Shown here: one piece after another, positions 1 through 64,000 of the stretch
Position numbering within the stretch: position 1 is the stretch's first letter
Layout of the letters: every line of letters starts with the position of its first letter
Source of the DNA: Euzebyella marina
GTDB taxonomy: Bacteria; Bacteroidota; Bacteroidia; Flavobacteriales; Flavobacteriaceae
Direction of reading: 5' to 3'
Assembly: GCF_014855515.1 (NCBI RefSeq)
Contig: NZ_JACYFK010000001.1
Location: 1-64,000 of the forward strand
Length of the DNA: 64,000 nt
Translations under genes and position numbers: made by a program
The notes under the pieces: generated by a model
The model's input: only the letters and a program-made list of their open reading frames with translations
Told to the model about the DNA's origin: nothing
Databases searched by the model: none

Positions 1-89
1 GAAATTTTTTTTTCGAAACCTCTCCCGCATCAAAAACCCAGTATGTAAAGGAACCCTCGCCCCAACGAGACCATCTCGTTTCGGGGCTG

Positions 90-119
90 CAAATGTAACA
101 CTGTTTTTTAAATCCACAA
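90..119 (-). promoter_or_regulatory. Leftward promoter 2 (proximal of a tandem pair)
   Basis: This is a second copy of the same arrangement 135 bases further left: TACATTTG at 97-90 and TTG at 119-117, again with a 19-base spacer. The downstream bases GCAGCCC are shared with promoter 1, and a GTTCCTTTACATAC leader element (55-42) parallels that of promoter 1. Positions 1-330 hold no gene that I can see. A tandem strong-promoter array of this kind suggests an rRNA operon starting just left of position 1, which is inference. Confidence 0.65.
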
Positions 120-224
120 CAGTTTTTCTGAAAAAAAATTTTTCGAAAAATATCGCTTAAAAAACAGTCTATCAAAGAACTTTCGCTATTCCCTAAAACA
201 ACTCGTTTGTTGTTTTTCGGGCTG

Positions 225-254
225 CAAATGTACGGCCGATTTTTAATTCTGCAA
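225..254 (-). promoter_or_regulatory. Leftward promoter 1 (distal of a tandem pair)
   Basis: On the minus strand a -7 element TACATTTG (232 to 225) fits the Bacteroidota consensus TAnnTTTG, and a -33 TTG (254 to 252) lies exactly 19 bases upstream. The transcript would run leftwards out of the window. Its leader contains GTTCTTTGAT at 180-171, similar to the GTTC(T/A)TTGA element in front of Bacteroidota 16S rRNA genes. Confidence 0.7.
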
Positions 255-330
255 GCTTTTTTTCAAAGGTTTTTTTCAACTAAAACAAAGGTTGCTGATT
301 AACAGTATTTTGCCATCAAAAAAAATTAGA

Positions 331-2331
331 TTATGAAAAGAAATTCCAAACTAAGCCGAAACGAATGACAAAATCTCGGTACGGATAATTCGGAGCCGAG
401 TAAAACTGGCTAGGATTTCCAAACGAAGAATTAAAATGCTCGGCCTTTAAATAGATACGCGTTTGCTGCACTTTGGCATTTATAAAGAAGTCTAACATAG
501 GGTACCCGCCGAATTCTTCATCATTCTGAATATAGAATTCACCTAACAATGGGTTATAGGCATCCATATAATACTTCGTAAAGTACTTAAGAGTAACCCC
601 CGTCTGCAGGTACATGGCCTTCTTAAAGACATCAGAGGAAAAATAAAGGGTATTACGGGTTACTACTTGAGGAACATTCAGTACCTGATTCGCTTGCGAT
701 ACATTTTGGTACATGACCGTGTTGTTCAAGGCAAACTTACCTAGCCTAAATTCTTTCATGTACTTGATCTTGGTATGATTGAGCACATTGTTTTCTTGAA
801 CCGGCCTGACTATGGATGTTTCTTGGGTTGAGGCGGCCGTCGCTTCTTGGTCTATACCGAAATAGGTATAATTATCCATCGTTGTGTAATTCAACGTCAA
901 GGAGCCCCAAATATCAGACCCCAAACCAAAATTGAAAGAATAAAGCTTCTCTTTTTCGAAAATATCTAGATTCAACCAATTGTAATTACTGAAATCGCTT
1001 TGGTATAATAGGTAATTGAAATCTGGCATTTGGGCAGACATTCGCCCGCCGATCGTTATTCTATACTTATCTTTATAAACATACTTGGCATTAGCTTGTA
1101 AATAACTTCCGCCCAGTTCGCCGGCCAAGTTATATTTTCCTGAAGCCCTAAAATCAAAACCCTTGATACGCTTTTCGTATTTGGCACCCAATGCAATCTC
1201 ATCGCCTTTCAAACGGCTAGGTATGATGCTTCCATCTTCTTCGATTAGAATACTGTTGAAAAAGTAATTGTAATTATAAAGGGATATGTTACCCTGCAAT
1301 CTACCCAAGGTGGCATTATAAAACTCGGCATTGACCTGGTTATACATCGTCTTAAGATTGGCCCTATCGCCAATAGGGGTAACTAAATCTTCACCGAAGT
1401 ATGGACTTGCCGCTGTCTTATTAAAGCTGTAATATTTGGTTTCGTAATTAAACTCATGGCCGATACCCAGTGAAGTTTTTTCTGCCCTACTTGAATCGGC
1501 ATCTTTCTTAACCAGTTTATAGAGGTGATCCAAATAATACCGTTTACCCAAAATTCTATTGACAGCATCATTGAACCGCACATCGATTTTCACCCTATTT
1601 GAAAAATCGGGATCTTTACTTTCAAACTGTTCTTCTGCATTTATCAGCCCCCCATTGGCCTGTATGTCTATATTCTGAGCGGCTATGTGCGCCCGAAGAC
1701 TGTATCTACCGTTCTCGGTAACATAGTTGGTCGTAGTTCTAAAATTACCTGATTCAGCCTGATTATATTGATATTTACCTAATGACCGAAAACCTTTGTA
1801 GGCCACTGAAAAATTGAGCCTTCTTGAAGTGTTGAACGTTAAGTTGGCATCTAGCAATTGACCTTGCTCAAACGTAGTCTTAAAAAATAAATCGGACATT
1901 GGGGTCGCGACATTATAGTAATCAATGTCTTCAACTTCCATATAATTGTAATGAAGACCTTTTGCCCCGATATCAGGATAAAAGTGTTTGCGCCCGAGAT
2001 CAACCCCCAATTTATTATAGGGTTGGCCAACATTGGCAAATGGCATCAGTTCAAAATCATCACGTCTTAGGTAGTTATACTTATATTCTTTTTGAATGGT
2101 CAAAGTAGTATCTAAAAACGTAGTGTCTCTTTGATAGGTGACAATCTTATAGTTCTCTATGGTGATTTGTTTGGCGGTCGAATCTAAAGCCGCTGCTTTT
2201 TGCCCGATATCTCTTCTCGGGCGGGCGGTTCTGGTAGAATCATTTTCATTTGGTGGGGAAAGAGGCCTATTTTGTGCATTACCTATAACACAATAGCCAA
2301 AAATTAAAAGAATAATCAGAATTTGCCTCAT
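331..2331 (-). CDS. Putative outer-membrane porin (Porin_10-like)
   Basis: This 666-residue protein begins with a signal peptide (residues 1-19, ending in an A-Q type cleavage site). A polar, low-complexity segment follows, and the rest is rich in alternating aromatic and hydrophobic strands ending in a terminal aromatic motif (VWNFFS), as expected for a large outer-membrane beta barrel. Length and composition fit the putative porin family common in Bacteroidota (Porin_10), which would form a diffusion channel. No plug domain or TonB box is visible, so it is not a TonB receptor. It stands alone, divergent from rnhB. The family call rests on overall pattern, and the substrate is unknown. Confidence 0.75.
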   Translation of the reverse strand: MRQILIILLIFGYCVIGNAQNRPLSPPNENDSTRTARPRRDIGQKAAALDSTAKQITIENYKIVTYQRDTTFLDTTLTIQKEYKYNYLRRDDFELMPFANVGQPYNKLGVDLGRKHFYPDIGAKGLHYNYMEVEDIDYYNVATPMSDLFFKTTFEQGQLLDANLTFNTSRRLNFSVAYKGFRSLGKYQYNQAESGNFRTTTNYVTENGRYSLRAHIAAQNIDIQANGGLINAEEQFESKDPDFSNRVKIDVRFNDAVNRILGKRYYLDHLYKLVKKDADSSRAEKTSLGIGHEFNYETKYYSFNKTAASPYFGEDLVTPIGDRANLKTMYNQVNAEFYNATLGRLQGNISLYNYNYFFNSILIEEDGSIIPSRLKGDEIALGAKYEKRIKGFDFRASGKYNLAGELGGSYLQANAKYVYKDKYRITIGGRMSAQMPDFNYLLYQSDFSNYNWLNLDIFEKEKLYSFNFGLGSDIWGSLTLNYTTMDNYTYFGIDQEATAASTQETSIVRPVQENNVLNHTKIKYMKEFRLGKFALNNTVMYQNVSQANQVLNVPQVVTRNTLYFSSDVFKKAMYLQTGVTLKYFTKYYMDAYNPLLGEFYIQNDEEFGGYPMLDFFINAKVQQTRIYLKAEHFNSSFGNPSQFYSAPNYPYRDFVIRFGLVWNFFS

Positions 2332-2461
2332 CTATTCGAATTACGGCCGTAAAGTTAATTTTTTTAGTTCGTAATTAAATGTGAAAGTTTATTTGCCCTT
2401 TTTCAAACTTTAAATAACAGATAGTTTTTGCTAAGTTGCCCACATATTAAGTTTATGGTTT

Positions 2462-3061
2462 ATGTTGAAAGCGTATCATTTATCGGAAGAGAAAGAAGTG
2501 GGTACCGACGAAGCCGGCAGAGGTTGCTTGGCCGGTCCGGTTACGGCGGCGGCCATAATTCTTCCCAAAGACTTTACCAATGATATTCTAAATGACTCTA
2601 AATTACTTTCTCACCACAAACGAACTTCGCTTAGACCCATTTTAGAAAATGGTTGTGCGTGTTTTGGTGTGGCGCATATATTTCCTGAAGAAATAGATAA
2701 AATAAACATATTAAATGCATCAATATTGGCCATGCATCACGCCATAGACCAGCTTTCTATAATTCCCAATCACATTATTGTAGACGGAAACAGGTTTAAA
2801 GCTTACAAAAACATACCTTTTGAATGTATCGTAAAGGGAGATGGCAAGTATATGAGCATAGCTGCCGCCTCGGTTTTGGCAAAGACTTCTAGAGATGCCT
2901 ATATGGATGCTATTCATGAAGAATTTCCGATGTACAATTGGAAGAAGAATAAAGGCTACCCGACCAAAGAGCATAGGGCGGCCATTAAAGAATTCGGTAT
3001 TACCAAATACCACAGAAAAAGTTTTCGGTTACTACCAGAGCAGTTAGAATTGAGGTTTTAA
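2462..3061 (+). CDS. rnhB: Ribonuclease HII
   Basis: RNase HII removes ribonucleotides and RNA primers from RNA-DNA hybrids in the cytoplasm. At 199 residues it has the usual family length. The family signature DEAGRG is at residues 16-21 (catalytic D16 and E17), a further catalytic Asp sits in IIVDGN, and another in AKTSRDAYM. The conserved KGYPTKEH segment lies near the C-terminus. The ATG at 2462 is the only sensible start, because the ATG at 2455 is out of frame. It is a single gene, divergent from the porin, with 160 bases of spacer after it before the next regulatory site. Confidence 0.95.
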
Positions 3062-3189
3062 TGGTTTTTCTTACAGCGTCAAAACGGTGATAATGAACCA
3101 ATCACACATAATTTCATACCACTTATACATTTTTTAAATGCCAGTAGCACAAGATTTTATTGCAACGTTCTAAGAAAATTTAGTTTTGA

Positions 3190-3219
3190 TGTTAACCTTC
3201 AGGGTTTATTGTTCATTAA
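3190..3219 (+). promoter_or_regulatory. Candidate ECF promoter, variant copy (OmpA-like operon)
   Basis: TGTTAACCT at 3190-3198 is followed 16 bases later by ATTAA at 3215-3219. The four other copies near the sigma gene use a 15-base spacer, so this is the least certain member. It lies 80 bases before the OmpA-like gene at 3300, compared with 22-24 bases for the other + strand copies. Confidence 0.45.
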
Positions 3220-3299
3220 CGTAGTGAGAGCAAATAAATGGCGAAGAGCTTATTTATCAATCCTCCGTATAATTCGCACAACACTAAAATCATGCAACA

Positions 3300-4640
3300 A
3301 TGAAACGTTCAAAACATTACCTACCCCCCATCTTGTTCATCGGTCTATTTCTACTATCAGTACCCGATGCCAACGGCCAACTTCTCAAAAAATTAGGAAA
3401 AGCCGCCGAAAGAGCTGCAGAGAGAACAGTTGAAAGAAGAGTTGAAAAAGAAACTTCAGAGAAAACAGACCAGGCACTTGACAGTATTTTCGAACCTGGC
3501 AGTTCAAGAAAAGAAAAACAAGTTTCGAAACGACCGGAGTCAACCGGTGACGATCCTACAATTAAAAATGACCCTTCATCTGGCCAGAAAAGTACTTCGC
3601 CCAATAGTTCTGACCCCTCAGATACATCTATAAACGTATACAGTAAGTTTGATTTTGTACCGGGGGACGAAACCTTATTTCTAGATGATTTTTCAAGAGA
3701 TTTTGTGGGCGACTTTCCATCTAAATGGAATACGAACGGAAGTGCCGAATTAGTAACCATCGACGGTTTTGATGAAAAGTGGATGAAAATAATGCCCGGT
3801 AGCAATAGCTACTTCATTCCGAACCTTACCGATTTACCGGAAGAATTTACCTTGGAATTCGACGTCATCACCCAAGGCTTAGACAATAAAACGTCTTCAC
3901 AGGCTTACCTCACTATTCTCGCCAGTGACAACAACTCTTTCGAAAAAGGGGCCAACTGGGCATCTGTCTCCTATTCTTTCTGCCAATATATCGACCAAGG
4001 GGTTCTTGTTGAAAACCATATCAATGGCAAAAGGGTCATTAGAAACGAGGTGCAGGCCGACCTGCGAAAAACGGTAGTGAACCAACACCATATCTCGATT
4101 GCTGTTAACAAACAAAGGTTTCGCTTTTGGATCGACGAACAAAAATATATCGATGTACCCAGACTACTGCCCGAAACCCCTGGCATGACAGCATTAAAAT
4201 TCAATCTTAGAGGTACCGATTCAAACAAAGAGGCAATCTACATGAGTAATTTTAAAATAGCGAAAGGTGGTGTAGACCTAAGAAGAAAATTGCTGGCGGA
4301 TGGTAAAATATCGACTAACGGAATTCTTTTCGATAGTGGATCGGCCAATATACAACCCAGGTCAATGGGCGTTATCAGGCAAATATACCAGGTGCTTGAA
4401 CAGGATAGTTCTCTAAAACTAAAAATAGTCGGGCATACCGATAGCGATGGTGATGCTAACAATAATAAGAACCTGTCGGAAAAAAGGGCTGCTGCCGTTA
4501 AAAATGCACTGACCTCTGTTTATAACGTTTCTGCTGACCGATTGACTACAGAAGGTAAGGGGGAAGATGAACCTTTAGAAGATAACGGAACCCCAGAAGG
4601 AAAGGCCCAGAACAGAAGGGTCGAATTTATTAGAATTTAA
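3300..4640 (+). CDS. Exported OmpA-family protein
   Basis: The 446-residue protein has a signal peptide (about residues 1-26, ending ANGQ). A charged, Glu/Arg/Lys-rich and Ser/Pro-rich linker runs to about residue 110, and a middle domain follows that may be a lectin-like jelly roll. The C-terminal OmpA/MotB-type peptidoglycan-binding domain covers residues 337-446, with the typical ILFDSGSA, VGHTDSDG and NRRVEF motifs. It should therefore link the outer membrane or periplasm to the cell wall. It is followed at 29-base spacing by an exported DUF3108-like protein and a lipoprotein, probably one transcript. The upstream TGTTAACCT site suggests control by the nearby ECF sigma factor (inference). 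Confidence 0.85.
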   Translation: MKRSKHYLPPILFIGLFLLSVPDANGQLLKKLGKAAERAAERTVERRVEKETSEKTDQALDSIFEPGSSRKEKQVSKRPESTGDDPTIKNDPSSGQKSTSPNSSDPSDTSINVYSKFDFVPGDETLFLDDFSRDFVGDFPSKWNTNGSAELVTIDGFDEKWMKIMPGSNSYFIPNLTDLPEEFTLEFDVITQGLDNKTSSQAYLTILASDNNSFEKGANWASVSYSFCQYIDQGVLVENHINGKRVIRNEVQADLRKTVVNQHHISIAVNKQRFRFWIDEQKYIDVPRLLPETPGMTALKFNLRGTDSNKEAIYMSNFKIAKGGVDLRRKLLADGKISTNGILFDSGSANIQPRSMGVIRQIYQVLEQDSSLKLKIVGHTDSDGDANNNKNLSEKRAAAVKNALTSVYNVSADRLTTEGKGEDEPLEDNGTPEGKAQNRRVEFIRI

Positions 4641-4669
4641 AAGGAACTTTACTAAAGAATAAAAACATC

Positions 4670-5362
4670 ATGAACAACAAAATAATCGCACTTTTCGTAC
4701 TTGTACTCATTACTAACCTCGCATGGTCACAGAGCAATTGCAGCAAGTACTACCCTATGAATGAGGGAACCTCTTTTCAATATACCATTTATGACAAAAA
4801 GGGAAAAGAGGACGGCAACACCGATTATAAAATAGTAGATATTACCAATGATGGTGGAACGACACATGCCACGATGCAAATGCGGCTTACCGACAAAAAA
4901 GGAAAAGTAGTTTTTGAATCTGACTATAAATTCACCTGTACCGGTAATGGCGTTAAAATCGATTACAACTCTATTATGCCCCAAAAGATGCTCGAGCAAT
5001 TTGGTGATATGGAATATGAAATTACGGGAACGGATATAGAAGTTCCGAATAATTTAGAAGTAGGTCAAGAGTTGAACGATGCCAATGTTGATATGGCCAT
5101 TAGCATGGCCGGCATGAATATGGAAGTAAGCGTACAAATGATCAATAGAAAGGTAGAGAAAAAAGAGAGTGTAAGCACCCCAGCAGGAAACTACGACTGC
5201 TATGTCATCTATACCGATACCGAATCAAAAACCATGGGTGCTAGCCAAACCTTTCCTAGCCGTCTATGGTTAGCCGAAGGTGTAGGCATGATCAAGCAAG
5301 AGACCTATAAGAAAAATGGAGATTTGATGAGTAGCATGCAATTGACCCAATACAACAAGTAA
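4670..5362 (+). CDS. Exported TapB/DUF3108-like protein
   Basis: The 230-residue protein has a signal peptide (residues 1-20, cleavage after AWS) followed by a single beta-rich domain. The opening YYPMNEGTSFQYTIYDKKGK and the later VSTPAGNYDCYVI and RLWLAEGVGMIKQE segments are typical of Bacteroidota proteins annotated as TapB or DUF3108-like. Proteins of this fold sit in the periplasm or outer membrane, and their biochemical role is not established. It lies between the OmpA-like gene (29-base gap) and a lipoprotein gene (29-base gap), so the three are probably co-transcribed. The family name is given from memory of the pattern. Confidence 0.7.
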   Translation: MNNKIIALFVLVLITNLAWSQSNCSKYYPMNEGTSFQYTIYDKKGKEDGNTDYKIVDITNDGGTTHATMQMRLTDKKGKVVFESDYKFTCTGNGVKIDYNSIMPQKMLEQFGDMEYEITGTDIEVPNNLEVGQELNDANVDMAISMAGMNMEVSVQMINRKVEKKESVSTPAGNYDCYVIYTDTESKTMGASQTFPSRLWLAEGVGMIKQETYKKNGDLMSSMQLTQYNK

Positions 5363-5391
5363 ATAATTTACCAACATTAAAATTTAATAAT

Positions 5392-6012
5392 ATGAAAACG
5401 AAAATCACATTGGCGTTAGTGATAGCCATTGCCATGACATCTTGTTCGAAACTATGGTACTGGAACGATGACGATAAAAAAGATGAAATTAAACTTACAG
5501 AATCGAATTATGTATTCGAAGGTGATTTATACAAATATGCACTTGAAATCAGAATTGATTCATTGGAAGACCGTGCAGCATATCTAAAAGAAATCATAGG
5601 CAACAATCAGGGAACCCCTGATATTGAAAAAGATTTTGAAGAAACAACTGCTAATCTAGCAAATACAGCCGAAATTGCTGAAAGCATTGTAGTGTTTGAA
5701 GACCTAGCAGATAGGCTAGGCAGAAGAAACCCTATAGGCCCAAGACCTCCTAGACCAGGTGTTATTCCTATTAATCTTGAGTATATAATTGTGTACAATT
5801 TAGAAGATGTCAATCTTCAAATAAATGATGAAAACGGGGCAGAATTGGCCCAATCAGAAGGTATTCTTTATGAGATAGTTGGCACAAACAATATGTTAAT
5901 GTATAAAAAAGTAAATATTACCAATGCGATTTCAGAAGGAGCTGTAATTAAGATTAAAAGATTAAACAAACTTAATCAAGCGGACAGCTATTCTATACAG
6001 GCCTTAAAATAG
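5392..6012 (+). CDS. Lipoprotein of unknown function
   Basis: The 206-residue protein has a lipoprotein signal peptide with the lipobox Cys at residue 18 (MTSC). An Asp/Lys-rich spacer follows, then a predicted coiled-coil or helical stretch (about residues 50-105) and a short Pro-Arg-rich hinge (GPRPPRPG, around residue 120). The C-terminal part is beta-rich. I do not recognise a family. It is the third gene of the OmpA-like cluster and is followed by a strong terminator. Its place in that cluster suggests an envelope role under the same control. Confidence 0.7.
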   Translation: MKTKITLALVIAIAMTSCSKLWYWNDDDKKDEIKLTESNYVFEGDLYKYALEIRIDSLEDRAAYLKEIIGNNQGTPDIEKDFEETTANLANTAEIAESIVVFEDLADRLGRRNPIGPRPPRPGVIPINLEYIIVYNLEDVNLQINDENGAELAQSEGILYEIVGTNNMLMYKKVNITNAISEGAVIKIKRLNKLNQADSYSIQALK

Positions 6013-6047
6013 GCTTATAAAACATGCTCAGCATATTTTAGTAAATT

Positions 6048-6084
6048 GGCCTTTGAGATTTAATCCACTCTCAAAGGCCTTTTT
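6048..6084 (+). terminator. Intrinsic terminator abutting the CHAT gene start
   Basis: A perfect 11-bp stem (GGCCTTTGAGA with TCTCAAAGGCC) with a 10-base loop is followed by TTTTT. The last T is directly followed by the ATG of the next gene at 6085, so the hairpin sits where a leader and ribosome site would normally be. It may end the upstream operon or act as an attenuator of read-through. Confidence 0.85.
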
Positions 6085-8880
6085 ATGGTAAGAACTTTTG
6101 TTTTATTAAGTAGCCTCCTTTTACCAATATTCCTGATTGGTCAAAATGATAGCTATGAGAACCGCATGGATTATTTATTCAACAAAGGTTATGAGCATTT
6201 ATATTCCAACAAAGATTCTGCGCTTTTTTACTTTGAAAAGATTCACACCCTCGCTGTTTCAGAAGAAGATTGGTCATCTGTTGCCGATGCCTTAACCGGG
6301 AAAAACTGGTTGGCAGAATACGAAAACGACTTACGGGCACTTAACAAAAACCTCGCTGTAATAGACTCTTTATTTACTACTCAAACGAGCTATTTTGAAA
6401 GTTTGCCAGAATATATCCTTTATAAAAATGATTTATTCTATCACAAAGGCCAGTATTATTTTCTAATCAATGATTTTGAAAAAGCCCGCATCGAATTCAA
6501 TAAGATTCTGGAAATCAACATTGAGCCTGATAATTCTGAATATTCTGGCGAAAAGTTAAAATTCATCTCAACAGCCTATAGTTATCTGGCAAAAATGTAT
6601 GCCGACGAGGGAAAGCTTAACCTAGCTACCAACTATTATGAACGTAACATCCGGTTTTTGAAGCATAATCTTTCCGATGACAAAATCTCCCTTTATGAAA
6701 ACTATGACTTACTGGCCGAAGTACTTAAAAGAAAAAAGCTATACAAAGAAGCTAACGCTTACCTCTTAAAAGACTTGGACTACGTTCTTCAACATCAGGA
6801 AGAATTTGCAATCCCGAAAATTCTGAACATTGTTCAAAACCATACGCAATTGGCACAAATAGATAGTGCGGAAATCTATTTGAACATGGCTAAAAACCTT
6901 TTAAAGCAAAACTCTCCTTCTCTCTCGAGTTATTATCAAGTAAGTGCAGAGACACATCAACACAAAAACGAATACGAGAAAGCCTTAAACGATTATGAAA
7001 AGGCCCTTCAATATTCAGAAGAGAAATGGGAACGAGACAAAAATTGGGAAACTGCTCATATTTTAAATAAGATAGGGCTATTGCACAGTCGTTTTAAGCA
7101 AAGCAGAAAAGCAATTGAGGCCTACGATCTAGCTCTTGAAGAAATTTTGGACCGACCCACGGAAATCAACAAGCATAAAATCATACAAATCTTAAATAAC
7201 AAATCATCAGCTCTGAATAAAATGGGCAACCAAAGTGCCGCGACCCTGAAAAGTGTTGAAATGGGTATGGCTTTGCTAGATAGCCTAAAGCCCACTTTTA
7301 AAACCAATTCAGACAAGTTGTTATTGATTGAAGAAGTATTTCCGTTATTTGAATCTGGCCTAAAAGCCACTTTTTCATTGTTTAATGAAACAAAAAATGA
7401 CATTTATATAGAACGGGCTTTCCAGTATTTTGAGAAAAGTAAATCCGTGTTATTAATGGAGACACTATTGGCGTCTAAAGCCACTGAGTTTGCCCAAATA
7501 CCTCCCGAATTACTCAATGACGAAAAACAGCTGAAGGCAGAAATTACACAAGTAGAAAAACAATTGAACCTAGGCCAAGAAAATTCTACACTTCAGAATC
7601 GATTATTCACCCTGAAAAACAATCACAGGAACCTGATATCAAAGATTGAAAAAGATTATCCAAAATATTACGACTTAAAATATAATTCTGAAGTAATTGA
7701 ATTACCGGAAGTACAGCAATTATTAGCTACAAAAGAAGCCCTTATTAGCTATTTTTATGGAGATGAATCTATCTACGCATTGTTCTTTACGAGGGATACG
7801 AAATTTTTTGGTCGTATACCGATTACCGAAGATTTATTTGAAGAGATTCTTGAATTTAAAAATCTTATAGCCAATTCTAAGTCAGAACTGAATAAAGTTC
7901 AACAGCTGGCAAAATCACTTCACCGACAAATTTTAAAACCAATCCTTTCTAAGAATGAAGAATTGGAAAAACTAATTATCATACCCGATGGGCCTCTAAA
8001 CTACATACCTTTTGGGGCACTGATCGATGAATCTTCAAACTCCTATTTAATAGAAGATGTTTCTATTAGTTATATCAACTCCGCAACTTTACTTCATCAG
8101 CTCAGTGACGATTCTATAGAAAACTCAAAGCTTTTGGCCTTTGCCCCTACTTTTGATGGTAATTCGAAGGTAGATGTAGAGCGCTCAGAATTACTTCCCC
8201 TACCACATAATAAAACAGAGGTCAACAAAATTCTTCAATCTTTTGAAGGAAAAAGGTTTGTTGATCAAGAGGCCACCCTTCAACATTTCAAAGAAGAATT
8301 GAATGACTACGGGCTCTTACATCTTGCTACACACGCCGTTTTTGATGATGCTTTTCCTGAATATTCCTATTTGGCCTTTACCCAGTCTGGTGACGAAATA
8401 AACAACAATCTTCTTTTTACAGCAGATTTATACAACCTGAGAACCAAAGCTAACCTGATTACATTGAGCGCTTGTGAAACCAATATCGGACCTCTGAAAA
8501 AGGGCGAAGGATTTCTCGGCCTCTCACGCGCCTTTTTCTATGGAGGTGCCCAAAGTATTAGTAGCACACTCTGGAAGATAAACGATGCGGCATCATCTGA
8601 CATTATGAACCAATTCTACAAAGAACTATCACTGGGAAAAAGTAAAGACGAAGCCCTTAGACAAGCCAAACTACATTTTTTGCAAAATAATGCAGACAAT
8701 GCAAGGGCGCACCCATATTATTGGGCCGGATACATTATTACTGGCAATACGACACCCTTAAAAACATCCGTTATCGAACCATGGGTCTGGTATGCTGGCA
8801 TTGGCCTTTTATTGCTGTTACTTATCGTATACTTATACTTTAAACGTTTTAAAGCAACCTCAATTCAAGGCATCAATTAG
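6085..8880 (+). CDS. Membrane-anchored TPR-CHAT (caspase-like) protein
   Basis: The 931-residue protein has an N-terminal signal peptide (about residues 1-19), a long TPR-type helical region (about 25-470), a coiled linker, and a C-terminal CHAT domain (about 570-890). The CHAT catalytic pair is visible: H750 in HLATHA and C797 in SACET. A single membrane helix follows at about 900-918, then a basic tail. This topology puts the TPR and CHAT parts in the periplasm. CHAT domains are caspase/separase-clan cysteine proteases. The ATG at 6085 is forced by an in-frame TAA at 6061. Its 3' end overlaps the anti-sigma-like gene tail-to-tail by 21 bases. The substrate is unknown; the adjacent membrane anti-sigma-like protein is an attractive candidate (inference). 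Confidence 0.9.
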   Translation: MVRTFVLLSSLLLPIFLIGQNDSYENRMDYLFNKGYEHLYSNKDSALFYFEKIHTLAVSEEDWSSVADALTGKNWLAEYENDLRALNKNLAVIDSLFTTQTSYFESLPEYILYKNDLFYHKGQYYFLINDFEKARIEFNKILEINIEPDNSEYSGEKLKFISTAYSYLAKMYADEGKLNLATNYYERNIRFLKHNLSDDKISLYENYDLLAEVLKRKKLYKEANAYLLKDLDYVLQHQEEFAIPKILNIVQNHTQLAQIDSAEIYLNMAKNLLKQNSPSLSSYYQVSAETHQHKNEYEKALNDYEKALQYSEEKWERDKNWETAHILNKIGLLHSRFKQSRKAIEAYDLALEEILDRPTEINKHKIIQILNNKSSALNKMGNQSAATLKSVEMGMALLDSLKPTFKTNSDKLLLIEEVFPLFESGLKATFSLFNETKNDIYIERAFQYFEKSKSVLLMETLLASKATEFAQIPPELLNDEKQLKAEITQVEKQLNLGQENSTLQNRLFTLKNNHRNLISKIEKDYPKYYDLKYNSEVIELPEVQQLLATKEALISYFYGDESIYALFFTRDTKFFGRIPITEDLFEEILEFKNLIANSKSELNKVQQLAKSLHRQILKPILSKNEELEKLIIIPDGPLNYIPFGALIDESSNSYLIEDVSISYINSATLLHQLSDDSIENSKLLAFAPTFDGNSKVDVERSELLPLPHNKTEVNKILQSFEGKRFVDQEATLQHFKEELNDYGLLHLATHAVFDDAFPEYSYLAFTQSGDEINNNLLFTADLYNLRTKANLITLSACETNIGPLKKGEGFLGLSRAFFYGGAQSISSTLWKINDAASSDIMNQFYKELSLGKSKDEALRQAKLHFLQNNADNARAHPYYWAGYIITGNTTPLKTSVIEPWVWYAGIGLLLLLLIVYLYFKRFKATSIQGIN

Positions 8881-9606
8881 TTCTTGTGCCCTCTCTTTTT
8901 TATAATCGTACATATCGACAAGAATTTCTAACCATTGTAGGGCTTTTTGTTTATCCTTAGTTTTCAAGGCAACCATGGCAAGATACCAATATGCTTCAGC
9001 TTTAAGTTGCGTTTCGCTTTCGGCGGCCTTTTGAAGAAACTCTTGGGCCTTGTCATACTGTTTTAAATTCAAATAAGACATACCCATATAAAAATCGATA
9101 TAGTCGTTTCTATCGGCCAAAGGTATTTTTTCAAAATTCGTTATGGCCTCTGCATAATTATCTAACTCGTATTGTGAGAAGGCATTTCTTTCTATACTCT
9201 CAACCGATTCTCCCCTGGATATTTCAAAGACCGTATTAGGGTAATTCTGAAAATTATCTTCATAAAGTTGGTTGTAATTCGGTCCGGAAAAATTGTTGTA
9301 ACCTAGATAACCCAGCCCTATTAAAAGAGCAATAGAGGCGGCTACCATCCATTTTCTATAGACCGAAAACCGGCTTTCAGGTTCTAGCTGCACTACTTTC
9401 TCATCTTTGATCTCACTTTCAAAAAGCTGTAATTTCTCTTTTAGCTCCGTTGACTTCTCCTCCTGAATCACCTTTTGTAAATTCTTTTCAAAATCGTACT
9501 GCTCTTTGAATTCCCGGTCATTTTTCAAAAGCTCGTCAAAAGCTTCCTGCTCTTCTGACGTCAATTGATTTGAAAAATATTGATAAAGCAAAGTTTCTTT
9601 ATCCAT
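8860..9606 (-). CDS. Anti-sigma-like membrane TPR protein
   Basis: I choose the ATG at 9606 (248 residues), because the open frame upstream overlaps the sigma gene and the family normally starts with a MDKETLL-like stretch. The N-terminal cytoplasmic part (1-85) has the look of Bacteroidota anti-sigma factors (QLTSEEQEAFDELLKND). One membrane helix lies at about 87-103, and the C-terminal half has TPR-like repeats predicted to be periplasmic. With this start it begins 2 bases after the sigma stop codon, which indicates translational coupling. The likely role is to hold the sigma factor at the membrane until a periplasmic signal arrives. It is not a FecR-type anti-sigma, and binding is inferred from context. 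Confidence 0.8.
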   Translation of the reverse strand: MDKETLLYQYFSNQLTSEEQEAFDELLKNDREFKEQYDFEKNLQKVIQEEKSTELKEKLQLFESEIKDEKVVQLEPESRFSVYRKWMVAASIALLIGLGYLGYNNFSGPNYNQLYEDNFQNYPNTVFEISRGESVESIERNAFSQYELDNYAEAITNFEKIPLADRNDYIDFYMGMSYLNLKQYDKAQEFLQKAAESETQLKAEAYWYLAMVALKTKDKQKALQWLEILVDMYDYKKERAQELIDALN

Positions 9607-9608
9607 GG

Positions 9609-10178
9609 CTAGTAGGTATTTGATTTGATTTTTTCCTTCAATGTTTTCATACATCGCGATTTGGCAGCCTTCACTACATTTTCACTATTGTAGTTTTCAG
9701 CTTCCATTATTTCTTGGATGGTTAAGCCACGATAATAGAATAGGGTCAGTAATTGCTGGCATTTTTCGCCCAAACTTTTAAAATGTTGCTGTAAAAGTCG
9801 CTGTTCATGGCTTAGGTCGGGAGCTTCCAATTCAAAGGAACTTATCTGCTCATCAGTATCACCAACTCTGCTCAGGTCGAACTTTTCTGAAACCGATTTC
9901 TTATTTTTTCTCATTCGATCAAAGATTAAATGTTTTCCGATAGAAATCAGATAAGTAGAAATACTACTACTCAAATGCTCCAATTTACCGGACATCACAT
10001 TATTATAGAAGATGATGTAAGCATCTTGATAAAAATCTATTATATCATCTTCAGGCAACTGATAGCGTCGGGCAAAGTTTACAAACTTGAATTTGTTGTC
10101 TTCGTAGATTTTCTTAAGGTCTTTATCCGCACCTTTTCGTAATTGTTCTAAAGAAATCTCTACCAGTTCATTTTCCAT
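9609..10178 (-). CDS. ECF RNA polymerase sigma factor
   Basis: The 189-residue protein has sigma-70 region 2 (about residues 20-95, with DIIDFYQDAYIIFYNNV and the YLISIGKHLIFDRMRK segment) and region 4 (about 130-185, with an HTH around LTIQEIMEAENYNSENVV). It directs RNA polymerase to alternative promoters. It is co-transcribed with the anti-sigma-like gene. A TGTTAACCT-N15-ATTAA site lies immediately upstream on the same strand, ending at the base before the ATG, which suggests autoregulation. In-frame TAA precedes the ATG, so no longer protein is possible. If the site is a classical promoter the transcript would be leaderless or start inside the frame. Confidence 0.92.
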   Translation of the reverse strand: MENELVEISLEQLRKGADKDLKKIYEDNKFKFVNFARRYQLPEDDIIDFYQDAYIIFYNNVMSGKLEHLSSSISTYLISIGKHLIFDRMRKNKKSVSEKFDLSRVGDTDEQISSFELEAPDLSHEQRLLQQHFKSLGEKCQQLLTLFYYRGLTIQEIMEAENYNSENVVKAAKSRCMKTLKEKIKSNTY

Positions 10179-10207
10179 TTAATGTATATCTAATGAGAAG
10201 GTTAACA
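10179..10207 (-). promoter_or_regulatory. Candidate ECF promoter (sigma operon)
   Basis: Read on the minus strand: TGTTAACCT (10207-10199), 15 bases, ATTAA (10183-10179), then the sigma-factor ATG at 10178. The box and spacing equal those before 10383, 10563 and 12409. An imperfect hairpin GCTATTT/AAATAGC at 10209-10227 lies next to it. Confidence 0.6.
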
Positions 10208-10330
10208 GGCTATTTAGCTAAAATAGCATTTTTTGGGTGGCATTGTATACTTGTTTAAGCCTAATGGCGGCAACCACGGGGCTTTATAGTAAACTAACTA
10301 CAATCTAATCTCTCAATTTTTTTATCAAAA

Positions 10331-10359
10331 TGTTAACCTCCTGTACTATTCCACATAAA
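10331..10359 (+). promoter_or_regulatory. Candidate ECF promoter (small membrane peptide)
   Basis: TGTTAACCT at 10331-10339, a 15-base spacer, then ATAAA at 10355-10359. The ATG of the 31-codon frame at 10383 follows 23 bases later, the same distance as in the copies at 10510 and 12358. Confidence 0.55.
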
Positions 10360-10382
10360 TGAGGGAACCCTAAAAATTGAAA

Positions 10383-10478
10383 ATGATGGAAACATATGAA
10401 CGGTTGGAGATTATTAAGTGGTTGCTGATTGTTGCTTTAGTTGTAGTTCTTACTTTGTCTCATGAAATTCTTCTTTAA
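10383..10478 (+). CDS. Small single-pass membrane peptide
   Basis: This is a 31-codon frame too short for ordinary gene finding. It opens with two successive ATGs, has a short charged N-terminus (ETYERLEIIK), and then a continuous hydrophobic stretch of about 16 residues (WLLIVALVVVLTLSHE). That is the form of a one-helix inner-membrane peptide. I list it because a candidate ECF promoter lies 23 bases upstream, in the same position as for the two following lipoprotein genes. No homologue is known to me. It could also be just a transcribed leader. Confidence 0.4.
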   Translation: MMETYERLEIIKWLLIVALVVVLTLSHEILL

Positions 10479-10509
10479 ATCTTAGGGTTTCTATAAAAAA
10501 CCATCTAGG

Positions 10510-10538
10510 TGTTAACCTTTTTATTTTTCTACCATTAA
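10510..10538 (+). promoter_or_regulatory. Candidate ECF promoter (propeller lipoprotein)
   Basis: TGTTAACCT at 10510-10518, a 15-base spacer ending CTACC, then ATTAA at 10534-10538. The gene starts 24 bases downstream at 10563. Confidence 0.6.
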
Positions 10539-10562
10539 GTGCTGTAACAATAAAATAGCATT

Positions 10563-11654
10563 ATGAAAAATTCAGTTTTTTTTATCGCGATTATCCTTTT
10601 TGCTTCTACGATGTTTACAAATTGTAAAAAGGATGATGATTCACCACAACCGGCAATTGAAAATACGCCTCCGCAAGAAACGCCTGAAGAGACCCCTGAA
10701 GAAGAACTTCTCAAAATTGATGGCACTTGGGCCGTTAGTTCAGCAGACTTTTACGAATACCAAAACAGCAGCTACTTCATCATCAACCCAGACAATACAT
10801 TAACTATACTTGACGAAGACGAAATGGGCTTTCGGGATCTAAACAATGCCAATTACACCCATGATGAAGAAAACAGTCAAATTACGATCAATTTTGGTTT
10901 TGGCTCTTCCTTGGCCAATTACACTTTGACTGAGGATGAATTAGTATTAAGTTTTCCTGACGGTACGGTAACCTTAAACAAAAATGAAACGATTGCTGAT
11001 AACCAATGGTTAGAAGAACTCACCATTTTGGTGGAAGGCGATGCCCCATGGACAGATAGTGTTGATATTGCCTGGAACGGTAGCCAAATTTTGGTCGGCA
11101 ATGGATATGAAGCTGATAATATTGGTGTAGTAAACCCTGAAACCTTTGCTTTGGATGGCACGATTACCACCACAAGAAGTGCCTTTGCCGTAGAGATCGA
11201 GAAATTTGATGACCCCAGTAAATATCTTTTTCAAAGTAGTAACGGCTCAGCCAAATTCTATATCTACCAAGAATCCGACAACACCTACCTAGAGGAGTCT
11301 TTAGACATGGGGGCTTGGATTTATGGCTTAGCTTCTATTGATGAAAGGAGAATATGGGCCGCTAGCGGAAATGAAAGATCTCTTTACCTCTATAACTACA
11401 ATACCCATACCATTGAACAGACCATTGAACTAGATACAAGACCTAACGGACTTGACTATCAAGACGGTCATCTTTATGTATGCGCCAATAACAAACTGTT
11501 CAAATGTGATGTTAGCGATGGGTTACAGGTGGTCAATTCATATAGCATACCAAATGTTCAGATATATGGTGTAGCCTACGACGGTTCTAATTTTTGGGTC
11601 TATGGCGAACAAAATAATGAGGGGAAACTCATAAAAATTGACCTAACCATTTAG
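10563..11654 (+). CDS. Lipoprotein with beta-propeller-like C-terminal half
   Basis: The 363-residue protein has a lipoprotein signal peptide with the lipobox Cys at 21 (FTNC). An Asp/Pro/Glu-rich spacer follows (about 24-48), then a lipocalin- or META-like beta domain opening IDGTWAVSS (about 50-140). The C-terminal region has repeated blade-like strands (for example GLDYQDGHLYVCANNKLFK and GVAYDGSNFWVYGE) that resemble a partial beta-propeller. I assign no enzymatic role. A candidate ECF promoter lies 24 bases before the ATG. The next lipoprotein gene begins 86 bases downstream on the same strand and may be read from the same promoter. Confidence 0.75.
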   Translation: MKNSVFFIAIILFASTMFTNCKKDDDSPQPAIENTPPQETPEETPEEELLKIDGTWAVSSADFYEYQNSSYFIINPDNTLTILDEDEMGFRDLNNANYTHDEENSQITINFGFGSSLANYTLTEDELVLSFPDGTVTLNKNETIADNQWLEELTILVEGDAPWTDSVDIAWNGSQILVGNGYEADNIGVVNPETFALDGTITTTRSAFAVEIEKFDDPSKYLFQSSNGSAKFYIYQESDNTYLEESLDMGAWIYGLASIDERRIWAASGNERSLYLYNYNTHTIEQTIELDTRPNGLDYQDGHLYVCANNKLFKCDVSDGLQVVNSYSIPNVQIYGVAYDGSNFWVYGEQNNEGKLIKIDLTI

Positions 11655-11740
11655 AAAAGAAAGCCCTTTTCTTAAAAGGGTATTAAGAGTCTACTTTCAT
11701 TGAAATATAATACCTAGTATTAATTTAATCAGAAGAACTA

Positions 11741-12271
11741 ATGAAAACAATTCAAATTCTTTTGGCTTTGTCGTTAATGATGATAGCCCAGGCCTGTGAA
11801 ACAGAAATACCTGAAACCGATGTTGACCCGCCCACGTTTTCCATTAAAATAACTGGAGACGGATTTAATGAAACTTTTGACCAAGACACCGATTTTGATA
11901 GCTTTGAATTGAACTTACGAGAAGGTTCGGAATATACCTTTCTTATTTCTGGTGGTGACACCGGAGGGCTTAAAAGATTTGAGGTGTATTTTGCCCCAGA
12001 TCATATTCAAATGAACCCCAATCTGAGTGGAAATTGGGTACACACTAGCCTAAGTACACTTACCGATATGCTTTACTGGACCGGTAATGCGTCATCACCA
12101 TTAACAGGCACCCTGCTAAACGGAACCTTTGTTGCAGAGGGAGATTCCGTATCCTCCCCCATAACTTTTTATTTAACCGATTATGGAGGTAGTGAAGGTA
12201 GCTCCAATGTAACAAGTGCTTCTTTAAATGTTTACTCTGGTGACCATGCCACCGAGATTAAATACTTCTAA
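11741..12271 (+). CDS. Lipoprotein of unknown function
   Basis: The 176-residue protein has a lipobox Cys at 19 (AQAC) after a hydrophobic signal. The mature part is acidic and beta-rich (Thr, Gly, Asp) and probably folds as one immunoglobulin-like or jelly-roll domain. I recognise no family. It lies between two genes with candidate ECF promoters but has no TGTTAACCT site of its own. It may be served by read-through from the gene at 10563, since the hairpin CCCTTTT/AAAAGGG between them (about 11664-11680) lacks a T-tract. A real terminator follows it. Confidence 0.65.
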   Translation: MKTIQILLALSLMMIAQACETEIPETDVDPPTFSIKITGDGFNETFDQDTDFDSFELNLREGSEYTFLISGGDTGGLKRFEVYFAPDHIQMNPNLSGNWVHTSLSTLTDMLYWTGNASSPLTGTLLNGTFVAEGDSVSSPITFYLTDYGGSEGSSNVTSASLNVYSGDHATEIKYF

Positions 12272-12322
12272 CAGTTACATTCTTTAAATAAATTAGAATT
12301 ACACGCACTTGAAGAGTTTTTT

Positions 12323-12348
12323 AACCTCAGTAACTACTGAGGTTTTTT
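12323..12348 (+). terminator. Intrinsic terminator
   Basis: A 9-bp stem AACCTCAGT/ACTGAGGTT with a 4-base loop and a T-run ends the transcript of the lipoprotein gene that stops at 12271 and isolates it from the next promoter. Confidence 0.85.
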
Positions 12349-12357
12349 ATGACTTAA

Positions 12358-12386
12358 TGTTAACCTTCTATCTCCCCTAACATTAA
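12358..12386 (+). promoter_or_regulatory. Candidate ECF promoter (collagen-like lipoprotein)
   Basis: TGTTAACCT at 12358-12366, a 15-base spacer ending CTAAC, then ATTAA at 12382-12386. The collagen-like gene starts 22 bases later at 12409. It lies just after a terminator, so this gene needs its own promoter. Confidence 0.6.
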
Positions 12387-12408
12387 AGAGAAACTTAAAA
12401 TTTCTATT

Positions 12409-13056
12409 ATGAAAACCATTCTTAAAAATTCAATCTTTCTACTTCTAAGTATCATTTTAGTAAATACCTCTTGCTCTAAAGACGGAGATGTGGGCCCCAT
12501 TGGGCCAGAAGGACCTCAAGGTGAACAGGGTATTGAAGGCGAACAAGGTATCCAAGGAGAGCAGGGTATTCAAGGGGAACAGGGGCCTCAGGGGGAGCAA
12601 GGAACAGCGGGTGAAAATGGGGAAGATGGGCAAGACGGTAACGCTAACGTAATTTATTCCAATTGGATGGAAGCAAACTGGAATATTACCGATGAACCAA
12701 GGCGAAAGATGATGCAAATCGATGTCAATGAGATTGATCTTTACGATTTAAGGAACAACACCTTGGTGTATGTTTATTTTAGACAATTTGGAACAAGTTC
12801 TATATATGCAATGAATTGCTCGGGTCGATGGACGAACGTGGAATATGAGTTTACCTTTGGTGACAATTCGGCATGCTGTCAAGGTATTTTGATAAGACTA
12901 ACTACTACGGACGGGACTGATTTAACCGAATATCAGTACTCAGGATCCCGCGGCAACAGATTTCGATATGTACTAGTACCGGCAAATGCATCGACCGCTA
13001 AATTGAATTTTTCGAATTATGAAGCCGTAAAAGCTTTTTATAACCTTCCCGATTGA
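12409..13056 (+). CDS. Collagen-like lipoprotein
   Basis: The 215-residue protein has a lipobox Cys at 22 (NTSC). Residues 26-78 are an uninterrupted Gly-X-X run of 17 triplets (GPI, GPE, GPQ, then repeated GEQ-GIQ), as in bacterial collagen-like proteins that form triple helices. The C-terminal 135 residues form a beta-rich globular domain with three Cys (one in NCSG, two in the ACCQ pair) of unknown function. It is probably a surface or periplasmic trimeric stalk protein tethered to the outer membrane. The gene has its own candidate ECF promoter 22 bases upstream and is convergent with lipB. Confidence 0.85.
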
Positions 13057-13085
13057 GACTTCGGCTTTAAGAGACACCTGTGGCT

Positions 13086-13802
13086 TTATGCAATGGGTGC
13101 CTCTGTTATTAACTTAGCCTCAAAAAGATGGGTAAAATGTTTCAAAAGCTTTTTTTTCACTTCACTCGTGTCTATCTCTTTTTTGCCCATCTCCACATTT
13201 AATGAAGTAACCGCCTTATCCTTGATACCGCAGGGAATCATTAAATCAAAATACCCTAAATCAGCATTTACGTTCAAAGCAAAACCGTGCATGGTCACCC
13301 ATCGGCTTGCACGTACGCCCATCGCACAAATTTTCCGGGCAAAAGGGGTGCCTACATCTAACCAAACCCCGGTTTCGCCTTCTGACCGTTGGGCTTTGAG
13401 TCCGTATTCGGCCAAGGTGAGAATCACCATTTCTTCCAGCAAACGGAGGTATTTATGAATATCGGTAAAAAAATTATCGAGGTCTAAAATGGGATAGCCC
13501 ACAATTTGGCCAGGGCCGTGATAAGTGATATCTCCTCCCCTATTTATTTTGTAGAATTTTGCATTTTTTGAGGCAAGCTCTTCTTCACCGACCAATAGAT
13601 TAGAGAGATCGCCGCTCTTTCCCAAAGTATATACATGTGGATGCTCGACGAACAGAAAATGGTTGGGCGTGGGTAAATTTTCGCCCTGTCGGCGATTGTT
13701 AATTTTTAAGTCTACGGTCTGCTTAAAAAGTCTCTCTTGATAATCCCAAGTTTCTTTATAATCCTTTAGGCCTAAGTCTTCTAAAAATACCATTTTGTTC
13801 AT
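13086..13802 (-). CDS. lipB: Octanoyltransferase LipB
   Basis: LipB moves the octanoyl group from acyl carrier protein to lipoyl domains of dehydrogenase complexes in the cytoplasm. At 238 residues it has the family length. The signatures FVEHPHVYTLG, RGGDITYHGPGQ and GVRASRWVTMHGFALNV are present. The expected catalytic Lys157 (in ARKICAMG) and Cys191 (in IPCGIKDKAVTSL) are both in place. It is convergent with the collagen-like gene (29 bases apart) and upstream, on the minus strand, it follows a lipoprotein gene at a 25-base gap, so it may be read from that transcript. Confidence 0.95.
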   Translation of the reverse strand: MNKMVFLEDLGLKDYKETWDYQERLFKQTVDLKINNRRQGENLPTPNHFLFVEHPHVYTLGKSGDLSNLLVGEEELASKNAKFYKINRGGDITYHGPGQIVGYPILDLDNFFTDIHKYLRLLEEMVILTLAEYGLKAQRSEGETGVWLDVGTPFARKICAMGVRASRWVTMHGFALNVNADLGYFDLMIPCGIKDKAVTSLNVEMGKKEIDTSEVKKKLLKHFTHLFEAKLITEAPIA

Positions 13803-13827
13803 CGTACAAAGATACGAAAAGCCCCAC

Positions 13828-14565
13828 CTATTTTTCTAATTCGACCTCGATGACCACCGATTCAGGGGCTTTTGACATTTCTAAAAAATTGACTTCATAA
13901 ATCAAGGTCTTGCCATCCATAGAAAAAGTAGCGTTATCAAGATTTGTTGATTTTACCCGCTTTGGAAAATGGTACTTAAAAGTATAGGTAGAACTGGCCA
14001 AAAACATTTCGGCACTGGCCAAACTATCAATACTTTGTTGAAATAATTCTTGATCTGTAATGTTGATAATTCTACTGAACTTATTGCCCTTAAAACTATA
14101 GGTGACTTCAGTACCCTGCCCAGATGGGCCATTACCCATCTGCGAAGTACCGTTATTAGGCCCCATGGCACTAGCATTTTGAAATGCGCTAAAAGCGTCG
14201 TTGACCTCGGAAACATCTTTAAAATCGGTAAACATATCAAAATTCATGACGCCCTTTTCAGGATTCATCAGCATATGAATACTAAACGGCTCAAGCCGTT
14301 TCAGTTCAGCTTGTTCTTCGGGGGATAACAATGCTATACTATCCTTCTTTTCCCTCAGTAAATCTTTAAAAACCAATGTTGAATCTATCTTCTCTTCCGT
14401 AAGGGTTGAATCAGATTCGGGCATCATTTGCATCATTTCACTGCCATCTAGACGAATACTCAGTTTTCCGCTACCATTTTCCTCAAAGTGTATTTCTTCG
14501 GTAAAATTGCAGGCAATAAAAAGGGCCGTGACCAATGCCACAGCCATGATTTTAATTATTTTCAT
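13828..14565 (-). CDS. Lipoprotein of unknown function
   Basis: I take the ATG at 14565, because the 35 extra codons upstream overlap the Pmp3-like gene and have no signal sequence. From there a 245-residue lipoprotein begins with the lipobox Cys at 19 (FIAC). The mature part is rich in Met, Ser, Asp and Glu, with a low-complexity Gly/Asn/Ser segment in the middle and beta-strands at the end. I do not recognise a family. The start lies 11 bases after the stop of the small membrane protein gene, indicating an operon that may continue into lipB. Confidence 0.7.
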   Translation of the reverse strand: MKIIKIMAVALVTALFIACNFTEEIHFEENGSGKLSIRLDGSEMMQMMPESDSTLTEEKIDSTLVFKDLLREKKDSIALLSPEEQAELKRLEPFSIHMLMNPEKGVMNFDMFTDFKDVSEVNDAFSAFQNASAMGPNNGTSQMGNGPSGQGTEVTYSFKGNKFSRIINITDQELFQQSIDSLASAEMFLASSTYTFKYHFPKRVKSTNLDNATFSMDGKTLIYEVNFLEMSKAPESVVIEVELEK

Positions 14566-14576
14566 GTTATCAATTT

Positions 14577-14732
14577 CTAGTTCGGGTTGTTCAAAATCAC
14601 AAGGGCGGCAATCACCCCTGGAACCCAACCACAGAAGGTCAAAAGTAGAACAATTAAAAATGAGCCGCAACCTTTTCCGATGACCGAAAGAGGAGGAAAG
14701 ATAATGGCCAATAAAACTCTAAAAAAACTCAT
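14577..14732 (-). CDS. YqaE/Pmp3 family small membrane protein
   Basis: A 51-residue frame on the minus strand reads as the UPF0057 family. It has two membrane helices: FFRVLLAIIFPPLSVIGK with the diagnostic PPL, then GSFLIVLLLTFCGWVPGVIAAL with the LTxxGWxPGxIxA motif, ending in a short polar tail. Family members are small hydrophobic proteins that affect membrane potential or ion balance in stress. It precedes the lipoprotein gene (start 14565) by 11 bases and they are probably co-transcribed. The frame is shorter than most gene-finder cut-offs. Confidence 0.9.
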   Translation of the reverse strand: MSFFRVLLAIIFPPLSVIGKGCGSFLIVLLLTFCGWVPGVIAALVILNNPN

Positions 14733-14871
14733 GTCGATTTTGTTATTGATTGATGAATTCGAAACTAGGTTCCGATATATCTATAAGACGTAATAATCTG
14801 CACAATGTTACATTTTTAGCTATTATAGTGCGGCAATAGAACCACTAATTAATTTTTTCGTAATTATAGAT

Positions 14872-15612
14872 ATGAGAAATTTAACGACAGCTCCCGCACT
14901 TTTACTTTTTATCCTCGTTATAACTCTTGGTTGCAGCAAAAGAAGTCTATCGCCCCAAGCTGACTACGAAACAGAAGAATCGCCTAACAAAGTCAACGAC
15001 AACTCTCAAAACCTGAATTATTTGGCTTTAGGCGATAGCTACACCATCGGCACCAGTGTAGAACTCGAAGACAATTATCCATCTCAATTAAGCTCCGCCA
15101 TTGAGAACCAGCTCAGCGCAAAAGTTGATTATAAAATCGTGGCCAAGGCCGGATGGCGTACCGATGAACTTTTAAAAGCCCTCGATAATGAAAAAATTGA
15201 TAATCATCAGGATCTGGTCACCCTTCTAATCGGTGTTAACAACCAGTACCAAGGGGAGCCATTTTCAAAGTACCGTAGAGAGTTCAAAGAATTATTGAAA
15301 AGTGCCATTCAATATGCCGATGGCCATTCTAACAATGTATTCGTTATTTCTATACCTGACTGGGGCTATACCCCATATGGGCAGGGTTGGGACAGCGAAA
15401 AGATTACAGAACAAATAAATGAATACAATGCTTTTGCCGAAGAGACAGCCTTAGAAAATGGAGTGAAGTTTATTAACATAACCGATATCACCAGAGAGGG
15501 TTTGACCAATGAAAATTTGGTCGCCGATGATGGCTTGCACCCTTCAAAAGAAGCTTATCGATTATTTGTTGACCGTATGCTGCCGATTATTGTTTCTTCA
15601 TTGAAAAATTAG
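14872..15612 (+). CDS. SGNH/GDSL hydrolase lipoprotein
   Basis: The 246-residue protein has a lipobox Cys at 21 (TLGC) and then an SGNH hydrolase domain. Block I is GDSYT with the nucleophile Ser56, block III is GVNNQY with the oxyanion Asn, and block V is DDGLHPS with Asp220 and His223. It is therefore an esterase, lipase or deacetylase-like enzyme anchored on a membrane facing the periplasm. It is upstream of lysS, whose -33 box lies in the last codons of this gene. The substrate is not indicated by the context. Confidence 0.88.
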   Translation: MRNLTTAPALLLFILVITLGCSKRSLSPQADYETEESPNKVNDNSQNLNYLALGDSYTIGTSVELEDNYPSQLSSAIENQLSAKVDYKIVAKAGWRTDELLKALDNEKIDNHQDLVTLLIGVNNQYQGEPFSKYRREFKELLKSAIQYADGHSNNVFVISIPDWGYTPYGQGWDSEKITEQINEYNAFAEETALENGVKFINITDITREGLTNENLVADDGLHPSKEAYRLFVDRMLPIIVSSLKN

Positions 15613-15631
15613 TGTATTGTAGCTATATTTG
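15601..15631 (+). promoter_or_regulatory. Promoter of lysS
   Basis: A -7 element TATATTTG at 15624-15631 with TTG at 15601-15603, a spacer of 20 bases, fits the Bacteroidota vegetative promoter. The predicted start near 15638 leaves a very short leader before the ATGs at 15646 and 15652. Confidence 0.65.
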
Positions 15632-15651
15632 CGCCCTCAATTGATATGCAT

Positions 15652-17343
15652 ATGCAACTTTCGGAACAAGAACAGATTAGAAGGGACAAATTGTTAAAAT
15701 TAAGGGAAATGGGTATTGACCCATATCCGGCAGCTTTATACCCCGTAAATGCCACTTCAAAAAGCATAAAGGCCAATTATACAGAGGGGCAAAAAGTGAT
15801 TATTTCCGGGAGGTTGATGTCGCGCCGAATTCAGGGCAAGGCATCTTTTGCAGAACTTCAAGACAGTACCGGTCGTATTCAGGTATATTTTAACAGGGAT
15901 GAAATATGTGCCGGAGAAGACAAGACGTTGTACAATGACGTCTACAAGAAATTGTTGGACATTGGTGATATTATAGGTGTAGAAGGGGAACTTTTCACAA
16001 CCCAAGTCGGGGAAAAAACCGTGATGGTCAAAAAATTCTCTCTCTTGAGTAAATCGCTACGCCCTTTGCCATTGCCCAAGAAAGATGCCGAAGGCCATGT
16101 TTTCGATGAATTCAATGACCCAGAGCAACGGTACCGTCAACGATATGTTGATTTGGTGGTGAATCCTAAAGTAAAGGAAACATTTATCAAACGTACCAAA
16201 ATCACGAACACCATTCGTCAATTTTATAATGAAAAAGGCTATTTAGAGGTTGAGACCCCTATCTTACAGCCCATACCGGGCGGTGCTGCTGCAAGACCTT
16301 TTTTAACCCATCACAATGCATTGAATATTCCCCTATACCTAAGAATTGCCAACGAGCTCTATCTGAAGAGATTGATAGTTGGCGGGTTTGATGGTGTTTA
16401 TGAGTTTTCCAAAGACTTTAGAAATGAAGGAATGGATCGCACCCATAATCCGGAATTTACGGTGATGGAACTCTATGTAGCCTACAAAGATTACCATTGG
16501 ATGATGGATACCACGGAACAACTTTTGGAAAAGATAGCCGTGGAGGCCAACGGAAGCACGAAGGTTACCGTAGGTAAGAACGAAATTGAATTCAAGGCCC
16601 CGTACCCGCGTGTACCGATTCTTGAAGCCATCAAAACGCACACGGGCATTGATGTGTCGGGCATGGGTGAGGAAGAGCTTCGTGAGACTGCCCTGAAACT
16701 TGATATCGACGTTGATGAGACCATGGGGGTTGGCAAGCTTATCGATGAAATATTCGGTGAGAAATGTGAGCATCATTACATACAGCCCACCTTTATCACC
16801 GACTACCCAAAAGAAATGAGCCCGTTGACTAAAGAGCACAGAGATAACCCTGCCTTGACAGAGCGTTTTGAGCTTATGGCCAACGGTAAAGAATTGGCCA
16901 ATGCCTATTCTGAGTTGAACGACCCTATCGATCAACGTGAACGTTTTGAGGAGCAATTGAAATTATCAGAAAAAGGTGATGATGAGGCCATGTTCATCGA
17001 TCAAGACTTCTTACGTGCGTTGGAATACGGCATGCCACCAACCTCAGGCATCGGTATCGGTATCGACCGTTTGGTGATGTTGATGACGAATAATTCCTCT
17101 ATTCAGGAGGTACTCTTTTTCCCGCAAATGAAACCTGAGAAAAAACAGGTAGAATTGAGCCAAGAGGAAAAGACTATTATCGAAATTTTAAAACCTATAG
17201 GTCAAATGGACCTCAACGAGTTGAAGTCAAAAGCAGGATTAAGCGGAAAGAAATGGGATAAGTCGATGAAGGCCTTGTCTAAAAACGGACTGGTAAATGT
17301 AACGGTGAATGGCTCCGATAAAACGGTTCTATTGAAGTCATAA
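15652..17343 (+). CDS. lysS: Lysyl-tRNA synthetase (class II) with C-terminal extension
   Basis: LysS charges tRNA-Lys. I prefer the second ATG (15652) because flavobacterial LysS normally starts MQLSEQEQ; the first, at 15646, adds two residues. The N-terminal OB-fold anticodon domain (about 1-150) carries [15 protein letters not shown]. The class II core includes motif 2 ([16 protein letters not shown]) and motif 3 ([12 protein letters not shown]). At 563 residues it exceeds the usual 500 or so by a C-terminal segment of about 65 residues after FFPQMKPEK. That segment looks like a winged-helix domain ([20 protein letters not shown]). A terminator follows. Confidence 0.97.
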
Positions 17344-17369
17344 AATAATTTAAATGACTCACACTATAA

Positions 17370-17393
17370 AAAGCCCCTTTTTGGGGCTTTTCT
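17370..17393 (+). terminator. Intrinsic terminator of lysS
   Basis: An 8-bp stem AAAGCCCC/GGGGCTTT with a loop of five T is followed by a short T-rich tail, 27 bases after the lysS stop codon. Confidence 0.85.
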
Positions 17394-17715
17394 GTTTCTT
17401 AAAGGAATTTTTCATTCACGACGTAATCGAATAATTCACCTTACCAGTTTTCTTATATTTACACATAGACCTAATCAAAGTACCCACTATCCATATCATA
17501 AAATTAAAAGAAATGTGGGAGCCTTATTTCGAATGGAAGGCCATTGGTTATCAATTTCCAAGAGAGCGATAATCCTAAAACTGAAAGACTAATTTCTAGG
17601 AACTGATGGCTCTTTCTTCAAAGTAAATTATATGTTTGTCGATTTCTTTTAAATTTTAACCAACCGAAATTCGATTATTCTAATAAAAATTAGAGCAAAG
17701 CGAACTGTAGTAAAA
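17394..17715. other. 322-base intergenic region without a recognised gene
   Basis: Nothing conserved is visible. A + strand frame of about 45 codons runs to 17572 and ends with a protein-like stretch (MWEPYFEWKAIGYQF). It lacks an obvious promoter or start, so I do not call it. The leader of the AraC-type gene presumably lies at the right end. Confidence 0.4.
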
Positions 17716-18591
17716 ATGGAAAAAAAGACTTCAAATCATGGGTTTTTAGGTCAAAAAATGATTGTGCTGCCTAATTCCATTCAGCAACGACTTCAAAAAA
17801 ACACCATAACCAAACAATTCTATATTACCGATATCGGCTTTTATCCGAGGGCAGATGGGCATTTCGTTAATAGAAAAAAAGGTTCAAAGGAATATATTTT
17901 TATTTACAGCATAGAAGGCCAAGGTTCTGTAAGTTTTGAAAATATGACCATTCAACTACAACCACATACCTATTGTATCGTACCAATTAACACACCCCAC
18001 TCTTATCAAGCTAGTAAAGTGGACCCTTGGAGTATTTATTGGATGCATTTTAGAGGTGAACTATGCGCAGCTTTGTATCAAAGACATCTTAAGGTCAATA
18101 AAACCCCCAACAAGATACCTTTTGAGAATAGCAGAATTGGGCAGTTCTCCCAAATTTTTGAAATGCTCTCTTCCGAGTACACTATAGACCATTTAGAATT
18201 TGCGAATCTGCTAGGCCTTCATTTTATATCTTCCTTTGTCTACATTTCCGTAAACGGGTTGAAAACACATAACAAGAAGAACCTTATAGACAGTATAACA
18301 TCTTATTTAGATAAAAATATTGACCGTACTTTAAAGACGGAAGACATTGCCCAAAAGTTCAATTATTCCGCTTCGTATTTATTAACACTCTTTAAAAAGC
18401 ACACTGGATATTCTATCATTCAGTTTTTTAATCTAAAAAAGATGCAAAAGGCCTGTGAATATTTAAAATACAGCGACTTAAGTATCAAAGAAATCAGCTA
18501 TAGACTTGGCTTTCAAGACCCTTTCTACTTTTCACGTATTTTCAAAAAAACCATTGGTCAATCACCTAGTGAATATCGGGAAGAAGTTTAA
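17716..18591 (+). CDS. AraC-family transcriptional regulator
   Basis: The 291-residue protein has an N-terminal cupin-like sensor domain (about 30-170, with the GQGSVSFE, LQPHTYCIVPINTPHSYQ and PWSIYWMHFRGE motifs typical of sugar-sensing AraC members). A double HTH C-terminal domain covers about 190-290 (LKTEDIAQKFNYSASYLLTLFKKHTG and LSIKEISYRLGFQDPFYFSRIFKK). It binds DNA in response to a small molecule, often a sugar. It precedes the cytochrome/DUF1501 cassette on the same strand at 222 bases and is the likely regulator of it. Confidence 0.9.
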   Translation: MEKKTSNHGFLGQKMIVLPNSIQQRLQKNTITKQFYITDIGFYPRADGHFVNRKKGSKEYIFIYSIEGQGSVSFENMTIQLQPHTYCIVPINTPHSYQASKVDPWSIYWMHFRGELCAALYQRHLKVNKTPNKIPFENSRIGQFSQIFEMLSSEYTIDHLEFANLLGLHFISSFVYISVNGLKTHNKKNLIDSITSYLDKNIDRTLKTEDIAQKFNYSASYLLTLFKKHTGYSIIQFFNLKKMQKACEYLKYSDLSIKEISYRLGFQDPFYFSRIFKKTIGQSPSEYREEV

Positions 18592-18813
18592 ATCCTGTAT
18601 TTCCTTTTTCGCTACTCTCCGGAGTTTTCCTTTTCCTTAATCAAAACTGAAAACGACTATAATTTTCGTAAATTCCAGCTCATTTTGTTGTAATATCCAT
18701 ACCTAAAAAAGTATTGTCCATTACAATTCTTTTGCTTGACTTTAATTTTAAGCCTCATTAACCAAAGCATTACTTATTGCCTTCTCTGATGGGCAAAAAC
18801 TTCATTTCTGAAA

Positions 18814-21549
18814 ATGAAAATTGATATACGTAAAATACCATTTTATTGTTGGTTGCTTTTGTTTTCGATAGTCATACAATCCTGTCAAACAAAGGAAATT
18901 GTAGATTTTAATGCCCAAATTAAACCCATACTTAACAAAAGATGTATCTCTTGCCACGGGGGAGTTAAGAAAAGTGGTGGGTTTAGTTTATTATTCGAAG
19001 AGGAAGCTTTTGCGGCAACTGAATCTGGAGAACCTGCTATTATAAAGGGTAACGCCTCCGCCAGTGAAATGATCAAAAGACTGCATTCAGACGACCCAGA
19101 ACTTAGAATGCCCTACGAGGCCAAAAAATTACCTGCTGAAGAAATTGAACTTCTCACCAAATGGATTGACCAAGGTGCCAAATGGGGTGAACATTGGGCG
19201 TACTCTCTTCCCGAAAAGGTAGAGGTACCTTCCTTTAATTCCGAAGCAAGTTTTATATCAGAAGACGAAACAAGTTTTCTAAAAAACAGTATCGACCATT
19301 TTATTTTGGCGAAGTTATCGGATAAAGAGATTTCGCCCAACATGCCCGCTGCAAAGAATATTATTGCCCGAAGGGCTGCTTTAGATATCGTGGGCCTCCC
19401 TCCCTCCCAAAGTTTGTTGCAGCAATTTGAATCTGGCTCTATCACCTATGAAGCTATGGTCGACACTCTTTTGAACGATAAGGAATATGGCGAAAAATGG
19501 GCCACCTGGTGGTTAGACCTAGCACGATACGCAGATTCAAAGGGTTATGAAAAAGACATGGGCCGAGAAATTTGGAAATACCGCGATTGGGTCATCGATG
19601 CTTTTAATTCAGACATGCCCTATGACCAATTTACCATTGAGCAATTGGCCGGTGATTTATTGCCCGAACCATCCGTCGACCAATTAATCGCTACAGCTTT
19701 TCACAGAAATACCATGAACAATGACGAAGGCGGCACCGACGATGAAGAGTTTCGTGTGGCAGCGGTCATCGATCGCATCAATACCACTTTTTCGGTCTGG
19801 CAAAGTACCACTATGGAATGTGTTCAATGCCACAGTCACCCCTACGACCCTTTTAAGCATAAAGAGTATTTCAACTTAATGGCATTCTTCAACAATTCTA
19901 GGGATGAAGATGTGCCGAGTGAATCTCCCATTTTGAAAATGTACACCCCTGAACAACAAATGAAGGTGAACGAAGTGCTTGAATGGGTCTCGAAATATGG
20001 TAGTGAATCAATCAGAAAAAAATACAAAGACTTTCTACAATTCACTGAGCCTGTTTACAAGTCACACTTTTTTAAAGATTTCAAGAACAGCGTTTATGAT
20101 GACCATGCCTCTGTGGTTTATTGGGATGATGGAAGTACCATCATCGAGAACGGATATACCGAGGAATCAAGTTACGTTTACCTTAATTACCGTTCTCATT
20201 ATGATGGCACCCAAATGACCATCAGAAAAGGGGATGCCAACGGCCCTATTCTTGGACAGTTCATCATTAACAAATCAAAGAATAATACGACCTCGCAATT
20301 TCCAATCAAACCCATATCCGAAAAAACGGATATCTACATTGAAACGCAAAATAATTCTGTTGCGAAAGAAGTGAATATCTTGAACCTATACTGGGTAGGG
20401 TTTATAACTGACCTACCGGGGAAGGAACAAGCAGGATGGAAAAAGGTGAATTCCGACTTTATGGAACTGCTTAACACCAATCCACCGACGGTTCCTATAA
20501 TGGCAGAAAACCCCGAGTATATGAAACGAACCACCCAATTGTTCGATAGGGGAAGCTGGTTAACAAAAACAGACACGGTAGAGCCGGGGGTTCCTGAAAG
20601 TCTGAACGATTGGAACAGCGACTGGCCCGATAACCGGTTGGGGCTATCAAAATGGATGGTCGATAAAAAGAATCCGCTCACGGCCAGAACTTTGGTAAAT
20701 AGAGTATGGCATCAAATTTATGGTCGCGGTATTGTTTCAACGGTAGAAGATATTGGTTCGCAATCGGAGCCTCCTTCCCATCCAGCACTTTTAGATTGGT
20801 TGGCGCTACGTTTTATGAACGAGATGAATTGGAGCCTTAAAGCTCTTATCAAAGAAATAGTCGTTTCAGGCACCTATCGACAAAGCTCTGAAAGCAATCA
20901 GGAAATGTACCGAATCGATCCCGAAAACGAGTTGTATGCCCGCGGGCCTAGAATTCGACTGGGTGCGGAACAGATTAGAGACCAGGCCCTTGCCGTATCA
21001 GGAATTTTAAGCGACAAGATGTATGGTCCGGGCGTTATGCCCCCTCAACCGGATGGAGTTTGGCAAACAGTGTACAATGGTGCTAAATGGGTAGAAAGCA
21101 AAGGTGAAGACCGCTATCGAAGAGGCGTCTACACCTACTTAAAACGCACAAGCCCCTACCCTTCCTTTTTAACTTTTGATGCCGGTTCAAGAGAAGTATG
21201 TACTATTAGAAGAACGGTTACCAATACGCCATTGCAAGCATTGGTCACCCTTAACGATCCCGTGTATCTAGAAGCCTCCTATTATTTGGCAAAAAATAGT
21301 ATGGATAGTAACGATGTTGAAAAGAGTATAGCCAAGGCCTACGAAAAAGCGACATTTACCAAAATAGAGCCACAGAAATTAGATGCGCTTCAAGAGCTTT
21401 ATGAAAGCTCATTGCTAGAGTTTAAAACGGATGATACGGCATCTGAAATCTTTCTTCATTTTGAAGAAAGGCCCACTCCTGAGCTAAGTGCGCTTACGGT
21501 CGTTGCCAATGCCATAATGAACTTGGATGAATTTTTAACCAAAGCCTAA
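18814..21549 (+). CDS. PSD1/planctomycete-type cytochrome c lipoprotein (DUF1549-DUF1553)
   Basis: The 911-residue protein has a lipobox Cys at 24 (IQSC). A planctomycete-type c-heme domain follows, with C44-x-x-C47-H48 (CISCHGG). Then come a DUF1549 region (about 155-360, containing WWLDLARYADSKGYE and a second CVQCHSHPYDPFKHKEY site) and a C-terminal DUF1553 region (about 610-860, with NPLTARTLVNRVWHQIYGRGIV and RRTVTNTPLQALVTLND). Such proteins are paired with DUF1501 proteins and are thought to take part in periplasmic redox or carbohydrate chemistry; the reaction is not known. The DUF1501 gene follows after 10 bases. Confidence 0.9.
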   Translation: MKIDIRKIPFYCWLLLFSIVIQSCQTKEIVDFNAQIKPILNKRCISCHGGVKKSGGFSLLFEEEAFAATESGEPAIIKGNASASEMIKRLHSDDPELRMPYEAKKLPAEEIELLTKWIDQGAKWGEHWAYSLPEKVEVPSFNSEASFISEDETSFLKNSIDHFILAKLSDKEISPNMPAAKNIIARRAALDIVGLPPSQSLLQQFESGSITYEAMVDTLLNDKEYGEKWATWWLDLARYADSKGYEKDMGREIWKYRDWVIDAFNSDMPYDQFTIEQLAGDLLPEPSVDQLIATAFHRNTMNNDEGGTDDEEFRVAAVIDRINTTFSVWQSTTMECVQCHSHPYDPFKHKEYFNLMAFFNNSRDEDVPSESPILKMYTPEQQMKVNEVLEWVSKYGSESIRKKYKDFLQFTEPVYKSHFFKDFKNSVYDDHASVVYWDDGSTIIENGYTEESSYVYLNYRSHYDGTQMTIRKGDANGPILGQFIINKSKNNTTSQFPIKPISEKTDIYIETQNNSVAKEVNILNLYWVGFITDLPGKEQAGWKKVNSDFMELLNTNPPTVPIMAENPEYMKRTTQLFDRGSWLTKTDTVEPGVPESLNDWNSDWPDNRLGLSKWMVDKKNPLTARTLVNRVWHQIYGRGIVSTVEDIGSQSEPPSHPALLDWLALRFMNEMNWSLKALIKEIVVSGTYRQSSESNQEMYRIDPENELYARGPRIRLGAEQIRDQALAVSGILSDKMYGPGVMPPQPDGVWQTVYNGAKWVESKGEDRYRRGVYTYLKRTSPYPSFLTFDAGSREVCTIRRTVTNTPLQALVTLNDPVYLEASYYLAKNSMDSNDVEKSIAKAYEKATFTKIEPQKLDALQELYESSLLEFKTDDTASEIFLHFEERPTPELSALTVVANAIMNLDEFLTKA

Positions 21550-21559
21550 AACCAGAGAA

Positions 21560-23080
21560 GTGAAACATCATTCAGATATAGTCAACAGATTACTCAGGGA
21601 AAAACTGGAGCGTGAAACGCAGGCAACAACAAGACGCCATTTCATAAAAAGTTGCGCCCAAGGCATGGGCGGGCTCGCTTTAAGCTCCATTTTCATGGGT
21701 TGCGACCCTTTATCAAAGCCTAAACCGTTGGCCCAGAACAGTTTTTCTGAACGCGATTTAAACCCGCTATCGACTTTGGCTCCCCACTATGGACCTAAAG
21801 TAAAATCGGTTATTTATCTACACATGGCAGGGGCACCGTCACAACTGGAGATGTTCGATTACAAACCGGAACTTCATAAATATGATGGTCAAGATTGTCC
21901 GCAATCGTTGTTAGAAGGCAAGAAATTTGCTTTTATTAAAGGTACACCTAAATTGATGGGCCCTCAGGCAGAATTTAAACAAGAGGGTGAATCGGGCAAT
22001 TGGGTTTCTAATTTTCTTCCCCACTTTAAAAATGTCGTCGATGAAGTTGCCTTTCTCAAGGCTGTACATACCGATCAGTTCAATCACGGCCCCGCGCAAT
22101 TGTTTATGCACACGGGTAGTCCGCGATTGGGCAGACCTAGTATTGGGGCATGGGCCACCTATGGTCTAGGCTCAGAGAATCAAAACCTACCTGGTTTTGT
22201 AGTGCTCACTTCTGGGGGCAACACCCCCGATGCCGGTAAAAGTGTTTGGGGAAGCGGTTTTCTGCCCTCGGTCTATCAAGGCGTACAATGTCGTTCAAAA
22301 GGTGACCCTGTACTTTATATCGATGACCCAGATGGTATTTCTAGAAACCTAAAGAAAAACACGATTGATGCCATCAACAAAATCAACAAAGAAGAGTACG
22401 CCAAGTACGCAGATCCTGAAATTTTGGCCCGAATCAACCAATACGAAATGGCCTATCGAATGCAAATTGCGGTTCCTGAGGTGATGAATATCAACAACGA
22501 GCCAGAGCATATCAAACAAATGTACGGGGTAGAACCGGGCAAAGAGTCTTTTGCCAACAACTGCCTCTTGGCCCGAAAACTGGTTGAAGACGGCGTCCGT
22601 TTTGTTCAGCTTTTTGATTGGGGATGGGACACTCACGGAAATGTTCGAGAGGGTTCCATTGATATGGGACTGAGAAATAAATGCCGTGAAATCGATAGGC
22701 CTATGACAGCCCTTATTATGGATTTAAAACAAAGAGGCCTTTTAGACGACACTTTAATCGTCTGGGGAGGTGAATTTGGCCGTACGCCCATGCAGGAAAA
22801 CCGGGGAAACAAAGAAATGGCCTATAAAGGTAGAGACCATCATGGCGATGCCTTTACGATGTGGATGGCCGGTGGGGGCATTAAAAAAGGAGCTTCCCAT
22901 GGTGCAACCGACGATATTGGCTTTTCCGGTATCGATGGTAGGGTATCGGTTCATGATGTACATGCCACTATTCTACATTTATTGGGCTTCAACCATGAAG
23001 AGTTCACCTATGAATTTCAGGGCAGGCCTTTTAGGCTTACCGATGTAGAAGGGGAAATTATCAAAGAGATATTGGCTTAA
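21560..23080 (+). CDS. DUF1501 family protein with Tat signal
   Basis: The gene starts with GTG; the first in-frame ATG is at residue 36, inside the signal peptide, so the GTG is needed. A twin-arginine motif (TTRRHFIKS, R25-R26) is followed by a hydrophobic stretch and a Cys at 48 in FMGC, which could make it a Tat-exported lipoprotein. The remaining 450 residues are the DUF1501 (alkaline phosphatase/sulfatase-like) fold, with SVIYLHMAGAPSQLEMFDYK, DWGWDTHGN and WGGEFGRTPM. Paired DUF1501 and PSD1 genes are typical of Planctomycetes and also occur in marine Bacteroidota. It is 10 bases after the PSD1 gene and 28 bases before an exported isomerase-like gene. Confidence 0.9.
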   Translation: MKHHSDIVNRLLREKLERETQATTRRHFIKSCAQGMGGLALSSIFMGCDPLSKPKPLAQNSFSERDLNPLSTLAPHYGPKVKSVIYLHMAGAPSQLEMFDYKPELHKYDGQDCPQSLLEGKKFAFIKGTPKLMGPQAEFKQEGESGNWVSNFLPHFKNVVDEVAFLKAVHTDQFNHGPAQLFMHTGSPRLGRPSIGAWATYGLGSENQNLPGFVVLTSGGNTPDAGKSVWGSGFLPSVYQGVQCRSKGDPVLYIDDPDGISRNLKKNTIDAINKINKEEYAKYADPEILARINQYEMAYRMQIAVPEVMNINNEPEHIKQMYGVEPGKESFANNCLLARKLVEDGVRFVQLFDWGWDTHGNVREGSIDMGLRNKCREIDRPMTALIMDLKQRGLLDDTLIVWGGEFGRTPMQENRGNKEMAYKGRDHHGDAFTMWMAGGGIKKGASHGATDDIGFSGIDGRVSVHDVHATILHLLGFNHEEFTYEFQGRPFRLTDVEGEIIKEILA

Positions 23081-23108
23081 AGTTCAATTGACACCAAACC
23101 GACCAAAC

Positions 23109-23990
23109 ATGTTCAAGAAATTAGCACTGGCACTATTGCTGGTTTTTATTACCTCATCTTCAGTTTCGCAAAAAAAGAAAAAAGTCTTATTCTTTCAAAC
23201 CGATTGGGGGCGCTCCATTTCTTGGGATGCCTTTTGTGAAAAGACCAAAGCCGCAGGCTATGATGGGTTGGAAACCTGGTTTCCGACAAATGAAAAAGAT
23301 GCTCAAGAACTCAAGGCAGCTTTACTAAAACATGATTTGTTGGTAGGCTTTCTCAATGGCACCAACAAGTCTCTTTTCTTTGAAGAAAGTTTAAAAGCTT
23401 ATACCGATAATTTTGAAAAAATAGCGGCATGGAAACCCAGCTACATCAACTGCCATACCGGTGGAGATTTTTTAACTTTTGAACAGAACAGTGCTTATAT
23501 AAAGGCTGCCAATGAGGCCTCAAAAAAATATGACATTCCTATCTATCACGAAACACATCGGGGCAGGTTCAGCTTCAACCTTGTAGACACCAAAAAATAC
23601 GTGAAAGCAATTCCTGATTTAAAACTAAACTTAGATGTTAGTCATTGGATGGTCGTTCACGAATCGCTTTTAGAAGCGCAGCAAGAAGAATTAAAAGAAA
23701 TTATCGACCGTTCGTATCATATTCATGCCCGGGTAGGGCATGCCGAAGGTCCACAGGTGAGTGACCCACAGGCTCCAGAATGGAAAAAGGCGGTAGAAAG
23801 ACATTTGAATATCTGGGAAGAAATTATACGCAAAAAATGGCAGAACCAAGACTATTTTACGGTCACCACCGAATTTGGGCCACCTGATTATATGCCCACC
23901 CTGCCCTATTCACATTTGCCCGTAACAGACCAATGGCAGGCCAATGTGTACATGATGCAAGCATTGAAAAAACGATTAAACCTAGAGTAG
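23109..23990 (+). CDS. Exported sugar phosphate isomerase/epimerase-like protein
   Basis: I take the ATG at 23109; an upstream TTG would add seven codons without a purpose. The 293-residue protein has a signal peptide (about 1-21, ending SSSVSQ) and then an AP-endonuclease-2/xylose-isomerase-like TIM barrel. The visible metal-ligand type residues are the Glu of YDGLETWF, His of NCHTGGDF, YHETHRGRFSF, LNLDVSHWM, HIHARVGHAEG and TTEFGPP. An exported member fits a periplasmic sugar conversion. It belongs to the PSD1/DUF1501 cassette by spacing (28 bases after DUF1501) and is 7 bases before the next gene. Confidence 0.85.
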   Translation: MFKKLALALLLVFITSSSVSQKKKKVLFFQTDWGRSISWDAFCEKTKAAGYDGLETWFPTNEKDAQELKAALLKHDLLVGFLNGTNKSLFFEESLKAYTDNFEKIAAWKPSYINCHTGGDFLTFEQNSAYIKAANEASKKYDIPIYHETHRGRFSFNLVDTKKYVKAIPDLKLNLDVSHWMVVHESLLEAQQEELKEIIDRSYHIHARVGHAEGPQVSDPQAPEWKKAVERHLNIWEEIIRKKWQNQDYFTVTTEFGPPDYMPTLPYSHLPVTDQWQANVYMMQALKKRLNLE

Positions 23991-23997
23991 TTTCTTT

Positions 23998-25386
23998 ATG
24001 GAAATGATACAACAACTGCTCGGTCGCCTACACCCTCTAATAGTACATTTGCCCATTGGCTTCATCATGTTGGCCCTTCTGCTGCAATGGTACGACCGCA
24101 AACAAAAAGAGTGGTCAAAGCTTCTTTCTCTCATCTATTTTTGGGCTGGCGTAACAGCCGTTTTGGCATGTATAACAGGCTATTTACAATATCAAGGCGA
24201 AGGTTATTCTTTTGATTCAGTTAAATGGCATTTATGGTCGGGAATAGTAACGGCTCTTTTCTGTTTTGTCATGCACCTCAGATTAGCGCCCAAGAATTTT
24301 TCCGGTTTTATGGCAAAAGCACCTTTGTCAATCTTGGGTATCGTGGCTTTTCTATTGATTTCCTTTACGGGGCACCAAGGTGGTAACATTACCCATGGCG
24401 AAGATTATTTGATTGGGCCTCTACCCAACTCGGTGAAATCGTTATTGGGTTATGAAGTCATCGAAGAAAAAGAACTGGTTCTTACCGAAGATAATTGGGA
24501 AGAGGCGCTTGTGTATGAAGATGTCATACAACCTATTTTAAATAGTAAATGCGTTAGTTGCCATAATCCTAAAAAAACAAAAGGAGAACTATTATTGCAT
24601 TCAAAGGAAGGTATTCTAAAGGGGGGTGAAAGCGGTGATGTACTGGCCATGCATAGCGATGAAAGTGAACTTTACAACCGTATGGTGCTACCTATGGATG
24701 ATGATGGCCATATGCCACCGGAAGGGAAAAAGCAGCCTACCAAAGAAGAAATTAAACTTATTGCAGCTTGGATGGATGTCGGGCACCCCATGAAAGGTAC
24801 GGTCAAAGAAAATAAACTTAAAAAAGACTTATTCACCTCCTTCTTTCCAACAAAAACATACACGGGACACCCAGAAATGGAAATTGCCGAAGCTTCAAAA
24901 GACAGCATTCAAAAGATTGAAGATTATGGAATTTATGTGGACCCTATCAGTGAATCGACCCACTTTTTAAGTGTTTCCTGTATTAACAAGCCCACTTTTA
25001 AAGATTCTGATTTTGAGCGATTACTTTCCATAAAACAACAGATTGCGCAACTTGACTTGGGCGGTACCGAAGTGAGCGACGCCATTTTTACTCAATTGGC
25101 ACAACTTCCGAATCTATCAATTTTAAAGCTAGACGACACAAAAATTACGGGTTCGCAAATTGACCAATTGAATGTGCTTAATCACCTCCGCTCAATTAAC
25201 CTTACAGGCAGTAATTTCAATCGAGATGTACAGTTGTTTTCTTCTTTTAAGAATTTAGAAAGGGTATACCTGTATAAGACAGAAGTTGACCAGAACGGAC
25301 CTAAAAGTTTAAATGACGGACGACTTGTTTTAGAATACGGTAATTACCAGTTACCTACAATTCCCTCAGATTCTATCATCTATTAA
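23998..25386 (+). CDS. Membrane protein: DUF2231-like, cytochrome c and leucine-rich repeat parts
   Basis: The 462-residue protein starts with four to five membrane helices (about 12-145; HPLIVHLPIGFIML is the DUF2231 type). A planctomycete-type c-heme domain with CVSCH follows (about 170-270, INSKCVSCHNP-like context). The C-terminal region (about 300-450) has leucine-rich-repeat pattern (LSILKLDDTKITGSQIDQL, LRSINLTGSN). This triple arrangement goes with the PSD1/DUF1501 genes, and the 7-base gap to the isomerase gene indicates one operon. It probably anchors heme and binding parts in the inner membrane; electron flow is inferred. Confidence 0.85.
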   Translation: MEMIQQLLGRLHPLIVHLPIGFIMLALLLQWYDRKQKEWSKLLSLIYFWAGVTAVLACITGYLQYQGEGYSFDSVKWHLWSGIVTALFCFVMHLRLAPKNFSGFMAKAPLSILGIVAFLLISFTGHQGGNITHGEDYLIGPLPNSVKSLLGYEVIEEKELVLTEDNWEEALVYEDVIQPILNSKCVSCHNPKKTKGELLLHSKEGILKGGESGDVLAMHSDESELYNRMVLPMDDDGHMPPEGKKQPTKEEIKLIAAWMDVGHPMKGTVKENKLKKDLFTSFFPTKTYTGHPEMEIAEASKDSIQKIEDYGIYVDPISESTHFLSVSCINKPTFKDSDFERLLSIKQQIAQLDLGGTEVSDAIFTQLAQLPNLSILKLDDTKITGSQIDQLNVLNHLRSINLTGSNFNRDVQLFSSFKNLERVYLYKTEVDQNGPKSLNDGRLVLEYGNYQLPTIPSDSIIY

Positions 25387-25444
25387 AAATCAAGCTTTTA
25401 AAAGCAAAAGAAAAAACATAGCTTAGGGGCATTAACAACCAACT

Positions 25445-26875
25445 ATGGACTTAAGCAAAAGAATAGGGCTTTTTACTGGGCCCATCCTATTTTTCATCAT
25501 TTTAGGCCTTCCGTTTGAAATGATTTCTGAAAACGGAGACATGGTAATCGCCGTTGCCGTTTGGATGGTTACTTGGTGGATTACCGAAGCCGTAAGCATT
25601 TCAGTCACCGCCCTGTTGCCCCTACTGTTTTTCCCGATTCTAAAAATCATGGAAATCGATGATGTAGGCGCCAACTACGGAAGCCCCATCATCTTTCTAT
25701 TTTTTGGTGGCTTCGTACTCGCTTTGGCCCTTGAGAAAGTTAATCTTCATAAACGAATCGCCCTAAATATCATAAGAATTACTGGTACTACGCCTAACAA
25801 AGTGGTTCTTGGTTTTATGATTGCCACCGCTTCTCTAAGTATGTGGATCAGTAACACCGCCACGACGGTCGTGATGCTACCCATAGCCATGTCGGTAATC
25901 GGTCTTTTAGTGAATGATGAAGATGGATTTACCAAAGATGACAGAAACTTCGCCTTGAGCGTTATGCTGGGTATTGCTTTTTCAGCCAATGCCGGTGGAG
26001 TGGCGACCGTTATTGGAACACCACCCAATTCGGTCATGATCGGGCTTCTTGAAAACGAGTACAACATTGAAATCTCTTTTCTAAAATGGATGATTATAGG
26101 CGTACCGTTTTCAGCGCTGATGATTTGGATCAGTTATTTGGTATTGGTCAAATGGATGTATCCCAACAAACAACTCAAATTCACTGCTTCAAGGGAAGTT
26201 ATTGATCAAGAATTGAGAAAATTGGGACCGATGAGCGGAAAAGAAAAGATGGTACTCGGCATCTTTGGGGTAACCGTTTTTCTATGGATTTTCAGAACCG
26301 TCATTAATGGTATATTTCCTGTTTTAAAACTGAATGATACCATGATCAGCATTACTGCGGCCATCGCCATGTTCTCTATTCCCTATAATCTTAAAAAAGG
26401 GGATTTTATCATCGAGTGGAAAGATACTTCAAAACTGGCATGGGGTATTCTAATCTTGTTCGGTGGTGGCTTGGCCCTTGCAAAAGGAATGTCGGTAAGC
26501 GGTATTGTTGATATGGTGTCAGCGGCCATTGGTGAAAGCGATATAAGCATCTTCTTGACCGCTGTACTTTTGATAACCCTTATGCTTTTTATGACAGAGC
26601 TCATGAGCAATGTAGCCCTTATCGCCGTACTAGCGCCTGTGGTTGCAGGTATTGCCATAGGTTTAGACCTTCCTATTCTTTATTTGCTCATTCCGGTTAC
26701 CATTGCAAGTAGCTGCGCTTTTATGCTGCCCATGGCGACACCGCCGAATGCCATTGTATTTGCAAGCGGCTATGTAAAAGTAAGCGAAATGGCCCGTGTG
26801 GGGGTGGTGTTGAACCTTATCGCTATTTCTATTCTTGTGATTATGTTTCAGTTTGTGCTACCGTTGGTATTTTGA
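25445..26875 (+). CDS. DASS/SLC13 family anion:sodium symporter
   Basis: The 476-residue polytopic protein has about 11-12 membrane helices. The two conserved SNT-type binding motifs are present: WISNTATTVVMLP in the first half and ELMSNVALIAVLAP in the second. The family signature PMATPPNAIVFASG is near the C-terminus. The family imports di- and tricarboxylates or sulfate with sodium. It starts 58 bases after the cytochrome cassette on the same strand and is probably part of its transcript. A possible job is uptake of the oxidised product, for example a sugar acid or dicarboxylate (inference). A bidirectional terminator follows. Confidence 0.9.
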   Translation: MDLSKRIGLFTGPILFFIILGLPFEMISENGDMVIAVAVWMVTWWITEAVSISVTALLPLLFFPILKIMEIDDVGANYGSPIIFLFFGGFVLALALEKVNLHKRIALNIIRITGTTPNKVVLGFMIATASLSMWISNTATTVVMLPIAMSVIGLLVNDEDGFTKDDRNFALSVMLGIAFSANAGGVATVIGTPPNSVMIGLLENEYNIEISFLKWMIIGVPFSALMIWISYLVLVKWMYPNKQLKFTASREVIDQELRKLGPMSGKEKMVLGIFGVTVFLWIFRTVINGIFPVLKLNDTMISITAAIAMFSIPYNLKKGDFIIEWKDTSKLAWGILILFGGGLALAKGMSVSGIVDMVSAAIGESDISIFLTAVLLITLMLFMTELMSNVALIAVLAPVVAGIAIGLDLPILYLLIPVTIASSCAFMLPMATPPNAIVFASGYVKVSEMARVGVVLNLIAISILVIMFQFVLPLVF

Positions 26876-26888
26876 CTTCCAAAAAAGA

Positions 26889-26916
26889 AAACCCCTGCCT
26901 TTTCGGGCAGGGGTTT
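26889..26916. terminator. Bidirectional terminator
   Basis: An 11-bp stem (AAACCCCTGCC with GGCAGGGGTTT, one extra G at the loop) lies between two convergent genes, with A-run on the left and T-run on the right, so it can serve both strands. Confidence 0.85.
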
Positions 26917-26943
26917 AATAGCTTATTCAAATAAGGAGGCGAA

Positions 26944-27348
26944 TTATCTCTTTATATACGGATTAAAACCCTCCGGTAGATGTTCTTGGGTGTCAAAATT
27001 TAAACTTATTTCATCATTCGCGTCGATGTAGTTGAAATCAAAGACATTTGAAGGAAATGCATAGGCATCAAACTTTTTTGGTAAGTACTTTTTAGTATTC
27101 AACTTCAAGGCCTCTTCCTCTTCTATATAAACAACCGATTTCAAATCAACATACATTTTATAAGGATTAAAATCTTCTGGCAAATATTCGGCAGTATCAA
27201 AGCCCAATTCAAAATCGGTATCTTCTTCAATATAATCGACAGAGCTGATTACTAATTCATCTCTCTCACTAACCGGGTTGTTGGCAAATGCTGCACTTAC
27301 CAAACTAATACCCATTAACAGACTTATTTTTAATTTCTTGCTGTTCAT
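26944..27348 (-). CDS. Small secreted protein with three internal repeats
   Basis: The 134-residue protein has a signal peptide (about 1-22, ending AAFAN). The mature part is three copies of a unit of about 32 residues, each YI(E/D)-acidic run, then L-x-F-D-T-x-x-(Y/H)-LP-x-x-F-(N/D)-x-Y. The units start near residues 39, 73 and 107. The middle copy is the most diverged (LKLNTKKYLPKKFDAY). I know similar short acidic repeat proteins in Flavobacteriaceae but no function. The protein is probably periplasmic. It stands alone, convergent with the transporter gene. Confidence 0.75.
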   Translation of the reverse strand: MNSKKLKISLLMGISLVSAAFANNPVSERDELVISSVDYIEEDTDFELGFDTAEYLPEDFNPYKMYVDLKSVVYIEEEEALKLNTKKYLPKKFDAYAFPSNVFDFNYIDANDEISLNFDTQEHLPEGFNPYIKR

Positions 27349-27883
27349 AACATTGTAGGTTTGTTGTATGAGTTTATATAACGCCTCAGTTTCCCTTTAT
27401 TGCACTATCCGTTTTTGGGTAATCCGGCTAGAATCTGCCTAAAAGTGAATTTGTTAAAATAATAGCGTGTATATAGCGAACATCATATTTTGTCCTTGAA
27501 GTTTTTAAGCTTTCCGCATAAATAGTTCTCTATTTTTATTTCACTTTTTTTAAGAATTTTCAACGTTTTTAGAAAACAAGTTATTGTTTAGCAGTCATTT
27601 ATCGATATTTTTAAGTTTTCATCAGGTCCTTAATAAATAAAGCCACCGCTTTGCGATGGCTTTATCCCCGACTAATCCAAATAATTAAAATGATAATTAT
27701 CTATCTACAAGACTCATTTTCAAACAAAATGTTACAAAACTCGTCGCTTAAAACGGAAATAATCTACCTCAAATATCAGAATACTGAAATGTTGAGCTTA
27801 TGATTTAGTTAACAAAGACTTAAATTATTTTTTCGGTTATTTGACGCTACTACTCAATAATATTGACCAAACTCTTTATTTAC
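27349..27883. other. 535-base intergenic region
   Basis: No gene recognised. It separates divergent genes, so promoters for both should lie here, but no clear TTG/TAnnTTTG pair is visible. A terminator-like hairpin AAAGCCA/TGGCTTT at 27639-27663 lies in the middle with no gene before it. It could end a small RNA or be a remnant. Confidence 0.4.
27639..27663. terminator. Isolated terminator-like hairpin
   Basis: A stem of about 10 bp with one C-A mismatch (AAAGCCACCG against CGATGGCTTT) is flanked by A- and T-rich bases. No gene on either strand ends nearby, so its partner transcript is unknown. Confidence 0.5.
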
Positions 27884-30370
27884 ATGCTAAGAAAAAGTAT
27901 CACCGCCTTTCTATTGTTAATTACGGCCCTTTCTGCCGCACCGCTAGAAGCTCAAATTTTTAAGAAGAAGTCAGACAAGTCTGAAAAAAAAGAAGAGGAT
28001 AAAGACGAGAAAATAAAACCTTACGATAAGGTGATTACTAAAGACGCCGTCACCGACCAAGGGCTCTTTAACATACACGTTGTAAAAGACGAACACTTCT
28101 ACGAAATACCCGACTCCCTTTTCAATAAAGAAATGTTGATGGTCAGCCGAATTTCAAAAACAGCAACGGGCATCGGTTTTGGCGGAGGTAAAATAAATAC
28201 GCAGGTCTTAAGGTGGGAGAAAAAGCCTAAAAAAGTACTGTTGCGAGTAGTTAGCCATAATATTTATGCCGCCGACTCATTGCCCATTCATGAGGCAGTG
28301 GTCAATTCTAACTTTGAACCCGTACTATTCGCTTTCGACATTAAGGCAATAAAGAAAGATTCGGCCAACCCTGCTACGGTCATACAGGTCAATGAATTTC
28401 TTGAAAAGGATGTTCCGGCCATTGGAATGCCCGATGGCTACCGAGAAAATTATAAAGTTTCCCGCTTAGATGAACCGAGAAGCTACATTGAAACAATTAA
28501 GAGCTACCCTCTCAACGTTGAGGCCCGTCACGTCAAAACTTATTTGGCAAAAGAGCCGCCCAGCAATGGAAGTTTGGGTTCCATCTCGATCGAGATTAAC
28601 AATTCGATGATTCTTCTACCTGAAAAACCGATGAGAAGAAGGTATTTTGATGAACGTGTAGGTTGGTTCACTAGCGGACAGACCGATTATGGTCTAGACG
28701 TTCAAGAAAGTAAAACCGTAACCTTTTTAGACCGGTGGCGTTTAGAGGTAAAAGAAGAAGACTTGGAAAAATTCAAGCAGGGCGAACTGGTAGAGCCCAA
28801 AAAGCAAATCGTTTACTATGTAGACAGGGCGACGCCAAAAAAATGGGTTCCTTTTATCAAGCAAGGTATTGAAGATTGGCAAAAAGCATTTGAAGAAGCC
28901 GGTTTCAAAAATGCGATTATTGCCAAAGACCCTCCATCTACCGAAGAGGATCCCGAATGGTCTCCAGAAGATGTAAGATATTCCGTGGTGCGCTATCTGG
29001 CATCACCGATTCCAAATGCCAACGGCCCACACGTAAGTGACCCGCGCAGTGGCGAAATTTTGGAGTCGGACATTAATTGGTACCATAATGTAATGACCCT
29101 GCTTCGTAATTGGTACTTCGTGCAAACTGCGGCCATAAATGATAATGCGAGAAGTGTCGCCTTTAAAGATGAAATCATGGGTCGGTTGATACGATTTGTA
29201 TCGGCTCATGAAGTGGGTCACACCTTAGGTCTGCCCCATAACATGGGTAGTAGTGTTGCCTACCCGGTAGACTCACTTCGCTCCCCTTCTTTTACAAAAA
29301 AATATGGAACGGCTCCTTCTATTATGGATTATGCCCGTTTCAATTACATAGCGCAGCCAGAAGATGGCGATGTTGCCCTCATGCCCGATATTGGTATTTA
29401 TGACAAATATGCCATTAAATGGGGCTATAGGCCGATTCTTGACAAAACGAAAGAAGAAGAAAATAAAATTTTGGATCAATGGATATTAGCGCATGCCGGC
29501 GACCCTCTTTATCGGTTCGGACATCAACAAGTGGGCGATATCGTTGACCCTAGCTCACAAACTGAAGACTTGGGTGATGATGCCATTAAGGCTAGCGCCT
29601 ACGGAATTGAAAATTTGAAAAGAATTGTTCCTAATCTTATCACATGGACAAAAGAAGAAGGTAAAACCTATGAAGACCTTGACAAACTTTACGGCCAAGT
29701 AATTGCCCAATTCAATCGATACATGGGTCATGTATCCAACAATATTGGCGGGGTCTATGAACACCACAAAACATATGATCAAGACGGAGCGGTCTACACG
29801 CCCGTCAGTAAAGAACACCAAGCCAATTGTATTGCTTTTCTCAATAAAGAACTTTTCAAAACCCCAACGTGGCTACTCGACCAAAACATTTTTAACAAAG
29901 TACAATATTCGGGCTATTTAAACGACGTTCGTACGATGCAAGTGCGCACCTTGAATACCATTCTTAGTTTGGGTAAAATACAAAGGATAATAGAAAATGA
30001 AACGGCAAATGGTGCCGAGGCCTATGACCTTATAACCCTAATGAGCGATTTACGATCCAGTATTTGGTCAGAATTAAGAAATGGAAAGACTATTGATACA
30101 TATAGACGAAATTTACAAAAGGCCTATGTTGATAGGCTAGCCTATTTAATGACTGCTGAAAACCAGGGCAAGCAACCTGATTTCGGAGGATATCAAAAAT
30201 CTACCATTGTCAACACCAGTCAGTCTGATATTCGTTCCATCGCCAGGGCCGAACTGGCCTATCTGCAACGAATGGCCAAAAGTGCTATCAACAGAACGGG
30301 CGATAGTATGAGCAAATATCATTTACAAGATGTTGAGCGAAGAATAGATTTGATTCTGAACCCCGAATAG
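27884..30370 (+). CDS. Zinc-dependent metalloprotease (DUF5117/DUF5118 type)
   Basis: I use the ATG at 27884, since the TTG at 27863 only adds seven residues before a normal signal peptide (about 1-25, ending PLEAQ). The 828-residue exported protein has a short Lys/Glu-rich linker, the large DUF5118/DUF5117 N-terminal region, and a metzincin-type site HEVGHTLGLPH (H442, E443, H446, H452) followed by a Met-turn candidate (SIMDYARFNY). It should act as a peptidase in the periplasm or outside. A strong terminator follows. Substrate and partner are not indicated by neighbours. Confidence 0.92.
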   Translation: MLRKSITAFLLLITALSAAPLEAQIFKKKSDKSEKKEEDKDEKIKPYDKVITKDAVTDQGLFNIHVVKDEHFYEIPDSLFNKEMLMVSRISKTATGIGFGGGKINTQVLRWEKKPKKVLLRVVSHNIYAADSLPIHEAVVNSNFEPVLFAFDIKAIKKDSANPATVIQVNEFLEKDVPAIGMPDGYRENYKVSRLDEPRSYIETIKSYPLNVEARHVKTYLAKEPPSNGSLGSISIEINNSMILLPEKPMRRRYFDERVGWFTSGQTDYGLDVQESKTVTFLDRWRLEVKEEDLEKFKQGELVEPKKQIVYYVDRATPKKWVPFIKQGIEDWQKAFEEAGFKNAIIAKDPPSTEEDPEWSPEDVRYSVVRYLASPIPNANGPHVSDPRSGEILESDINWYHNVMTLLRNWYFVQTAAINDNARSVAFKDEIMGRLIRFVSAHEVGHTLGLPHNMGSSVAYPVDSLRSPSFTKKYGTAPSIMDYARFNYIAQPEDGDVALMPDIGIYDKYAIKWGYRPILDKTKEEENKILDQWILAHAGDPLYRFGHQQVGDIVDPSSQTEDLGDDAIKASAYGIENLKRIVPNLITWTKEEGKTYEDLDKLYGQVIAQFNRYMGHVSNNIGGVYEHHKTYDQDGAVYTPVSKEHQANCIAFLNKELFKTPTWLLDQNIFNKVQYSGYLNDVRTMQVRTLNTILSLGKIQRIIENETANGAEAYDLITLMSDLRSSIWSELRNGKTIDTYRRNLQKAYVDRLAYLMTAENQGKQPDFGGYQKSTIVNTSQSDIRSIARAELAYLQRMAKSAINRTGDSMSKYHLQDVERRIDLILNPE

Positions 30371-30395
30371 ATTCTTTACTAAATTGATTAAAAAC

Positions 30396-30432
30396 AAAGC
30401 TACCTGTGAACAAACTTCACAGGTAGCTTTTT
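30396..30432 (+). terminator. Intrinsic terminator of the metalloprotease gene
   Basis: A perfect 14-bp stem (AAAGCTACCTGTGA with TCACAGGTAGCTTT), a 7-base loop and a short T-run, 26 bases after the stop codon. Confidence 0.9.
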
Positions 30433-30620
30433 CAATTATACCACAAACAACCCTACTTAAAATTGTAAAATATCGATGAAATACCTATCTCATCGATGTA
30501 GGAAATACCCTAACCACATTTTCAAGGTATTTGACAACACAAACCACCCCCTACGCAACAACTCAAATTTTTGCGCTCTTGTTTTGCCTAATTTAGTACC
30601 AGAATTAAAAAACACATCCC

Positions 30621-30776
30621 ATGTCTGAAAGATTAAAAAGTTCCCTGTACTTAGCCGCCTTTATCTTAGCATCTATAATTTATTATAACGAAACCAATGC
30701 CGAACAGGCACCTGAAGCTACCCAAATGGCTTCAGCCGATATAGAACAAGTCTCAAATGCCGAAGTGGTAGATTAA
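30621..30776 (+). CDS. Small exported or membrane-anchored peptide
   Basis: A 51-residue frame with its own leader and a strong terminator directly behind it. A basic start (MSERLK) is followed by a hydrophobic stretch (SSLYLAAFILASIIYY), which is either a signal peptide or one membrane helix. The tail is small, acidic and Ala-rich (about residues 27-51). I recognise no family. The frame lies in an otherwise empty 570-base spacer, and the isolated gene-terminator unit supports that it is real. Confidence 0.6.
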   Translation: MSERLKSSLYLAAFILASIIYYNETNAEQAPEATQMASADIEQVSNAEVVD

Positions 30777-30806
30777 GACATATAGCAAGAACGACCTACT
30801 TATTCA

Positions 30807-30834
30807 AGGGTGTGATTTTCACACCCTTTTTTTG
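30807..30834 (+). terminator. Intrinsic terminator of the small peptide gene
   Basis: A perfect 9-bp stem AGGGTGTGA/TCACACCCT with a 3-base loop and seven following T, 30 bases after the stop codon at 30776. Confidence 0.9.
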
Positions 30835-30942
30835 TACCCAAAATTTCTTAAAGCCTGTTAAACAAGTAATAAAAAGAGTTGAATGATTAAACCTACGGAG
30901 TTTTGCAATGTCTTATCATCGTTAACTTTAAAAATTAGACTA

Positions 30943-31392
30943 ATGAAAAGAGCAATTTTAATTGTAATGTGCTTCATGGGCTTGAGCGCTATAGCTCAAA
31001 GAGGCGAAAACTCACATCGAGATACTTTCAAAGACCTTACCCCAGAACAGATGGCGACCCTTCAAACCAAAAGAATGACCTTGGCGCTTGATTTGGATGA
31101 AAAACAACAGTCCAAAATAAAAGCTATCAACTTGGAACAGGCCCAATCAAGAAAGGCTAAGATGGAAGAACGCAAAGCGGCCAGAGAATCAGGCGAATCT
31201 AAAAAACCCACTGCAGAAGAAAGATACGCCATGCAAAACGAACGTCTTGATAAGATGATTGCCCATAAGGCAGAGATGAAAAATATTCTTTCTGCTGAGC
31301 AATACCAAAGGTGGGAAAAAATGATGCAACATAAAGGCAAAAGAATGAAGAAGCGAATAGGAGACCGAAAAGAACGCCATTCTAAAAGATAG
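30943..31392 (+). CDS. Periplasmic Spy-like protein (DUF4890 type)
   Basis: I take the ATG at 30943 (149 residues), where a signal peptide begins (MKRAILIVMC to IAQ). The upstream 20 codons lack any sign of coding. The mature protein is strongly charged and almost all helical, with LTPEQMATLQTKRMTLALDLDEKQQSKI in the first helix pair and a second similar unit ending MKNILSAEQYQRWEKMM. These are LTxxQ-like units as in Spy/CpxP proteins. It ends in a very basic tail. The likely role is a periplasmic chaperone or metal/stress binding protein. A terminator follows. Confidence 0.8.
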   Translation: MKRAILIVMCFMGLSAIAQRGENSHRDTFKDLTPEQMATLQTKRMTLALDLDEKQQSKIKAINLEQAQSRKAKMEERKAARESGESKKPTAEERYAMQNERLDKMIAHKAEMKNILSAEQYQRWEKMMQHKGKRMKKRIGDRKERHSKR

Positions 31393-31407
31393 ACCACATT
31401 ATCAACT

Positions 31408-31431
31408 ACCGCCGACTTAGGCGGTTTTTTT
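31408..31431 (+). terminator. Intrinsic terminator
   Basis: A 6-bp GC-rich stem ACCGCC/GGCGGT with a 6-base loop and a T-run, 15 bases after the DUF4890 gene. Confidence 0.8.
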
Positions 31432-31567
31432 ATATCCGGTTACTAAGCCGAGTTAGTTTCAGTACTATTTCTATAAAATGCATACCGTTCAGCTAAAACA
31501 ATTAATTAAAAGTTGTCAAAATCAATTGAACTCTTAATTTTAGTGTGCACTGGAGAAATAACGGCTA

Positions 31568-32188
31568 ATGCAAAAAAGAGCAGATATTTTAGGATTGCTT
31601 CTGGGGTGGTTTGCCATAATTGCGCAATTCCTTTTAATGATACAGAACAGGCAAGCCGAGGTTTTAGAGTCTATCATTCGATTTTTCAGTTATTTTACCA
31701 TACTTACAAATTTACTGGCAACCATCTTCTTCACTGTAAGATTGACCGGTTTTAAGAAGAAACCTTTCCTTTTTTTATGGTCACCAGGCGCTTTGACAGC
31801 CATTACATCATTTATTTTAATTGTAGGTCTGGTGTATCAAACGGTATTGCGTTCCATTTGGGAACCGACCGGGTTGCAACAATTGGTCGATGAGCTTTTA
31901 CACACCATCAATCCTTTATTTGTCTTGGTCTACTGGATTCTCTTTGTAGAGAAAAAAGATTTGGTGATCAAAGCGCTTCTGTCTTGGCTCTGGTATCCTA
32001 TCATATTTCTTGTTTATACCCTAATACGCGGTCGTTTTACCAATTTTTACCCTTACCCGTTTCTAAATGTTGATAATTTGGGCTATACCAGAGTTCTTCT
32101 GAATGTGACCATAATTGTAGCGGTCACTTTAACTATTTTTGCACTACTCTTGAATGTTGGTAGGTGGCTACTTCAAAAAAGAGATTAA
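31568..32188 (+). CDS. Pr6Pr family membrane protein
   Basis: The 206-residue protein has six predicted membrane helices. It fits the Pr6Pr family by length, by the early FFSYFTILTNLLATIFF motif, and by the later HTINPLFVLVYWILF and YTLIRGRFTNFYPYPFLNV motifs. The function of the family is unknown; it is distantly related to the FAR-17a/AIG1 membrane proteins. The next gene (META lipoprotein) starts 9 bases later, so they are probably one transcript. Confidence 0.88.
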   Translation: MQKRADILGLLLGWFAIIAQFLLMIQNRQAEVLESIIRFFSYFTILTNLLATIFFTVRLTGFKKKPFLFLWSPGALTAITSFILIVGLVYQTVLRSIWEPTGLQQLVDELLHTINPLFVLVYWILFVEKKDLVIKALLSWLWYPIIFLVYTLIRGRFTNFYPYPFLNVDNLGYTRVLLNVTIIVAVTLTIFALLLNVGRWLLQKRD

Positions 32189-32197
32189 AAAAAATAT

Positions 32198-32626
32198 ATG
32201 AAATCACTATATCGATTATTGATTGCTTGTTCTATGATTATGGTAAGTTCCTGCGGGCCGCAAAAGCAAATAGCGTCTGAACAGTTGTACGCTTCGGCCT
32301 GGGAATTGGAATATATAACAGGACCTAGAATTGCATTTGAAGGGCTTTATCCTGATAAGAAACCGCAAATAACTTTCGATAAGGAAGAAGGAAAAGCAAG
32401 TGGAACCAACAGTTGCAATGGCTATTCAGCAGATTTCAGCATAGATGGTAAATCTTTGAAATTTGGAGCGCCTGGCCCAACAACCATGATGTACTGTGGC
32501 GAAGGGGAAAAAGTCTTCTTAAATACTATAAAGCAGATTGATTCATACCGTTTTACAGAAGAAGGTAAATTAGAATTGATCCAAGGCGACATCGCCATGA
32601 TGCGTTTTAAAAAAGCTAGCAAATAA
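32198..32626 (+). CDS. META (HslJ-like) domain lipoprotein
   Basis: The 142-residue protein has a lipobox Cys at 19 (VSSC) and one META domain. The domain opens WELEYITG and contains GTNSCNGYSADFSIDG and GPTTMMYC, where the two Cys are at conserved places, and it ends MMRFKK. META proteins such as HslJ are outer-membrane or periplasmic stress proteins, sometimes linked to heat or antibiotic tolerance. It directly follows the Pr6Pr gene (9 bases). No enzymatic function is expected. Confidence 0.88.
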   Translation: MKSLYRLLIACSMIMVSSCGPQKQIASEQLYASAWELEYITGPRIAFEGLYPDKKPQITFDKEEGKASGTNSCNGYSADFSIDGKSLKFGAPGPTTMMYCGEGEKVFLNTIKQIDSYRFTEEGKLELIQGDIAMMRFKKASK

Positions 32627-32656
32627 TACTCTTACCGTCGAACTTGAATATTGTTG

Positions 32657-33043
32657 ATGCTCTCAAGGTTAAGAAATAATGGTTTAGTTAAGTTCTTGTG
32701 GGCCATCATGGGCCTATACCTTCTTAACATTAGTATTGATGCGGCAGACCCGCATCCAAATCATATTCCTGAAAACCTTTCCATCAATGACCAAGAAAGT
32801 ATTGTCGAGATTGTAGTCGAACAATTATTGGGTTTCGAGAATGCCTTTGAAGAATATGATGATAACGACAGTGACGACCATAATTCAGAGTCGAATGCGC
32901 AGCTGAAGGTCAAGTTTTTCGTTCAATCTACCTCCAAGACCTTGCTTCATATTTCACTTAGGCATAAAATCATTCTCAAATCGACTAAAAAACTTTTTCC
33001 GCAAGATTTTTTCAAAGTAGAATCCCCTCCGCCCGAAGTTTAA
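32657..33043 (+). CDS. Hypothetical exported protein next to HAEPLYID gene
   Basis: I take the ATG at 32657 (128 residues); TTG codons at 32651 and 32654 are possible but less likely. A basic start and a hydrophobic stretch (FLWAIMGLYLLNISIDA) look like a signal peptide or one membrane anchor. The middle is acidic (EEYDDNDSDDHNSES), and the C-terminal part is basic, ending PPPEV. I do not recognise a domain. Its gene lies 75 bases before a HAEPLYID protein gene and 30 bases after the META gene. A link to its downstream neighbour is likely from position. Confidence 0.65.
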   Translation: MLSRLRNNGLVKFLWAIMGLYLLNISIDAADPHPNHIPENLSINDQESIVEIVVEQLLGFENAFEEYDDNDSDDHNSESNAQLKVKFFVQSTSKTLLHISLRHKIILKSTKKLFPQDFFKVESPPPEV

Positions 33044-33118
33044 TCTTTTCTAGGCCCTATTAAACGCCTGTTCGTACCGAATGGGCCAACATACTATTTT
33101 TTACTTAAAAGATTAAAC

Positions 33119-33973
33119 ATGAATATTAAACTAATATTGATGGCGACTTTATTGCTGCCATTGAGCTATACTATACATGCCCAAATTGAAAATTCTACGA
33201 AAGACAGCTTATATATAAATGAAATTGAATCGGCAAAAAATCCACCTGCGAAGGTGTTGCATGCCGAACCTCTTTACATCGATTTAATAAGGGATTTAGG
33301 GGCAAGGAAGGGAGAGAAAGAATGGAATATTGGTCTCGGCCTTACCGACAACCTTAAATTTGATTCTTATGAGGCTCTTGTAGAATATGAATGGGCACCT
33401 ATTGACCGACTTGGTCTAGAGGTTGAGTTACCCTTCACTTTTTATTCGAGATTGAACGGAACCGAACGATTAGAAGTACCTGCCAACAGATTGAACAGTC
33501 TAAAGGTGGCAGCCCAATGGACTTTTCTTGTCAACGAAGCAAAAGCCCTATCAATGGCCATAGGCTACATCAATGAATTTGAACTCTCCGATTTTGAAAA
33601 TTTTGGAAATCCATTAATAAACGCCAATGTTTATAATCCGTTCTTGGTTATGGCTAAACGTTGGGGCTCCAATTTTCATTCATTGGTCTATACCGGCCCG
33701 AAATTAGAGCACTCCCTTAGTTCAGGTATCGTACACACTACCTTTGAAGTGAACACCAATGTGCATTACATGATCAGTGGAACTAGAAATTTTATTGGTA
33801 TCGAATTTAACAAAAGCTTTGACGAGAAAGATTTTGATATGACCATGAGACCACAAATGCGCGTGGGCATTGCCGACCACCTAATGGTCGGTATTGTTGT
33901 TGGCGTACCGGTAAGCCGCGAAAATGAACGTTTTAGTTCTTTTCTTAGATTAATTTGGGAACCAGGCCATTAA
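33119..33973 (+). CDS. HAEPLYID family outer-membrane-like protein
   Basis: The 284-residue protein has a signal peptide (about 1-21, ending IHAQ). The eponymous motif HAEPLYIDLIRDLGARKGE is at about residues 48-66. The rest alternates aromatic and polar strands (WNIGLGLTDNLKF, YEALVEYEWAPI, VAAQWTFLVNE) and ends in a C-terminal strand, as in a small outer-membrane beta barrel. The function is unknown. It follows an exported hypothetical gene after 75 bases and is ended by a terminator. The family name is recalled from its motif. Confidence 0.85.
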   Translation: MNIKLILMATLLLPLSYTIHAQIENSTKDSLYINEIESAKNPPAKVLHAEPLYIDLIRDLGARKGEKEWNIGLGLTDNLKFDSYEALVEYEWAPIDRLGLEVELPFTFYSRLNGTERLEVPANRLNSLKVAAQWTFLVNEAKALSMAIGYINEFELSDFENFGNPLINANVYNPFLVMAKRWGSNFHSLVYTGPKLEHSLSSGIVHTTFEVNTNVHYMISGTRNFIGIEFNKSFDEKDFDMTMRPQMRVGIADHLMVGIVVGVPVSRENERFSSFLRLIWEPGH

Positions 33974-33978
33974 TACAA

Positions 33979-34012
33979 AAACCGGCTGCCAACTTTTGGC
34001 AGTCGGTTTTTC
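33979..34012 (+). terminator. Intrinsic terminator
   Basis: A stem of about 12 bp with one mismatch (AACCGGCTGCCA against TGGCAGTCGGTT), a small loop and a T-run just after the HAEPLYID gene. Confidence 0.85.
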
Positions 34013-34107
34013 TTTTGAAAAACTTCAGATAGACTTTGAAAAATATAATTTACCTTGAGCCTAGGTTATGTGAGTCTTCAGAAAATAAGCCATTTTAAAT
34101 TGATTAC

Positions 34108-34602
34108 ATGCAGATAAGAGATGCCCAAGAGAAAGATATACGGTCAATTCTTGAAATTATAAATTTTGAGATTTTGAATACTACGGCACTTTACCATTAT
34201 GAACCTAGAACTTTGAATCAACAATTAGAATGGTTCAAGGATAAAAAGAAATCAAACTTTCCTGTACTAGTTGCCGAAGACGAAAGTGGTATCATCGGTT
34301 TTGGCTCTTATGGCACCTTCAGGCCCTGGGCGGCCTATCAATTTAGCGTAGAACATTCTATTTATGTACACAAAGATTCTCAAGGCAAAGGGGTCGGTAA
34401 GGTTTTAATGTCTGAATTGATTAAGAGAGCCAAACAAGAAGGATACCATACAATGCTGGCAGGAGTTGACGCCTCTAATGAAGCCAGCGTGGCTTTTCAC
34501 AAAAAGTTTGGTTTTAAAGAAGTCGGCATTTTCAAGCAGGTCGGGTATAAATTTGATAAATGGCTCGACCTCAATTTTTTACAGCTACTTCTCAAAGAGT
34601 GA
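34108..34602 (+). CDS. GNAT N-acetyltransferase (phosphinothricin/methionine-sulfone type)
   Basis: The 164-residue protein is a single GNAT domain. The acetyl-CoA loop is SQGKGVGK (about 91-98), preceded by the strand VEHSIYVHKD. The family features of Pat/MnaT enzymes (IRDAQEKDIRSILEIIN at the start, FGSYGTFRPWAAYQFSVEHS, and VDASNEASVAFHKKFGFKEVG) are all there. Such enzymes acetylate the amino group of methionine sulfone, sulfoximine or phosphinothricin-like compounds. It precedes the arsenic operon; in other bacteria such acetyltransferases (ArsN1-like) are also linked to organoarsenicals, but that is only suggested here. Confidence 0.85.
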   Translation: MQIRDAQEKDIRSILEIINFEILNTTALYHYEPRTLNQQLEWFKDKKKSNFPVLVAEDESGIIGFGSYGTFRPWAAYQFSVEHSIYVHKDSQGKGVGKVLMSELIKRAKQEGYHTMLAGVDASNEASVAFHKKFGFKEVGIFKQVGYKFDKWLDLNFLQLLLKE

Positions 34603-34663
34603 AATCAAAGCACAAAGGTTTTAAAATAAATTTTCTAAAATAATTTTCTTTCCATTTCATTTA

Positions 34664-34679
34664 ATCGTAATATTGCAAT
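34664..34679. promoter_or_regulatory. ArsR operator 1
   Basis: A 16-base imperfect palindrome ATCGTAATATTGCAAT lies 14 bases before the arsR ATG. An almost identical copy is found between arsR and the next gene. Position and symmetry fit an operator for the ArsR repressor, which would release it on binding arsenite. Confidence 0.7.
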
Positions 34680-34693
34680 ATACAAATTAAATA

Positions 34694-35026
34694 ATGGGAC
34701 TAGCTAAAACAGAAATATTCACTGACGAACAAAATCAAATAGCCTTATTCGCCAAAGTATTTGGGCATCCTGCTCGTGTTGCCATATTGCAACAACTTTT
34801 TAAACTGGACACCTGCATTTGTGGTGACCTAGTAGAAGAAATTGGCTTGGCTCAACCCACGATTTCCCAACATTTGAAAGAACTTAAAAATTTAGGTTTG
34901 ATCAAGGGTAATGTTGAAGGTACAAGCGTGTGCTATTGTATCGACAAACAAAACTGGTCTGAAATGAAGAACACAATGTTACAATTTTTGAATCAAGATA
35001 TAACCTTACAATCAGACTGCTGTTAA
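34694..35026 (+). CDS. arsR: ArsR-family arsenic-responsive repressor
   Basis: The 110-residue winged-helix repressor has the recognition helix in LAQPTISQHLKELKNLGLI. Possible arsenite-binding Cys pairs are C41/C43 (TCICGDLV, the place of the classical ELCVCDL motif), a second CYC pair in the wing, and the terminal C109-C110. It should bind the two operators around it and control the operon. It is the first gene of a four-gene cluster: arsR, DUF6428, arsenate-reductase-like phosphatase and ACR3 pump. Confidence 0.9.
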   Translation: MGLAKTEIFTDEQNQIALFAKVFGHPARVAILQQLFKLDTCICGDLVEEIGLAQPTISQHLKELKNLGLIKGNVEGTSVCYCIDKQNWSEMKNTMLQFLNQDITLQSDCC

Positions 35027-35044
35027 AAAAATTTGAATCATTTA

Positions 35045-35060
35045 ATCGTAAAATCGCAAT
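35045..35060. promoter_or_regulatory. ArsR operator 2
   Basis: ATCGTAAAATCGCAAT, 13 bases before the DUF6428 gene. It differs from operator 1 in two positions, and the flanks (CATTTA before, ATA/ATAAA-rich after) are also alike. The copy between the first and second gene suggests a second ArsR-controlled start. Confidence 0.65.
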
Positions 35061-35073
35061 AAACAAATAAAAT

Positions 35074-35541
35074 ATGAAGCTCTCAGAAATAAAGAAGCAC
35101 TTAAAAAGCCTTGACCAAATAGCTTTTCTATTGCCTAACGGAGAATTGGTACCCAGTCATTTTCACGTAACAGAGGTGGGCAAAATCACTAAACACTTTA
35201 TTGATTGTGGAGGAACGGTAAGAAATGAGGTAGTCGTAAATTTTCAATTATGGAATGCCGATGATTATAATCACCGCTTGCACCCAGAGAAACTCACTCA
35301 TATTATTGAACTCTCAGAAGAAAAATTGGGCATTGGTGACCTTGAAATCGAAGTAGAATACCAAGGCCGAACTATAGAAAAATTCGCTCTCGAATTTGAT
35401 GGTAGTAATTTTCTACTAACATCAAAACAAACCGACTGTTTGGCTAAAGAAAACTGTGGAATACCTGAGAAGAAACCCAAGTTAAACTTTTCAGAGCTAC
35501 AAACCGGTAATTCTTGCACCCCAGGTGGCGGCTGTTGCTAA
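35074..35541 (+). CDS. DUF6428 family protein of ars operon
   Basis: The 155-residue cytoplasmic protein is found beside ars genes in Bacteroidota. It has a compact N-terminal domain (IKKHLKSLDQIAFLLPNGELVPSHFHVTEVG) with a conserved His/Cys pattern (SHFHVTEVG, HFIDCGG). The last part has four to five Cys (DCLAKENCG, SCTPGGGCC) that may bind arsenite or a metal. Its reaction is unknown. It has its own upstream operator copy and is 23 bases before the phosphatase-type reductase gene. Confidence 0.82.
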   Translation: MKLSEIKKHLKSLDQIAFLLPNGELVPSHFHVTEVGKITKHFIDCGGTVRNEVVVNFQLWNADDYNHRLHPEKLTHIIELSEEKLGIGDLEIEVEYQGRTIEKFALEFDGSNFLLTSKQTDCLAKENCGIPEKKPKLNFSELQTGNSCTPGGGCC

Positions 35542-35564
35542 CACCATAACCGAAAATTAGATTT

Positions 35565-36182
35565 ATGTCGTTACTAAAAACCCTTTCCGAGCAAGTCTCT
35601 ACGCTGAAAAACCTAACTATTTCAGAAGACAGAAAACTGATACTGCAACCTTTGATTGACTATATTCAAGGGCAGGTAGAACAGAAAAAACCAGTTCGCA
35701 TCAATTTTATATGCACCCATAATTCAAGAAGAAGCCATCTTTCTCAAATATGGATGCAGACCTTAGCATATCATTTTGGTTTGAACAATATTATCTGCTA
35801 TTCCGGAGGAACTGAAAGTACCGCAGTTTTTCCGATGGTCATTAAGACCTTGATCAATGCTGGTTTTGAAATTGAAACGATTTCAAAAACCGAAAATCCT
35901 ATTTACAGCATAAAGTATGCCGACAACGAACACCCAATCATTGGTTTTTCTAAAAGACTGGACAGTGATTTTAATCCGAAAGATTCTTTCGCGGCCGTCA
36001 TGACCTGTTCACAAGCTGATGAGGGTTGCCCTTTTGTTGCCGGTGCCGAAAAACGAATACCCATCACTTTTGAAGATCCGAAGGCATTTGATAATTCCCC
36101 ACTTCAAGCAGAGAAATACAAAGAACGTAGCGAGCAGATAGCTTCTGAAATGTATTATGTGCTTTCTCAAATACAGCAGTAA
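35565..36182 (+). CDS. arsC: Low-molecular-weight phosphatase-type arsenate reductase
   Basis: The 205-residue protein has the LMW protein-tyrosine-phosphatase fold with the P-loop C50-THNSR-R56 (CX5R) in ICTHNSRRSHLSQ. A second Cys (C141-C149 area, MTCSQADEGCPF) sits where thioredoxin-coupled ArsC enzymes keep the resolving Cys. In this context it should reduce arsenate to arsenite for export. It sits between the DUF6428 gene (23 bases) and the ACR3 pump, whose ATG follows its stop codon with no gap. A general phosphatase role cannot be excluded. Confidence 0.88.
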   Translation: MSLLKTLSEQVSTLKNLTISEDRKLILQPLIDYIQGQVEQKKPVRINFICTHNSRRSHLSQIWMQTLAYHFGLNNIICYSGGTESTAVFPMVIKTLINAGFEIETISKTENPIYSIKYADNEHPIIGFSKRLDSDFNPKDSFAAVMTCSQADEGCPFVAGAEKRIPITFEDPKAFDNSPLQAEKYKERSEQIASEMYYVLSQIQQ

Positions 36183-37238
36183 ATGGCAAGTAAAAAACTA
36201 GGCTTTCTTGATCGGAACCTCACCTTATGGATCTTTATTGCTATGGCCCTAGGTGTAGGAGTTGGGCACGGATTTCCAAACTTTCCGGATTTTGTAAACG
36301 CTTTCAATAAAGGTTCGACCAATATTCCAATTGCTATCGGTCTCATCTTAATGATGTATCCTCCTTTGGCAAAAGTGAATTATACGCTATTACCAAAAGT
36401 CTTTAGAAACATCAAAATACTTTCGATATCCCTCATCCTTAATTGGGTGGTAGGCCGTATTCTAATGTTCGTTCTGGCATTGACCTTTCTTTCCGATTAC
36501 CCTGAATATATGGTGGGTCTTATCCTTATCGGTTTGGCAAGATGTATAGCCATGGTATTGGTATGGAACGATTTGGCGGAAGGTAGTAGCGAATACGGTG
36601 CTGGCTTAGTGGCTCTCAACAGTATTTTTCAAGTATTCGCGTATAGTTTTTATGCCTATATTTTTATTACTGTACTTCCACCCTATTTTGGTTTTGATGG
36701 TGCCATTGTTGACATCTCGATTGCCACTATAGCCGAAAGTGTGGTGATTTATCTGGGTATACCGTTTGTATTGGGCATTGCTTCTAGGTTCTTTTTCATT
36801 AGATTAAAAGGAGAAGATTGGTATTCAAATAAATTCATTCCCGCAATTTCCCCCATTACCCTTTATGCATTACTGTTTACCATAGTTATCATGTTTTCTT
36901 TAAAAGGCGAACTGATTGTTGAAATTCCTATGGATGTCGTTATCATTGCCATACCCTTGGTCATCTATTTCATTCTAATGTTTATCATCGGCTTTTTTGT
37001 CACTAAGGCATCTGGCGCTAATTACGATAAGACCACATCAGTAGCCTTTACAGCCGCCGGAAACAATTTTGAATTAGCGATTGCCGTTGCTATCGCTGTT
37101 TTCGGCCTCAATTCGGGCCAAGCATTTACCGGGGTTATCGGCCCCTTAGTAGAGGTACCGGCTCTTATTCTTTTGGTCAAGGTTGCCTTTTGGCTTAGAA
37201 GGAGGTATTTTCAAAAAAATCTTACCGAAAGCTATTAA
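36183..37238 (+). CDS. arsB: ACR3-type arsenite efflux transporter
   Basis: The 351-residue protein has ten predicted membrane helices. It is the ACR3 family, not ArsB of the E. coli type, by the helix motif [20 protein letters not shown] with the essential Cys and by [16 protein letters not shown] near the end. It exports arsenite out of the cell. It starts immediately after the reductase stop codon (zero spacing). The symbol arsB is often used in annotation for ACR3 genes. Confidence 0.93.
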
Positions 37239-37321
37239 ACTGAATCCTTCTTCAGCCCGTAGCCTAAGTTGCGTATATTTAGATAGGTTTTAACGAATTC
37301 AACTTTGCCTATTTAGTTATC

Positions 37322-38155
37322 ATGAAGAAGTACCTATTGCTATTTTCAATTTCATTTCTGCTTTTTCAGAATGCAATAACTGGACAGGCTTCCGTAGAAT
37401 CGGATGTCATCAAAAATCAGTCGTTATCGGAAGTCTGCATTATGGGTGTACTCCACTTTGTATCAAAAAACAATAGTGTTAGCCAGAAATATACCTCGGT
37501 TCAAGACCCGAAAAGCCAAAAAGAAATTAAAGATCTTGTACAAAGACTTAAAAAATTTCGCCCGACGAAAATTGCTGTCGAAAGACCGTACAAATCAAAT
37601 ATAGAACTGAACGAGGCCTATCAATCTTACCTCAAAGGAGAATATCAGCTTAGCGATGAAGAAACAGACCAAATTGCCTTTAGGTTGGCCAAAGAGCTCG
37701 GTCATGAAAAGTTATACCTGGTTTATAGCCAAGTAAATTTTGATTTTGAAAAAGCCATCACCTTTGCAAAAACTAACGGACAAGAAGAATTGGTCAATAC
37801 CATTTACGCAAATGCGCAAGGGCTGGCGTCTGACTATGATAGTATCGCCAATAGCTCAGGTTTAGTTAAGGCGATTACATACATCAATACACCAGAAGCT
37901 ATAAATCAAAATCATCTAGGCTATCAATTGCTCTGTCAAATTGGCAACGATTCATTACAGATAGGCGCAGAGGTGGTAGGTGGTTGGTACACTTCGAATC
38001 TTAAGATTTTTGAAAACATAAGAACTGTAAGTACTACCCATCAGAATGAAAGAGTCTTGGTCATTTATGGTCAAGGTCATTGTAAAATTCTCAGTCAATT
38101 GGTCAAAGATTCACCGCTTCTGAATTTGGTACCTGTGAACCAATTTTTGGAATAA
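37322..38155 (+). CDS. DUF5694 domain exported protein (TraB-like fold)
   Basis: The 277-residue protein has a signal peptide (about 1-21, ending ITGQ). The domain begins VCIMGVLHFVSKNN, continues with KKFRPTKIAVERPYKSN, and ends RVLVIYGQGHCKILSQL. The GxLHF, E in the VERP segment and GxGH elements are the pattern of the TraB/Tiki/EreA superfamily, some of which are metal-dependent hydrolases. It lies after the ars operon, 84 bases downstream, and has no clear partner. Enzymatic activity is only inferred. Confidence 0.82.
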   Translation: MKKYLLLFSISFLLFQNAITGQASVESDVIKNQSLSEVCIMGVLHFVSKNNSVSQKYTSVQDPKSQKEIKDLVQRLKKFRPTKIAVERPYKSNIELNEAYQSYLKGEYQLSDEETDQIAFRLAKELGHEKLYLVYSQVNFDFEKAITFAKTNGQEELVNTIYANAQGLASDYDSIANSSGLVKAITYINTPEAINQNHLGYQLLCQIGNDSLQIGAEVVGGWYTSNLKIFENIRTVSTTHQNERVLVIYGQGHCKILSQLVKDSPLLNLVPVNQFLE

Positions 38156-38292
38156 AGAGAATACTTGGAAAAGAAATAAATTGAAAGCCGCACTAATAAC
38201 TTCCTAGCAAGTAGAAACTTAATAGGCATTTAGTATCTTTAGTTGTTTCGTTTTTCAATTTACAATCTTCTAATTAATCCAACTTGACCAAA

Positions 38293-39792
38293 ATGAAAAG
38301 TACTACTATTGTTTTCGTTCTTCTCTTGGCTTTTATAGCAAACACCCATGCCCAAAATGATTTGGGTATTTTTAATCTACAATCCGATATCGGAGACGTA
38401 AAACATCAAGGTACTACCACTTACGACCCAGAAACACAGACTTACCAACTTACGGGTTCTGGGGCCAACATTTGGTTCGATAAAGACGAGTTCCATTTTG
38501 CGCACAAGAAAACAACGGGCAACTTTATCCTGAGAACTCATGCCAAGTTCATCGGCGAAGGTGTTGATGCCCATAGAAAGTTGGGGTGGATGGTAAGGAC
38601 GGACAGCGCTACCGATGCTCCCATGGTTTGCGCAACCGTTCATGGCGATGGTTTGACCTCTATTCAATATCGAAAGAAAAAAGGTGAGCAAATAGAGGAA
38701 GTAATAGCTCCGATAAAAGCGCCCGATGTAATTCAACTAGAAAGAAGGGGCGGCAGCTTCTTTTTGAGCGTTGCCAAATACGGTGATTTATTTTGGTCTG
38801 TAGAAGTACCTCATTTTGAATTTCCCGAAGAACTATTGACCGGACTTTTTGTGTGCGCCCATAATGCCGATGTTAAAGAAAAGGCCGAGTTCAAAAACAC
38901 CCGTATTGTATTGCCAGCCCCTGCAGAACTGGTACCCTATCAGGAATATTTAGGCAGCCATTTAGAGCGTATGTCTATAGATACGGGTAATCGAAAAATA
39001 CTGTACACCGTTGATAATTCGATTCAAGCCCCAAATTGGACCCCAGATGGAGAAACTCTTATCTTCAATAGCGAGGGGCTCCTTTTTAATTATGATTTGA
39101 ACTCCAATAAAGTATCTCAATTGCCTACCGATTTCGTAAAAAACAATAACAACGATCACGTACTTTCCTTTGGCGGTAAAATGCTGGGCATAAGTAGCGC
39201 CAGTGGTGAAGAAGAATATGGATCGCTCGTTTATACCGTACCCGTTGCTGGGGGTGTGCCTAAAAGAATTACCCCTACAGGCCCTAGTTATTTGCATGGC
39301 TGGTCTCCCGATGGAAAATGGTTAACCTATACCGGAGGTAGAAATGGGGTCTACGACATTTATAAAATAGCTTCTGATGGAAAAGGAAAGGAAATCAAGC
39401 TTACCGACCAACCTACCTTGGACGATGGATCGGAATATACACCCGATGGAAAATACATTTACTTCAATTCTGCACGTACAGGTTCTATGGAAATTTGGCG
39501 GATGCGTCCTGATGGAACCGAACAGGAGCAATTGACCAACGACTCTCTTCAAAACTGGTTTCCGCATATATCCCCAGACGGGAAATCTATGGTATTCATA
39601 TCGTACTTACCGGAAGTACCGGCTGCTGACCATCCATTTTACAAACAGGTTTATTTGAGAACAATGCCGATTAACGGCGGCCCCATTAAGGTGGTAGCCT
39701 ATTTATACGGCGGGCAAGGCACCATAAACGTTCCTAGTTGGTCACCCGACGGAAAACATATCGCCTTCGTTAGCAATACCTTAATTGACTAA
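38293..39792 (+). CDS. TolB-like beta-propeller exported protein
   Basis: I take the ATG at 38293; the TTG upstream adds only three residues. The 499-residue protein has a signal peptide (about 1-21, ending THAQ), a DUF1349-like jelly-roll domain (about 30-205, with GNFILRTHAKFIGEG and KLGWMVRTDS), and a C-terminal propeller (about 215-499) with repeated PD40/WD40-like blades (WTPDGETLIFNSEG, WSPDGKWLTYTGG, YTPDGKYIYFNSAR, ISPDGKSMVFIS, WSPDGKHIAFVS). Such proteins are periplasmic. The next gene (esterase-like) starts 9 bases later, indicating an operon. Confidence 0.85.
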   Translation: MKSTTIVFVLLLAFIANTHAQNDLGIFNLQSDIGDVKHQGTTTYDPETQTYQLTGSGANIWFDKDEFHFAHKKTTGNFILRTHAKFIGEGVDAHRKLGWMVRTDSATDAPMVCATVHGDGLTSIQYRKKKGEQIEEVIAPIKAPDVIQLERRGGSFFLSVAKYGDLFWSVEVPHFEFPEELLTGLFVCAHNADVKEKAEFKNTRIVLPAPAELVPYQEYLGSHLERMSIDTGNRKILYTVDNSIQAPNWTPDGETLIFNSEGLLFNYDLNSNKVSQLPTDFVKNNNNDHVLSFGGKMLGISSASGEEEYGSLVYTVPVAGGVPKRITPTGPSYLHGWSPDGKWLTYTGGRNGVYDIYKIASDGKGKEIKLTDQPTLDDGSEYTPDGKYIYFNSARTGSMEIWRMRPDGTEQEQLTNDSLQNWFPHISPDGKSMVFISYLPEVPAADHPFYKQVYLRTMPINGGPIKVVAYLYGGQGTINVPSWSPDGKHIAFVSNTLID

Positions 39793-39801
39793 AAACAAGT
39801 T

Positions 39802-40965
39802 ATGCGCTCAATTCAAATTACTTTTTTGTTCTTATTTAGCTTTTTTGCCTCTCTTAACGCACAAGAAAACATGCTTTGCGTGGGGCGTTACTGGACCGAG
39901 GACGAGGGCAACCTAATGCTGAAAGATTTCGCCAAGGAATGGAACGACCTTAACACATGGGAGTCTAGGGCTTCTAAAATAAAAGAGGGCATATTGGAAG
40001 GTTTGCAGTGGGCCAAAATGCCACAGACCGAAAGTAACTTAAATGTTATTATACGCGACAAAAAAGAGATGGACGGTTACACGGTTGAAAACGTGGCCAT
40101 TGAAAGCTTTCCAGGGTTTTATATAACGGGCAATCTCTATCGCCCTGTTATCGAAAAAAACAAATATGCCGGTATTCTTTCTCCGCATGGCCACTTGGCC
40201 GATAAGAGATTTACACACTATATACAAAAAAGAGCAGCGGTTCTTGCCCGGATGGGAGCCATTGTTTTTGCTTATGATATGGTTGGTTATGGAGAAAGCC
40301 ACCAAGTAGAGCATAAAATGCCGATTGCCCTACTTTTACAAACCTATAACAGTAAAAGGGTATTGGATTATTTGCTTTCTAGACTTGATATCGACCCAGA
40401 GCGTATTGGAATGACAGGAGGGTCTGGCGGGGGAACCCAAACATTTGTTCTTACCGCCATTGATGAACGCATTAAGGTTTCGGCTCCAGTTGTTCAGGTA
40501 TCGGCACATTTCTTTGGCGGCTGCGTCTGTGAAAGTGGCATGCCCATTCATAAAACCAAAGAACTCCAAACCAGCAATGTAGAAATAGCCGCATTGTGCG
40601 CGCCCCGCCCCCTATTGGTTGTTTCAGATGGAGCGGACTGGACCCGCAATACTCCTCGTGTCGAGTTCCCCTATATTCAGAAAGTATATGCTCTGTACGA
40701 TGCAGAGCACAAAGCTGAAAATGTGCATCTTCCATTAGAAAAGCATGATTATGGCTATTCTAAACGAGCGGCCGCTTACAACTTTTTCGGGCACCATCTA
40801 GGTTTGAGTATGGGCAACGTGCCTTATGATGATGGTTATCAAGAAGATTTTGTCACCATACTTCCTATAGAAAAATTAAAAGTCTTTACCGATGAAAACC
40901 CAATGCCGGCAAATGCCCTTCAAGGCAATGAAGCAGTTATGGATTATTTAAAAATCGCACCCTAA
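39802..40965 (+). CDS. Exported alpha/beta hydrolase (acetyl xylan esterase-like)
   Basis: The 387-residue protein has a signal peptide (about 1-20, ending LNAQ) and an alpha/beta-hydrolase fold. The nucleophile elbow is [11 protein letters not shown] with Ser208. The oxyanion region [11 protein letters not shown] and the later [14 protein letters not shown] (acid) and EKHDYGYS (His) fit the catalytic triad. Such enzymes are annotated as acetyl xylan esterases or dienelactone-like hydrolases. It is 9 bases after the propeller gene. Its stop codon overlaps the hemL stop by 4 bases tail-to-tail. Confidence 0.85.
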
Positions 40966-42245
40966 TTCAGCTCAACTTTTGAAGCCGCCTCTATGGTCTT
41001 ATCCAAATCTTCATAGCTTAAGGCATCGTTCAAGAAATAACTTTCAAAAGCACTTGGCGGCAAGTAAATGCCCTGCTGAAGCATACCGTGAAAGTACTTT
41101 TTAAATGAATTGTTATTGCCTTTTGCCGAAGACTCAAAATCTATCACTGGTTCCTCAGTAAAATGCACGGAAATCATACTTCCAAAACGGTTAATTTGAT
41201 AGGGGATTCCCTTTTCTTGCAAAACCGTATCAAACCCTTTGTGCAAATATTCCGTTTTATTTGCAAGACTTTCAAAAACTTCCGGTCGGTCGTTAAGTTC
41301 GGTCAACATGGCCAATCCTGCTGCCATGGCCAATGGGTTTCCACTTAATGTACCAGCTTGATAGACAAGGCCTTCGGGGGCCAAATGCGACATTATTTCG
41401 GCTCTTGCAGCGAATGCCCCCACCGGTAATCCTCCACCAATGACCTTTCCAAAACAAAGAATATCGGCATCTATAGCCAATGCTTCTTGAGCTCCTCCTT
41501 TTCCCAACCTAAAACCGGTCATTACTTCATCGAAAATTAAAAGTATTCCCTGATCGGCACACAGCTTTTTTAGGCCAGTCATAAATTCTTTGGTCGGAAT
41601 GATACAACCCATATTACCGGCAACCGGTTCAATAATGATAGCGGCTATCTCACCTTTGTTCGCATTTACCAAACCTTGAACATCAGCTAAATCATTATAC
41701 TTTGCCAATAGTGTGTCTTTTGCGGTACCTTGGGTGACCCCAGGGCTATTCGGGCTACCAAAAGTAACCGCGCCACTACCTGCTTGAATCAAAAAAGAAT
41801 CGGAATGGCCGTGGTAACAACCGGCAAACTTGATTATTTTATCCTTACCGGTATAACCTCTCGCCAATCGCACGGCACTCATACACGCCTCGGTACCACT
41901 ATTAACAAACCTTATTTTGTCGATATTCGGCACCATGGAGACGGCCAACTTGGCCAAATCGGTCTCAATTTCGGTGGGCATACCGAATGAGGTACCCTTT
42001 TTTGCCTTATCAATTACGGCCTTGATCACAGGTTCATAGGCATGCCCCAGAATTAGCGGCCCCCATGAAGCGATATAATCGATTAATTTATTGCCATCTT
42101 CATCGTAGAGATAGGCTCCTTTTGCTTCCTTTACAAAAATCGGGTCTCCACCAACAGCTTTAAATGCTCTCACGGGAGAATTCACTCCGCCTGGTATGTA
42201 TTGTTGGGCCTCTGCAAAAAGGGCACTACTTCTTTTATAAATCAT
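40962..42245 (-). CDS. hemL: Glutamate-1-semialdehyde 2,1-aminomutase
   Basis: HemL converts glutamate-1-semialdehyde into 5-aminolevulinate, the precursor of heme, by a PLP mechanism. The 427-residue length is normal. The PLP Lys267 is in the conserved [14 protein letters not shown]. Other signatures are [35 protein letters not shown] and [10 protein letters not shown]. It lies downstream of three minus-strand genes whose ends overlap, with a 50-base gap to the glucosaminidase gene. Confidence 0.97.
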
Positions 42246-42295
42246 GAATTGTTTTTTGAATAGAAATTGATAAAACCTTTACAGAAAAAGATTTA

Positions 42296-43159
42296 CTATT
42301 TATTGTAATTATCAGTTTTTACCGTAAGCTTTTGACCTACCGACAAATTGGTATCGTACATGTAGTTCCAACGCATAAGCTCATCGACAGTTACGGCATA
42401 TCGCTTTGAAAGTGAGTAAAGTGTATCGCCAGGTTGTACGACATGAAAATCAGTTTCTGCTTTTGCGATAACCGCATCGGCACGCTGTTTACCATACCCC
42501 TCACCCACTACATCTACGTCATATCTATGCAGTTGATGACGCTCTATAAGGGCGATTAATTTTTGAGGATATCTCTTATCGGTCGCGTAACCGGCTTGTC
42601 GCAGACCTTTGGCCCATCTTTTATAATCGTCGATAGGATAATCGAAGAGAAATGCATAGCGGGAACGGTTTTTCAGAAAAATACTGTGGTCTCGATAAGA
42701 ATACATGGGATGGTTATATTTTCGAAAGCATTCCCCTTTTTCATCATCATCATGAAAATCGTAATCGCCCTGCCAACCAGTATGGCACTTGATTCCGAAA
42801 TGGTTATTGGTTTTCTTGGCGAGTTCACCTTTTCCGAAGCCGCTTTCCAGCAAACCTTGGGCAAGGGTAATACTGGCGGGTATACCATAGGCTTTCATTT
42901 CCATTTGGGCTATCTCAGAAAATGTTTTGATGTATTCTTCCGGCGAATCTATTTGAAAGAGAATGAATTTACCTGTATCCTCTGGCATAACGTAAAGTCC
43001 ATCATCTTTTTTCTTCTCCTCTTTCTTAACCTCGGCAACTTTTGGCGGACTTTTATAACGACCTCTATCGCTGTTGCCAGATACCGTTCGCTTTGTTTTA
43101 CATCCAATAAAAATAATGCCCAATAAGGCCAGTAAAAGCAATCTACGTGTTACACGCAT
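42296..43159 (-). CDS. Glucosaminidase-LysM lipoprotein
   Basis: The 287-residue protein has a lipobox Cys at 20 (FIGC), a charged linker (about 30-55), a glucosaminidase (flagellar FlgJ-like) domain at about 75-215 with the catalytic Glu in LLESGFGKGE and the NNHFGIKC and DYPIDDYKRWAKGL motifs, and a LysM domain at about 238-281 (VVQPGDTLYSLSKRYAVTVDEL). It should cut peptidoglycan in the periplasm while bound to the outer membrane. Its start overlaps the upstream desulfhydrase gene by 10 bases. Confidence 0.92.
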   Translation of the reverse strand: MRVTRRLLLLALLGIIFIGCKTKRTVSGNSDRGRYKSPPKVAEVKKEEKKKDDGLYVMPEDTGKFILFQIDSPEEYIKTFSEIAQMEMKAYGIPASITLAQGLLESGFGKGELAKKTNNHFGIKCHTGWQGDYDFHDDDEKGECFRKYNHPMYSYRDHSIFLKNRSRYAFLFDYPIDDYKRWAKGLRQAGYATDKRYPQKLIALIERHQLHRYDVDVVGEGYGKQRADAVIAKAETDFHVVQPGDTLYSLSKRYAVTVDELMRWNYMYDTNLSVGQKLTVKTDNYNK

Positions 43160-44055
43160 ATCAATGGAAGGTTTTTCTTTTTCAAGTTCTCGTTCATACC
43201 TAAAATGCCTTGTAGACCACCGGTATGTATGGCCAAAATTTTTGTTCCCTTTTTGAATTTCCCTTTTTTTACCATATCCAAAAGTCCGTACATCATCTTT
43301 CCGGTATAGATAGGGTCTAAAGGAATACCTGTATTTTTTTTGAAGTCATTAATGAATTCAATCAAATGGGTATTCACCTTGGCATAGCCCCCAAAATGGT
43401 AATCTAGAATCAGTTGCCAATTTTCTTTCTCGGCAAATTTACAAATATCTTCTTTCAAAAAATCACCCTTCAATGCAGGAAACCCAAGAACCGTCTGCTT
43501 TTGAATAGAAGCATTAATAATGCCACTTATTGTTCCGCCCGTACCAACGGCAACAGACACATAATCGAAATCTTTATCATTTTCGCTCAATATTTCTTCG
43601 CACCCTTTTATGGCAAGGGCGTTAGTGCCTCCTTCAGGAAGGTGGTAGAAAGCCCCGAATTCACCTTTAAGAACCTTGAGCAATTCCAGATTCTCCTTGC
43701 TTCTATAACTTGCTCTAGATATGAATTTGAAGTGCATTCCGTTCTCGTGAGCGAATGCAAGGGTCGGATTTAAATGCCATTTGGCCAGAAGTTCTTCCCC
43801 CCTTATTACCCCAATAGTTTGAAGGCCGTGCTGCTTTCCTGCATAGGCTGTAGCTGCAATGTGGTTGGAAAAGGCACCACCAAAGGTGAGTAAATTCGAA
43901 TACCCTGATTTTTGGGCTTCAATAAGATTGTACTTTAATTTTCTGTACTTATTGCCCGAGATTCGAGGATGCAGTTCATCTTCCCTTTTAATAAATAAGG
44001 AAATCTCTTTTTGTTCTAAAAATGGAAGTTTTATTTCTTGGTTTCGAGCTTTCAC
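43150..44055 (-). CDS. 1-aminocyclopropane-1-carboxylate deaminase/D-cysteine desulfhydrase
   Basis: The 301-residue PLP enzyme of fold type II has the PLP Lys36 in SGNKYRKLKYN. Other family motifs are TFGGAFSNHIAATAYAG, LPEGGTNALAIKGC and VAVGTGGTISGI near the phosphate pocket, and HTGGLQGILG at the end. It breaks down D-cysteine or ACC to ammonia and an oxo acid. Its gene overlaps the following glucosaminidase gene by 10 bases and the preceding gene by 4 bases, so translation is coupled. Substrate preference cannot be decided from the sequence. Confidence 0.88.
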   Translation of the reverse strand: MKARNQEIKLPFLEQKEISLFIKREDELHPRISGNKYRKLKYNLIEAQKSGYSNLLTFGGAFSNHIAATAYAGKQHGLQTIGVIRGEELLAKWHLNPTLAFAHENGMHFKFISRASYRSKENLELLKVLKGEFGAFYHLPEGGTNALAIKGCEEILSENDKDFDYVSVAVGTGGTISGIINASIQKQTVLGFPALKGDFLKEDICKFAEKENWQLILDYHFGGYAKVNTHLIEFINDFKKNTGIPLDPIYTGKMMYGLLDMVKKGKFKKGTKILAIHTGGLQGILGMNENLKKKNLPLICV

Positions 44056-44399
44056 TCAGGGTGTATTTGCGACACCCAAAGATATTTAATAAAACTGAAC
44101 GCTTTTCTCTCTGAAATATAGTTCAAGTTTTTCTCGTTCTCATAAGCTTCACGCTCAAAGCTTATATTCTGGTAAGCCTTGTAGCTATCAAGATAGGCAA
44201 TAGTTCTAAAAAGCCATTCAGTAATATAAAAAAGGTAGAAAAATACTATGAGTAATTCTTGCTGCTGTCGTAAATGAATGCGCTCGTGGTTGATGAGAAC
44301 TAAGTCTTCCCTTAAGCCATTATGCTTAAGAAAAATGAAAGGCCAAAGTGAAAGACCTACATAATTCTTATAGAAAAAATGTTTAAAGACTAAGATCAT
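44052..44399 (-). CDS. Small membrane protein with HExxH motif
   Basis: The 115-residue protein has hydrophobic segments at about 14-24 and 49-67. Just before the second lies NHERIHLRQQQELL, with HERIH fitting a zincin HExxH. About 45 residues further, SFEREAYENEKN has acidic residues where M48/M56 peptidases keep the third zinc ligand. It looks like a minimal zinc-peptidase core in the membrane. Whether it is active is unknown. It is the first gene of a minus-strand operon, overlapping the next gene by 4 bases. Confidence 0.75.
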   Translation of the reverse strand: MILVFKHFFYKNYVGLSLWPFIFLKHNGLREDLVLINHERIHLRQQQELLIVFFYLFYITEWLFRTIAYLDSYKAYQNISFEREAYENEKNLNYISERKAFSFIKYLWVSQIHPE

Positions 44400-44637
44400 A
44401 ATCGAATGTTAAAACGGAGACTTAACAAGTTAATTGTAACCGCATTGCTCTTTTCGATAACACAAATGTAACGCATGGCATTGCACATCTCCGTTAAAAG
44501 CAACTTAAATACAGATGAAAGGCCCACTTTTCATTTTAAATTTGATGTGTACGTATAAAATTATGTATCTTCTTAAATATCTTATAACAGCTATTTTTGA
44601 CGGCGCTATTGAAAAATGATTTTATAGCTTAAGAGAA

Positions 44638-44799
44638 ATGAAAAAAATTATTCCCTTAGAAGATGGTGACTTTTACCTATCAGAAGAAGGTTATCGAGTT
44701 TTTACCGAAAAGTATCTTCTTCGACGTGGTTATTGTTGCGAAAGTGGTTGCAGGCATTGCCCTTACGACTTTGAAAAAAAGAAGGGTTACAGAAATTAG
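44638..44799 (+). CDS. DUF5522 Cys-rich small protein
   Basis: A 53-residue frame not covered by ordinary length cut-offs. It reads as the DUF5522 family with YLLRRGYCCESGCRHCPY in the second half. The C-C-x4-C-x2-C spacing suggests one bound metal or a redox role. The protein starts MKKIIPLEDGDFYLSEEGYRVFTEKY, matching the family opening, and has no signal peptide, so it is cytoplasmic. The function is unknown. It is 72 bases before the DUF4136 lipoprotein gene. Confidence 0.88.
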   Translation: MKKIIPLEDGDFYLSEEGYRVFTEKYLLRRGYCCESGCRHCPYDFEKKKGYRN

Positions 44800-44871
44800 A
44801 AGTAACTCTTCGGCATGATTTTTGTGAATTTTATGCTAGAATTATACTCATAACTCCAAATATTTAATGAT

Positions 44872-45441
44872 ATGAAAAAGATTAAATTTTTAGCGGTTCC
44901 TTTGTTGGTCGTTTTGTTCTTCAGCTCCTGTTCTTCGGTACAGGTTTTATCAGACTACGATAGAGAGGCCGATTTCAACACTTATAAATCCTATGCTTTT
45001 TATAAAACAGGCATCGATAAGGCCCAAATTTCTGATTTGGATAAAAAAAGAATTTTGCGCGCCATCGAAAACGAAATGTCAAAACGCGGTTTTGTAAAAT
45101 CTCAAAATCCGGATATTCTGGTGAGCATTTTCACCAAAGAAAAAGAACAAGTAGACATTTATAACAATTACTGGGGAGGCGCCTTTGGATGGGGCTGGAG
45201 CCCTTACTATTGGGGTGCCGGTTGGGGCCCTGGCTGGGGAGGCAACAACGTAAGCACCCGTACCGAAGGATCCTTATACATCGACCTTATAGATTCCAAC
45301 ACTAAAGAATTGGTCTGGCAAGGCAAAGGTGTAGGAAACTTGGGCAACATTGCCAATATCGAGAAGAAAGAAGCTCGAATCAGAGAGTTTGTAGCTGAAA
45401 TATTGATGCAATACCCACCTAATACTGTTGCAGCTAGATAA
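44872..45441 (+). CDS. DUF4136 lipoprotein
   Basis: The 189-residue protein has a lipobox Cys at 20 (FSSC), then the DUF4136 domain (VQVLSDYDREADFNTYKSYAFY at the start, then RAIENEMSKRGFVKSQNPDILVSIF). A Gly/Trp/Tyr-rich loop, residues about 101-124, interrupts it. A strand TEGSLYIDLIDSNTKELVWQGKG completes the domain. The protein is membrane-tethered in the periplasm. Its function is unknown. A strong terminator follows 24 bases after the stop. Confidence 0.88.
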   Translation: MKKIKFLAVPLLVVLFFSSCSSVQVLSDYDREADFNTYKSYAFYKTGIDKAQISDLDKKRILRAIENEMSKRGFVKSQNPDILVSIFTKEKEQVDIYNNYWGGAFGWGWSPYYWGAGWGPGWGGNNVSTRTEGSLYIDLIDSNTKELVWQGKGVGNLGNIANIEKKEARIREFVAEILMQYPPNTVAAR

Positions 45442-45465
45442 TATTTTGGAGTTTTATTCAATTGA

Positions 45466-45496
45466 AATGCCCTCGAAATTCGAGGGCATTTTTTTG
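45466..45496 (+). terminator. Intrinsic terminator
   Basis: An 11-bp stem (AATGCCCTCGA with TCGAGGGCATT), a 3-base loop and a long T-run after the DUF4136 gene. Confidence 0.9.
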
Positions 45497-45572
45497 CAAT
45501 TGTATATCAGTAAATATCATTTTTTAAAGCACTAATTCTTCATTTTGTAACTTTGTAGAAAGTCGTTTTGCC

Positions 45573-47333
45573 ATGTCGTACGAAAGCAATCCTGTTCTTG
45601 ACAAACTACCTCAACATCTTAGGCAATACATTAAACCCCAAGACTATGAGCATTATTCGGCCATTGACCAAGCCGTGTGGCGCTATGTCATGAGAAAGAA
45701 TGTTGACTATTTGAGCAAAGTGGCTCATGATAGTTATCTCCAAGGATTGAAGAAAACAGGTATTTCCATTGAGAATATTCCAAATATGTACGGCATGAAC
45801 CGCATTTTGAAAGAAATTGGGTGGGCCGCAGTTGCCGTGGATGGTTTTATTCCTCCGGCTGCGTTCATGGAATTTCAGGCCTATAATGTGCTGGTCATCG
45901 CTTCCGACATTCGCCAATTGGAACATATCGAATATACCCCCGCTCCCGACATCATTCATGAGGGAGCAGGCCACGCCCCCATTATAGCTAACCCAGAATA
46001 TTCAGAATACCTCAGAAGGTTTGGCGAAATAGGTTGCAAGGCCATTTCAAGCGGTAAAGACTTCGAGCTTTATGAAGCGGTAAGACACCTTTCTATAATC
46101 AAGGAAGCCAAAGGAACTCCCGAAGAAGAAATTGCCCTAGCTGAAAAACGAATAGAAGATTTACAACAAAACATGGGTGAGCCCAGTGAAATGGCCCTCA
46201 TACGCAACCTGCATTGGTGGACGGTTGAATACGGACTCATAGGCACCATCGATGACCCAAAAATTTATGGGGCAGGGCTTCTATCCTCTATAGGAGAGAG
46301 CGCATGGTGTATGACCGAAAATGTAAAAAAAGTACCTTATTCGATTGAAGCGGCCTACACATCGTTTGACATTACCCAACCCCAACCTCAACTCTTCGTA
46401 ACTCCTGATTTTGCTTTCCTAAGCCAGGTTCTTGAAGATTTTGCCAATACGATGGCTTTACGAACTGGAGGCTTAAGCGGTATTAAGAAGCTTATCGCCT
46501 CAAAAGAACTAGGCACTATCGAGTTAAGTACCGGTCTTCAAATATCGGGCAATTTTCAATCTGTCATTGAGCACAACGGGAAACCGGTTTATGTGCAGAC
46601 AGAGGGAAAAACCGCCCTAGCCTTTCGTGAAAAGGAACTTGTTGGCCATAGCACCCATCGTCATTACAATGGTTTTGGTTCTCCTTTAGGAAAATTAAAA
46701 GGCATAAACATCGCCATTGAAGATATGGGGCCTCGAGATTTAAAAGCCTACAATATATATGAGGGTCAGAATGTAACTTTAGAATTTGAAGGCCATATTA
46801 AAATATCTGGGGAAATCATTACAGGAACCCGAAACTTACAAGGTGAAATCATTCTAGTTACCTTTAAAAATTGTGTTGTTAAACATCAAGACAAGGTTCT
46901 CTTTCAATCGAATGATGAGCTTTACAGTATGGCGGTAGGTCAAAAAGTAGTTGCGGCATATCATGGTATTGCCGATTTGAATAGTTTCGACCTAACCAGT
47001 CACACGTTGTCGGCTACCCCGGCAAAAAAGACCGAAAGCCCTGAGCAAACGCAACTTGAAAAATTTTACGAAGAAGTCAGGCACTTTCGCGAAGGAAAAA
47101 ATCGGACCATTTCAAGACATAAGGTTTTTGATGTTATCAAAGAAAATTATCCCGAAGACTGGCTACTTTCGGTAGAATTATACGAGCTGGCCAAAACCAA
47201 TGGTGACACCGATTTCGCAAAAGATATAGCCCACCATTTAGAAAGTGTAAAACAAAACAGACCTAAATTAGGTCATCTAATAGATGATGGCCTTGAATTG
47301 GTCGACAAAAAATTTAAGACCCAAAAAATATAG
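45573..47333 (+). CDS. phhA: Aromatic amino acid hydroxylase (phenylalanine 4-monooxygenase type)
   Basis: The enzyme uses tetrahydrobiopterin, iron and oxygen to hydroxylate an aromatic amino acid, in most bacteria phenylalanine to tyrosine. The catalytic domain (about 30-310) has the iron-binding H129-EGAG-H134 in DIIHEGAGHAP and the later YGAGLLSSIGES segment. At 586 residues it is about twice the length of typical bacterial PAH (260-300). The rest (about 310-586) is beta-rich and then helical, with no ACT domain visible. A -7 box TAACTTTG lies at 45548-45555, 17 bases upstream. The CE15 gene follows at 38 bases. Confidence 0.88.
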   Translation: MSYESNPVLDKLPQHLRQYIKPQDYEHYSAIDQAVWRYVMRKNVDYLSKVAHDSYLQGLKKTGISIENIPNMYGMNRILKEIGWAAVAVDGFIPPAAFMEFQAYNVLVIASDIRQLEHIEYTPAPDIIHEGAGHAPIIANPEYSEYLRRFGEIGCKAISSGKDFELYEAVRHLSIIKEAKGTPEEEIALAEKRIEDLQQNMGEPSEMALIRNLHWWTVEYGLIGTIDDPKIYGAGLLSSIGESAWCMTENVKKVPYSIEAAYTSFDITQPQPQLFVTPDFAFLSQVLEDFANTMALRTGGLSGIKKLIASKELGTIELSTGLQISGNFQSVIEHNGKPVYVQTEGKTALAFREKELVGHSTHRHYNGFGSPLGKLKGINIAIEDMGPRDLKAYNIYEGQNVTLEFEGHIKISGEIITGTRNLQGEIILVTFKNCVVKHQDKVLFQSNDELYSMAVGQKVVAAYHGIADLNSFDLTSHTLSATPAKKTESPEQTQLEKFYEEVRHFREGKNRTISRHKVFDVIKENYPEDWLLSVELYELAKTNGDTDFAKDIAHHLESVKQNRPKLGHLIDDGLELVDKKFKTQKI

Positions 47334-47371
47334 ATGCCAATTACCTGTACCAACCTTACCCTTATTAAATT

Positions 47372-48628
47372 ATGAATATTCGCATTATTGCTACCATCTT
47401 ACTTTTTTCCGCAATGAGTTTTGCCCAATCTGAAGCTAATTATGATGAAACCAAGGTTCCTAAATTTACCTTGCCAGATGCATTGGTAACTTTTAGCGGA
47501 AATAATATTTCAGACCATGTTCAATGGGAAGCTGATAGAAGATTCGAAATATTTCAATTCTTCGAAAGACAAGTATATGGAAAGGTGCCCGGGCGTTTAG
47601 ATGAATACAGTTTTAAGCTAATTGAAGAAAGCAACGATGCCTACGGTGGCAAGGCTCGCAGAAAACAGGTGGCCATAAGCCTTAAAAAGAATAAAAAGAG
47701 CATTACCTACAATATGCTCATATACCTACCGAAAGGAAACCCAACAGCCCCCGTATTTCTAGGATACAATTTTTATGGTAACCATACCGTTACTTCTGAC
47801 CCAAAAGTACCTTTAACGAAGGCATGGGTACCTAATAATGAATCTTTCGGTATAAAAGACAACAAAGCGACCGAAGGGTCAAGAGGGGTGCGCCAACACC
47901 GATGGGCCATTGAAAAAATGTTGGATAACGGTTTTGGTCTGGCCACGATTTATTATGGAGAGGTTGACCCCGATAAAAACGATTTTTCGGATGGTGTTCA
48001 CGAACTCTTTTATACGGAAGACCAAACCAAGCCCAAGACCAATGAATGGGGTAGTATTGCAGGTTGGGCGTTTGGCCTAAGCAAGGCTATGGACTATCTT
48101 GAAAACGATGGTAATATCTCCAATGTAGTGGTCTTTGGTCATTCACGCCTAGGCAAAGCGGCTCTTTGGGCAGGTGCCACCGACAAGCGATTTGCGGGGG
48201 TTATCAGTAATAATTCAGGGTGTGGAGGTGCGGCACTCAGCAAAAGAAAATTTGGCGAAACAGTGGGTAAAATCAACACCGCCTTTCCGCATTGGTTTGC
48301 CGATAGTTTTTTGAAGTATAATGATAACGAAAAAACCTTACCGGTCGACCAACACCAATTATTGGCCTTAATTGCGCCTAGGCCTTTATATGTTGCCAGT
48401 GCTTTTGATGACCGTTGGGCGGATCCGAAAGGTGAATTTTTATCGGCGCATTATGCCTCTATGGTTTATGAACTTTACGAAAAGGAAGGTATCGCCACCG
48501 AACAGATACCAGAAGTCAACCAACCTTTACAGCATACCGTGGCCTATCATGTGCGTACCGGCAAGCATGATGTCACCGATTATGATTGGGAGCAATATAT
48601 TACTTGGGCAAAAGCTTTTATTCAATAA
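47372..48628 (+). CDS. CE15-type glucuronoyl esterase
   Basis: The 418-residue protein has a signal peptide (about 1-18, ending SFAQ) and an alpha/beta-hydrolase domain of carbohydrate esterase family 15. The nucleophile Ser258 is in FGHSRLGKAALWAGA, the family motif. The acid is probably in the NNSGCGGAALSKRKFGE segment and the catalytic His in the late QHTVAYHVRTGKHD segment. CE15 enzymes cut the ester between lignin or other alcohols and glucuronic acid on xylan, and related marine members may act on algal polysaccharides. Confidence 0.9.
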   Translation: MNIRIIATILLFSAMSFAQSEANYDETKVPKFTLPDALVTFSGNNISDHVQWEADRRFEIFQFFERQVYGKVPGRLDEYSFKLIEESNDAYGGKARRKQVAISLKKNKKSITYNMLIYLPKGNPTAPVFLGYNFYGNHTVTSDPKVPLTKAWVPNNESFGIKDNKATEGSRGVRQHRWAIEKMLDNGFGLATIYYGEVDPDKNDFSDGVHELFYTEDQTKPKTNEWGSIAGWAFGLSKAMDYLENDGNISNVVVFGHSRLGKAALWAGATDKRFAGVISNNSGCGGAALSKRKFGETVGKINTAFPHWFADSFLKYNDNEKTLPVDQHQLLALIAPRPLYVASAFDDRWADPKGEFLSAHYASMVYELYEKEGIATEQIPEVNQPLQHTVAYHVRTGKHDVTDYDWEQYITWAKAFIQ

Positions 48629-48633
48629 GGAGG

Positions 48634-49248
48634 TCAATCCTTCAGAATTAAATCGGTAAAGTTCTGGTCTACAACCTCATCTTCATAGGCCAATGTCCAG
48701 CCCATAGAATTTGTGAGTATATAAAACTTCTGCAGTTCGCTGAGCAATCTGTTTTGGGCATTTTTGCGTAAAGATGAGGCCTCAACTTTTTTCATCAATG
48801 ATGCTGTAACGTTCTTTTTGATTTTGTTATAATCGGAAGCATCGAACATATTCAAGTAATCAGAGGTAACATCATAATACTCAAAATCAGGGTTGACCTT
48901 TATCTCTGGCTCGGGTATACTCTTTATATGCAAGACTTTTTGTTCTTGATCAATTTCGAAAGTAATCTGACTTAAGTCATACGCTACGGTTACATCGGCA
49001 TTTACTACGACAAGAGCCTTCTTTTGCGCTGAAATCAAAGGCCCGAAGAGCATTTTAGAATCTTTGTAATTATATACTTCTGCAAAATGACCTTCGGTGA
49101 CAATCAACTTAGACACATTCTCTATCTGTTGCTGAATAAGCATCGAGTTTTCTTGAAGAATCGATTTCTCTTCTCCATTGTCATAGCAAGAACGAACGAG
49201 CAAAACGACAACCAAAGTGATAATAACTCCTAAAATCAATTTTTTCAT
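48634..49248 (-). CDS. DUF4230 membrane-anchored protein
   Basis: The 204-residue protein starts with one membrane helix (about 3-20, LILGVIITLVVVLLVRS) and then has the DUF4230 domain outside the cytoplasm, including the strand KALVVVNADVTVAYDLSQI and the helical segment LRKNAQNRLLSELQKFY. The function of the family is unknown. It lies downstream of GSCFA, TPR and alaS genes on the same strand, with an 84-base gap that may hold its own promoter. Confidence 0.87.
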   Translation of the reverse strand: MKKLILGVIITLVVVLLVRSCYDNGEEKSILQENSMLIQQQIENVSKLIVTEGHFAEVYNYKDSKMLFGPLISAQKKALVVVNADVTVAYDLSQITFEIDQEQKVLHIKSIPEPEIKVNPDFEYYDVTSDYLNMFDASDYNKIKKNVTASLMKKVEASSLRKNAQNRLLSELQKFYILTNSMGWTLAYEDEVVDQNFTDLILKD

Positions 49249-49332
49249 ATCATGAAATTACAATACATCTCATTTCTAAAGAAACAATATATGTACCAAA
49301 TTGATTTATGAAGTAGTAGGAATCTCAGTTTC

Positions 49333-50280
49333 TTACCCCCCAAACTTTATATGAGGATGCGAGTCTTGCAACTCTTTAATCTTGGTCTGAAGATTTTTTA
49401 AAAACTGTTGATGTGCTTCCGATTTTGGCTGAAATGGTTTGTGTGCCAGACCTTTTTGAACTGTTTCAATTTCATCCATCACTTGATAAGCTCCTTCTGA
49501 TATCCATACCATTTTGAACTTGTTCCAGATATAATCTATGGCTAGCTTATTTGGGTGAACCATATCTTCTTTATAAAACCGATAGTCTCTAAGCTCATCC
49601 ATCTGCAATTCATACGAAGGAAAATAAGAATGGCCCCTATCGACCATTGAATGCACTGCCGATATCAAATGGGCCTTGCTCCTTTGATTTTCCACAAACC
49701 CATCTTTGAGGTGTCTAACAGGTGAAATGGTAAAAATGATATTCATATTTTTATTGGCGGATTTAACCTTGTTAATCGTATTAAGTAGACTTTCCTCAAT
49801 TTCACCTATCGAAAGTAATTCTTTAATAAATTGCTTTTGAGGCACTTTATGGCAATTCGCCACAATATTTTCAGAATTTCTTTCTTTGTAAACCCAAGAA
49901 GTACCTAATGTAATGATTACGTGGGTGGCGGTCTTCAAAAAATCTGAAGTTACATCTAATGACTTGTTGAGTCGTTTCAGTAATTCATCAGGATCAAGAT
50001 CACTCAAATCTGAATGGGCATCGTAACTATGCCAAAGTCCGTTATGATGAAAAATTTCCTTTTGGTTATATGGGCGTTTCTCAACAGACCTTTGCACCAG
50101 ATTTTCTATGGCAAGAGGATGGAAAAGTATCCCAAAGGGATTGATTAGATTTGAGAATTTATAATAACCGATTTTTTTACCTATGTTCTCTGAAAAGCAA
50201 GAGCCTAAAAGTAAGATTTGACTTTTGTAATCAATTGTCGAAACCTCCTTTTTAAGCGGAATTTGTGTTTGAAGCTCCAT
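49333..50280 (-). CDS. GSCFA domain protein
   Basis: The 315-residue protein is named for the motif LGSCFSENIG (about 31-40), where the Ser could act as the nucleophile of an SGNH-like fold. Further conserved blocks are NPFGILFHP, VIITLGTSWVY, FTISPVRHLKDG and the late DMVHPNKLAIDYIW (Asp-x-x-His). No signal peptide is visible, so it is probably cytoplasmic. It starts directly at the end of the TPR lipoprotein gene, zero spacing. It is likely an esterase or acyl hydrolase; the substrate is unknown. Confidence 0.9.
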   Translation of the reverse strand: MELQTQIPLKKEVSTIDYKSQILLLGSCFSENIGKKIGYYKFSNLINPFGILFHPLAIENLVQRSVEKRPYNQKEIFHHNGLWHSYDAHSDLSDLDPDELLKRLNKSLDVTSDFLKTATHVIITLGTSWVYKERNSENIVANCHKVPQKQFIKELLSIGEIEESLLNTINKVKSANKNMNIIFTISPVRHLKDGFVENQRSKAHLISAVHSMVDRGHSYFPSYELQMDELRDYRFYKEDMVHPNKLAIDYIWNKFKMVWISEGAYQVMDEIETVQKGLAHKPFQPKSEAHQQFLKNLQTKIKELQDSHPHIKFGG

Positions 50281-51156
50281 TTATTTTTCTAAGTGCAATT
50301 TTGAGTAAGGGCTTAATCTATGAAATACTTGATAAGGATATATTTCATAAACCACTTGATCCTCATTGATGGTATTATCCGATTCAGTTTTGGCCTTCTC
50401 TACCAATTCTTTGGCCAGTTGCAAATCACCAAGGGCGTAATAACACGATGCTTTGTAAAACATTGCATCTGCAAAGTCCTCATAAACCTTGAGTGAGTTG
50501 TCAAAACATTCAATTGCTTTGCCATAATCATGAAGCTCCATAAGAACTATTCCCAAATAAAACCAGTCCATATAATGGCAGGCTTCATGCGGTGGGTCAT
50601 CAGGAAAATCTTTAAATTGTTGTTCCTTACTTTTCTCTAGAAACTCCTTTGCCTTTTCAAACTCGTTCAATTGCAAGTAGTCTAAACCAAGATAAAAGTT
50701 GTAGGTATGGTCCATTACGTAGCTATCGCCATACTTTTCTTTTACCTTCATAAATTCCTCGATTGATTCTTGGTACTCCTTGGAAAATAAACATTTCATA
50801 AAAGCACTATAGGGAAGATACCTTGCGGAGTCATACTCTACAGCCTTCGCTAAAAACGGTTTGCCGAGAGAGTACTTTCTAGCCTTATATAATGGCATTG
50901 CTTTTTGTTGCCAGAAATAAGCTGAATCGGGTTTAATTTCAAGAATGGAATCTAAAATCAGTTGCCTTTCTAATGAATAGAGCCATACGCGGTTAGCTCG
51001 TTTCCAGAGACTATCAATTTTAATTTTGTCAGCAGCGGTAATATCCACTCTCGCCAATTGACTGTCTCTTTTTGGCAAGACATTTTCAGGGTTCTTATCG
51101 GCGCATGAAGAAAAAACCAAGAAAAGTACTATTAGTTTTTTCATCATCGCTTTCAT
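50281..51156 (-). CDS. TPR-repeat lipoprotein
   Basis: The 291-residue protein has a lipobox Cys at 18 (FSSC). The real start may be the ATG at 51156 or the later one at 51144. From about residue 75 it has tandem TPR units (YLGLDYLQLNEFEKAKEFLEKS, WFYLGIVLMELHDYGKAIECFDNS, MFYKASCYYALGDLQLAKELVEKA). It should be a scaffold for protein contacts at the outer membrane. It is 4 bases after the alaS stop and abuts the GSCFA gene. Confidence 0.8.
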   Translation of the reverse strand: MKAMMKKLIVLFLVFSSCADKNPENVLPKRDSQLARVDITAADKIKIDSLWKRANRVWLYSLERQLILDSILEIKPDSAYFWQQKAMPLYKARKYSLGKPFLAKAVEYDSARYLPYSAFMKCLFSKEYQESIEEFMKVKEKYGDSYVMDHTYNFYLGLDYLQLNEFEKAKEFLEKSKEQQFKDFPDDPPHEACHYMDWFYLGIVLMELHDYGKAIECFDNSLKVYEDFADAMFYKASCYYALGDLQLAKELVEKAKTESDNTINEDQVVYEIYPYQVFHRLSPYSKLHLEK

Positions 51157-51160
51157 TTCT

Positions 51161-53773
51161 TTAGGAAATATACTCTTTAGCTTTGCTAAGTGCCTCTTCT
51201 ATACCAGCCGGGTTTTTACCGCCAGCGGTTGCGAAAAAGGGCTGACCGCCTCCACCACCTTGAATGAATTTGCCCAACTCGCGTACAATGTTACCTGCAT
51301 TCAACGATTTTTCGGCAACCAACTTTTTCGATATATAGCAAGATAATAAGGCTTTACCTTTTTGTTCCGTTCCGAAGAGCAAAAAGAGGTTGTCTTCATT
51401 GCTTCCCATCTCAAAAGATAGGTCTTTGATACCTGCAGCATCTAAATCAACTTTCTTGGCGAGAAACCGAACTCCATTAATCTCGGTAAGCTCACTTTGC
51501 AAATCGCCTTTTAAATTCTTGGCCTTTTCCTTGAGCAGTTGCTCTACTTCCTTTTTTAACTGCGAATTTTCTTCTTGTAAATAAGAGACCGTCTTGACCG
51601 GATCTTGAGCGTTGTTCAGTAACTCTTTTATCTCAGAAAGTACTTGGTGGTTTTCTGCATAGAAGTCTTTAACTGCATCAGAAGTGATGGCTTCAATTCT
51701 ACGAATACCTGCAGCCACGGCACCCTCCGACCTGATTTTAAAATGCCAGATATCCGCCGTATTCTTTACGTGGGTACCCCCACATAGTTCCATCGATTGG
51801 CCAAATCTTACCGTACGGACGGTATCACCATATTTTTCACCAAAAAGTGCCATTGCACCTTCTTCAATTGCTTCTTTCATGGGTACATTTCGGCGCTCTT
51901 CAAAAGGCAACTGACCATCGATACGGGCGTTTACAAAATTTTCTACTGCACGTAACTCATCGCTGGTCAATTTTGAAAAATGAGAAAAATCAAATCGTAA
52001 GTATTTTGAATGCACCGCAGAGCCCTTTTGCTCTACATGCGTACCAAGAATTTCTCGCAGTGCCTGATGCAATAAATGCGTAGCCGTATGGTTGGCTTCA
52101 GTTCGTTGACGTTGCTTTTTGTCGACTACCGCCTTCAAAGATTCGTTGACATGTTTGGGCAAAGTCTTACTGAAATGAACTATCTCATTATTCTCTTTTT
52201 TGGTATCGATAATGTATACCACGTCGCCATTCGGTTCTTCTAAATAACCCTTGTCCCCTACTTGCCCTCCTCCTTCAGCATAAAATGGGGTCAGGTTAAA
52301 TACCAATTGATACTGCTCACCCTGCTTTTTTGAAGTCACCTTACGGTATTTGACCACACGTACATCGGCCTCTAATCGGTCATAACCGACAAACTCCTGT
52401 TCCACATCATTTGCAAGCATTACCCAGTCTTCTTTTGATATTTCAGAAGCAGATTTTGATCGGCTCTTTTGTTCTTGCATTGCTTTATCGAAACCAGCCT
52501 CATCTAAAGAGTATCCTTTCTCGGAAAGAATCAAGGCAGTCAAATCTATGGGGAAACCATACGTATCATACAGTTCAAACGCTTTTCGCCCATCAACTTC
52601 ATTACCTTTTGTGCCAGCAATTACTTGGTCAAGAAGCACCAACCCCTGCTCTAAAGTATTCAAGAAAGAATGCTCTTCTTCTTTAATTACGTTTTCTATT
52701 AATTGCTTCTGCTCTTTTAATTCAGGAAAAGCATCGCCCATGGTATCGGTAAGTACATTTACCAACCGGAACATAAACGGACCTTTGGTATCTAAAAATG
52801 TAAAGCCGTACCGAATGGCCCTTCTCAAAATTCTACGAATAACGTACCCAGCACCTGTATTGCTCGGCAATTGTCCGTCTGCTATTGAAAATGAGACCGC
52901 CCGAATATGGTCGGCAATTACACGAATGGCAATATCTGTCTTTTCGCTTTTGCCGTACTTTTGATGGGTAATGGTTTCTATCTCGCGAATAATTGGCTTG
53001 AACACATCGGTATCGTAATTGGATTGCACTCCTTGTAAAACCATACAAAGACGCTCGAACCCCATACCGGTATCTACATGCTTTGCAGGTAGCGCTTCCA
53101 ATTGGCCATCGGCCTTTCGATTGTACTGCATGAATACCAAGTTCCAGATTTCCACTACTTGCGGATGGTCAGCATTGACCAGTGAAGCTCCAGAAACCTT
53201 TGCTTTCTCGTCGGCAGACCTGATATCTACGTGTATTTCAGAACATGGGCCACAGGGGCCTTGGTCGCCCATTTCCCAAAAGTTATCCTTCTTATTACCC
53301 ATAATGATCCGGTCTTCTGGCACAATGGCTTTCCACAAATCATATGCTTCTTGATCCAAATCAAGACCATCCTCTTTACTCCCCTCGAAAACAGAAACGT
53401 AAAGGCTATTTTTATCAATTTTAAAGACCTCTGTCAAGAGCTGCCACGACCATTGAATGGCCTCAGGCTTAAAATAATCACCAAAGCTCCAATTGCCCAA
53501 CATTTCGAACATGGTATGGTGATAGGTATCTTTGCCTACTTCTTCCAAATCATTATGCTTACCACTCACTCGCAGACATTTTTGAGTGTCTACCACTCGA
53601 GAGTTTTTAGCGACGGTATTTCCCAAAAAGAATTCTTTAAATTGGTTCATACCCGCATTGGTAAACAAAAGTGTAGGGTCATCTTTGATTACCATAGGCG
53701 CCGATGGTACTATTTTATGCTGTTTGTCGGCGAAAAAATCAAGAAATTGCTTACGGGTCTCTTTGGAAGTCAT
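51161..53773 (-). CDS. alaS: Alanyl-tRNA synthetase
   Basis: AlaS charges tRNA-Ala and edits misloaded Ser/Gly. At 870 residues it is of normal length. The N-terminal catalytic part has [19 protein letters not shown] and [14 protein letters not shown], the editing domain has the zinc site [12 protein letters not shown] with [12 protein letters not shown], and the C-terminal part is the C-Ala domain ([20 protein letters not shown]). It is divergent from the M23 peptidase gene across 101 bases. A TPR lipoprotein gene follows 4 bases downstream on the same strand. Confidence 0.97.
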
Positions 53774-53874
53774 AGAAAATTATAAGGTTTTTTTAATTTT
53801 AACGTTATAAACAAAACAATTTTTATATTTGTTTGTTACGTCAAAACGCCACAAAAATAGGATAAAATACATTC

Positions 53875-54852
53875 ATGTCTAAGGTAAAGTACTATTACGA
53901 TCCCGATACACTGTCGTACCGGAAAATAGAGCCCAAAAAATCACGGCGCTACCGTAATATCGCTTTATTTATTCTAGGCTCCTTTCTATTCGGACTTTTA
54001 TCACTGGTGCTTTTGATGAACACCAATCTCATCAATACACCTCGCGAGCTTTCACTTCAGCGTGAAGTAAAAAACTATGAGCTTCAATTCGACCTTCTGA
54101 ACCGTAAAATGGGTCAGATAGAAGAGGTTTTGGCCAATATTGAAGACAGAGATAACAATATCTATCGTCTGTATTTTGAGGCCAACCCAATACCCGAAGA
54201 GCAGCGCAGGGCCGGTTTCGGCGGGGTCAATCGCTACAAATCGTTAGAAGGCTTTAACAACTCAGAAATGATCAAGGCGACTACCAAGAGGCTCGATATC
54301 ATAAAAAAGCAAATGGCCATACAGTCTAAGTCTTTAGATGAAATCACTAAACTGGCCGAAGAAAAAGAAAAGTTGCTCATGGCCATACCAGCCATTCAAC
54401 CCGTAAAAAACGAAGACCTGAAACGTATGGCTTCCGGTTATGGGTGGCGTTCGGATCCTTTTACGAAGGCTCGAAAAATGCATCGTGGAATGGATTTTTC
54501 AGCACCTAAGGGCACTCCGGTTTATGCAACTGGTGATGGTAAAGTTATAAGGGCCGACAATGGTTCTTCGGGATACGGTAAGCATATTCGTATTGACCAT
54601 GGCTACGGCTACAAAACCCTTTATGGTCATTTAAGTAAATACAATGTAGATAGGGGTCAAAAAGTGAAGCGTGGAGACCTCATCGGTTTTGTTGGTAATA
54701 CCGGTCGCTCGGAAGCACCACACCTACACTATGAGGTATGGAAAGAGGAAGAGCGAATCAACCCCATCAATTTCTATTACGGAAGTTTAACGGCCAAAGA
54801 GTTTGAGAACATGCTCAAATACGCCGCACAAGAAAATCAATCTCTCGATTAA
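53875..54852 (+). CDS. M23 family metallopeptidase (membrane-anchored)
   Basis: The 325-residue protein has a short N-terminal cytoplasmic segment, a membrane helix (about 29-48), a coiled-coil region (about 60-180) and a LytM/M23 domain (about 185-300) with the metal motif H203-RGM-D207 and HLHYEV (H283, H285). It should cut peptide cross-links of the cell wall. The last base of its TAA stop is the first base of the MerR gene ATG, a coupled overlap. A -7 box TATATTTG at 53824-53831 may serve it. Confidence 0.93.
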   Translation: MSKVKYYYDPDTLSYRKIEPKKSRRYRNIALFILGSFLFGLLSLVLLMNTNLINTPRELSLQREVKNYELQFDLLNRKMGQIEEVLANIEDRDNNIYRLYFEANPIPEEQRRAGFGGVNRYKSLEGFNNSEMIKATTKRLDIIKKQMAIQSKSLDEITKLAEEKEKLLMAIPAIQPVKNEDLKRMASGYGWRSDPFTKARKMHRGMDFSAPKGTPVYATGDGKVIRADNGSSGYGKHIRIDHGYGYKTLYGHLSKYNVDRGQKVKRGDLIGFVGNTGRSEAPHLHYEVWKEEERINPINFYYGSLTAKEFENMLKYAAQENQSLD

Positions 54853-55181
54853 TGCAGATAGAGCTACCTGAAAAAAGATATTATGGCATTGGTGAAGTAG
54901 CCAAGGCTTTTGGCGTAAACACTTCACTTATTCGTTTTTGGGAGAAAGAATTCGACGCCTTAAAGCCCAAGAAAAACGCCAAGGGCAATCGTAAATTCAC
55001 TCCTCAAGACATCGATAACCTAAAGCTTATCTACCATTTGGTGAAAGAACGGGGCTTTACGCTTGACGGTGCCAAAACACATCTGAAAGAAAACCGCCAG
55101 AAAACTCTCGACAACTACGAAATCATCGATAAATTAGAGCGTATTAAATCTGAGCTCATAAAAATCAAAGAGCAATTGTAA
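54852..55181 (+). CDS. MerR-family transcriptional regulator
   Basis: The 109-residue protein has a MerR-type winged HTH at the N-terminus (YGIGEVAKAFGVNTSLIRFWEKEF at about 11-34), followed by the wing NAKGNRKFTPQDIDNLK and a short C-terminal coiled-coil. It lacks an effector domain and Cys for metals. Its ATG shares a base with the peptidase stop codon. Such a stable peptidase-MerR pair is common in Flavobacteriaceae; its target is not known. Confidence 0.88.
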   Translation: MQIELPEKRYYGIGEVAKAFGVNTSLIRFWEKEFDALKPKKNAKGNRKFTPQDIDNLKLIYHLVKERGFTLDGAKTHLKENRQKTLDNYEIIDKLERIKSELIKIKEQL

Positions 55182-55266
55182 CTTATCACTACTACTTGCG
55201 TCATATCGGTGAAGAACACAAATTCATCACGTACACTATTAACTATATAACTAAAACACAGTAATC

Positions 55267-55866
55267 ATGAAAAAAGGATTGATTGTACTTATTGTATTGG
55301 GTCTATTGGCCTTTGTACTTTATAATTGGGCAGTTGGTTTTAACAATAAAGCAGTTGAGTTAGAGGCCGATGCCAAGACTGCCTGGTCTAATGTAGAAAG
55401 TGCTTATCAGAGAAGAAACGACCTAATAGGCAATCTGGTAAAAACCGTACAAGGCGCAGCCGATTTTGAAAGAGGAACTTTAAAGGATGTTATTGAAGCA
55501 AGAGCCAAGGCCACTTCTACCAATATTGACGCCAACAACTTGACAGCTGATAATATTCAGGCTTTTCAAGATGCCCAAAGCGGACTTACCAGTGCCCTAA
55601 GCAAACTTATGGTCGTTGTAGAAAGGTATCCGGAACTTAAGGCCAACCAAAATTTCTTAGAACTACAATCGCAGTTAGAAGGAACAGAAAATCGTATTAA
55701 TGTAGCCCGTGACCGCTTTAACGAAAAGGTAAACGACTACGACATCCATACCACCAAATTTCCTGGAAAATTATTGGCAGGTCTTTTCGGTTTTGAGGAA
55801 ATGGCTCGCTATAAAGCGGACGCCGGCTCAGAAAATGCTCCGGATGTGAATTTTGAGTTCAACTAA
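55267..55866 (+). CDS. LemA family protein
   Basis: The 199-residue protein has an N-terminal membrane helix (about 4-22) and then the coiled helical LemA domain: AKTAWSNVESAYQRRNDLIGNLVKTV, ALSKLMVVVERYPELKANQNF, ENRINVARDRFNEKVNDYDIHTTKFPG. LemA is an inner-membrane protein of unknown biochemistry. It is 5 bases before the first of two TPM genes, the standard LemA-TPM pairing. Confidence 0.95.
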   Translation: MKKGLIVLIVLGLLAFVLYNWAVGFNNKAVELEADAKTAWSNVESAYQRRNDLIGNLVKTVQGAADFERGTLKDVIEARAKATSTNIDANNLTADNIQAFQDAQSGLTSALSKLMVVVERYPELKANQNFLELQSQLEGTENRINVARDRFNEKVNDYDIHTTKFPGKLLAGLFGFEEMARYKADAGSENAPDVNFEFN

Positions 55867-55871
55867 AAGCA

Positions 55872-56309
55872 ATGTCAAGAGTTGAAGATTTTCTTTCTGC
55901 AGCCGAAGAACAAGAGGTCGTCGATGCTATTCTAAAGGCAGAAAAAAATACATCGGGCGAAATCAGGGTACATTTAGAGCCACATACGCGCATGGATACT
56001 ATGGAGCGGGCCAAGGAATTGTTTCATGTTCTTAAAATGGACAATACCAAAGAAAACAATGGCGTGCTGATCTATGTAGCTGTGAACGACCGTAAATTCG
56101 CTATCTGCGGTGATAAAGGTATCGACCAAGTAGTACCCAAAGATTTCTGGAACTCTACAAAAGACATTATTCAAAAACACTTTAAAAAAGGTGATTTCAA
56201 GCAAGGCCTTATCGATGGCATTCTGAAAGCCGGCGAAGAATTAAAAACACATTTTCCTTGGCAACAAGACGATACAAACGAACTAAGCAATGAGATTTCA
56301 AAAGGGTAG
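55872..56309 (+). CDS. TPM domain protein (cytoplasmic type)
   Basis: The 145-residue protein is one TPM (YgcG/TLP18.3) domain with EKNTSGEIRVHLEPHTR, NNGVLIYVAVNDRKFAICGDKGID and FKKGDFKQGLIDGILKAGEEL. There is no signal peptide or membrane helix. It overlaps the following larger TPM gene by 20 bases. The domain is reported as a phosphatase or as a repair factor in plants; its role in bacteria beside LemA is unclear. Confidence 0.9.
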   Translation: MSRVEDFLSAAEEQEVVDAILKAEKNTSGEIRVHLEPHTRMDTMERAKELFHVLKMDNTKENNGVLIYVAVNDRKFAICGDKGIDQVVPKDFWNSTKDIIQKHFKKGDFKQGLIDGILKAGEELKTHFPWQQDDTNELSNEISKG

Positions 56310-57081
56310 CGTATTTTTAATTTTTCTCTTTTGCTTTGCTTGGGTTCAGGCGCAGTTCGAAATTCCTGAAAAGCCAGCCAAAGAAACGAGTGTCTATGAT
56401 TATATAGACCTTCTCCCTCAAGGGCAAGAAAAGGCCTTGGAGCAAAAGTTAATTCGCTACTCCGACAGTACCTCAACACAGATTGTTGTTGCTATTATCA
56501 GCAGCACCGAAGGTGAAAACATTAATTACCTAGGGGCGCAATGGGGCCAAAAATGGGGTATTGGGCAGTCTGGAAAAGATAACGGTGTTCTGGTGCTTCT
56601 CGCCAAAGACGATAGACGTATTGTCATCAACACGGGCTATGGGGTCGAGGGCAGCCTCACCGATGCCATGTCTCGACGCATCATCGAAAATATTATCGTT
56701 CCCCAGTTTAAAAATTCAGATTTCTACGGCGGCCTTGACCAAGGGGCGGATGCCATATTTCAGGTATTGACCGGAGAATTCAAAGAAGAACGTACTTTCA
56801 ATGATGGTGGTGGATTTCCATTTAGCTCTTTCCTACCATTTATCATCTTTGTTATTATCATCATCATTCTTGCCAATAGAAATAAACGTGGCGGAGGAAG
56901 AAATGGTGGCCGACGCTCTGGCGGACTTGATATTTGGGATATGATTATTCTAAGCAATATGGGACGCAGTAGTGGTTCCGGAGGCTTTGGAGGCGGCTCA
57001 GGAGGAGGTTTTGGTGGTGGTTTCGGCGGTGGCTTCGGAGGCGGAGGTTTTGGCGGAGGCGGTGCTTCCGGTGGTTGGTAG
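56290..57081 (+). CDS. TPM domain exported protein with Gly-rich tail
   Basis: The 263-residue protein has a signal peptide (about 1-20, ending VQAQ), a TPM domain (about 30-165, with STQIVVAIISSTEGENI, DNGVLVLLAKDDRRIVINTGYGVEG and FYGGLDQGADAIFQVL), and one membrane helix (about 180-194). A tail of almost pure Gly with Phe and Ser follows (about 220-263). This is the YgcG type that goes with LemA. The DNA of the tail is highly repetitive (GGT/GGC/GGA codons). It is convergent with the DUF4174 gene (10 bases apart). Confidence 0.92.
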   Translation: MRFQKGSVFLIFLFCFAWVQAQFEIPEKPAKETSVYDYIDLLPQGQEKALEQKLIRYSDSTSTQIVVAIISSTEGENINYLGAQWGQKWGIGQSGKDNGVLVLLAKDDRRIVINTGYGVEGSLTDAMSRRIIENIIVPQFKNSDFYGGLDQGADAIFQVLTGEFKEERTFNDGGGFPFSSFLPFIIFVIIIIILANRNKRGGGRNGGRRSGGLDIWDMIILSNMGRSSGSGGFGGGSGGGFGGGFGGGFGGGGFGGGGASGGW

Positions 57082-57091
57082 GCAACCTACC

Positions 57092-57607
57092 CTATTCTAA
57101 TTTCCCTTTTTTCATTTCGTTCATTCGCATGGGCATCGAATCAATGAGCCTGAAAAGGCTTTCTTTATCAAGAAACTCATCTTGCCTTAACTTAACACCT
57201 CCATCGAGACCTATAAGTATGACCTCGAATGTGTTCTTAGTATGAAGGTATTTCTCAGAAAAGCCTTCGGTTACCACACCGACTTCTTTTTTCTTAGGTT
57301 TCTTAAAGTCGGTAAACTTAAAATCGGTTCCTTCAATCTGATAAAGGATGAGTTTTCTATCTTCCATGTTTTCATCGGCGTTGGTTAACTCATCTATTTG
57401 CTTGATGTATTCGGTAGATTGGGCGTCCTCAGCTTTTACAATAAGTATGCGATTATTCCAGCGGTATGCTTCCAGTTCTTGGGCATTTAGACTTATAAAC
57501 GAAGAGAATACAAAGATTATAGCGATAATAGTTAAATGAAACCTGAAAATTTCGGCCGCCGCTCGTGTGTTAAGAAATCTTGAGTTATGTTTACCATTGC
57601 GGTTCAT
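57092..57607 (-). CDS. DUF4174 exported protein
   Basis: The 171-residue protein has an unusually long basic N-terminus (about 22 residues) before the hydrophobic stretch FHLTIIAIIFVFSSF and a cleavage-like LNAQ. No other ATG is available before the domain, so the long signal is accepted. The mature part is the DUF4174 domain, starting EAYRWNNRILIVKAED and with VILIGLDGGVKLRQDE. The fold is thioredoxin-like without active Cys. It overlaps the end of the DHFR-like gene by 17 bases, so they are coupled. Confidence 0.85.
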   Translation of the reverse strand: MNRNGKHNSRFLNTRAAAEIFRFHLTIIAIIFVFSSFISLNAQELEAYRWNNRILIVKAEDAQSTEYIKQIDELTNADENMEDRKLILYQIEGTDFKFTDFKKPKKKEVGVVTEGFSEKYLHTKNTFEVILIGLDGGVKLRQDEFLDKESLFRLIDSMPMRMNEMKKGKLE

Positions 57608-58139
57608 AATAGGAAGTTACTGTACCACTCTTAAAAGCTGTTGTCTTTATCAACTTTAGATCGACCCTATCGCTAATATTTTTGAACAAAGGCAATCCCG
57701 CACCAGCTATTATCGGATGTACGCATAGTTGATATTCATCGATAAGCTTTAATTGTGTCAATAAAACAATCAAGCTTGGGCTACCTATCAAAATATTCTT
57801 CCCGGAAAGTTGTTTCAATTTTGCAATTTCTTCCTCGGGGCTGTTTTGGGCCAATTCGGCAGAATGCCAATCTAATTTCTTTAAAGTTCTTGAAAACACT
57901 ATCTTTTTTATACTATCGATTCTTTTGGCAAATTCATCGGTAGCAACATCCCCCGTCGGGTTTTTAACTACAGTAGGCCAGTATTCCATTAATTGATAGG
58001 TAACCCTTCCATAAAGAACGATATCTGCATTGGCCAAAACATCGGCAAAATGTTGGTGAAGTTGTTCATCGGCAATGGCCGAAGTATGGTCACAAAACCC
58101 ATCAAGGGTCATATTGATAGCGGCAATTACTTTTCTCAT
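57591..58139 (-). CDS. Dihydrofolate reductase family protein (RibD C-terminal-like)
   Basis: The 182-residue protein is one RibD-C/DHFR-like domain: MRKVIAAINMTLDGFCDH at the start, LYGRVTYQLMEYWP, IKKIVFSRTLKK, LSGKNILIGSPSLIVLLTQLKLIDEYQL, and VHPIIAGAGLPLF near the end. Family members use NAD(P)H for reductions of pterins or other rings, and most are uncharacterised. It is upstream of DUF4174 with a 17-base overlap and 62 bases from the methyltransferase gene. Confidence 0.92.
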   Translation of the reverse strand: MRKVIAAINMTLDGFCDHTSAIADEQLHQHFADVLANADIVLYGRVTYQLMEYWPTVVKNPTGDVATDEFAKRIDSIKKIVFSRTLKKLDWHSAELAQNSPEEEIAKLKQLSGKNILIGSPSLIVLLTQLKLIDEYQLCVHPIIAGAGLPLFKNISDRVDLKLIKTTAFKSGTVTSYYEPQW

Positions 58140-58201
58140 ATTTCATCAATTAAAAACCACCTAAAACGCTCTAAAGGAAAAAGTCTTAGGTATTAATAAA
58201 G

Positions 58202-58945
58202 TTACCCTTCGTTGAGCTTTCCTATTCTAAGCAGTATGGGAAAAACTACCTCTTTACGTTCATTGGCTTGCCAGTATGTTTTCAGTTTCTCTTTCAGTTC
58301 TTCAACGGGGTTGTAACCTTTCCGCCGAACAAAATGTTTGACTGCCGACCAAGTGTTTAGGTACCCTACCAAATGGTCTAAACTCCATAAGTGTCTATTC
58401 TCAAATTGCGGAGTTGAAATTTCTTCAAATGGAAAAGGAATAGTTCGATAACCCTCATCGATATAGAGCCTTTCTTTGTCCCAAAAGCTACCGATAGTGT
58501 TTGTATAGAAATCAGATATTAAAGCATCTACCGTTGGAGACACAGAAATAATACCATAACCCACGATGCAAAGTAATGCATCCTTCTTGGCCGTGCGTCT
58601 TACTTCAGCGTAAAATTTTTCAAAATCAAACCAATGTACTGCTTGAGCCACTACTATAAAATCAAATAAATCATCCTCAAAAAGGGTCTGCTCAGCAGGC
58701 TGAATACTATAAAATATGTTATTAGCCTTTGCTGCATTGTTAATCTGCTGCTTACTAATATCTGTTGCCATTATCTTTTTAAAAGATTTTGCCAATTTAT
58801 AAGCAACCTGACCATTGCCCGTGCCACAATCCCAAGCACAGTCTTTTTTCTCTAACAACTCATCTAAATATGAAAAAAATGTTGGCGGATATGTAGGCCG
58901 GTATTTCGCATACTTATCAGATTGAGAGGAAAAATTATCTTTCAT
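58202..58945 (-). CDS. Class I SAM-dependent methyltransferase
   Basis: I choose the ATG at 58945 (247 residues), because the frame upstream overlaps the next lipoprotein gene and shows no coding character. The protein has the methyltransferase motifs I (WDCGTGNGQVAYKLA, about 41-55), II (IMATDISKQQI) and IV (FIVVAQAVHWFDFEKFYAEV). The type is close to TMT1/YodH-like proteins that methylate small molecules. A possible promoter on the minus strand has TATCTTTA with TTG 18 bases upstream near 58970-59000. Confidence 0.88.
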   Translation of the reverse strand: MKDNFSSQSDKYAKYRPTYPPTFFSYLDELLEKKDCAWDCGTGNGQVAYKLAKSFKKIMATDISKQQINNAAKANNIFYSIQPAEQTLFEDDLFDFIVVAQAVHWFDFEKFYAEVRRTAKKDALLCIVGYGIISVSPTVDALISDFYTNTIGSFWDKERLYIDEGYRTIPFPFEEISTPQFENRHLWSLDHLVGYLNTWSAVKHFVRRKGYNPVEELKEKLKTYWQANERKEVVFPILLRIGKLNEG

Positions 58946-59033
58946 ATGCGGTAAATTGAAGACATTTTCTATAAAGATATAAGTTTGCTTTGGAAGACAA
59001 CTCGATAAGAAAATACAACCGCAATGACTTACA

Positions 59034-59450
59034 TTATTGCCTTCGATATTTATAACTACAGCCCTCAATGCATATAGGGCCACTAGTGGGCTTTAGTATA
59101 AAATGGTCGGATTTGTATTCTATATGGTATGAAATGAAACCATCATCGTTTTCATTTTTAGGTTTAAAGTCATCACAGGTGTATTGTAGCAACAACTCAT
59201 TGCCATTTATTCTAAAGAGGCCTTCAGAGCACTCCTTAAACCTATCAGAATTGAATTTTCCGTCTTCTTGAAATTGCAATTGATTACCGTTATCAACATC
59301 GACCCAATAATGAGGTCCTCCGGCGCTGATAAGCGTCTCAGCCAACACCCAGTTACCGATTAAATCACCTTTTTCTGCTTCGTACTTATCGTCTGAACTA
59401 CAAGATGCCCAACCGAAACCAATAACCAGAATAAAAATTAGTCTTTTCAC
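59034..59450 (-). CDS. Lipocalin-like lipoprotein
   Basis: The 138-residue protein has a lipobox Cys at 17 (WASC) and a short acidic linker. One small beta-barrel domain begins LIGNWVLAET and has QLQFQEDGKFNSDRFK. The Ser/Cys positions (ECSEG, YTCDD, CIEGC) suggest two disulfides. Lipocalin-like domains of this type have no known function. It stands alone with about 90 bases of spacer on each side. Confidence 0.75.
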   Translation of the reverse strand: MKRLIFILVIGFGWASCSSDDKYEAEKGDLIGNWVLAETLISAGGPHYWVDVDNGNQLQFQEDGKFNSDRFKECSEGLFRINGNELLLQYTCDDFKPKNENDDGFISYHIEYKSDHFILKPTSGPICIEGCSYKYRRQ

Positions 59451-59545
59451 TCAACCCGTTTTAACTATAGATGCATAAAAATGACTTTTGTTGCGTAACT
59501 AATGGTTTAAATAAATAGGATGACAATAATATTCCGAAATAAAAA

Positions 59546-59980
59546 TTAATCGTTTAGAGAATCGATCCCCTCATCACGTAACTTCTTAAGATGTTCTTTC
59601 ATCTGATTTACTTGGTCGAGCGGGTGGCCTTTCCAAAGGGAAACCTCCCCTACTACCCTAAAGGGATGTACCGAACGATATGATTTCGTGGGATTGCCCG
59701 GAAATTTTTTATCTGTCAAATCTGGATCATCTTCAATTTCACCGGTCGGTTCCACTAAATAAATTCGCTCCTCACCTTCGCCTAGGGCTAATTCTGCCCC
59801 CCAGATAGCTGCGTCTAAAGTAGCGGAGAGAAGAATATATTTTGCACTTTTTCGCTTACCGAAGTTTGAGCTATAGCCCACCTCTATCAAATCTCCTAAC
59901 ATAAGGTCTGCCTTGCTTCCATGAAAATAGGTTTGCTTAAAGGGTGTTGGAGCAGCGGTTGCTTCTTTTGAGCTTTCCAT
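59546..59980 (-). CDS. arr: Rifampin ADP-ribosyltransferase Arr
   Basis: Arr uses NAD to ADP-ribosylate the hydroxyl of rifamycins and makes them inactive. The 144-residue length is normal. Family blocks are all present: QTYFHGSKADLMLGDLIEVGY, YILLSATLDAAIWGAELALGEGEERIYLVEPTG, EDDPDLTDKKFPGNPTKSYRS and PFRVVGEVSLWKGH. The catalytic Asp is in ATLDAAIWGAE. There is no mobile element around it and the base composition matches its neighbours, so it seems a resident chromosomal gene. Confidence 0.93.
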   Translation of the reverse strand: MESSKEATAAPTPFKQTYFHGSKADLMLGDLIEVGYSSNFGKRKSAKYILLSATLDAAIWGAELALGEGEERIYLVEPTGEIEDDPDLTDKKFPGNPTKSYRSVHPFRVVGEVSLWKGHPLDQVNQMKEHLKKLRDEGIDSLND

Positions 59981-60101
59981 AGCTAAGAGTGTTAATAATT
60001 TGAGTCATGAATGGAGAAATAACTATTGACCAATGGGCATAGTTATCATATTACTTTTGTATAGTAGTATTTAAAGCACTTTTCTTAGGTACCCGGCATC
60101 C

Positions 60102-60578
60102 CTAGTACTTTGTTTTGTCCGTTTTGGTATCCCAGGCATTAAAAACAGGCAACACCTCCTTTCTTAATAGTTGAATAAAGGCAATTTGACGTTCTCCCAT
60201 CTCTTTATCCAATTCGTCATAAATAAAACGATCATCAAAATTGATAGCTTTGGCGTCTTCTTTTGTACAGGCAAAATAGACCTCTTTAGGTCTTGCCCAA
60301 TAAATGGCACCCAAACACATTGGGCATGGTTCGCACGAGGTATAAAGTATGCATTCATCTAATTGAAAAGAGTTAAGTTTTTTACAAGCATCTCTAATAA
60401 CAACCATTTCGGCATGAGCGGTAGGGTCATTTGTAGAAGTTACTTGGTTATGACCCTCAGCAATTATCTGACCCTTCTTGACAATAACTGCCCCAAAAGG
60501 ACCGCCGGCATTCGAGTTCATTCCTTTTTCAGCCATTGAAATGGCCCTCTTCATGAAATATTCGTGTGATTCTGTCAT
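60102..60578 (-). CDS. Nucleoside deaminase (guanine deaminase-like)
   Basis: The 158-residue zinc enzyme has the cytidine-deaminase fold. The catalytic site is H55-A-E57 (PTAHAEMVVIRDA) and C85-PM-C88 (SCEPCPMCLGAIYWA). The N-terminal GGPFGAVIVK and the C-terminal FDDRFIYDEL segment agree with guanine deaminase GuaD more than with tRNA-specific TadA. It converts guanine to xanthine or a similar base. It stands alone on the minus strand between arr and the GH3 gene. Confidence 0.88.
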   Translation of the reverse strand: MTESHEYFMKRAISMAEKGMNSNAGGPFGAVIVKKGQIIAEGHNQVTSTNDPTAHAEMVVIRDACKKLNSFQLDECILYTSCEPCPMCLGAIYWARPKEVYFACTKEDAKAINFDDRFIYDELDKEMGERQIAFIQLLRKEVLPVFNAWDTKTDKTKY

Positions 60579-60642
60579 TTGATTTTTTTGATTCTTAAAA
60601 GTACAGTGATTATCCCCTACATACGATTAAAAACATAAAATC

Positions 60643-62700
60643 TCACTCCTTATAGGTGAGTCCCTCATCAAAATGAAACAGGGCATAGCCCTCTTCTTCC
60701 ATTGAGCCCGGCAAATCAGACTTTTGTTTTGAAGCCATTTCATCGCTCACTGGGGTGGTAAAAGGCATTTTGCCGGTCGGCGAGAACTCTCCGGCAACGA
60801 TATCCAATAATGCTTCGGGAGTAGTGCCAAAAGTGGCCAGTACCGCCTTTATATTATTAGGCCGAGAATCTGAATAAATTTCATCAATCGCCCAAGGATT
60901 GGTAAAATTCACGGCTAAAATCGTTGGTTTCTTTGCAATCAAAGAGTTGACATAGTCATTATCAATTCCGTTTTCAGAAAGATTCACATGCAAGGAGCTA
61001 CCATCGGATTCAAAGAGTGACTTTCCTTTGGGCACCAACCATAACAAGACCATATCTGCCTTAGAAGGGTCGGAAACCAATTCAACGCTTCCCTCATAGC
61101 CTTCCGGCAGGTAGACATTACTGTTCTTGCCATCTCTGACGGGAATATAAGTTTCAAAATATACTTTGGTCTTTTCCTTTAAAGGAAGGCTTTTCTCATT
61201 CTCTCCGCCTTGATTTCTCAACAGCACAATCGACTTTCTCATTGCCAAAGCCGCTTGTTCTGCAAAAAGATCGTTTCCTACCACCTTCACGGCATTATCA
61301 ACATCTACATACGGATTTTCAAATAACCCCAATCGAAATTTTTCATTCAATAGCAAGCTAACCGAATGATCGACCTGCTTTATTAAATCTGGATTGGCTT
61401 TTAGGGTTTCTATCAACTTACTAGGGTCTGCTGTACCTGAAAAAAGATTGACGCCGGCCTCCAAGGCCATTTTATACCGCTCCGTAATGCTCAAACTTTC
61501 AACCCCCCAAGGCATCATTTCAATTGGGCCTGTGTCTGAATTGATAATACCTTCATAACCTAGCTCTTTTCGAAGTACATCTTGAAGCACTTCTTTATTA
61601 AAAGCGTAACCAACTTCCGGAAAAGGCGTATGCACCGGATAGGAATAATAGGGCATAATGGAAGAAGTACCGGCCTCAATGGCAGCTTTAAAAGGAATTA
61701 AATTATTTTGAAACATATCAGCTTCAAAAACCTCTCTTTTCCCCCAATCGAAATGGGGATCTTGCCCACCTTCGGTGGCTCCACCACCAGGAAAATGCTT
61801 TGTCGTAAGCGCTACCGATGTAGCGTTGAGACTATCACCTTGAAAGCCCAAAACCACTTCTCGAATCATTCGGGCGGCCAAATCGGCATCCTCGCCAAAA
61901 GTACCCTCTACCCTTTGCCAACGCGGATCTGTGGCCAGGTCTGCCATATACATGTAGCCCTTTCTCAAACCGACCGAAAGCCATTCGGTTCTTGATATAT
62001 CGGCAAATTCACGGGTGAGTTCAAAATCTCTCATAGCGGCTAGCCCCAACTCTCCCGGCCATTGTGTAAACGGGGTTTTACCTACTGTTAGGCCTATAGA
62101 GGCATCTATAGCAATATGATTTCTAGGATTAGAGGTAATGATTGCCGGGATGCCATGTGTATGGGCCTCACACAATTCTTGTAGGTTATTGGTATACTCT
62201 GCCAAGATTTCGACGGAAGGGTTCGCACGTAAAATAAAATGCCTTTTGTGAAACTCGGTTACGTCTTTCGTAGTACCGGCAGCTGATATGGTCGGGTACG
62301 GCAAAGGCTTTCGCGTAAAGATATTAGTTTCATTTACTTGGTCCACTTCATTAAAACCACTTGTTATCGGCTCATTATTCTGGGGCCTACTAAACGACCA
62401 ATCGTTTTCTAATCTGGTGGTGCTGATAAGCATAAAACCGGCTTTCTCCTCCAAACTCATTCGAGATAGAAGATCTGCACTTCGCTGCTCTACAGATAAG
62501 CGCCAATCTTCGTATGGGTTGAGTACTCCATCTTTATTTAGGTCTTTAAAATCTAGCTCATCCTCGGTCAAAACGTTCACCGATCTAAAACCAAGTTCGA
62601 CTTGTTTAACCGGAGCTAATTCTTTCACTTTTACGTCACTTTTACAAGCCGTCATTATTAAAGCAAGTACGGACACATAGATATATCGAAGTCGAGCCAT
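60643..62700 (-). CDS. GH3 family glycoside hydrolase lipoprotein
   Basis: The 685-residue protein has a lipobox Cys at 19 (MTAC), a short EF-hand-like loop (DLNKDGVLNPYED, about residues 51-65), the GH3 TIM-barrel domain and the alpha/beta sandwich. The nucleophile is Asp389 in IINSDTGPIEMM, and the substrate pocket includes TTKHFPGGGATEGGQDPH. It should release glucose, xylose or N-acetylglucosamine from the end of sugars on the cell surface or in the periplasm. It is divergent from the SusC gene, which suggests a shared polysaccharide locus. Confidence 0.9.
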   Translation of the reverse strand: MARLRYIYVSVLALIMTACKSDVKVKELAPVKQVELGFRSVNVLTEDELDFKDLNKDGVLNPYEDWRLSVEQRSADLLSRMSLEEKAGFMLISTTRLENDWSFSRPQNNEPITSGFNEVDQVNETNIFTRKPLPYPTISAAGTTKDVTEFHKRHFILRANPSVEILAEYTNNLQELCEAHTHGIPAIITSNPRNHIAIDASIGLTVGKTPFTQWPGELGLAAMRDFELTREFADISRTEWLSVGLRKGYMYMADLATDPRWQRVEGTFGEDADLAARMIREVVLGFQGDSLNATSVALTTKHFPGGGATEGGQDPHFDWGKREVFEADMFQNNLIPFKAAIEAGTSSIMPYYSYPVHTPFPEVGYAFNKEVLQDVLRKELGYEGIINSDTGPIEMMPWGVESLSITERYKMALEAGVNLFSGTADPSKLIETLKANPDLIKQVDHSVSLLLNEKFRLGLFENPYVDVDNAVKVVGNDLFAEQAALAMRKSIVLLRNQGGENEKSLPLKEKTKVYFETYIPVRDGKNSNVYLPEGYEGSVELVSDPSKADMVLLWLVPKGKSLFESDGSSLHVNLSENGIDNDYVNSLIAKKPTILAVNFTNPWAIDEIYSDSRPNNIKAVLATFGTTPEALLDIVAGEFSPTGKMPFTTPVSDEMASKQKSDLPGSMEEEGYALFHFDEGLTYKE

Positions 62701-62900
62701 GATATGAGTTTATGGCTCTTAAATTAAAAAAAATCTTCAAAATACTGGCAAATGTTAAAGGCCAATGAGAGTGGGACTATACGAAGAAAATGAGTCCCTC
62801 ACTTTTTCAAGAGCAGCACAGTACAGGATGCGAAATTAGAAATTGCCGTCTACAATTGTATAATCAATGTAATCGATTACTCAACTTTAACAACTTAATT

Positions 62901-64000
62901 ATGAAAATGACTCTTAAACTACTACACAAAGCACTTGCGCTACTTGTGTTCGCCTTTACAATAGGTGCTGGAGCGCAAGAAATTGAGGTGTCGGGAACGG
63001 TTTCCGATACCGGGGGCATTCCCATCCCGGGGGCCAACGTTATCATTCAAGGCACACAGACAGGTACCGCTTCCGACTTTGACGGTAACTACACCATTAG
63101 CGTAAGTCCCGGGCAAATTTTGGTGTTCTCTTCCATTGGTTTTAAAACAGTTGAAAGAACTGTTGGCCAATCTACGACCATTGACGTGCAGATGGAGGAA
63201 GACAGTGCCCTTTTGGAAGAAGTAGTGGTCGTCGGCTACGGCTCAACTAGTAAAGCCGATGTTACAGGTGCCATCGTGGGTGTAAGCTCTGAAGAAATCA
63301 GCTCTCGGCCAGTAAATAATGCGGTCGAGGCCATGCAAGGTAAGGCTGCAGGTGTAGATATTTCATCTAACGAACGACCCGGTAGTGTCGGTAGCATAAC
63401 CATTCGAGGGGTGCGTTCTCTTTCAGCATCGAACTCTCCTCTTTATGTATTGGATGGTATTCCCTTGACTTCTGGGGGAATTGAGAACATTAACCCGACC
63501 GACATCGAATCGATCAACATTCTAAAAGATGCATCCGCTACGGCAATCTTCGGTTCGCGAGGTGCTAACGGGGTGGTCATTGTAACCACCAAAAAAGGTA
63601 AAACAGGTCGTTTTAACTTAAACTACAATACTTCGGTAACCGTTGAAAATCTTGATGAGATGGCCGCTCAATTTAATGCCGGTGAATACGTTGATTACCG
63701 TCGTTGGGCCAAATATTATGAAAACTCTGAAACCTACCCAAGGGGAGACCAGCCAACACAAGCCAATGACGCCGCTATTTTTTCAGGTGACGACACAGCT
63801 TTCAATAACATTCTTAGAGGCTGGGAAGGTGGCACCTGGGATGGTTCGAAACTTATAACCACCGATTGGACGGACTTTGTGACCCGTACCGGAGTGACCA
63901 CTATGAATACCTTAAGTGCCAGTGGAGGTACCGAGCGTATGAAGGCTTATGGTTCTTTTGGGTACATGAACAATACGGGTACCGTTGTGGGTCAAAGTTT
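62901..64000 (+). CDS. SusC/RagA family TonB-linked outer-membrane protein (partial)
   Basis: The start at 62901 is followed by 366 codons and the gene continues past the right edge. Features in order: signal peptide (about 1-26, ending GAGAQ), carboxypeptidase-D regulatory-like domain (about 28-110, with PIPGANVIIQGTQTGTASDFDG), a TonB-box-like EEVVVVGYGS, and the plug domain (about 120-250, with IRGVRSLSASNSPLYVLDGIPL and DASATAIFGSRGANGVVIVTT). A full SusC has about 1000 residues. It imports large oligosaccharides and should be followed by susD. The 200-base region to the divergent GH3 gene holds both promoters. Confidence 0.95.
   Translation, partial: MKMTLKLLHKALALLVFAFTIGAGAQEIEVSGTVSDTGGIPIPGANVIIQGTQTGTASDFDGNYTISVSPGQILVFSSIGFKTVERTVGQSTTIDVQMEEDSALLEEVVVVGYGSTSKADVTGAIVGVSSEEISSRPVNNAVEAMQGKAAGVDISSNERPGSVGSITIRGVRSLSASNSPLYVLDGIPLTSGGIENINPTDIESINILKDASATAIFGSRGANGVVIVTTKKGKTGRFNLNYNTSVTVENLDEMAAQFNAGEYVDYRRWAKYYENSETYPRGDQPTQANDAAIFSGDDTAFNNILRGWEGGTWDGSKLITTDWTDFVTRTGVTTMNTLSASGGTERMKAYGSFGYMNNTGTVVGQS

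Follow-up and report, generated by a model that had tools for sequence, protein, structure and literature searches.

A candidate promoter code for an ECF sigma factor in Flavobacteriaceae, with a promoter site that abuts the sigma gene's own start codon

The locus

The region considered here lies within a window of 64,000 nt (Euzebyella marina, assembly GCF_014855515.1, contig NZ_JACYFK010000001.1, positions 1 to 64,000, forward strand) and comprises an ECF-type sigma factor gene, the gene of a putative membrane anti-sigma and several genes for exported proteins, among which five copies of a short element are distributed (Table 1). The sigma factor belongs to group IV (TIGR02937, 60.5 bits against a cut-off of 42.9; PF04542 is likewise above its cut-off) and consists of sigma2 and sigma4 only. 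Given that its scores with Sig70_bacteroi1 and similar subfamily models fall under their cut-offs, we assign it to no named subfamily.

For comparison, we used, in addition to the window, 80 named loci with the sigma gene that were picked by sigma similarity and are mutually related. The anti-sigma gene directly follows the sigma gene in all 80 of them. Its start was taken as the ATG at 9606, the listed ORF extending to 9654, and its product has a predicted membrane helix at residues 81-105. Because the fold search with the full-length protein gave only TPR-type matches, the N-terminal part was modelled alone, and 8 of its 10 best Foldseek matches are MucA, RsiW, RseA or RslA, all weak (E 1.8-8.2, probability 0.15-0.63). 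Such a protein would hold sigma at the membrane, with the TPRs on the far side. The TPR-CHAT protein, with an N-terminal signal and a C-terminal membrane helix, is encoded convergently to the anti-sigma gene; a homologue is found in 79 of the 80 loci, with the His and Cys motifs present in 65 of 69.

Table 1. Features of the sigma factor locus (positions in the window)
Feature	Position	Strand	Basis
Promoter site of the OmpA...TPR-CHAT operon, spacer 16	3190..3219	+	motif search; like sites in relatives
Exported OmpA-domain protein, 446 aa, operon gene 1	3300..4640	+	PF00691 2e-22
DUF3108-like exported protein, operon gene 2	4670..5362	+	PF21347 1e-63
Lipoprotein-like protein, 206 aa, operon gene 3	5392..6012	+	ORF; homologues in 28 loci
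TPR-CHAT protease-like protein, 931 aa, operon gene 4	6085..8880	+	PF12770 6e-64, TPR
Putative membrane anti-sigma	8860..9606	-	class I-like domain 1-67, membrane helix ~81-105, TPR 111-247
ECF-type sigma factor, 189 aa	9609..10178	-	TIGR02937 1.5e-16, PF04542
Sigma gene's own promoter site	10179..10207	-	motif search, geometry in relatives
Housekeeping-type (TAnnTTTG-like) box TATTTTAG, upstream of own site	10218..10225	-	upstream sequence inspection; relatives' counts
Divergent promoter site	10331..10359	+	motif search
Conserved membrane micropeptide, 31 aa, MMETYERLEIIKWLLIVALVVVLTLSHEILL	10383..10478	+	13 loci, pooled pN/pS 0.40
Promoter site of propeller-like lipoprotein	10510..10538	+	motif search
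Propeller-like lipoprotein, 363 aa	10563..11654	+	weak DUF6923; homologues in 22 loci
Lipoprotein-like protein, 176 aa	11741..12271	+	ORF
Promoter site of collagen-like lipoprotein	12358..12386	+	motif search
Collagen-like (Gly-X-X) lipoprotein, 215 aa	12409..13056	+	PF01391 1.7e-10

The window contains exactly five copies of TGTTAACCT (3190, 10331, 10510 and 12358 on the plus strand, 10207 on the minus strand), against 0.6 copies expected from the shuffled window, none of 100 shuffles having reached five. An ATWAA box follows at a spacer of 15 in four of these copies and of 16 in the copy at 3190, where 0.03 such combinations are expected. All five sites are intergenic and point toward the next gene, and 22-24 bases separate the box from the ATG of the genes at 10383, 10563 and 12409; the sigma gene's own site, unlike the other four, leaves 0 bases between box and ATG. 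A preliminary description of this DNA had reported the five copies with their spacers, noticed no further intergenic copy, and stated the position, orientation and ATG distance, all of which is borne out by the exact counts and the window coordinates. Beside the sigma gene's own site lies a second, divergent one (10331, plus strand). The 176-aa lipoprotein-like gene is probably co-transcribed; its relatives elsewhere have their own site.

Occurrence in the genome and in the family

Could the element simply be a chance repeat in AT-rich intergenic DNA? By pattern search of the 4.67 Mb genome, TGTTAACCT-N15/16-ATWAA yields seven exact matches and none in the reversed control, and five of the seven fall inside 9.2 kb (Poisson chance ~4e-12). 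Only two more exact copies exist outside the window, one of which precedes another collagen-like lipoprotein gene. The match at C5:77455, which runs over the beginning of a 113-aa ORF, is probably due to chance. Admitting two mismatches gave 50 matches in this genome and 72 in the control, so that loose matching is useless here. In the 80 named loci together with the window, 316 sites were found, compared with one in the reversed and one in the Markov-simulated control; only 3 of the 316 lie deep within an ORF, and nearly all precede genes for exported proteins, signal-like sequences being present in 155 of 157 targets versus 673 of 1174 background ORFs. Chance repetition is thus refuted by the counts in the window, the genome and the relatives, all far above their controls. 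The genome scan that the preliminary description had proposed, and which would have spoken against the regulon had matches been no commoner before genes than expected, found intergenic matches upstream of exported genes, in excess over the control.

Among 200 genomes of the family, 34 encode a homologue of the sigma factor, and the motif is enriched only in sigma-carrying genomes, with 81 matches in the 15 genomes that have a close sigma and 38 in the other 185. The collagen-like lipoprotein is the commonest kind of target in the relatives (a cluster of 78 targets from 48 loci, 60 of them with Gly-X-X runs). Thirty loci have a comparable site ahead of an OmpA homologue; of 71 loci with a CHAT operon, 54 have one upstream of that operon, and in 17 none was found.

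Probable recognition of the element by the sigma factor

Conservation, co-occurrence and covariation make the case that this ECF sigma recognises a promoter in two parts, with a -35 box of the AAC type. The fifth base of the -35 box (A or T) goes together with recognition-helix residue 166 (Glu or Lys), with zero crossovers among 100 distinct sequences, a set from which duplicated genomes and two or three sites that probably lie on the reverse strand had been removed. Two switches of the pairing are supported and the best tree has six, too few for a phylogenetic sign test to reach significance. Because base and residue covary without a crossover, it is very probable that this sigma recognises the box. 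A paralogue in the same genome, sigma-2, has its own box, TGTTTACC...ACTAA, which is found at the sigma-2 locus only; an E166K sigma would be expected to gain recognition of TGTTTACC. Sigma would directly read TGTTAACCTTT-N12/13-YATWAA, transcribing from TGTTAACC-N16-ATTAA, and sigma-dependent 5' ends would fall ~36 bases past the first T of TGTTAACC.

A different reading would make the element the operator of a separate DNA-binding regulator, with the sigma gene a mere neighbour and target. Like many operators, GTTAAC is a palindrome, but two boxes at a fixed spacer of 15/16, facing in a single direction at a fixed distance from the ATG, are hard to reconcile with an operator, as are the covariation with the recognition helix of sigma and the separate box version of sigma-2, so that we regard this reading as very improbable. 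A sigma-driven regulon of exported proteins is well supported by the sequence evidence. Sigma would switch on the collagen-like and propeller lipoproteins, the membrane micropeptide and the OmpA...TPR-CHAT operon, and envelope stress is a plausible signal, as the targets are exported and the putative anti-sigma is membrane-anchored.

The sigma gene's own site and the sign of a possible feedback

The overlap between the own site and the start codon is a new observation of this analysis. In E. marina, the -10 box of the own site runs up to the base adjoining the sigma ATG at 10178; the own site ends at the sigma start codon in 74 of the 80 loci (motif-to-ATG distance 28-31 bp), and a paralogous clade keeps the same geometry (28-29 bp). 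The other six sigma genes have no site by the pattern used, two of them retaining the geometry with AATAA. No in-frame start exists upstream in 66 of the 74 genes. Polymerases with sigma70-family factors begin transcripts 6-8 bases past the -10 box. Since the own site adjoins the start codon in all clades where it occurs, the transcript should begin inside the ORF, in E. marina at a predicted position of ~10172, ~6 bases within the sigma ORF. This prediction draws on general ECF promoter geometry and on a modest peak of A: an A stands at +7 past the box in 0.86-1.0 of the sigma genes, whichever codon phase is taken, and among the targets A peaks at this position too. Early codons are A-rich anyway.

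Many ECF sigmas activate their own genes (PMC10028731), and a start codon straight after the box resembles a leaderless design, so the own site might drive full-length sigma through a leaderless RNA beginning at the ATG or through a non-standard inner start codon. Positive autoregulation of this kind appears distinctly improbable, however: the ATG lies 0 bases past the -10 box rather than at the usual start distance, 28 of the 74 sigma genes have no ATG, GTG or TTG in codons 2-25, and at most of the non-sigma sites of the relatives the ATG lies 45-70 bp from the beginning of the motif, which leaves a normal leader. Thus, of the self-controlled regulon envisaged in the preliminary description, the promoter-like element of sigma is supported, whereas simple self-activation is not. 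For the regulon and an own site that does not make full-length sigma, taken jointly, we estimate a probability of about 0.75.

How, then, is the sigma gene expressed? Of the 80 regions upstream of sigma genes, 75 have a TAnnTTTG-like box, as against 21 of 217 targets; a separate -33 TTTG upstream of it was not convincingly found. The sigma gene would be expressed from this housekeeping-type promoter just upstream of the own site. RNA from the own site would lack the sigma start codon, yet keep the anti-sigma gene, and active sigma would keep new sigma from being made and may increase the anti-sigma. On these grounds, we lean slightly toward negative rather than positive feedback on the sigma gene. 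Rho readily terminates transcripts that are not translated, and the untranslated sigma ORF could permit a stop before the anti-sigma gene, which would leave occlusion alone: the bound holoenzyme would merely block the housekeeping promoter, with no useful transcript and no rise in anti-sigma. The overlapping polymerase footprints of the TAnnTTTG-like box and the own site are in line with this, as is the precedent of HrpL of Pseudomonas syringae, which represses its own gene by occlusion (PMC5263251). Blocking alone would not, however, need the full -35, the -10 and the A at the expected start, all of which the own site retains, and we consider pure occlusion unlikely.

Comparison with known systems

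The small sigma, the membrane anti-sigma encoded next to it, whose N-terminal domain may be of the same helical kind, and the exported targets recall pairs of an ECF sigma and a class I anti-sigma such as SigW-RsiW, AlgU-MucA and sigmaE-RseA, and the AAC-containing -35 box presumably resembles the TGAAAC type of B. subtilis SigW. The present system differs from these in its TPR sensor domain, its constant TPR-CHAT operon partner, its YATWAA -10 box and the contact of the own site with the start codon. With HrpL, whose holoenzyme represses a sigma gene served by another promoter type (PMC5263251), it would share the self-repression of an ECF sigma, proposed here from the geometry; HrpL acts from the divergent hrpJ promoter (PMC5263251), whereas the present sigma gene has a full site of its own at its start codon, with a second, divergent site next to it. 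Predicted ECF promoters of Flavobacterium psychrophilum SM6, from the same bacterial family, have a CGT box at -10 (PMC9723704), not ATWAA. ECF54 sigmas have CHAT-domain neighbours but are described as lacking an anti-sigma (PMC8999054), so that, compared by description, the present group, with an anti-sigma in all 80 loci, falls outside ECF54. Our literature search turned up neither the motif nor a group of this kind in Flavobacteriaceae, in agreement with the preliminary description, whose author did not know the promoter code from the literature.

A further parallel is offered by the CRISPR-associated Csx29 (TPR-CHAT), Csx30 and CASP-sigma, in which a protease is linked to an ECF-like sigma by way of an inhibitor (PMC10028731). 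The combination of a TPR-CHAT protease, an ECF-like sigma and an inhibitor protein is common to both; in the present case, the CHAT protein has a signal peptide, the TPR-containing anti-sigma is a membrane protein, and no CRISPR effector was recognised among the profile-named genes or in the ORF list read. The TPR-CHAT protease, a target and constant neighbour, might act on the TPR anti-sigma and so release sigma, a suggestion to which we give somewhat less than even odds. More tentative still is the complete scheme, in which a promoter embedded at the start codon would have the anti-sigma but not sigma transcribed, and the protease of the regulon would cleave the anti-sigma and release sigma.

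Implications

A promoter code is now proposed for a sigma factor that occurs in many genera of Flavobacteriaceae, about whose alternative promoters little is known, and the correspondence of Glu or Lys with A or T would constitute a readable specificity switch. The overlap with the start codon suggests a route to negative feedback in sigma/anti-sigma operons, possibly in other ECF families as well, and there is a hint that TPR-CHAT proteases may take part in envelope signalling beyond CRISPR.

A sigma factor and its probable promoter motif

The ECF-type sigma protein encoded in the window (189 aa; hereafter sigma) is directly followed by the gene for a membrane protein with C-terminal TPRs, the putative anti-sigma factor. 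The latter faces a four-gene run coding for OmpA, a DUF3108-like protein, a lipoprotein and TPR-CHAT, a protease-like protein, and the genes on the other, divergent flank of sigma code for a membrane peptide of 31 aa and three lipoproteins, the first of them propeller-like and the last collagen-like. The membrane peptide is a conserved micropeptide of 27-35 aa (M..TYEKLEIIK-LLI-AL...; pN/pS ~0.40), likely missed by annotation, whose gene occupies this divergent flank and in most cases directly follows a candidate site. Elsewhere in the window, ORFs for an ArsR-like regulator, an arsenate reductase-like protein and an ACR3-like transporter look like an arsenic-resistance cluster, judging from the ORFs alone.

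A candidate site consists of a -35 box of the TGTTAACCT type, a spacer and an ATWAA -10 box. The five copies of TGTTAACCT in the window were all recovered where the preliminary description had placed them, far beyond chance expectation, and the whole-genome scan that it proposed (4,672,668 bases) bore it out, with seven exact matches to the pattern plus ATWAA compared to none for the reversed pattern. Five of these seven are the window copies; another lies 71 bp upstream of a second collagen-like lipoprotein gene, and the last, which overlaps a start codon, is probably due to chance. A site with one -35 mismatch (TGTTAACG...ATAAA), located 55 bp upstream of the gene for an exported 203-aa protein, is likely to be a further target site.

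Sigma homologues are present in 34 of 200 genomes of the family, and the motif occurs just upstream of every close homologue. In 80 named loci and the window, 316 sites fit TGTTAACC-N16/17-ATWAA, as against one in the reversed control and one in a Markov simulation, and only three of the 316 lie deep within an ORF; the sharpened consensus is TGTTAACCTTT...YATWAA, base 24 being nearly always C or T. Of the occurrences of the exact motif across the 200 genomes, 81 fall in the 15 that encode a close sigma; the remaining 185 together contribute 38, approximately the reversed-control level. Using custom scripts for ORF calls and simple custom signal rules, in loci that are mutually related and were selected by sigma similarity, 155 of 157 targets are signal-like versus 673 of 1174 other ORFs (p ~1e-31), and a lipobox is present in 106 and 261, respectively; by these sequence criteria, the predicted sigma targets are exported. 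The biggest target cluster comprises 78 proteins from 48 loci, 60 of them with collagen-like runs, and OmpA-type proteins make up 30 other targets. Of the 80 loci, 79 encode a TPR-CHAT homologue, and 54 of 71 TPR-CHAT operons have a site.

That sigma reads the motif is indicated by two observations from comparative sequence analysis, namely that a paralogue possesses its own version of the box and that one base of the box covaries with a residue of the protein. The paralogue, sigma-2, is encoded in the same genome, is ~41% identical to sigma and carries TGTTTACC...ACTAA both at the start of its gene and at a neighbouring one; in a search of five genomes, all exact matches to this box were at sigma-2 loci, the version across these loci being TGTT(T/G)ACC...A(C/T)(T/C)AA. 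The 100 distinct sequences of sigma homologues divide into 83 with A as base 5 of the -35 box, where residue 166 of the recognition helix is Glu with three exceptions (Tyr, Ala, Gln), and 17 with T, where it is Lys with one exception (Thr); neither A with Lys nor T with Glu occurs among these 100. In a tree built without the base 5 and residue 166 columns, the base requires six switches, two of them forced by well-supported branches, and the residue five, so few that a phylogenetic test cannot reach significance. The sigma-2 loci also show the start-codon overlap discussed below. In four genomes, a small exported protein (159-164 aa) encoded near sigma-2 has a box of the sigma type 38-47 bp before its ATG, possibly a link between the two sigmas.

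Features and their locations (C, contigs of the Euzebyella marina genome; L, extracted loci)
Feature	Location	Strand
TPR-CHAT gene	6085..8880	+
Anti-sigma gene	8860..9606	-
Sigma gene	9609..10178	-
Own site of sigma gene	10179..10207	-
Micropeptide gene	10383-10478	+
Micropeptide, other loci	L114, L115, L116, L117, L118, L120, L122, L123, L127, L128, L136, L146	
Arsenic-resistance-like cluster	34694-37238	+
Exact match, collagen-like lipoprotein	C2:919589	
Exact match, probably chance	C5:77455	
Mismatched site (L060)	C1:1492128-1492156	-
Sigma-2 gene	C1:765419	
Sigma-2 locus (L077)	C1:755500-775400	
Other sigma-2 loci	L078, L079, L080, L081	
Sigma-type box near sigma-2	L077:5787	-
Sigma-type box near sigma-2	L078:7510	-
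Sigma-type box near sigma-2	L079:12301	+
Sigma-type box near sigma-2	L081:5307	-

The own site at the sigma start codon

In 74 of the 80 loci, the distance from the first T of the motif to the sigma start codon (48 ATG, 26 GTG) is 28-31 bp, which places the codon where the -10 box ends; in the sigma-2 clade it is 28-29 bp. For non-sigma targets, the ATG is mostly 45-70 bp from the site; four targets seem to be exceptions, but on reading of their sequences each has a more suitable ATG at the normal distance. The standard site is missing from the start of a few sigma homologues of Aquimarina (L186, L188, L191, L192), which may use another box.

Sigma70-type polymerase initiates 6-8 bases past the -10 box, so the own-site transcript should, going by the sequence, start at about base 36, within codon 2 or 3 of sigma. 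Consistent with a start inside the ORF, an A is present at +7 past the box in 86-100% of the sigma genes, irrespective of codon phase, and the A peak of the targets (76%) is at the same position. Codons 2-25 contain no ATG, GTG or TTG in 28 of the 74 sigma genes, and 66 of the 74 have no upstream in-frame start. Of 80 sigma genes, 75 have a TAnnTTTG-like housekeeping box no more than 26 bp upstream of the site; among targets the figure is 21 of 217, and shuffled sequences give 8.5 of 80. We found no paper on the motif or the own-site geometry in the open-access literature searched; the ECF promoter class inferred from mapped starts in F. psychrophilum differs in having a CGT -10 box (PMC9723704).

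Anti-sigma factor, CHAT and feedback

In the AlphaFold2 model of the anti-sigma factor (mean pLDDT 86.6), a helical domain at the N-terminus is followed by a membrane helix and then by the TPRs; with the N-terminal 78 residues alone, MucA, RsiW, RseA and RslA account for 8 of the 10 best PDB matches, at weak E-values. A class I anti-sigma has been reported near only 6% of Bacteroidetes ECFs (PMC7406223), and ECF54 is described as having CHAT-domain neighbours while lacking an anti-sigma (PMC8999054). Of 69 CHAT proteins, 65 retain the His and Cys motifs. A CRISPR-linked TPR-CHAT protease cuts an inhibitor and thereby frees an ECF-like sigma (PMC10028731); from the gene content, we infer that CHAT might likewise free sigma by cutting its inhibitor.

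So what would sigma achieve at its own site? Under our proposal, the housekeeping promoter would make sigma, active sigma would block that promoter, and the own-site transcript would yield anti-sigma at most; in all 80 loci, the anti-sigma start is -8 to +10 bases from the sigma stop. Negative autogenous control, with occlusion from a divergent promoter, has been described for HrpL (PMC5263251), and the arrangement of these genes suggests that the feedback of sigma on its own synthesis would have the same sign.
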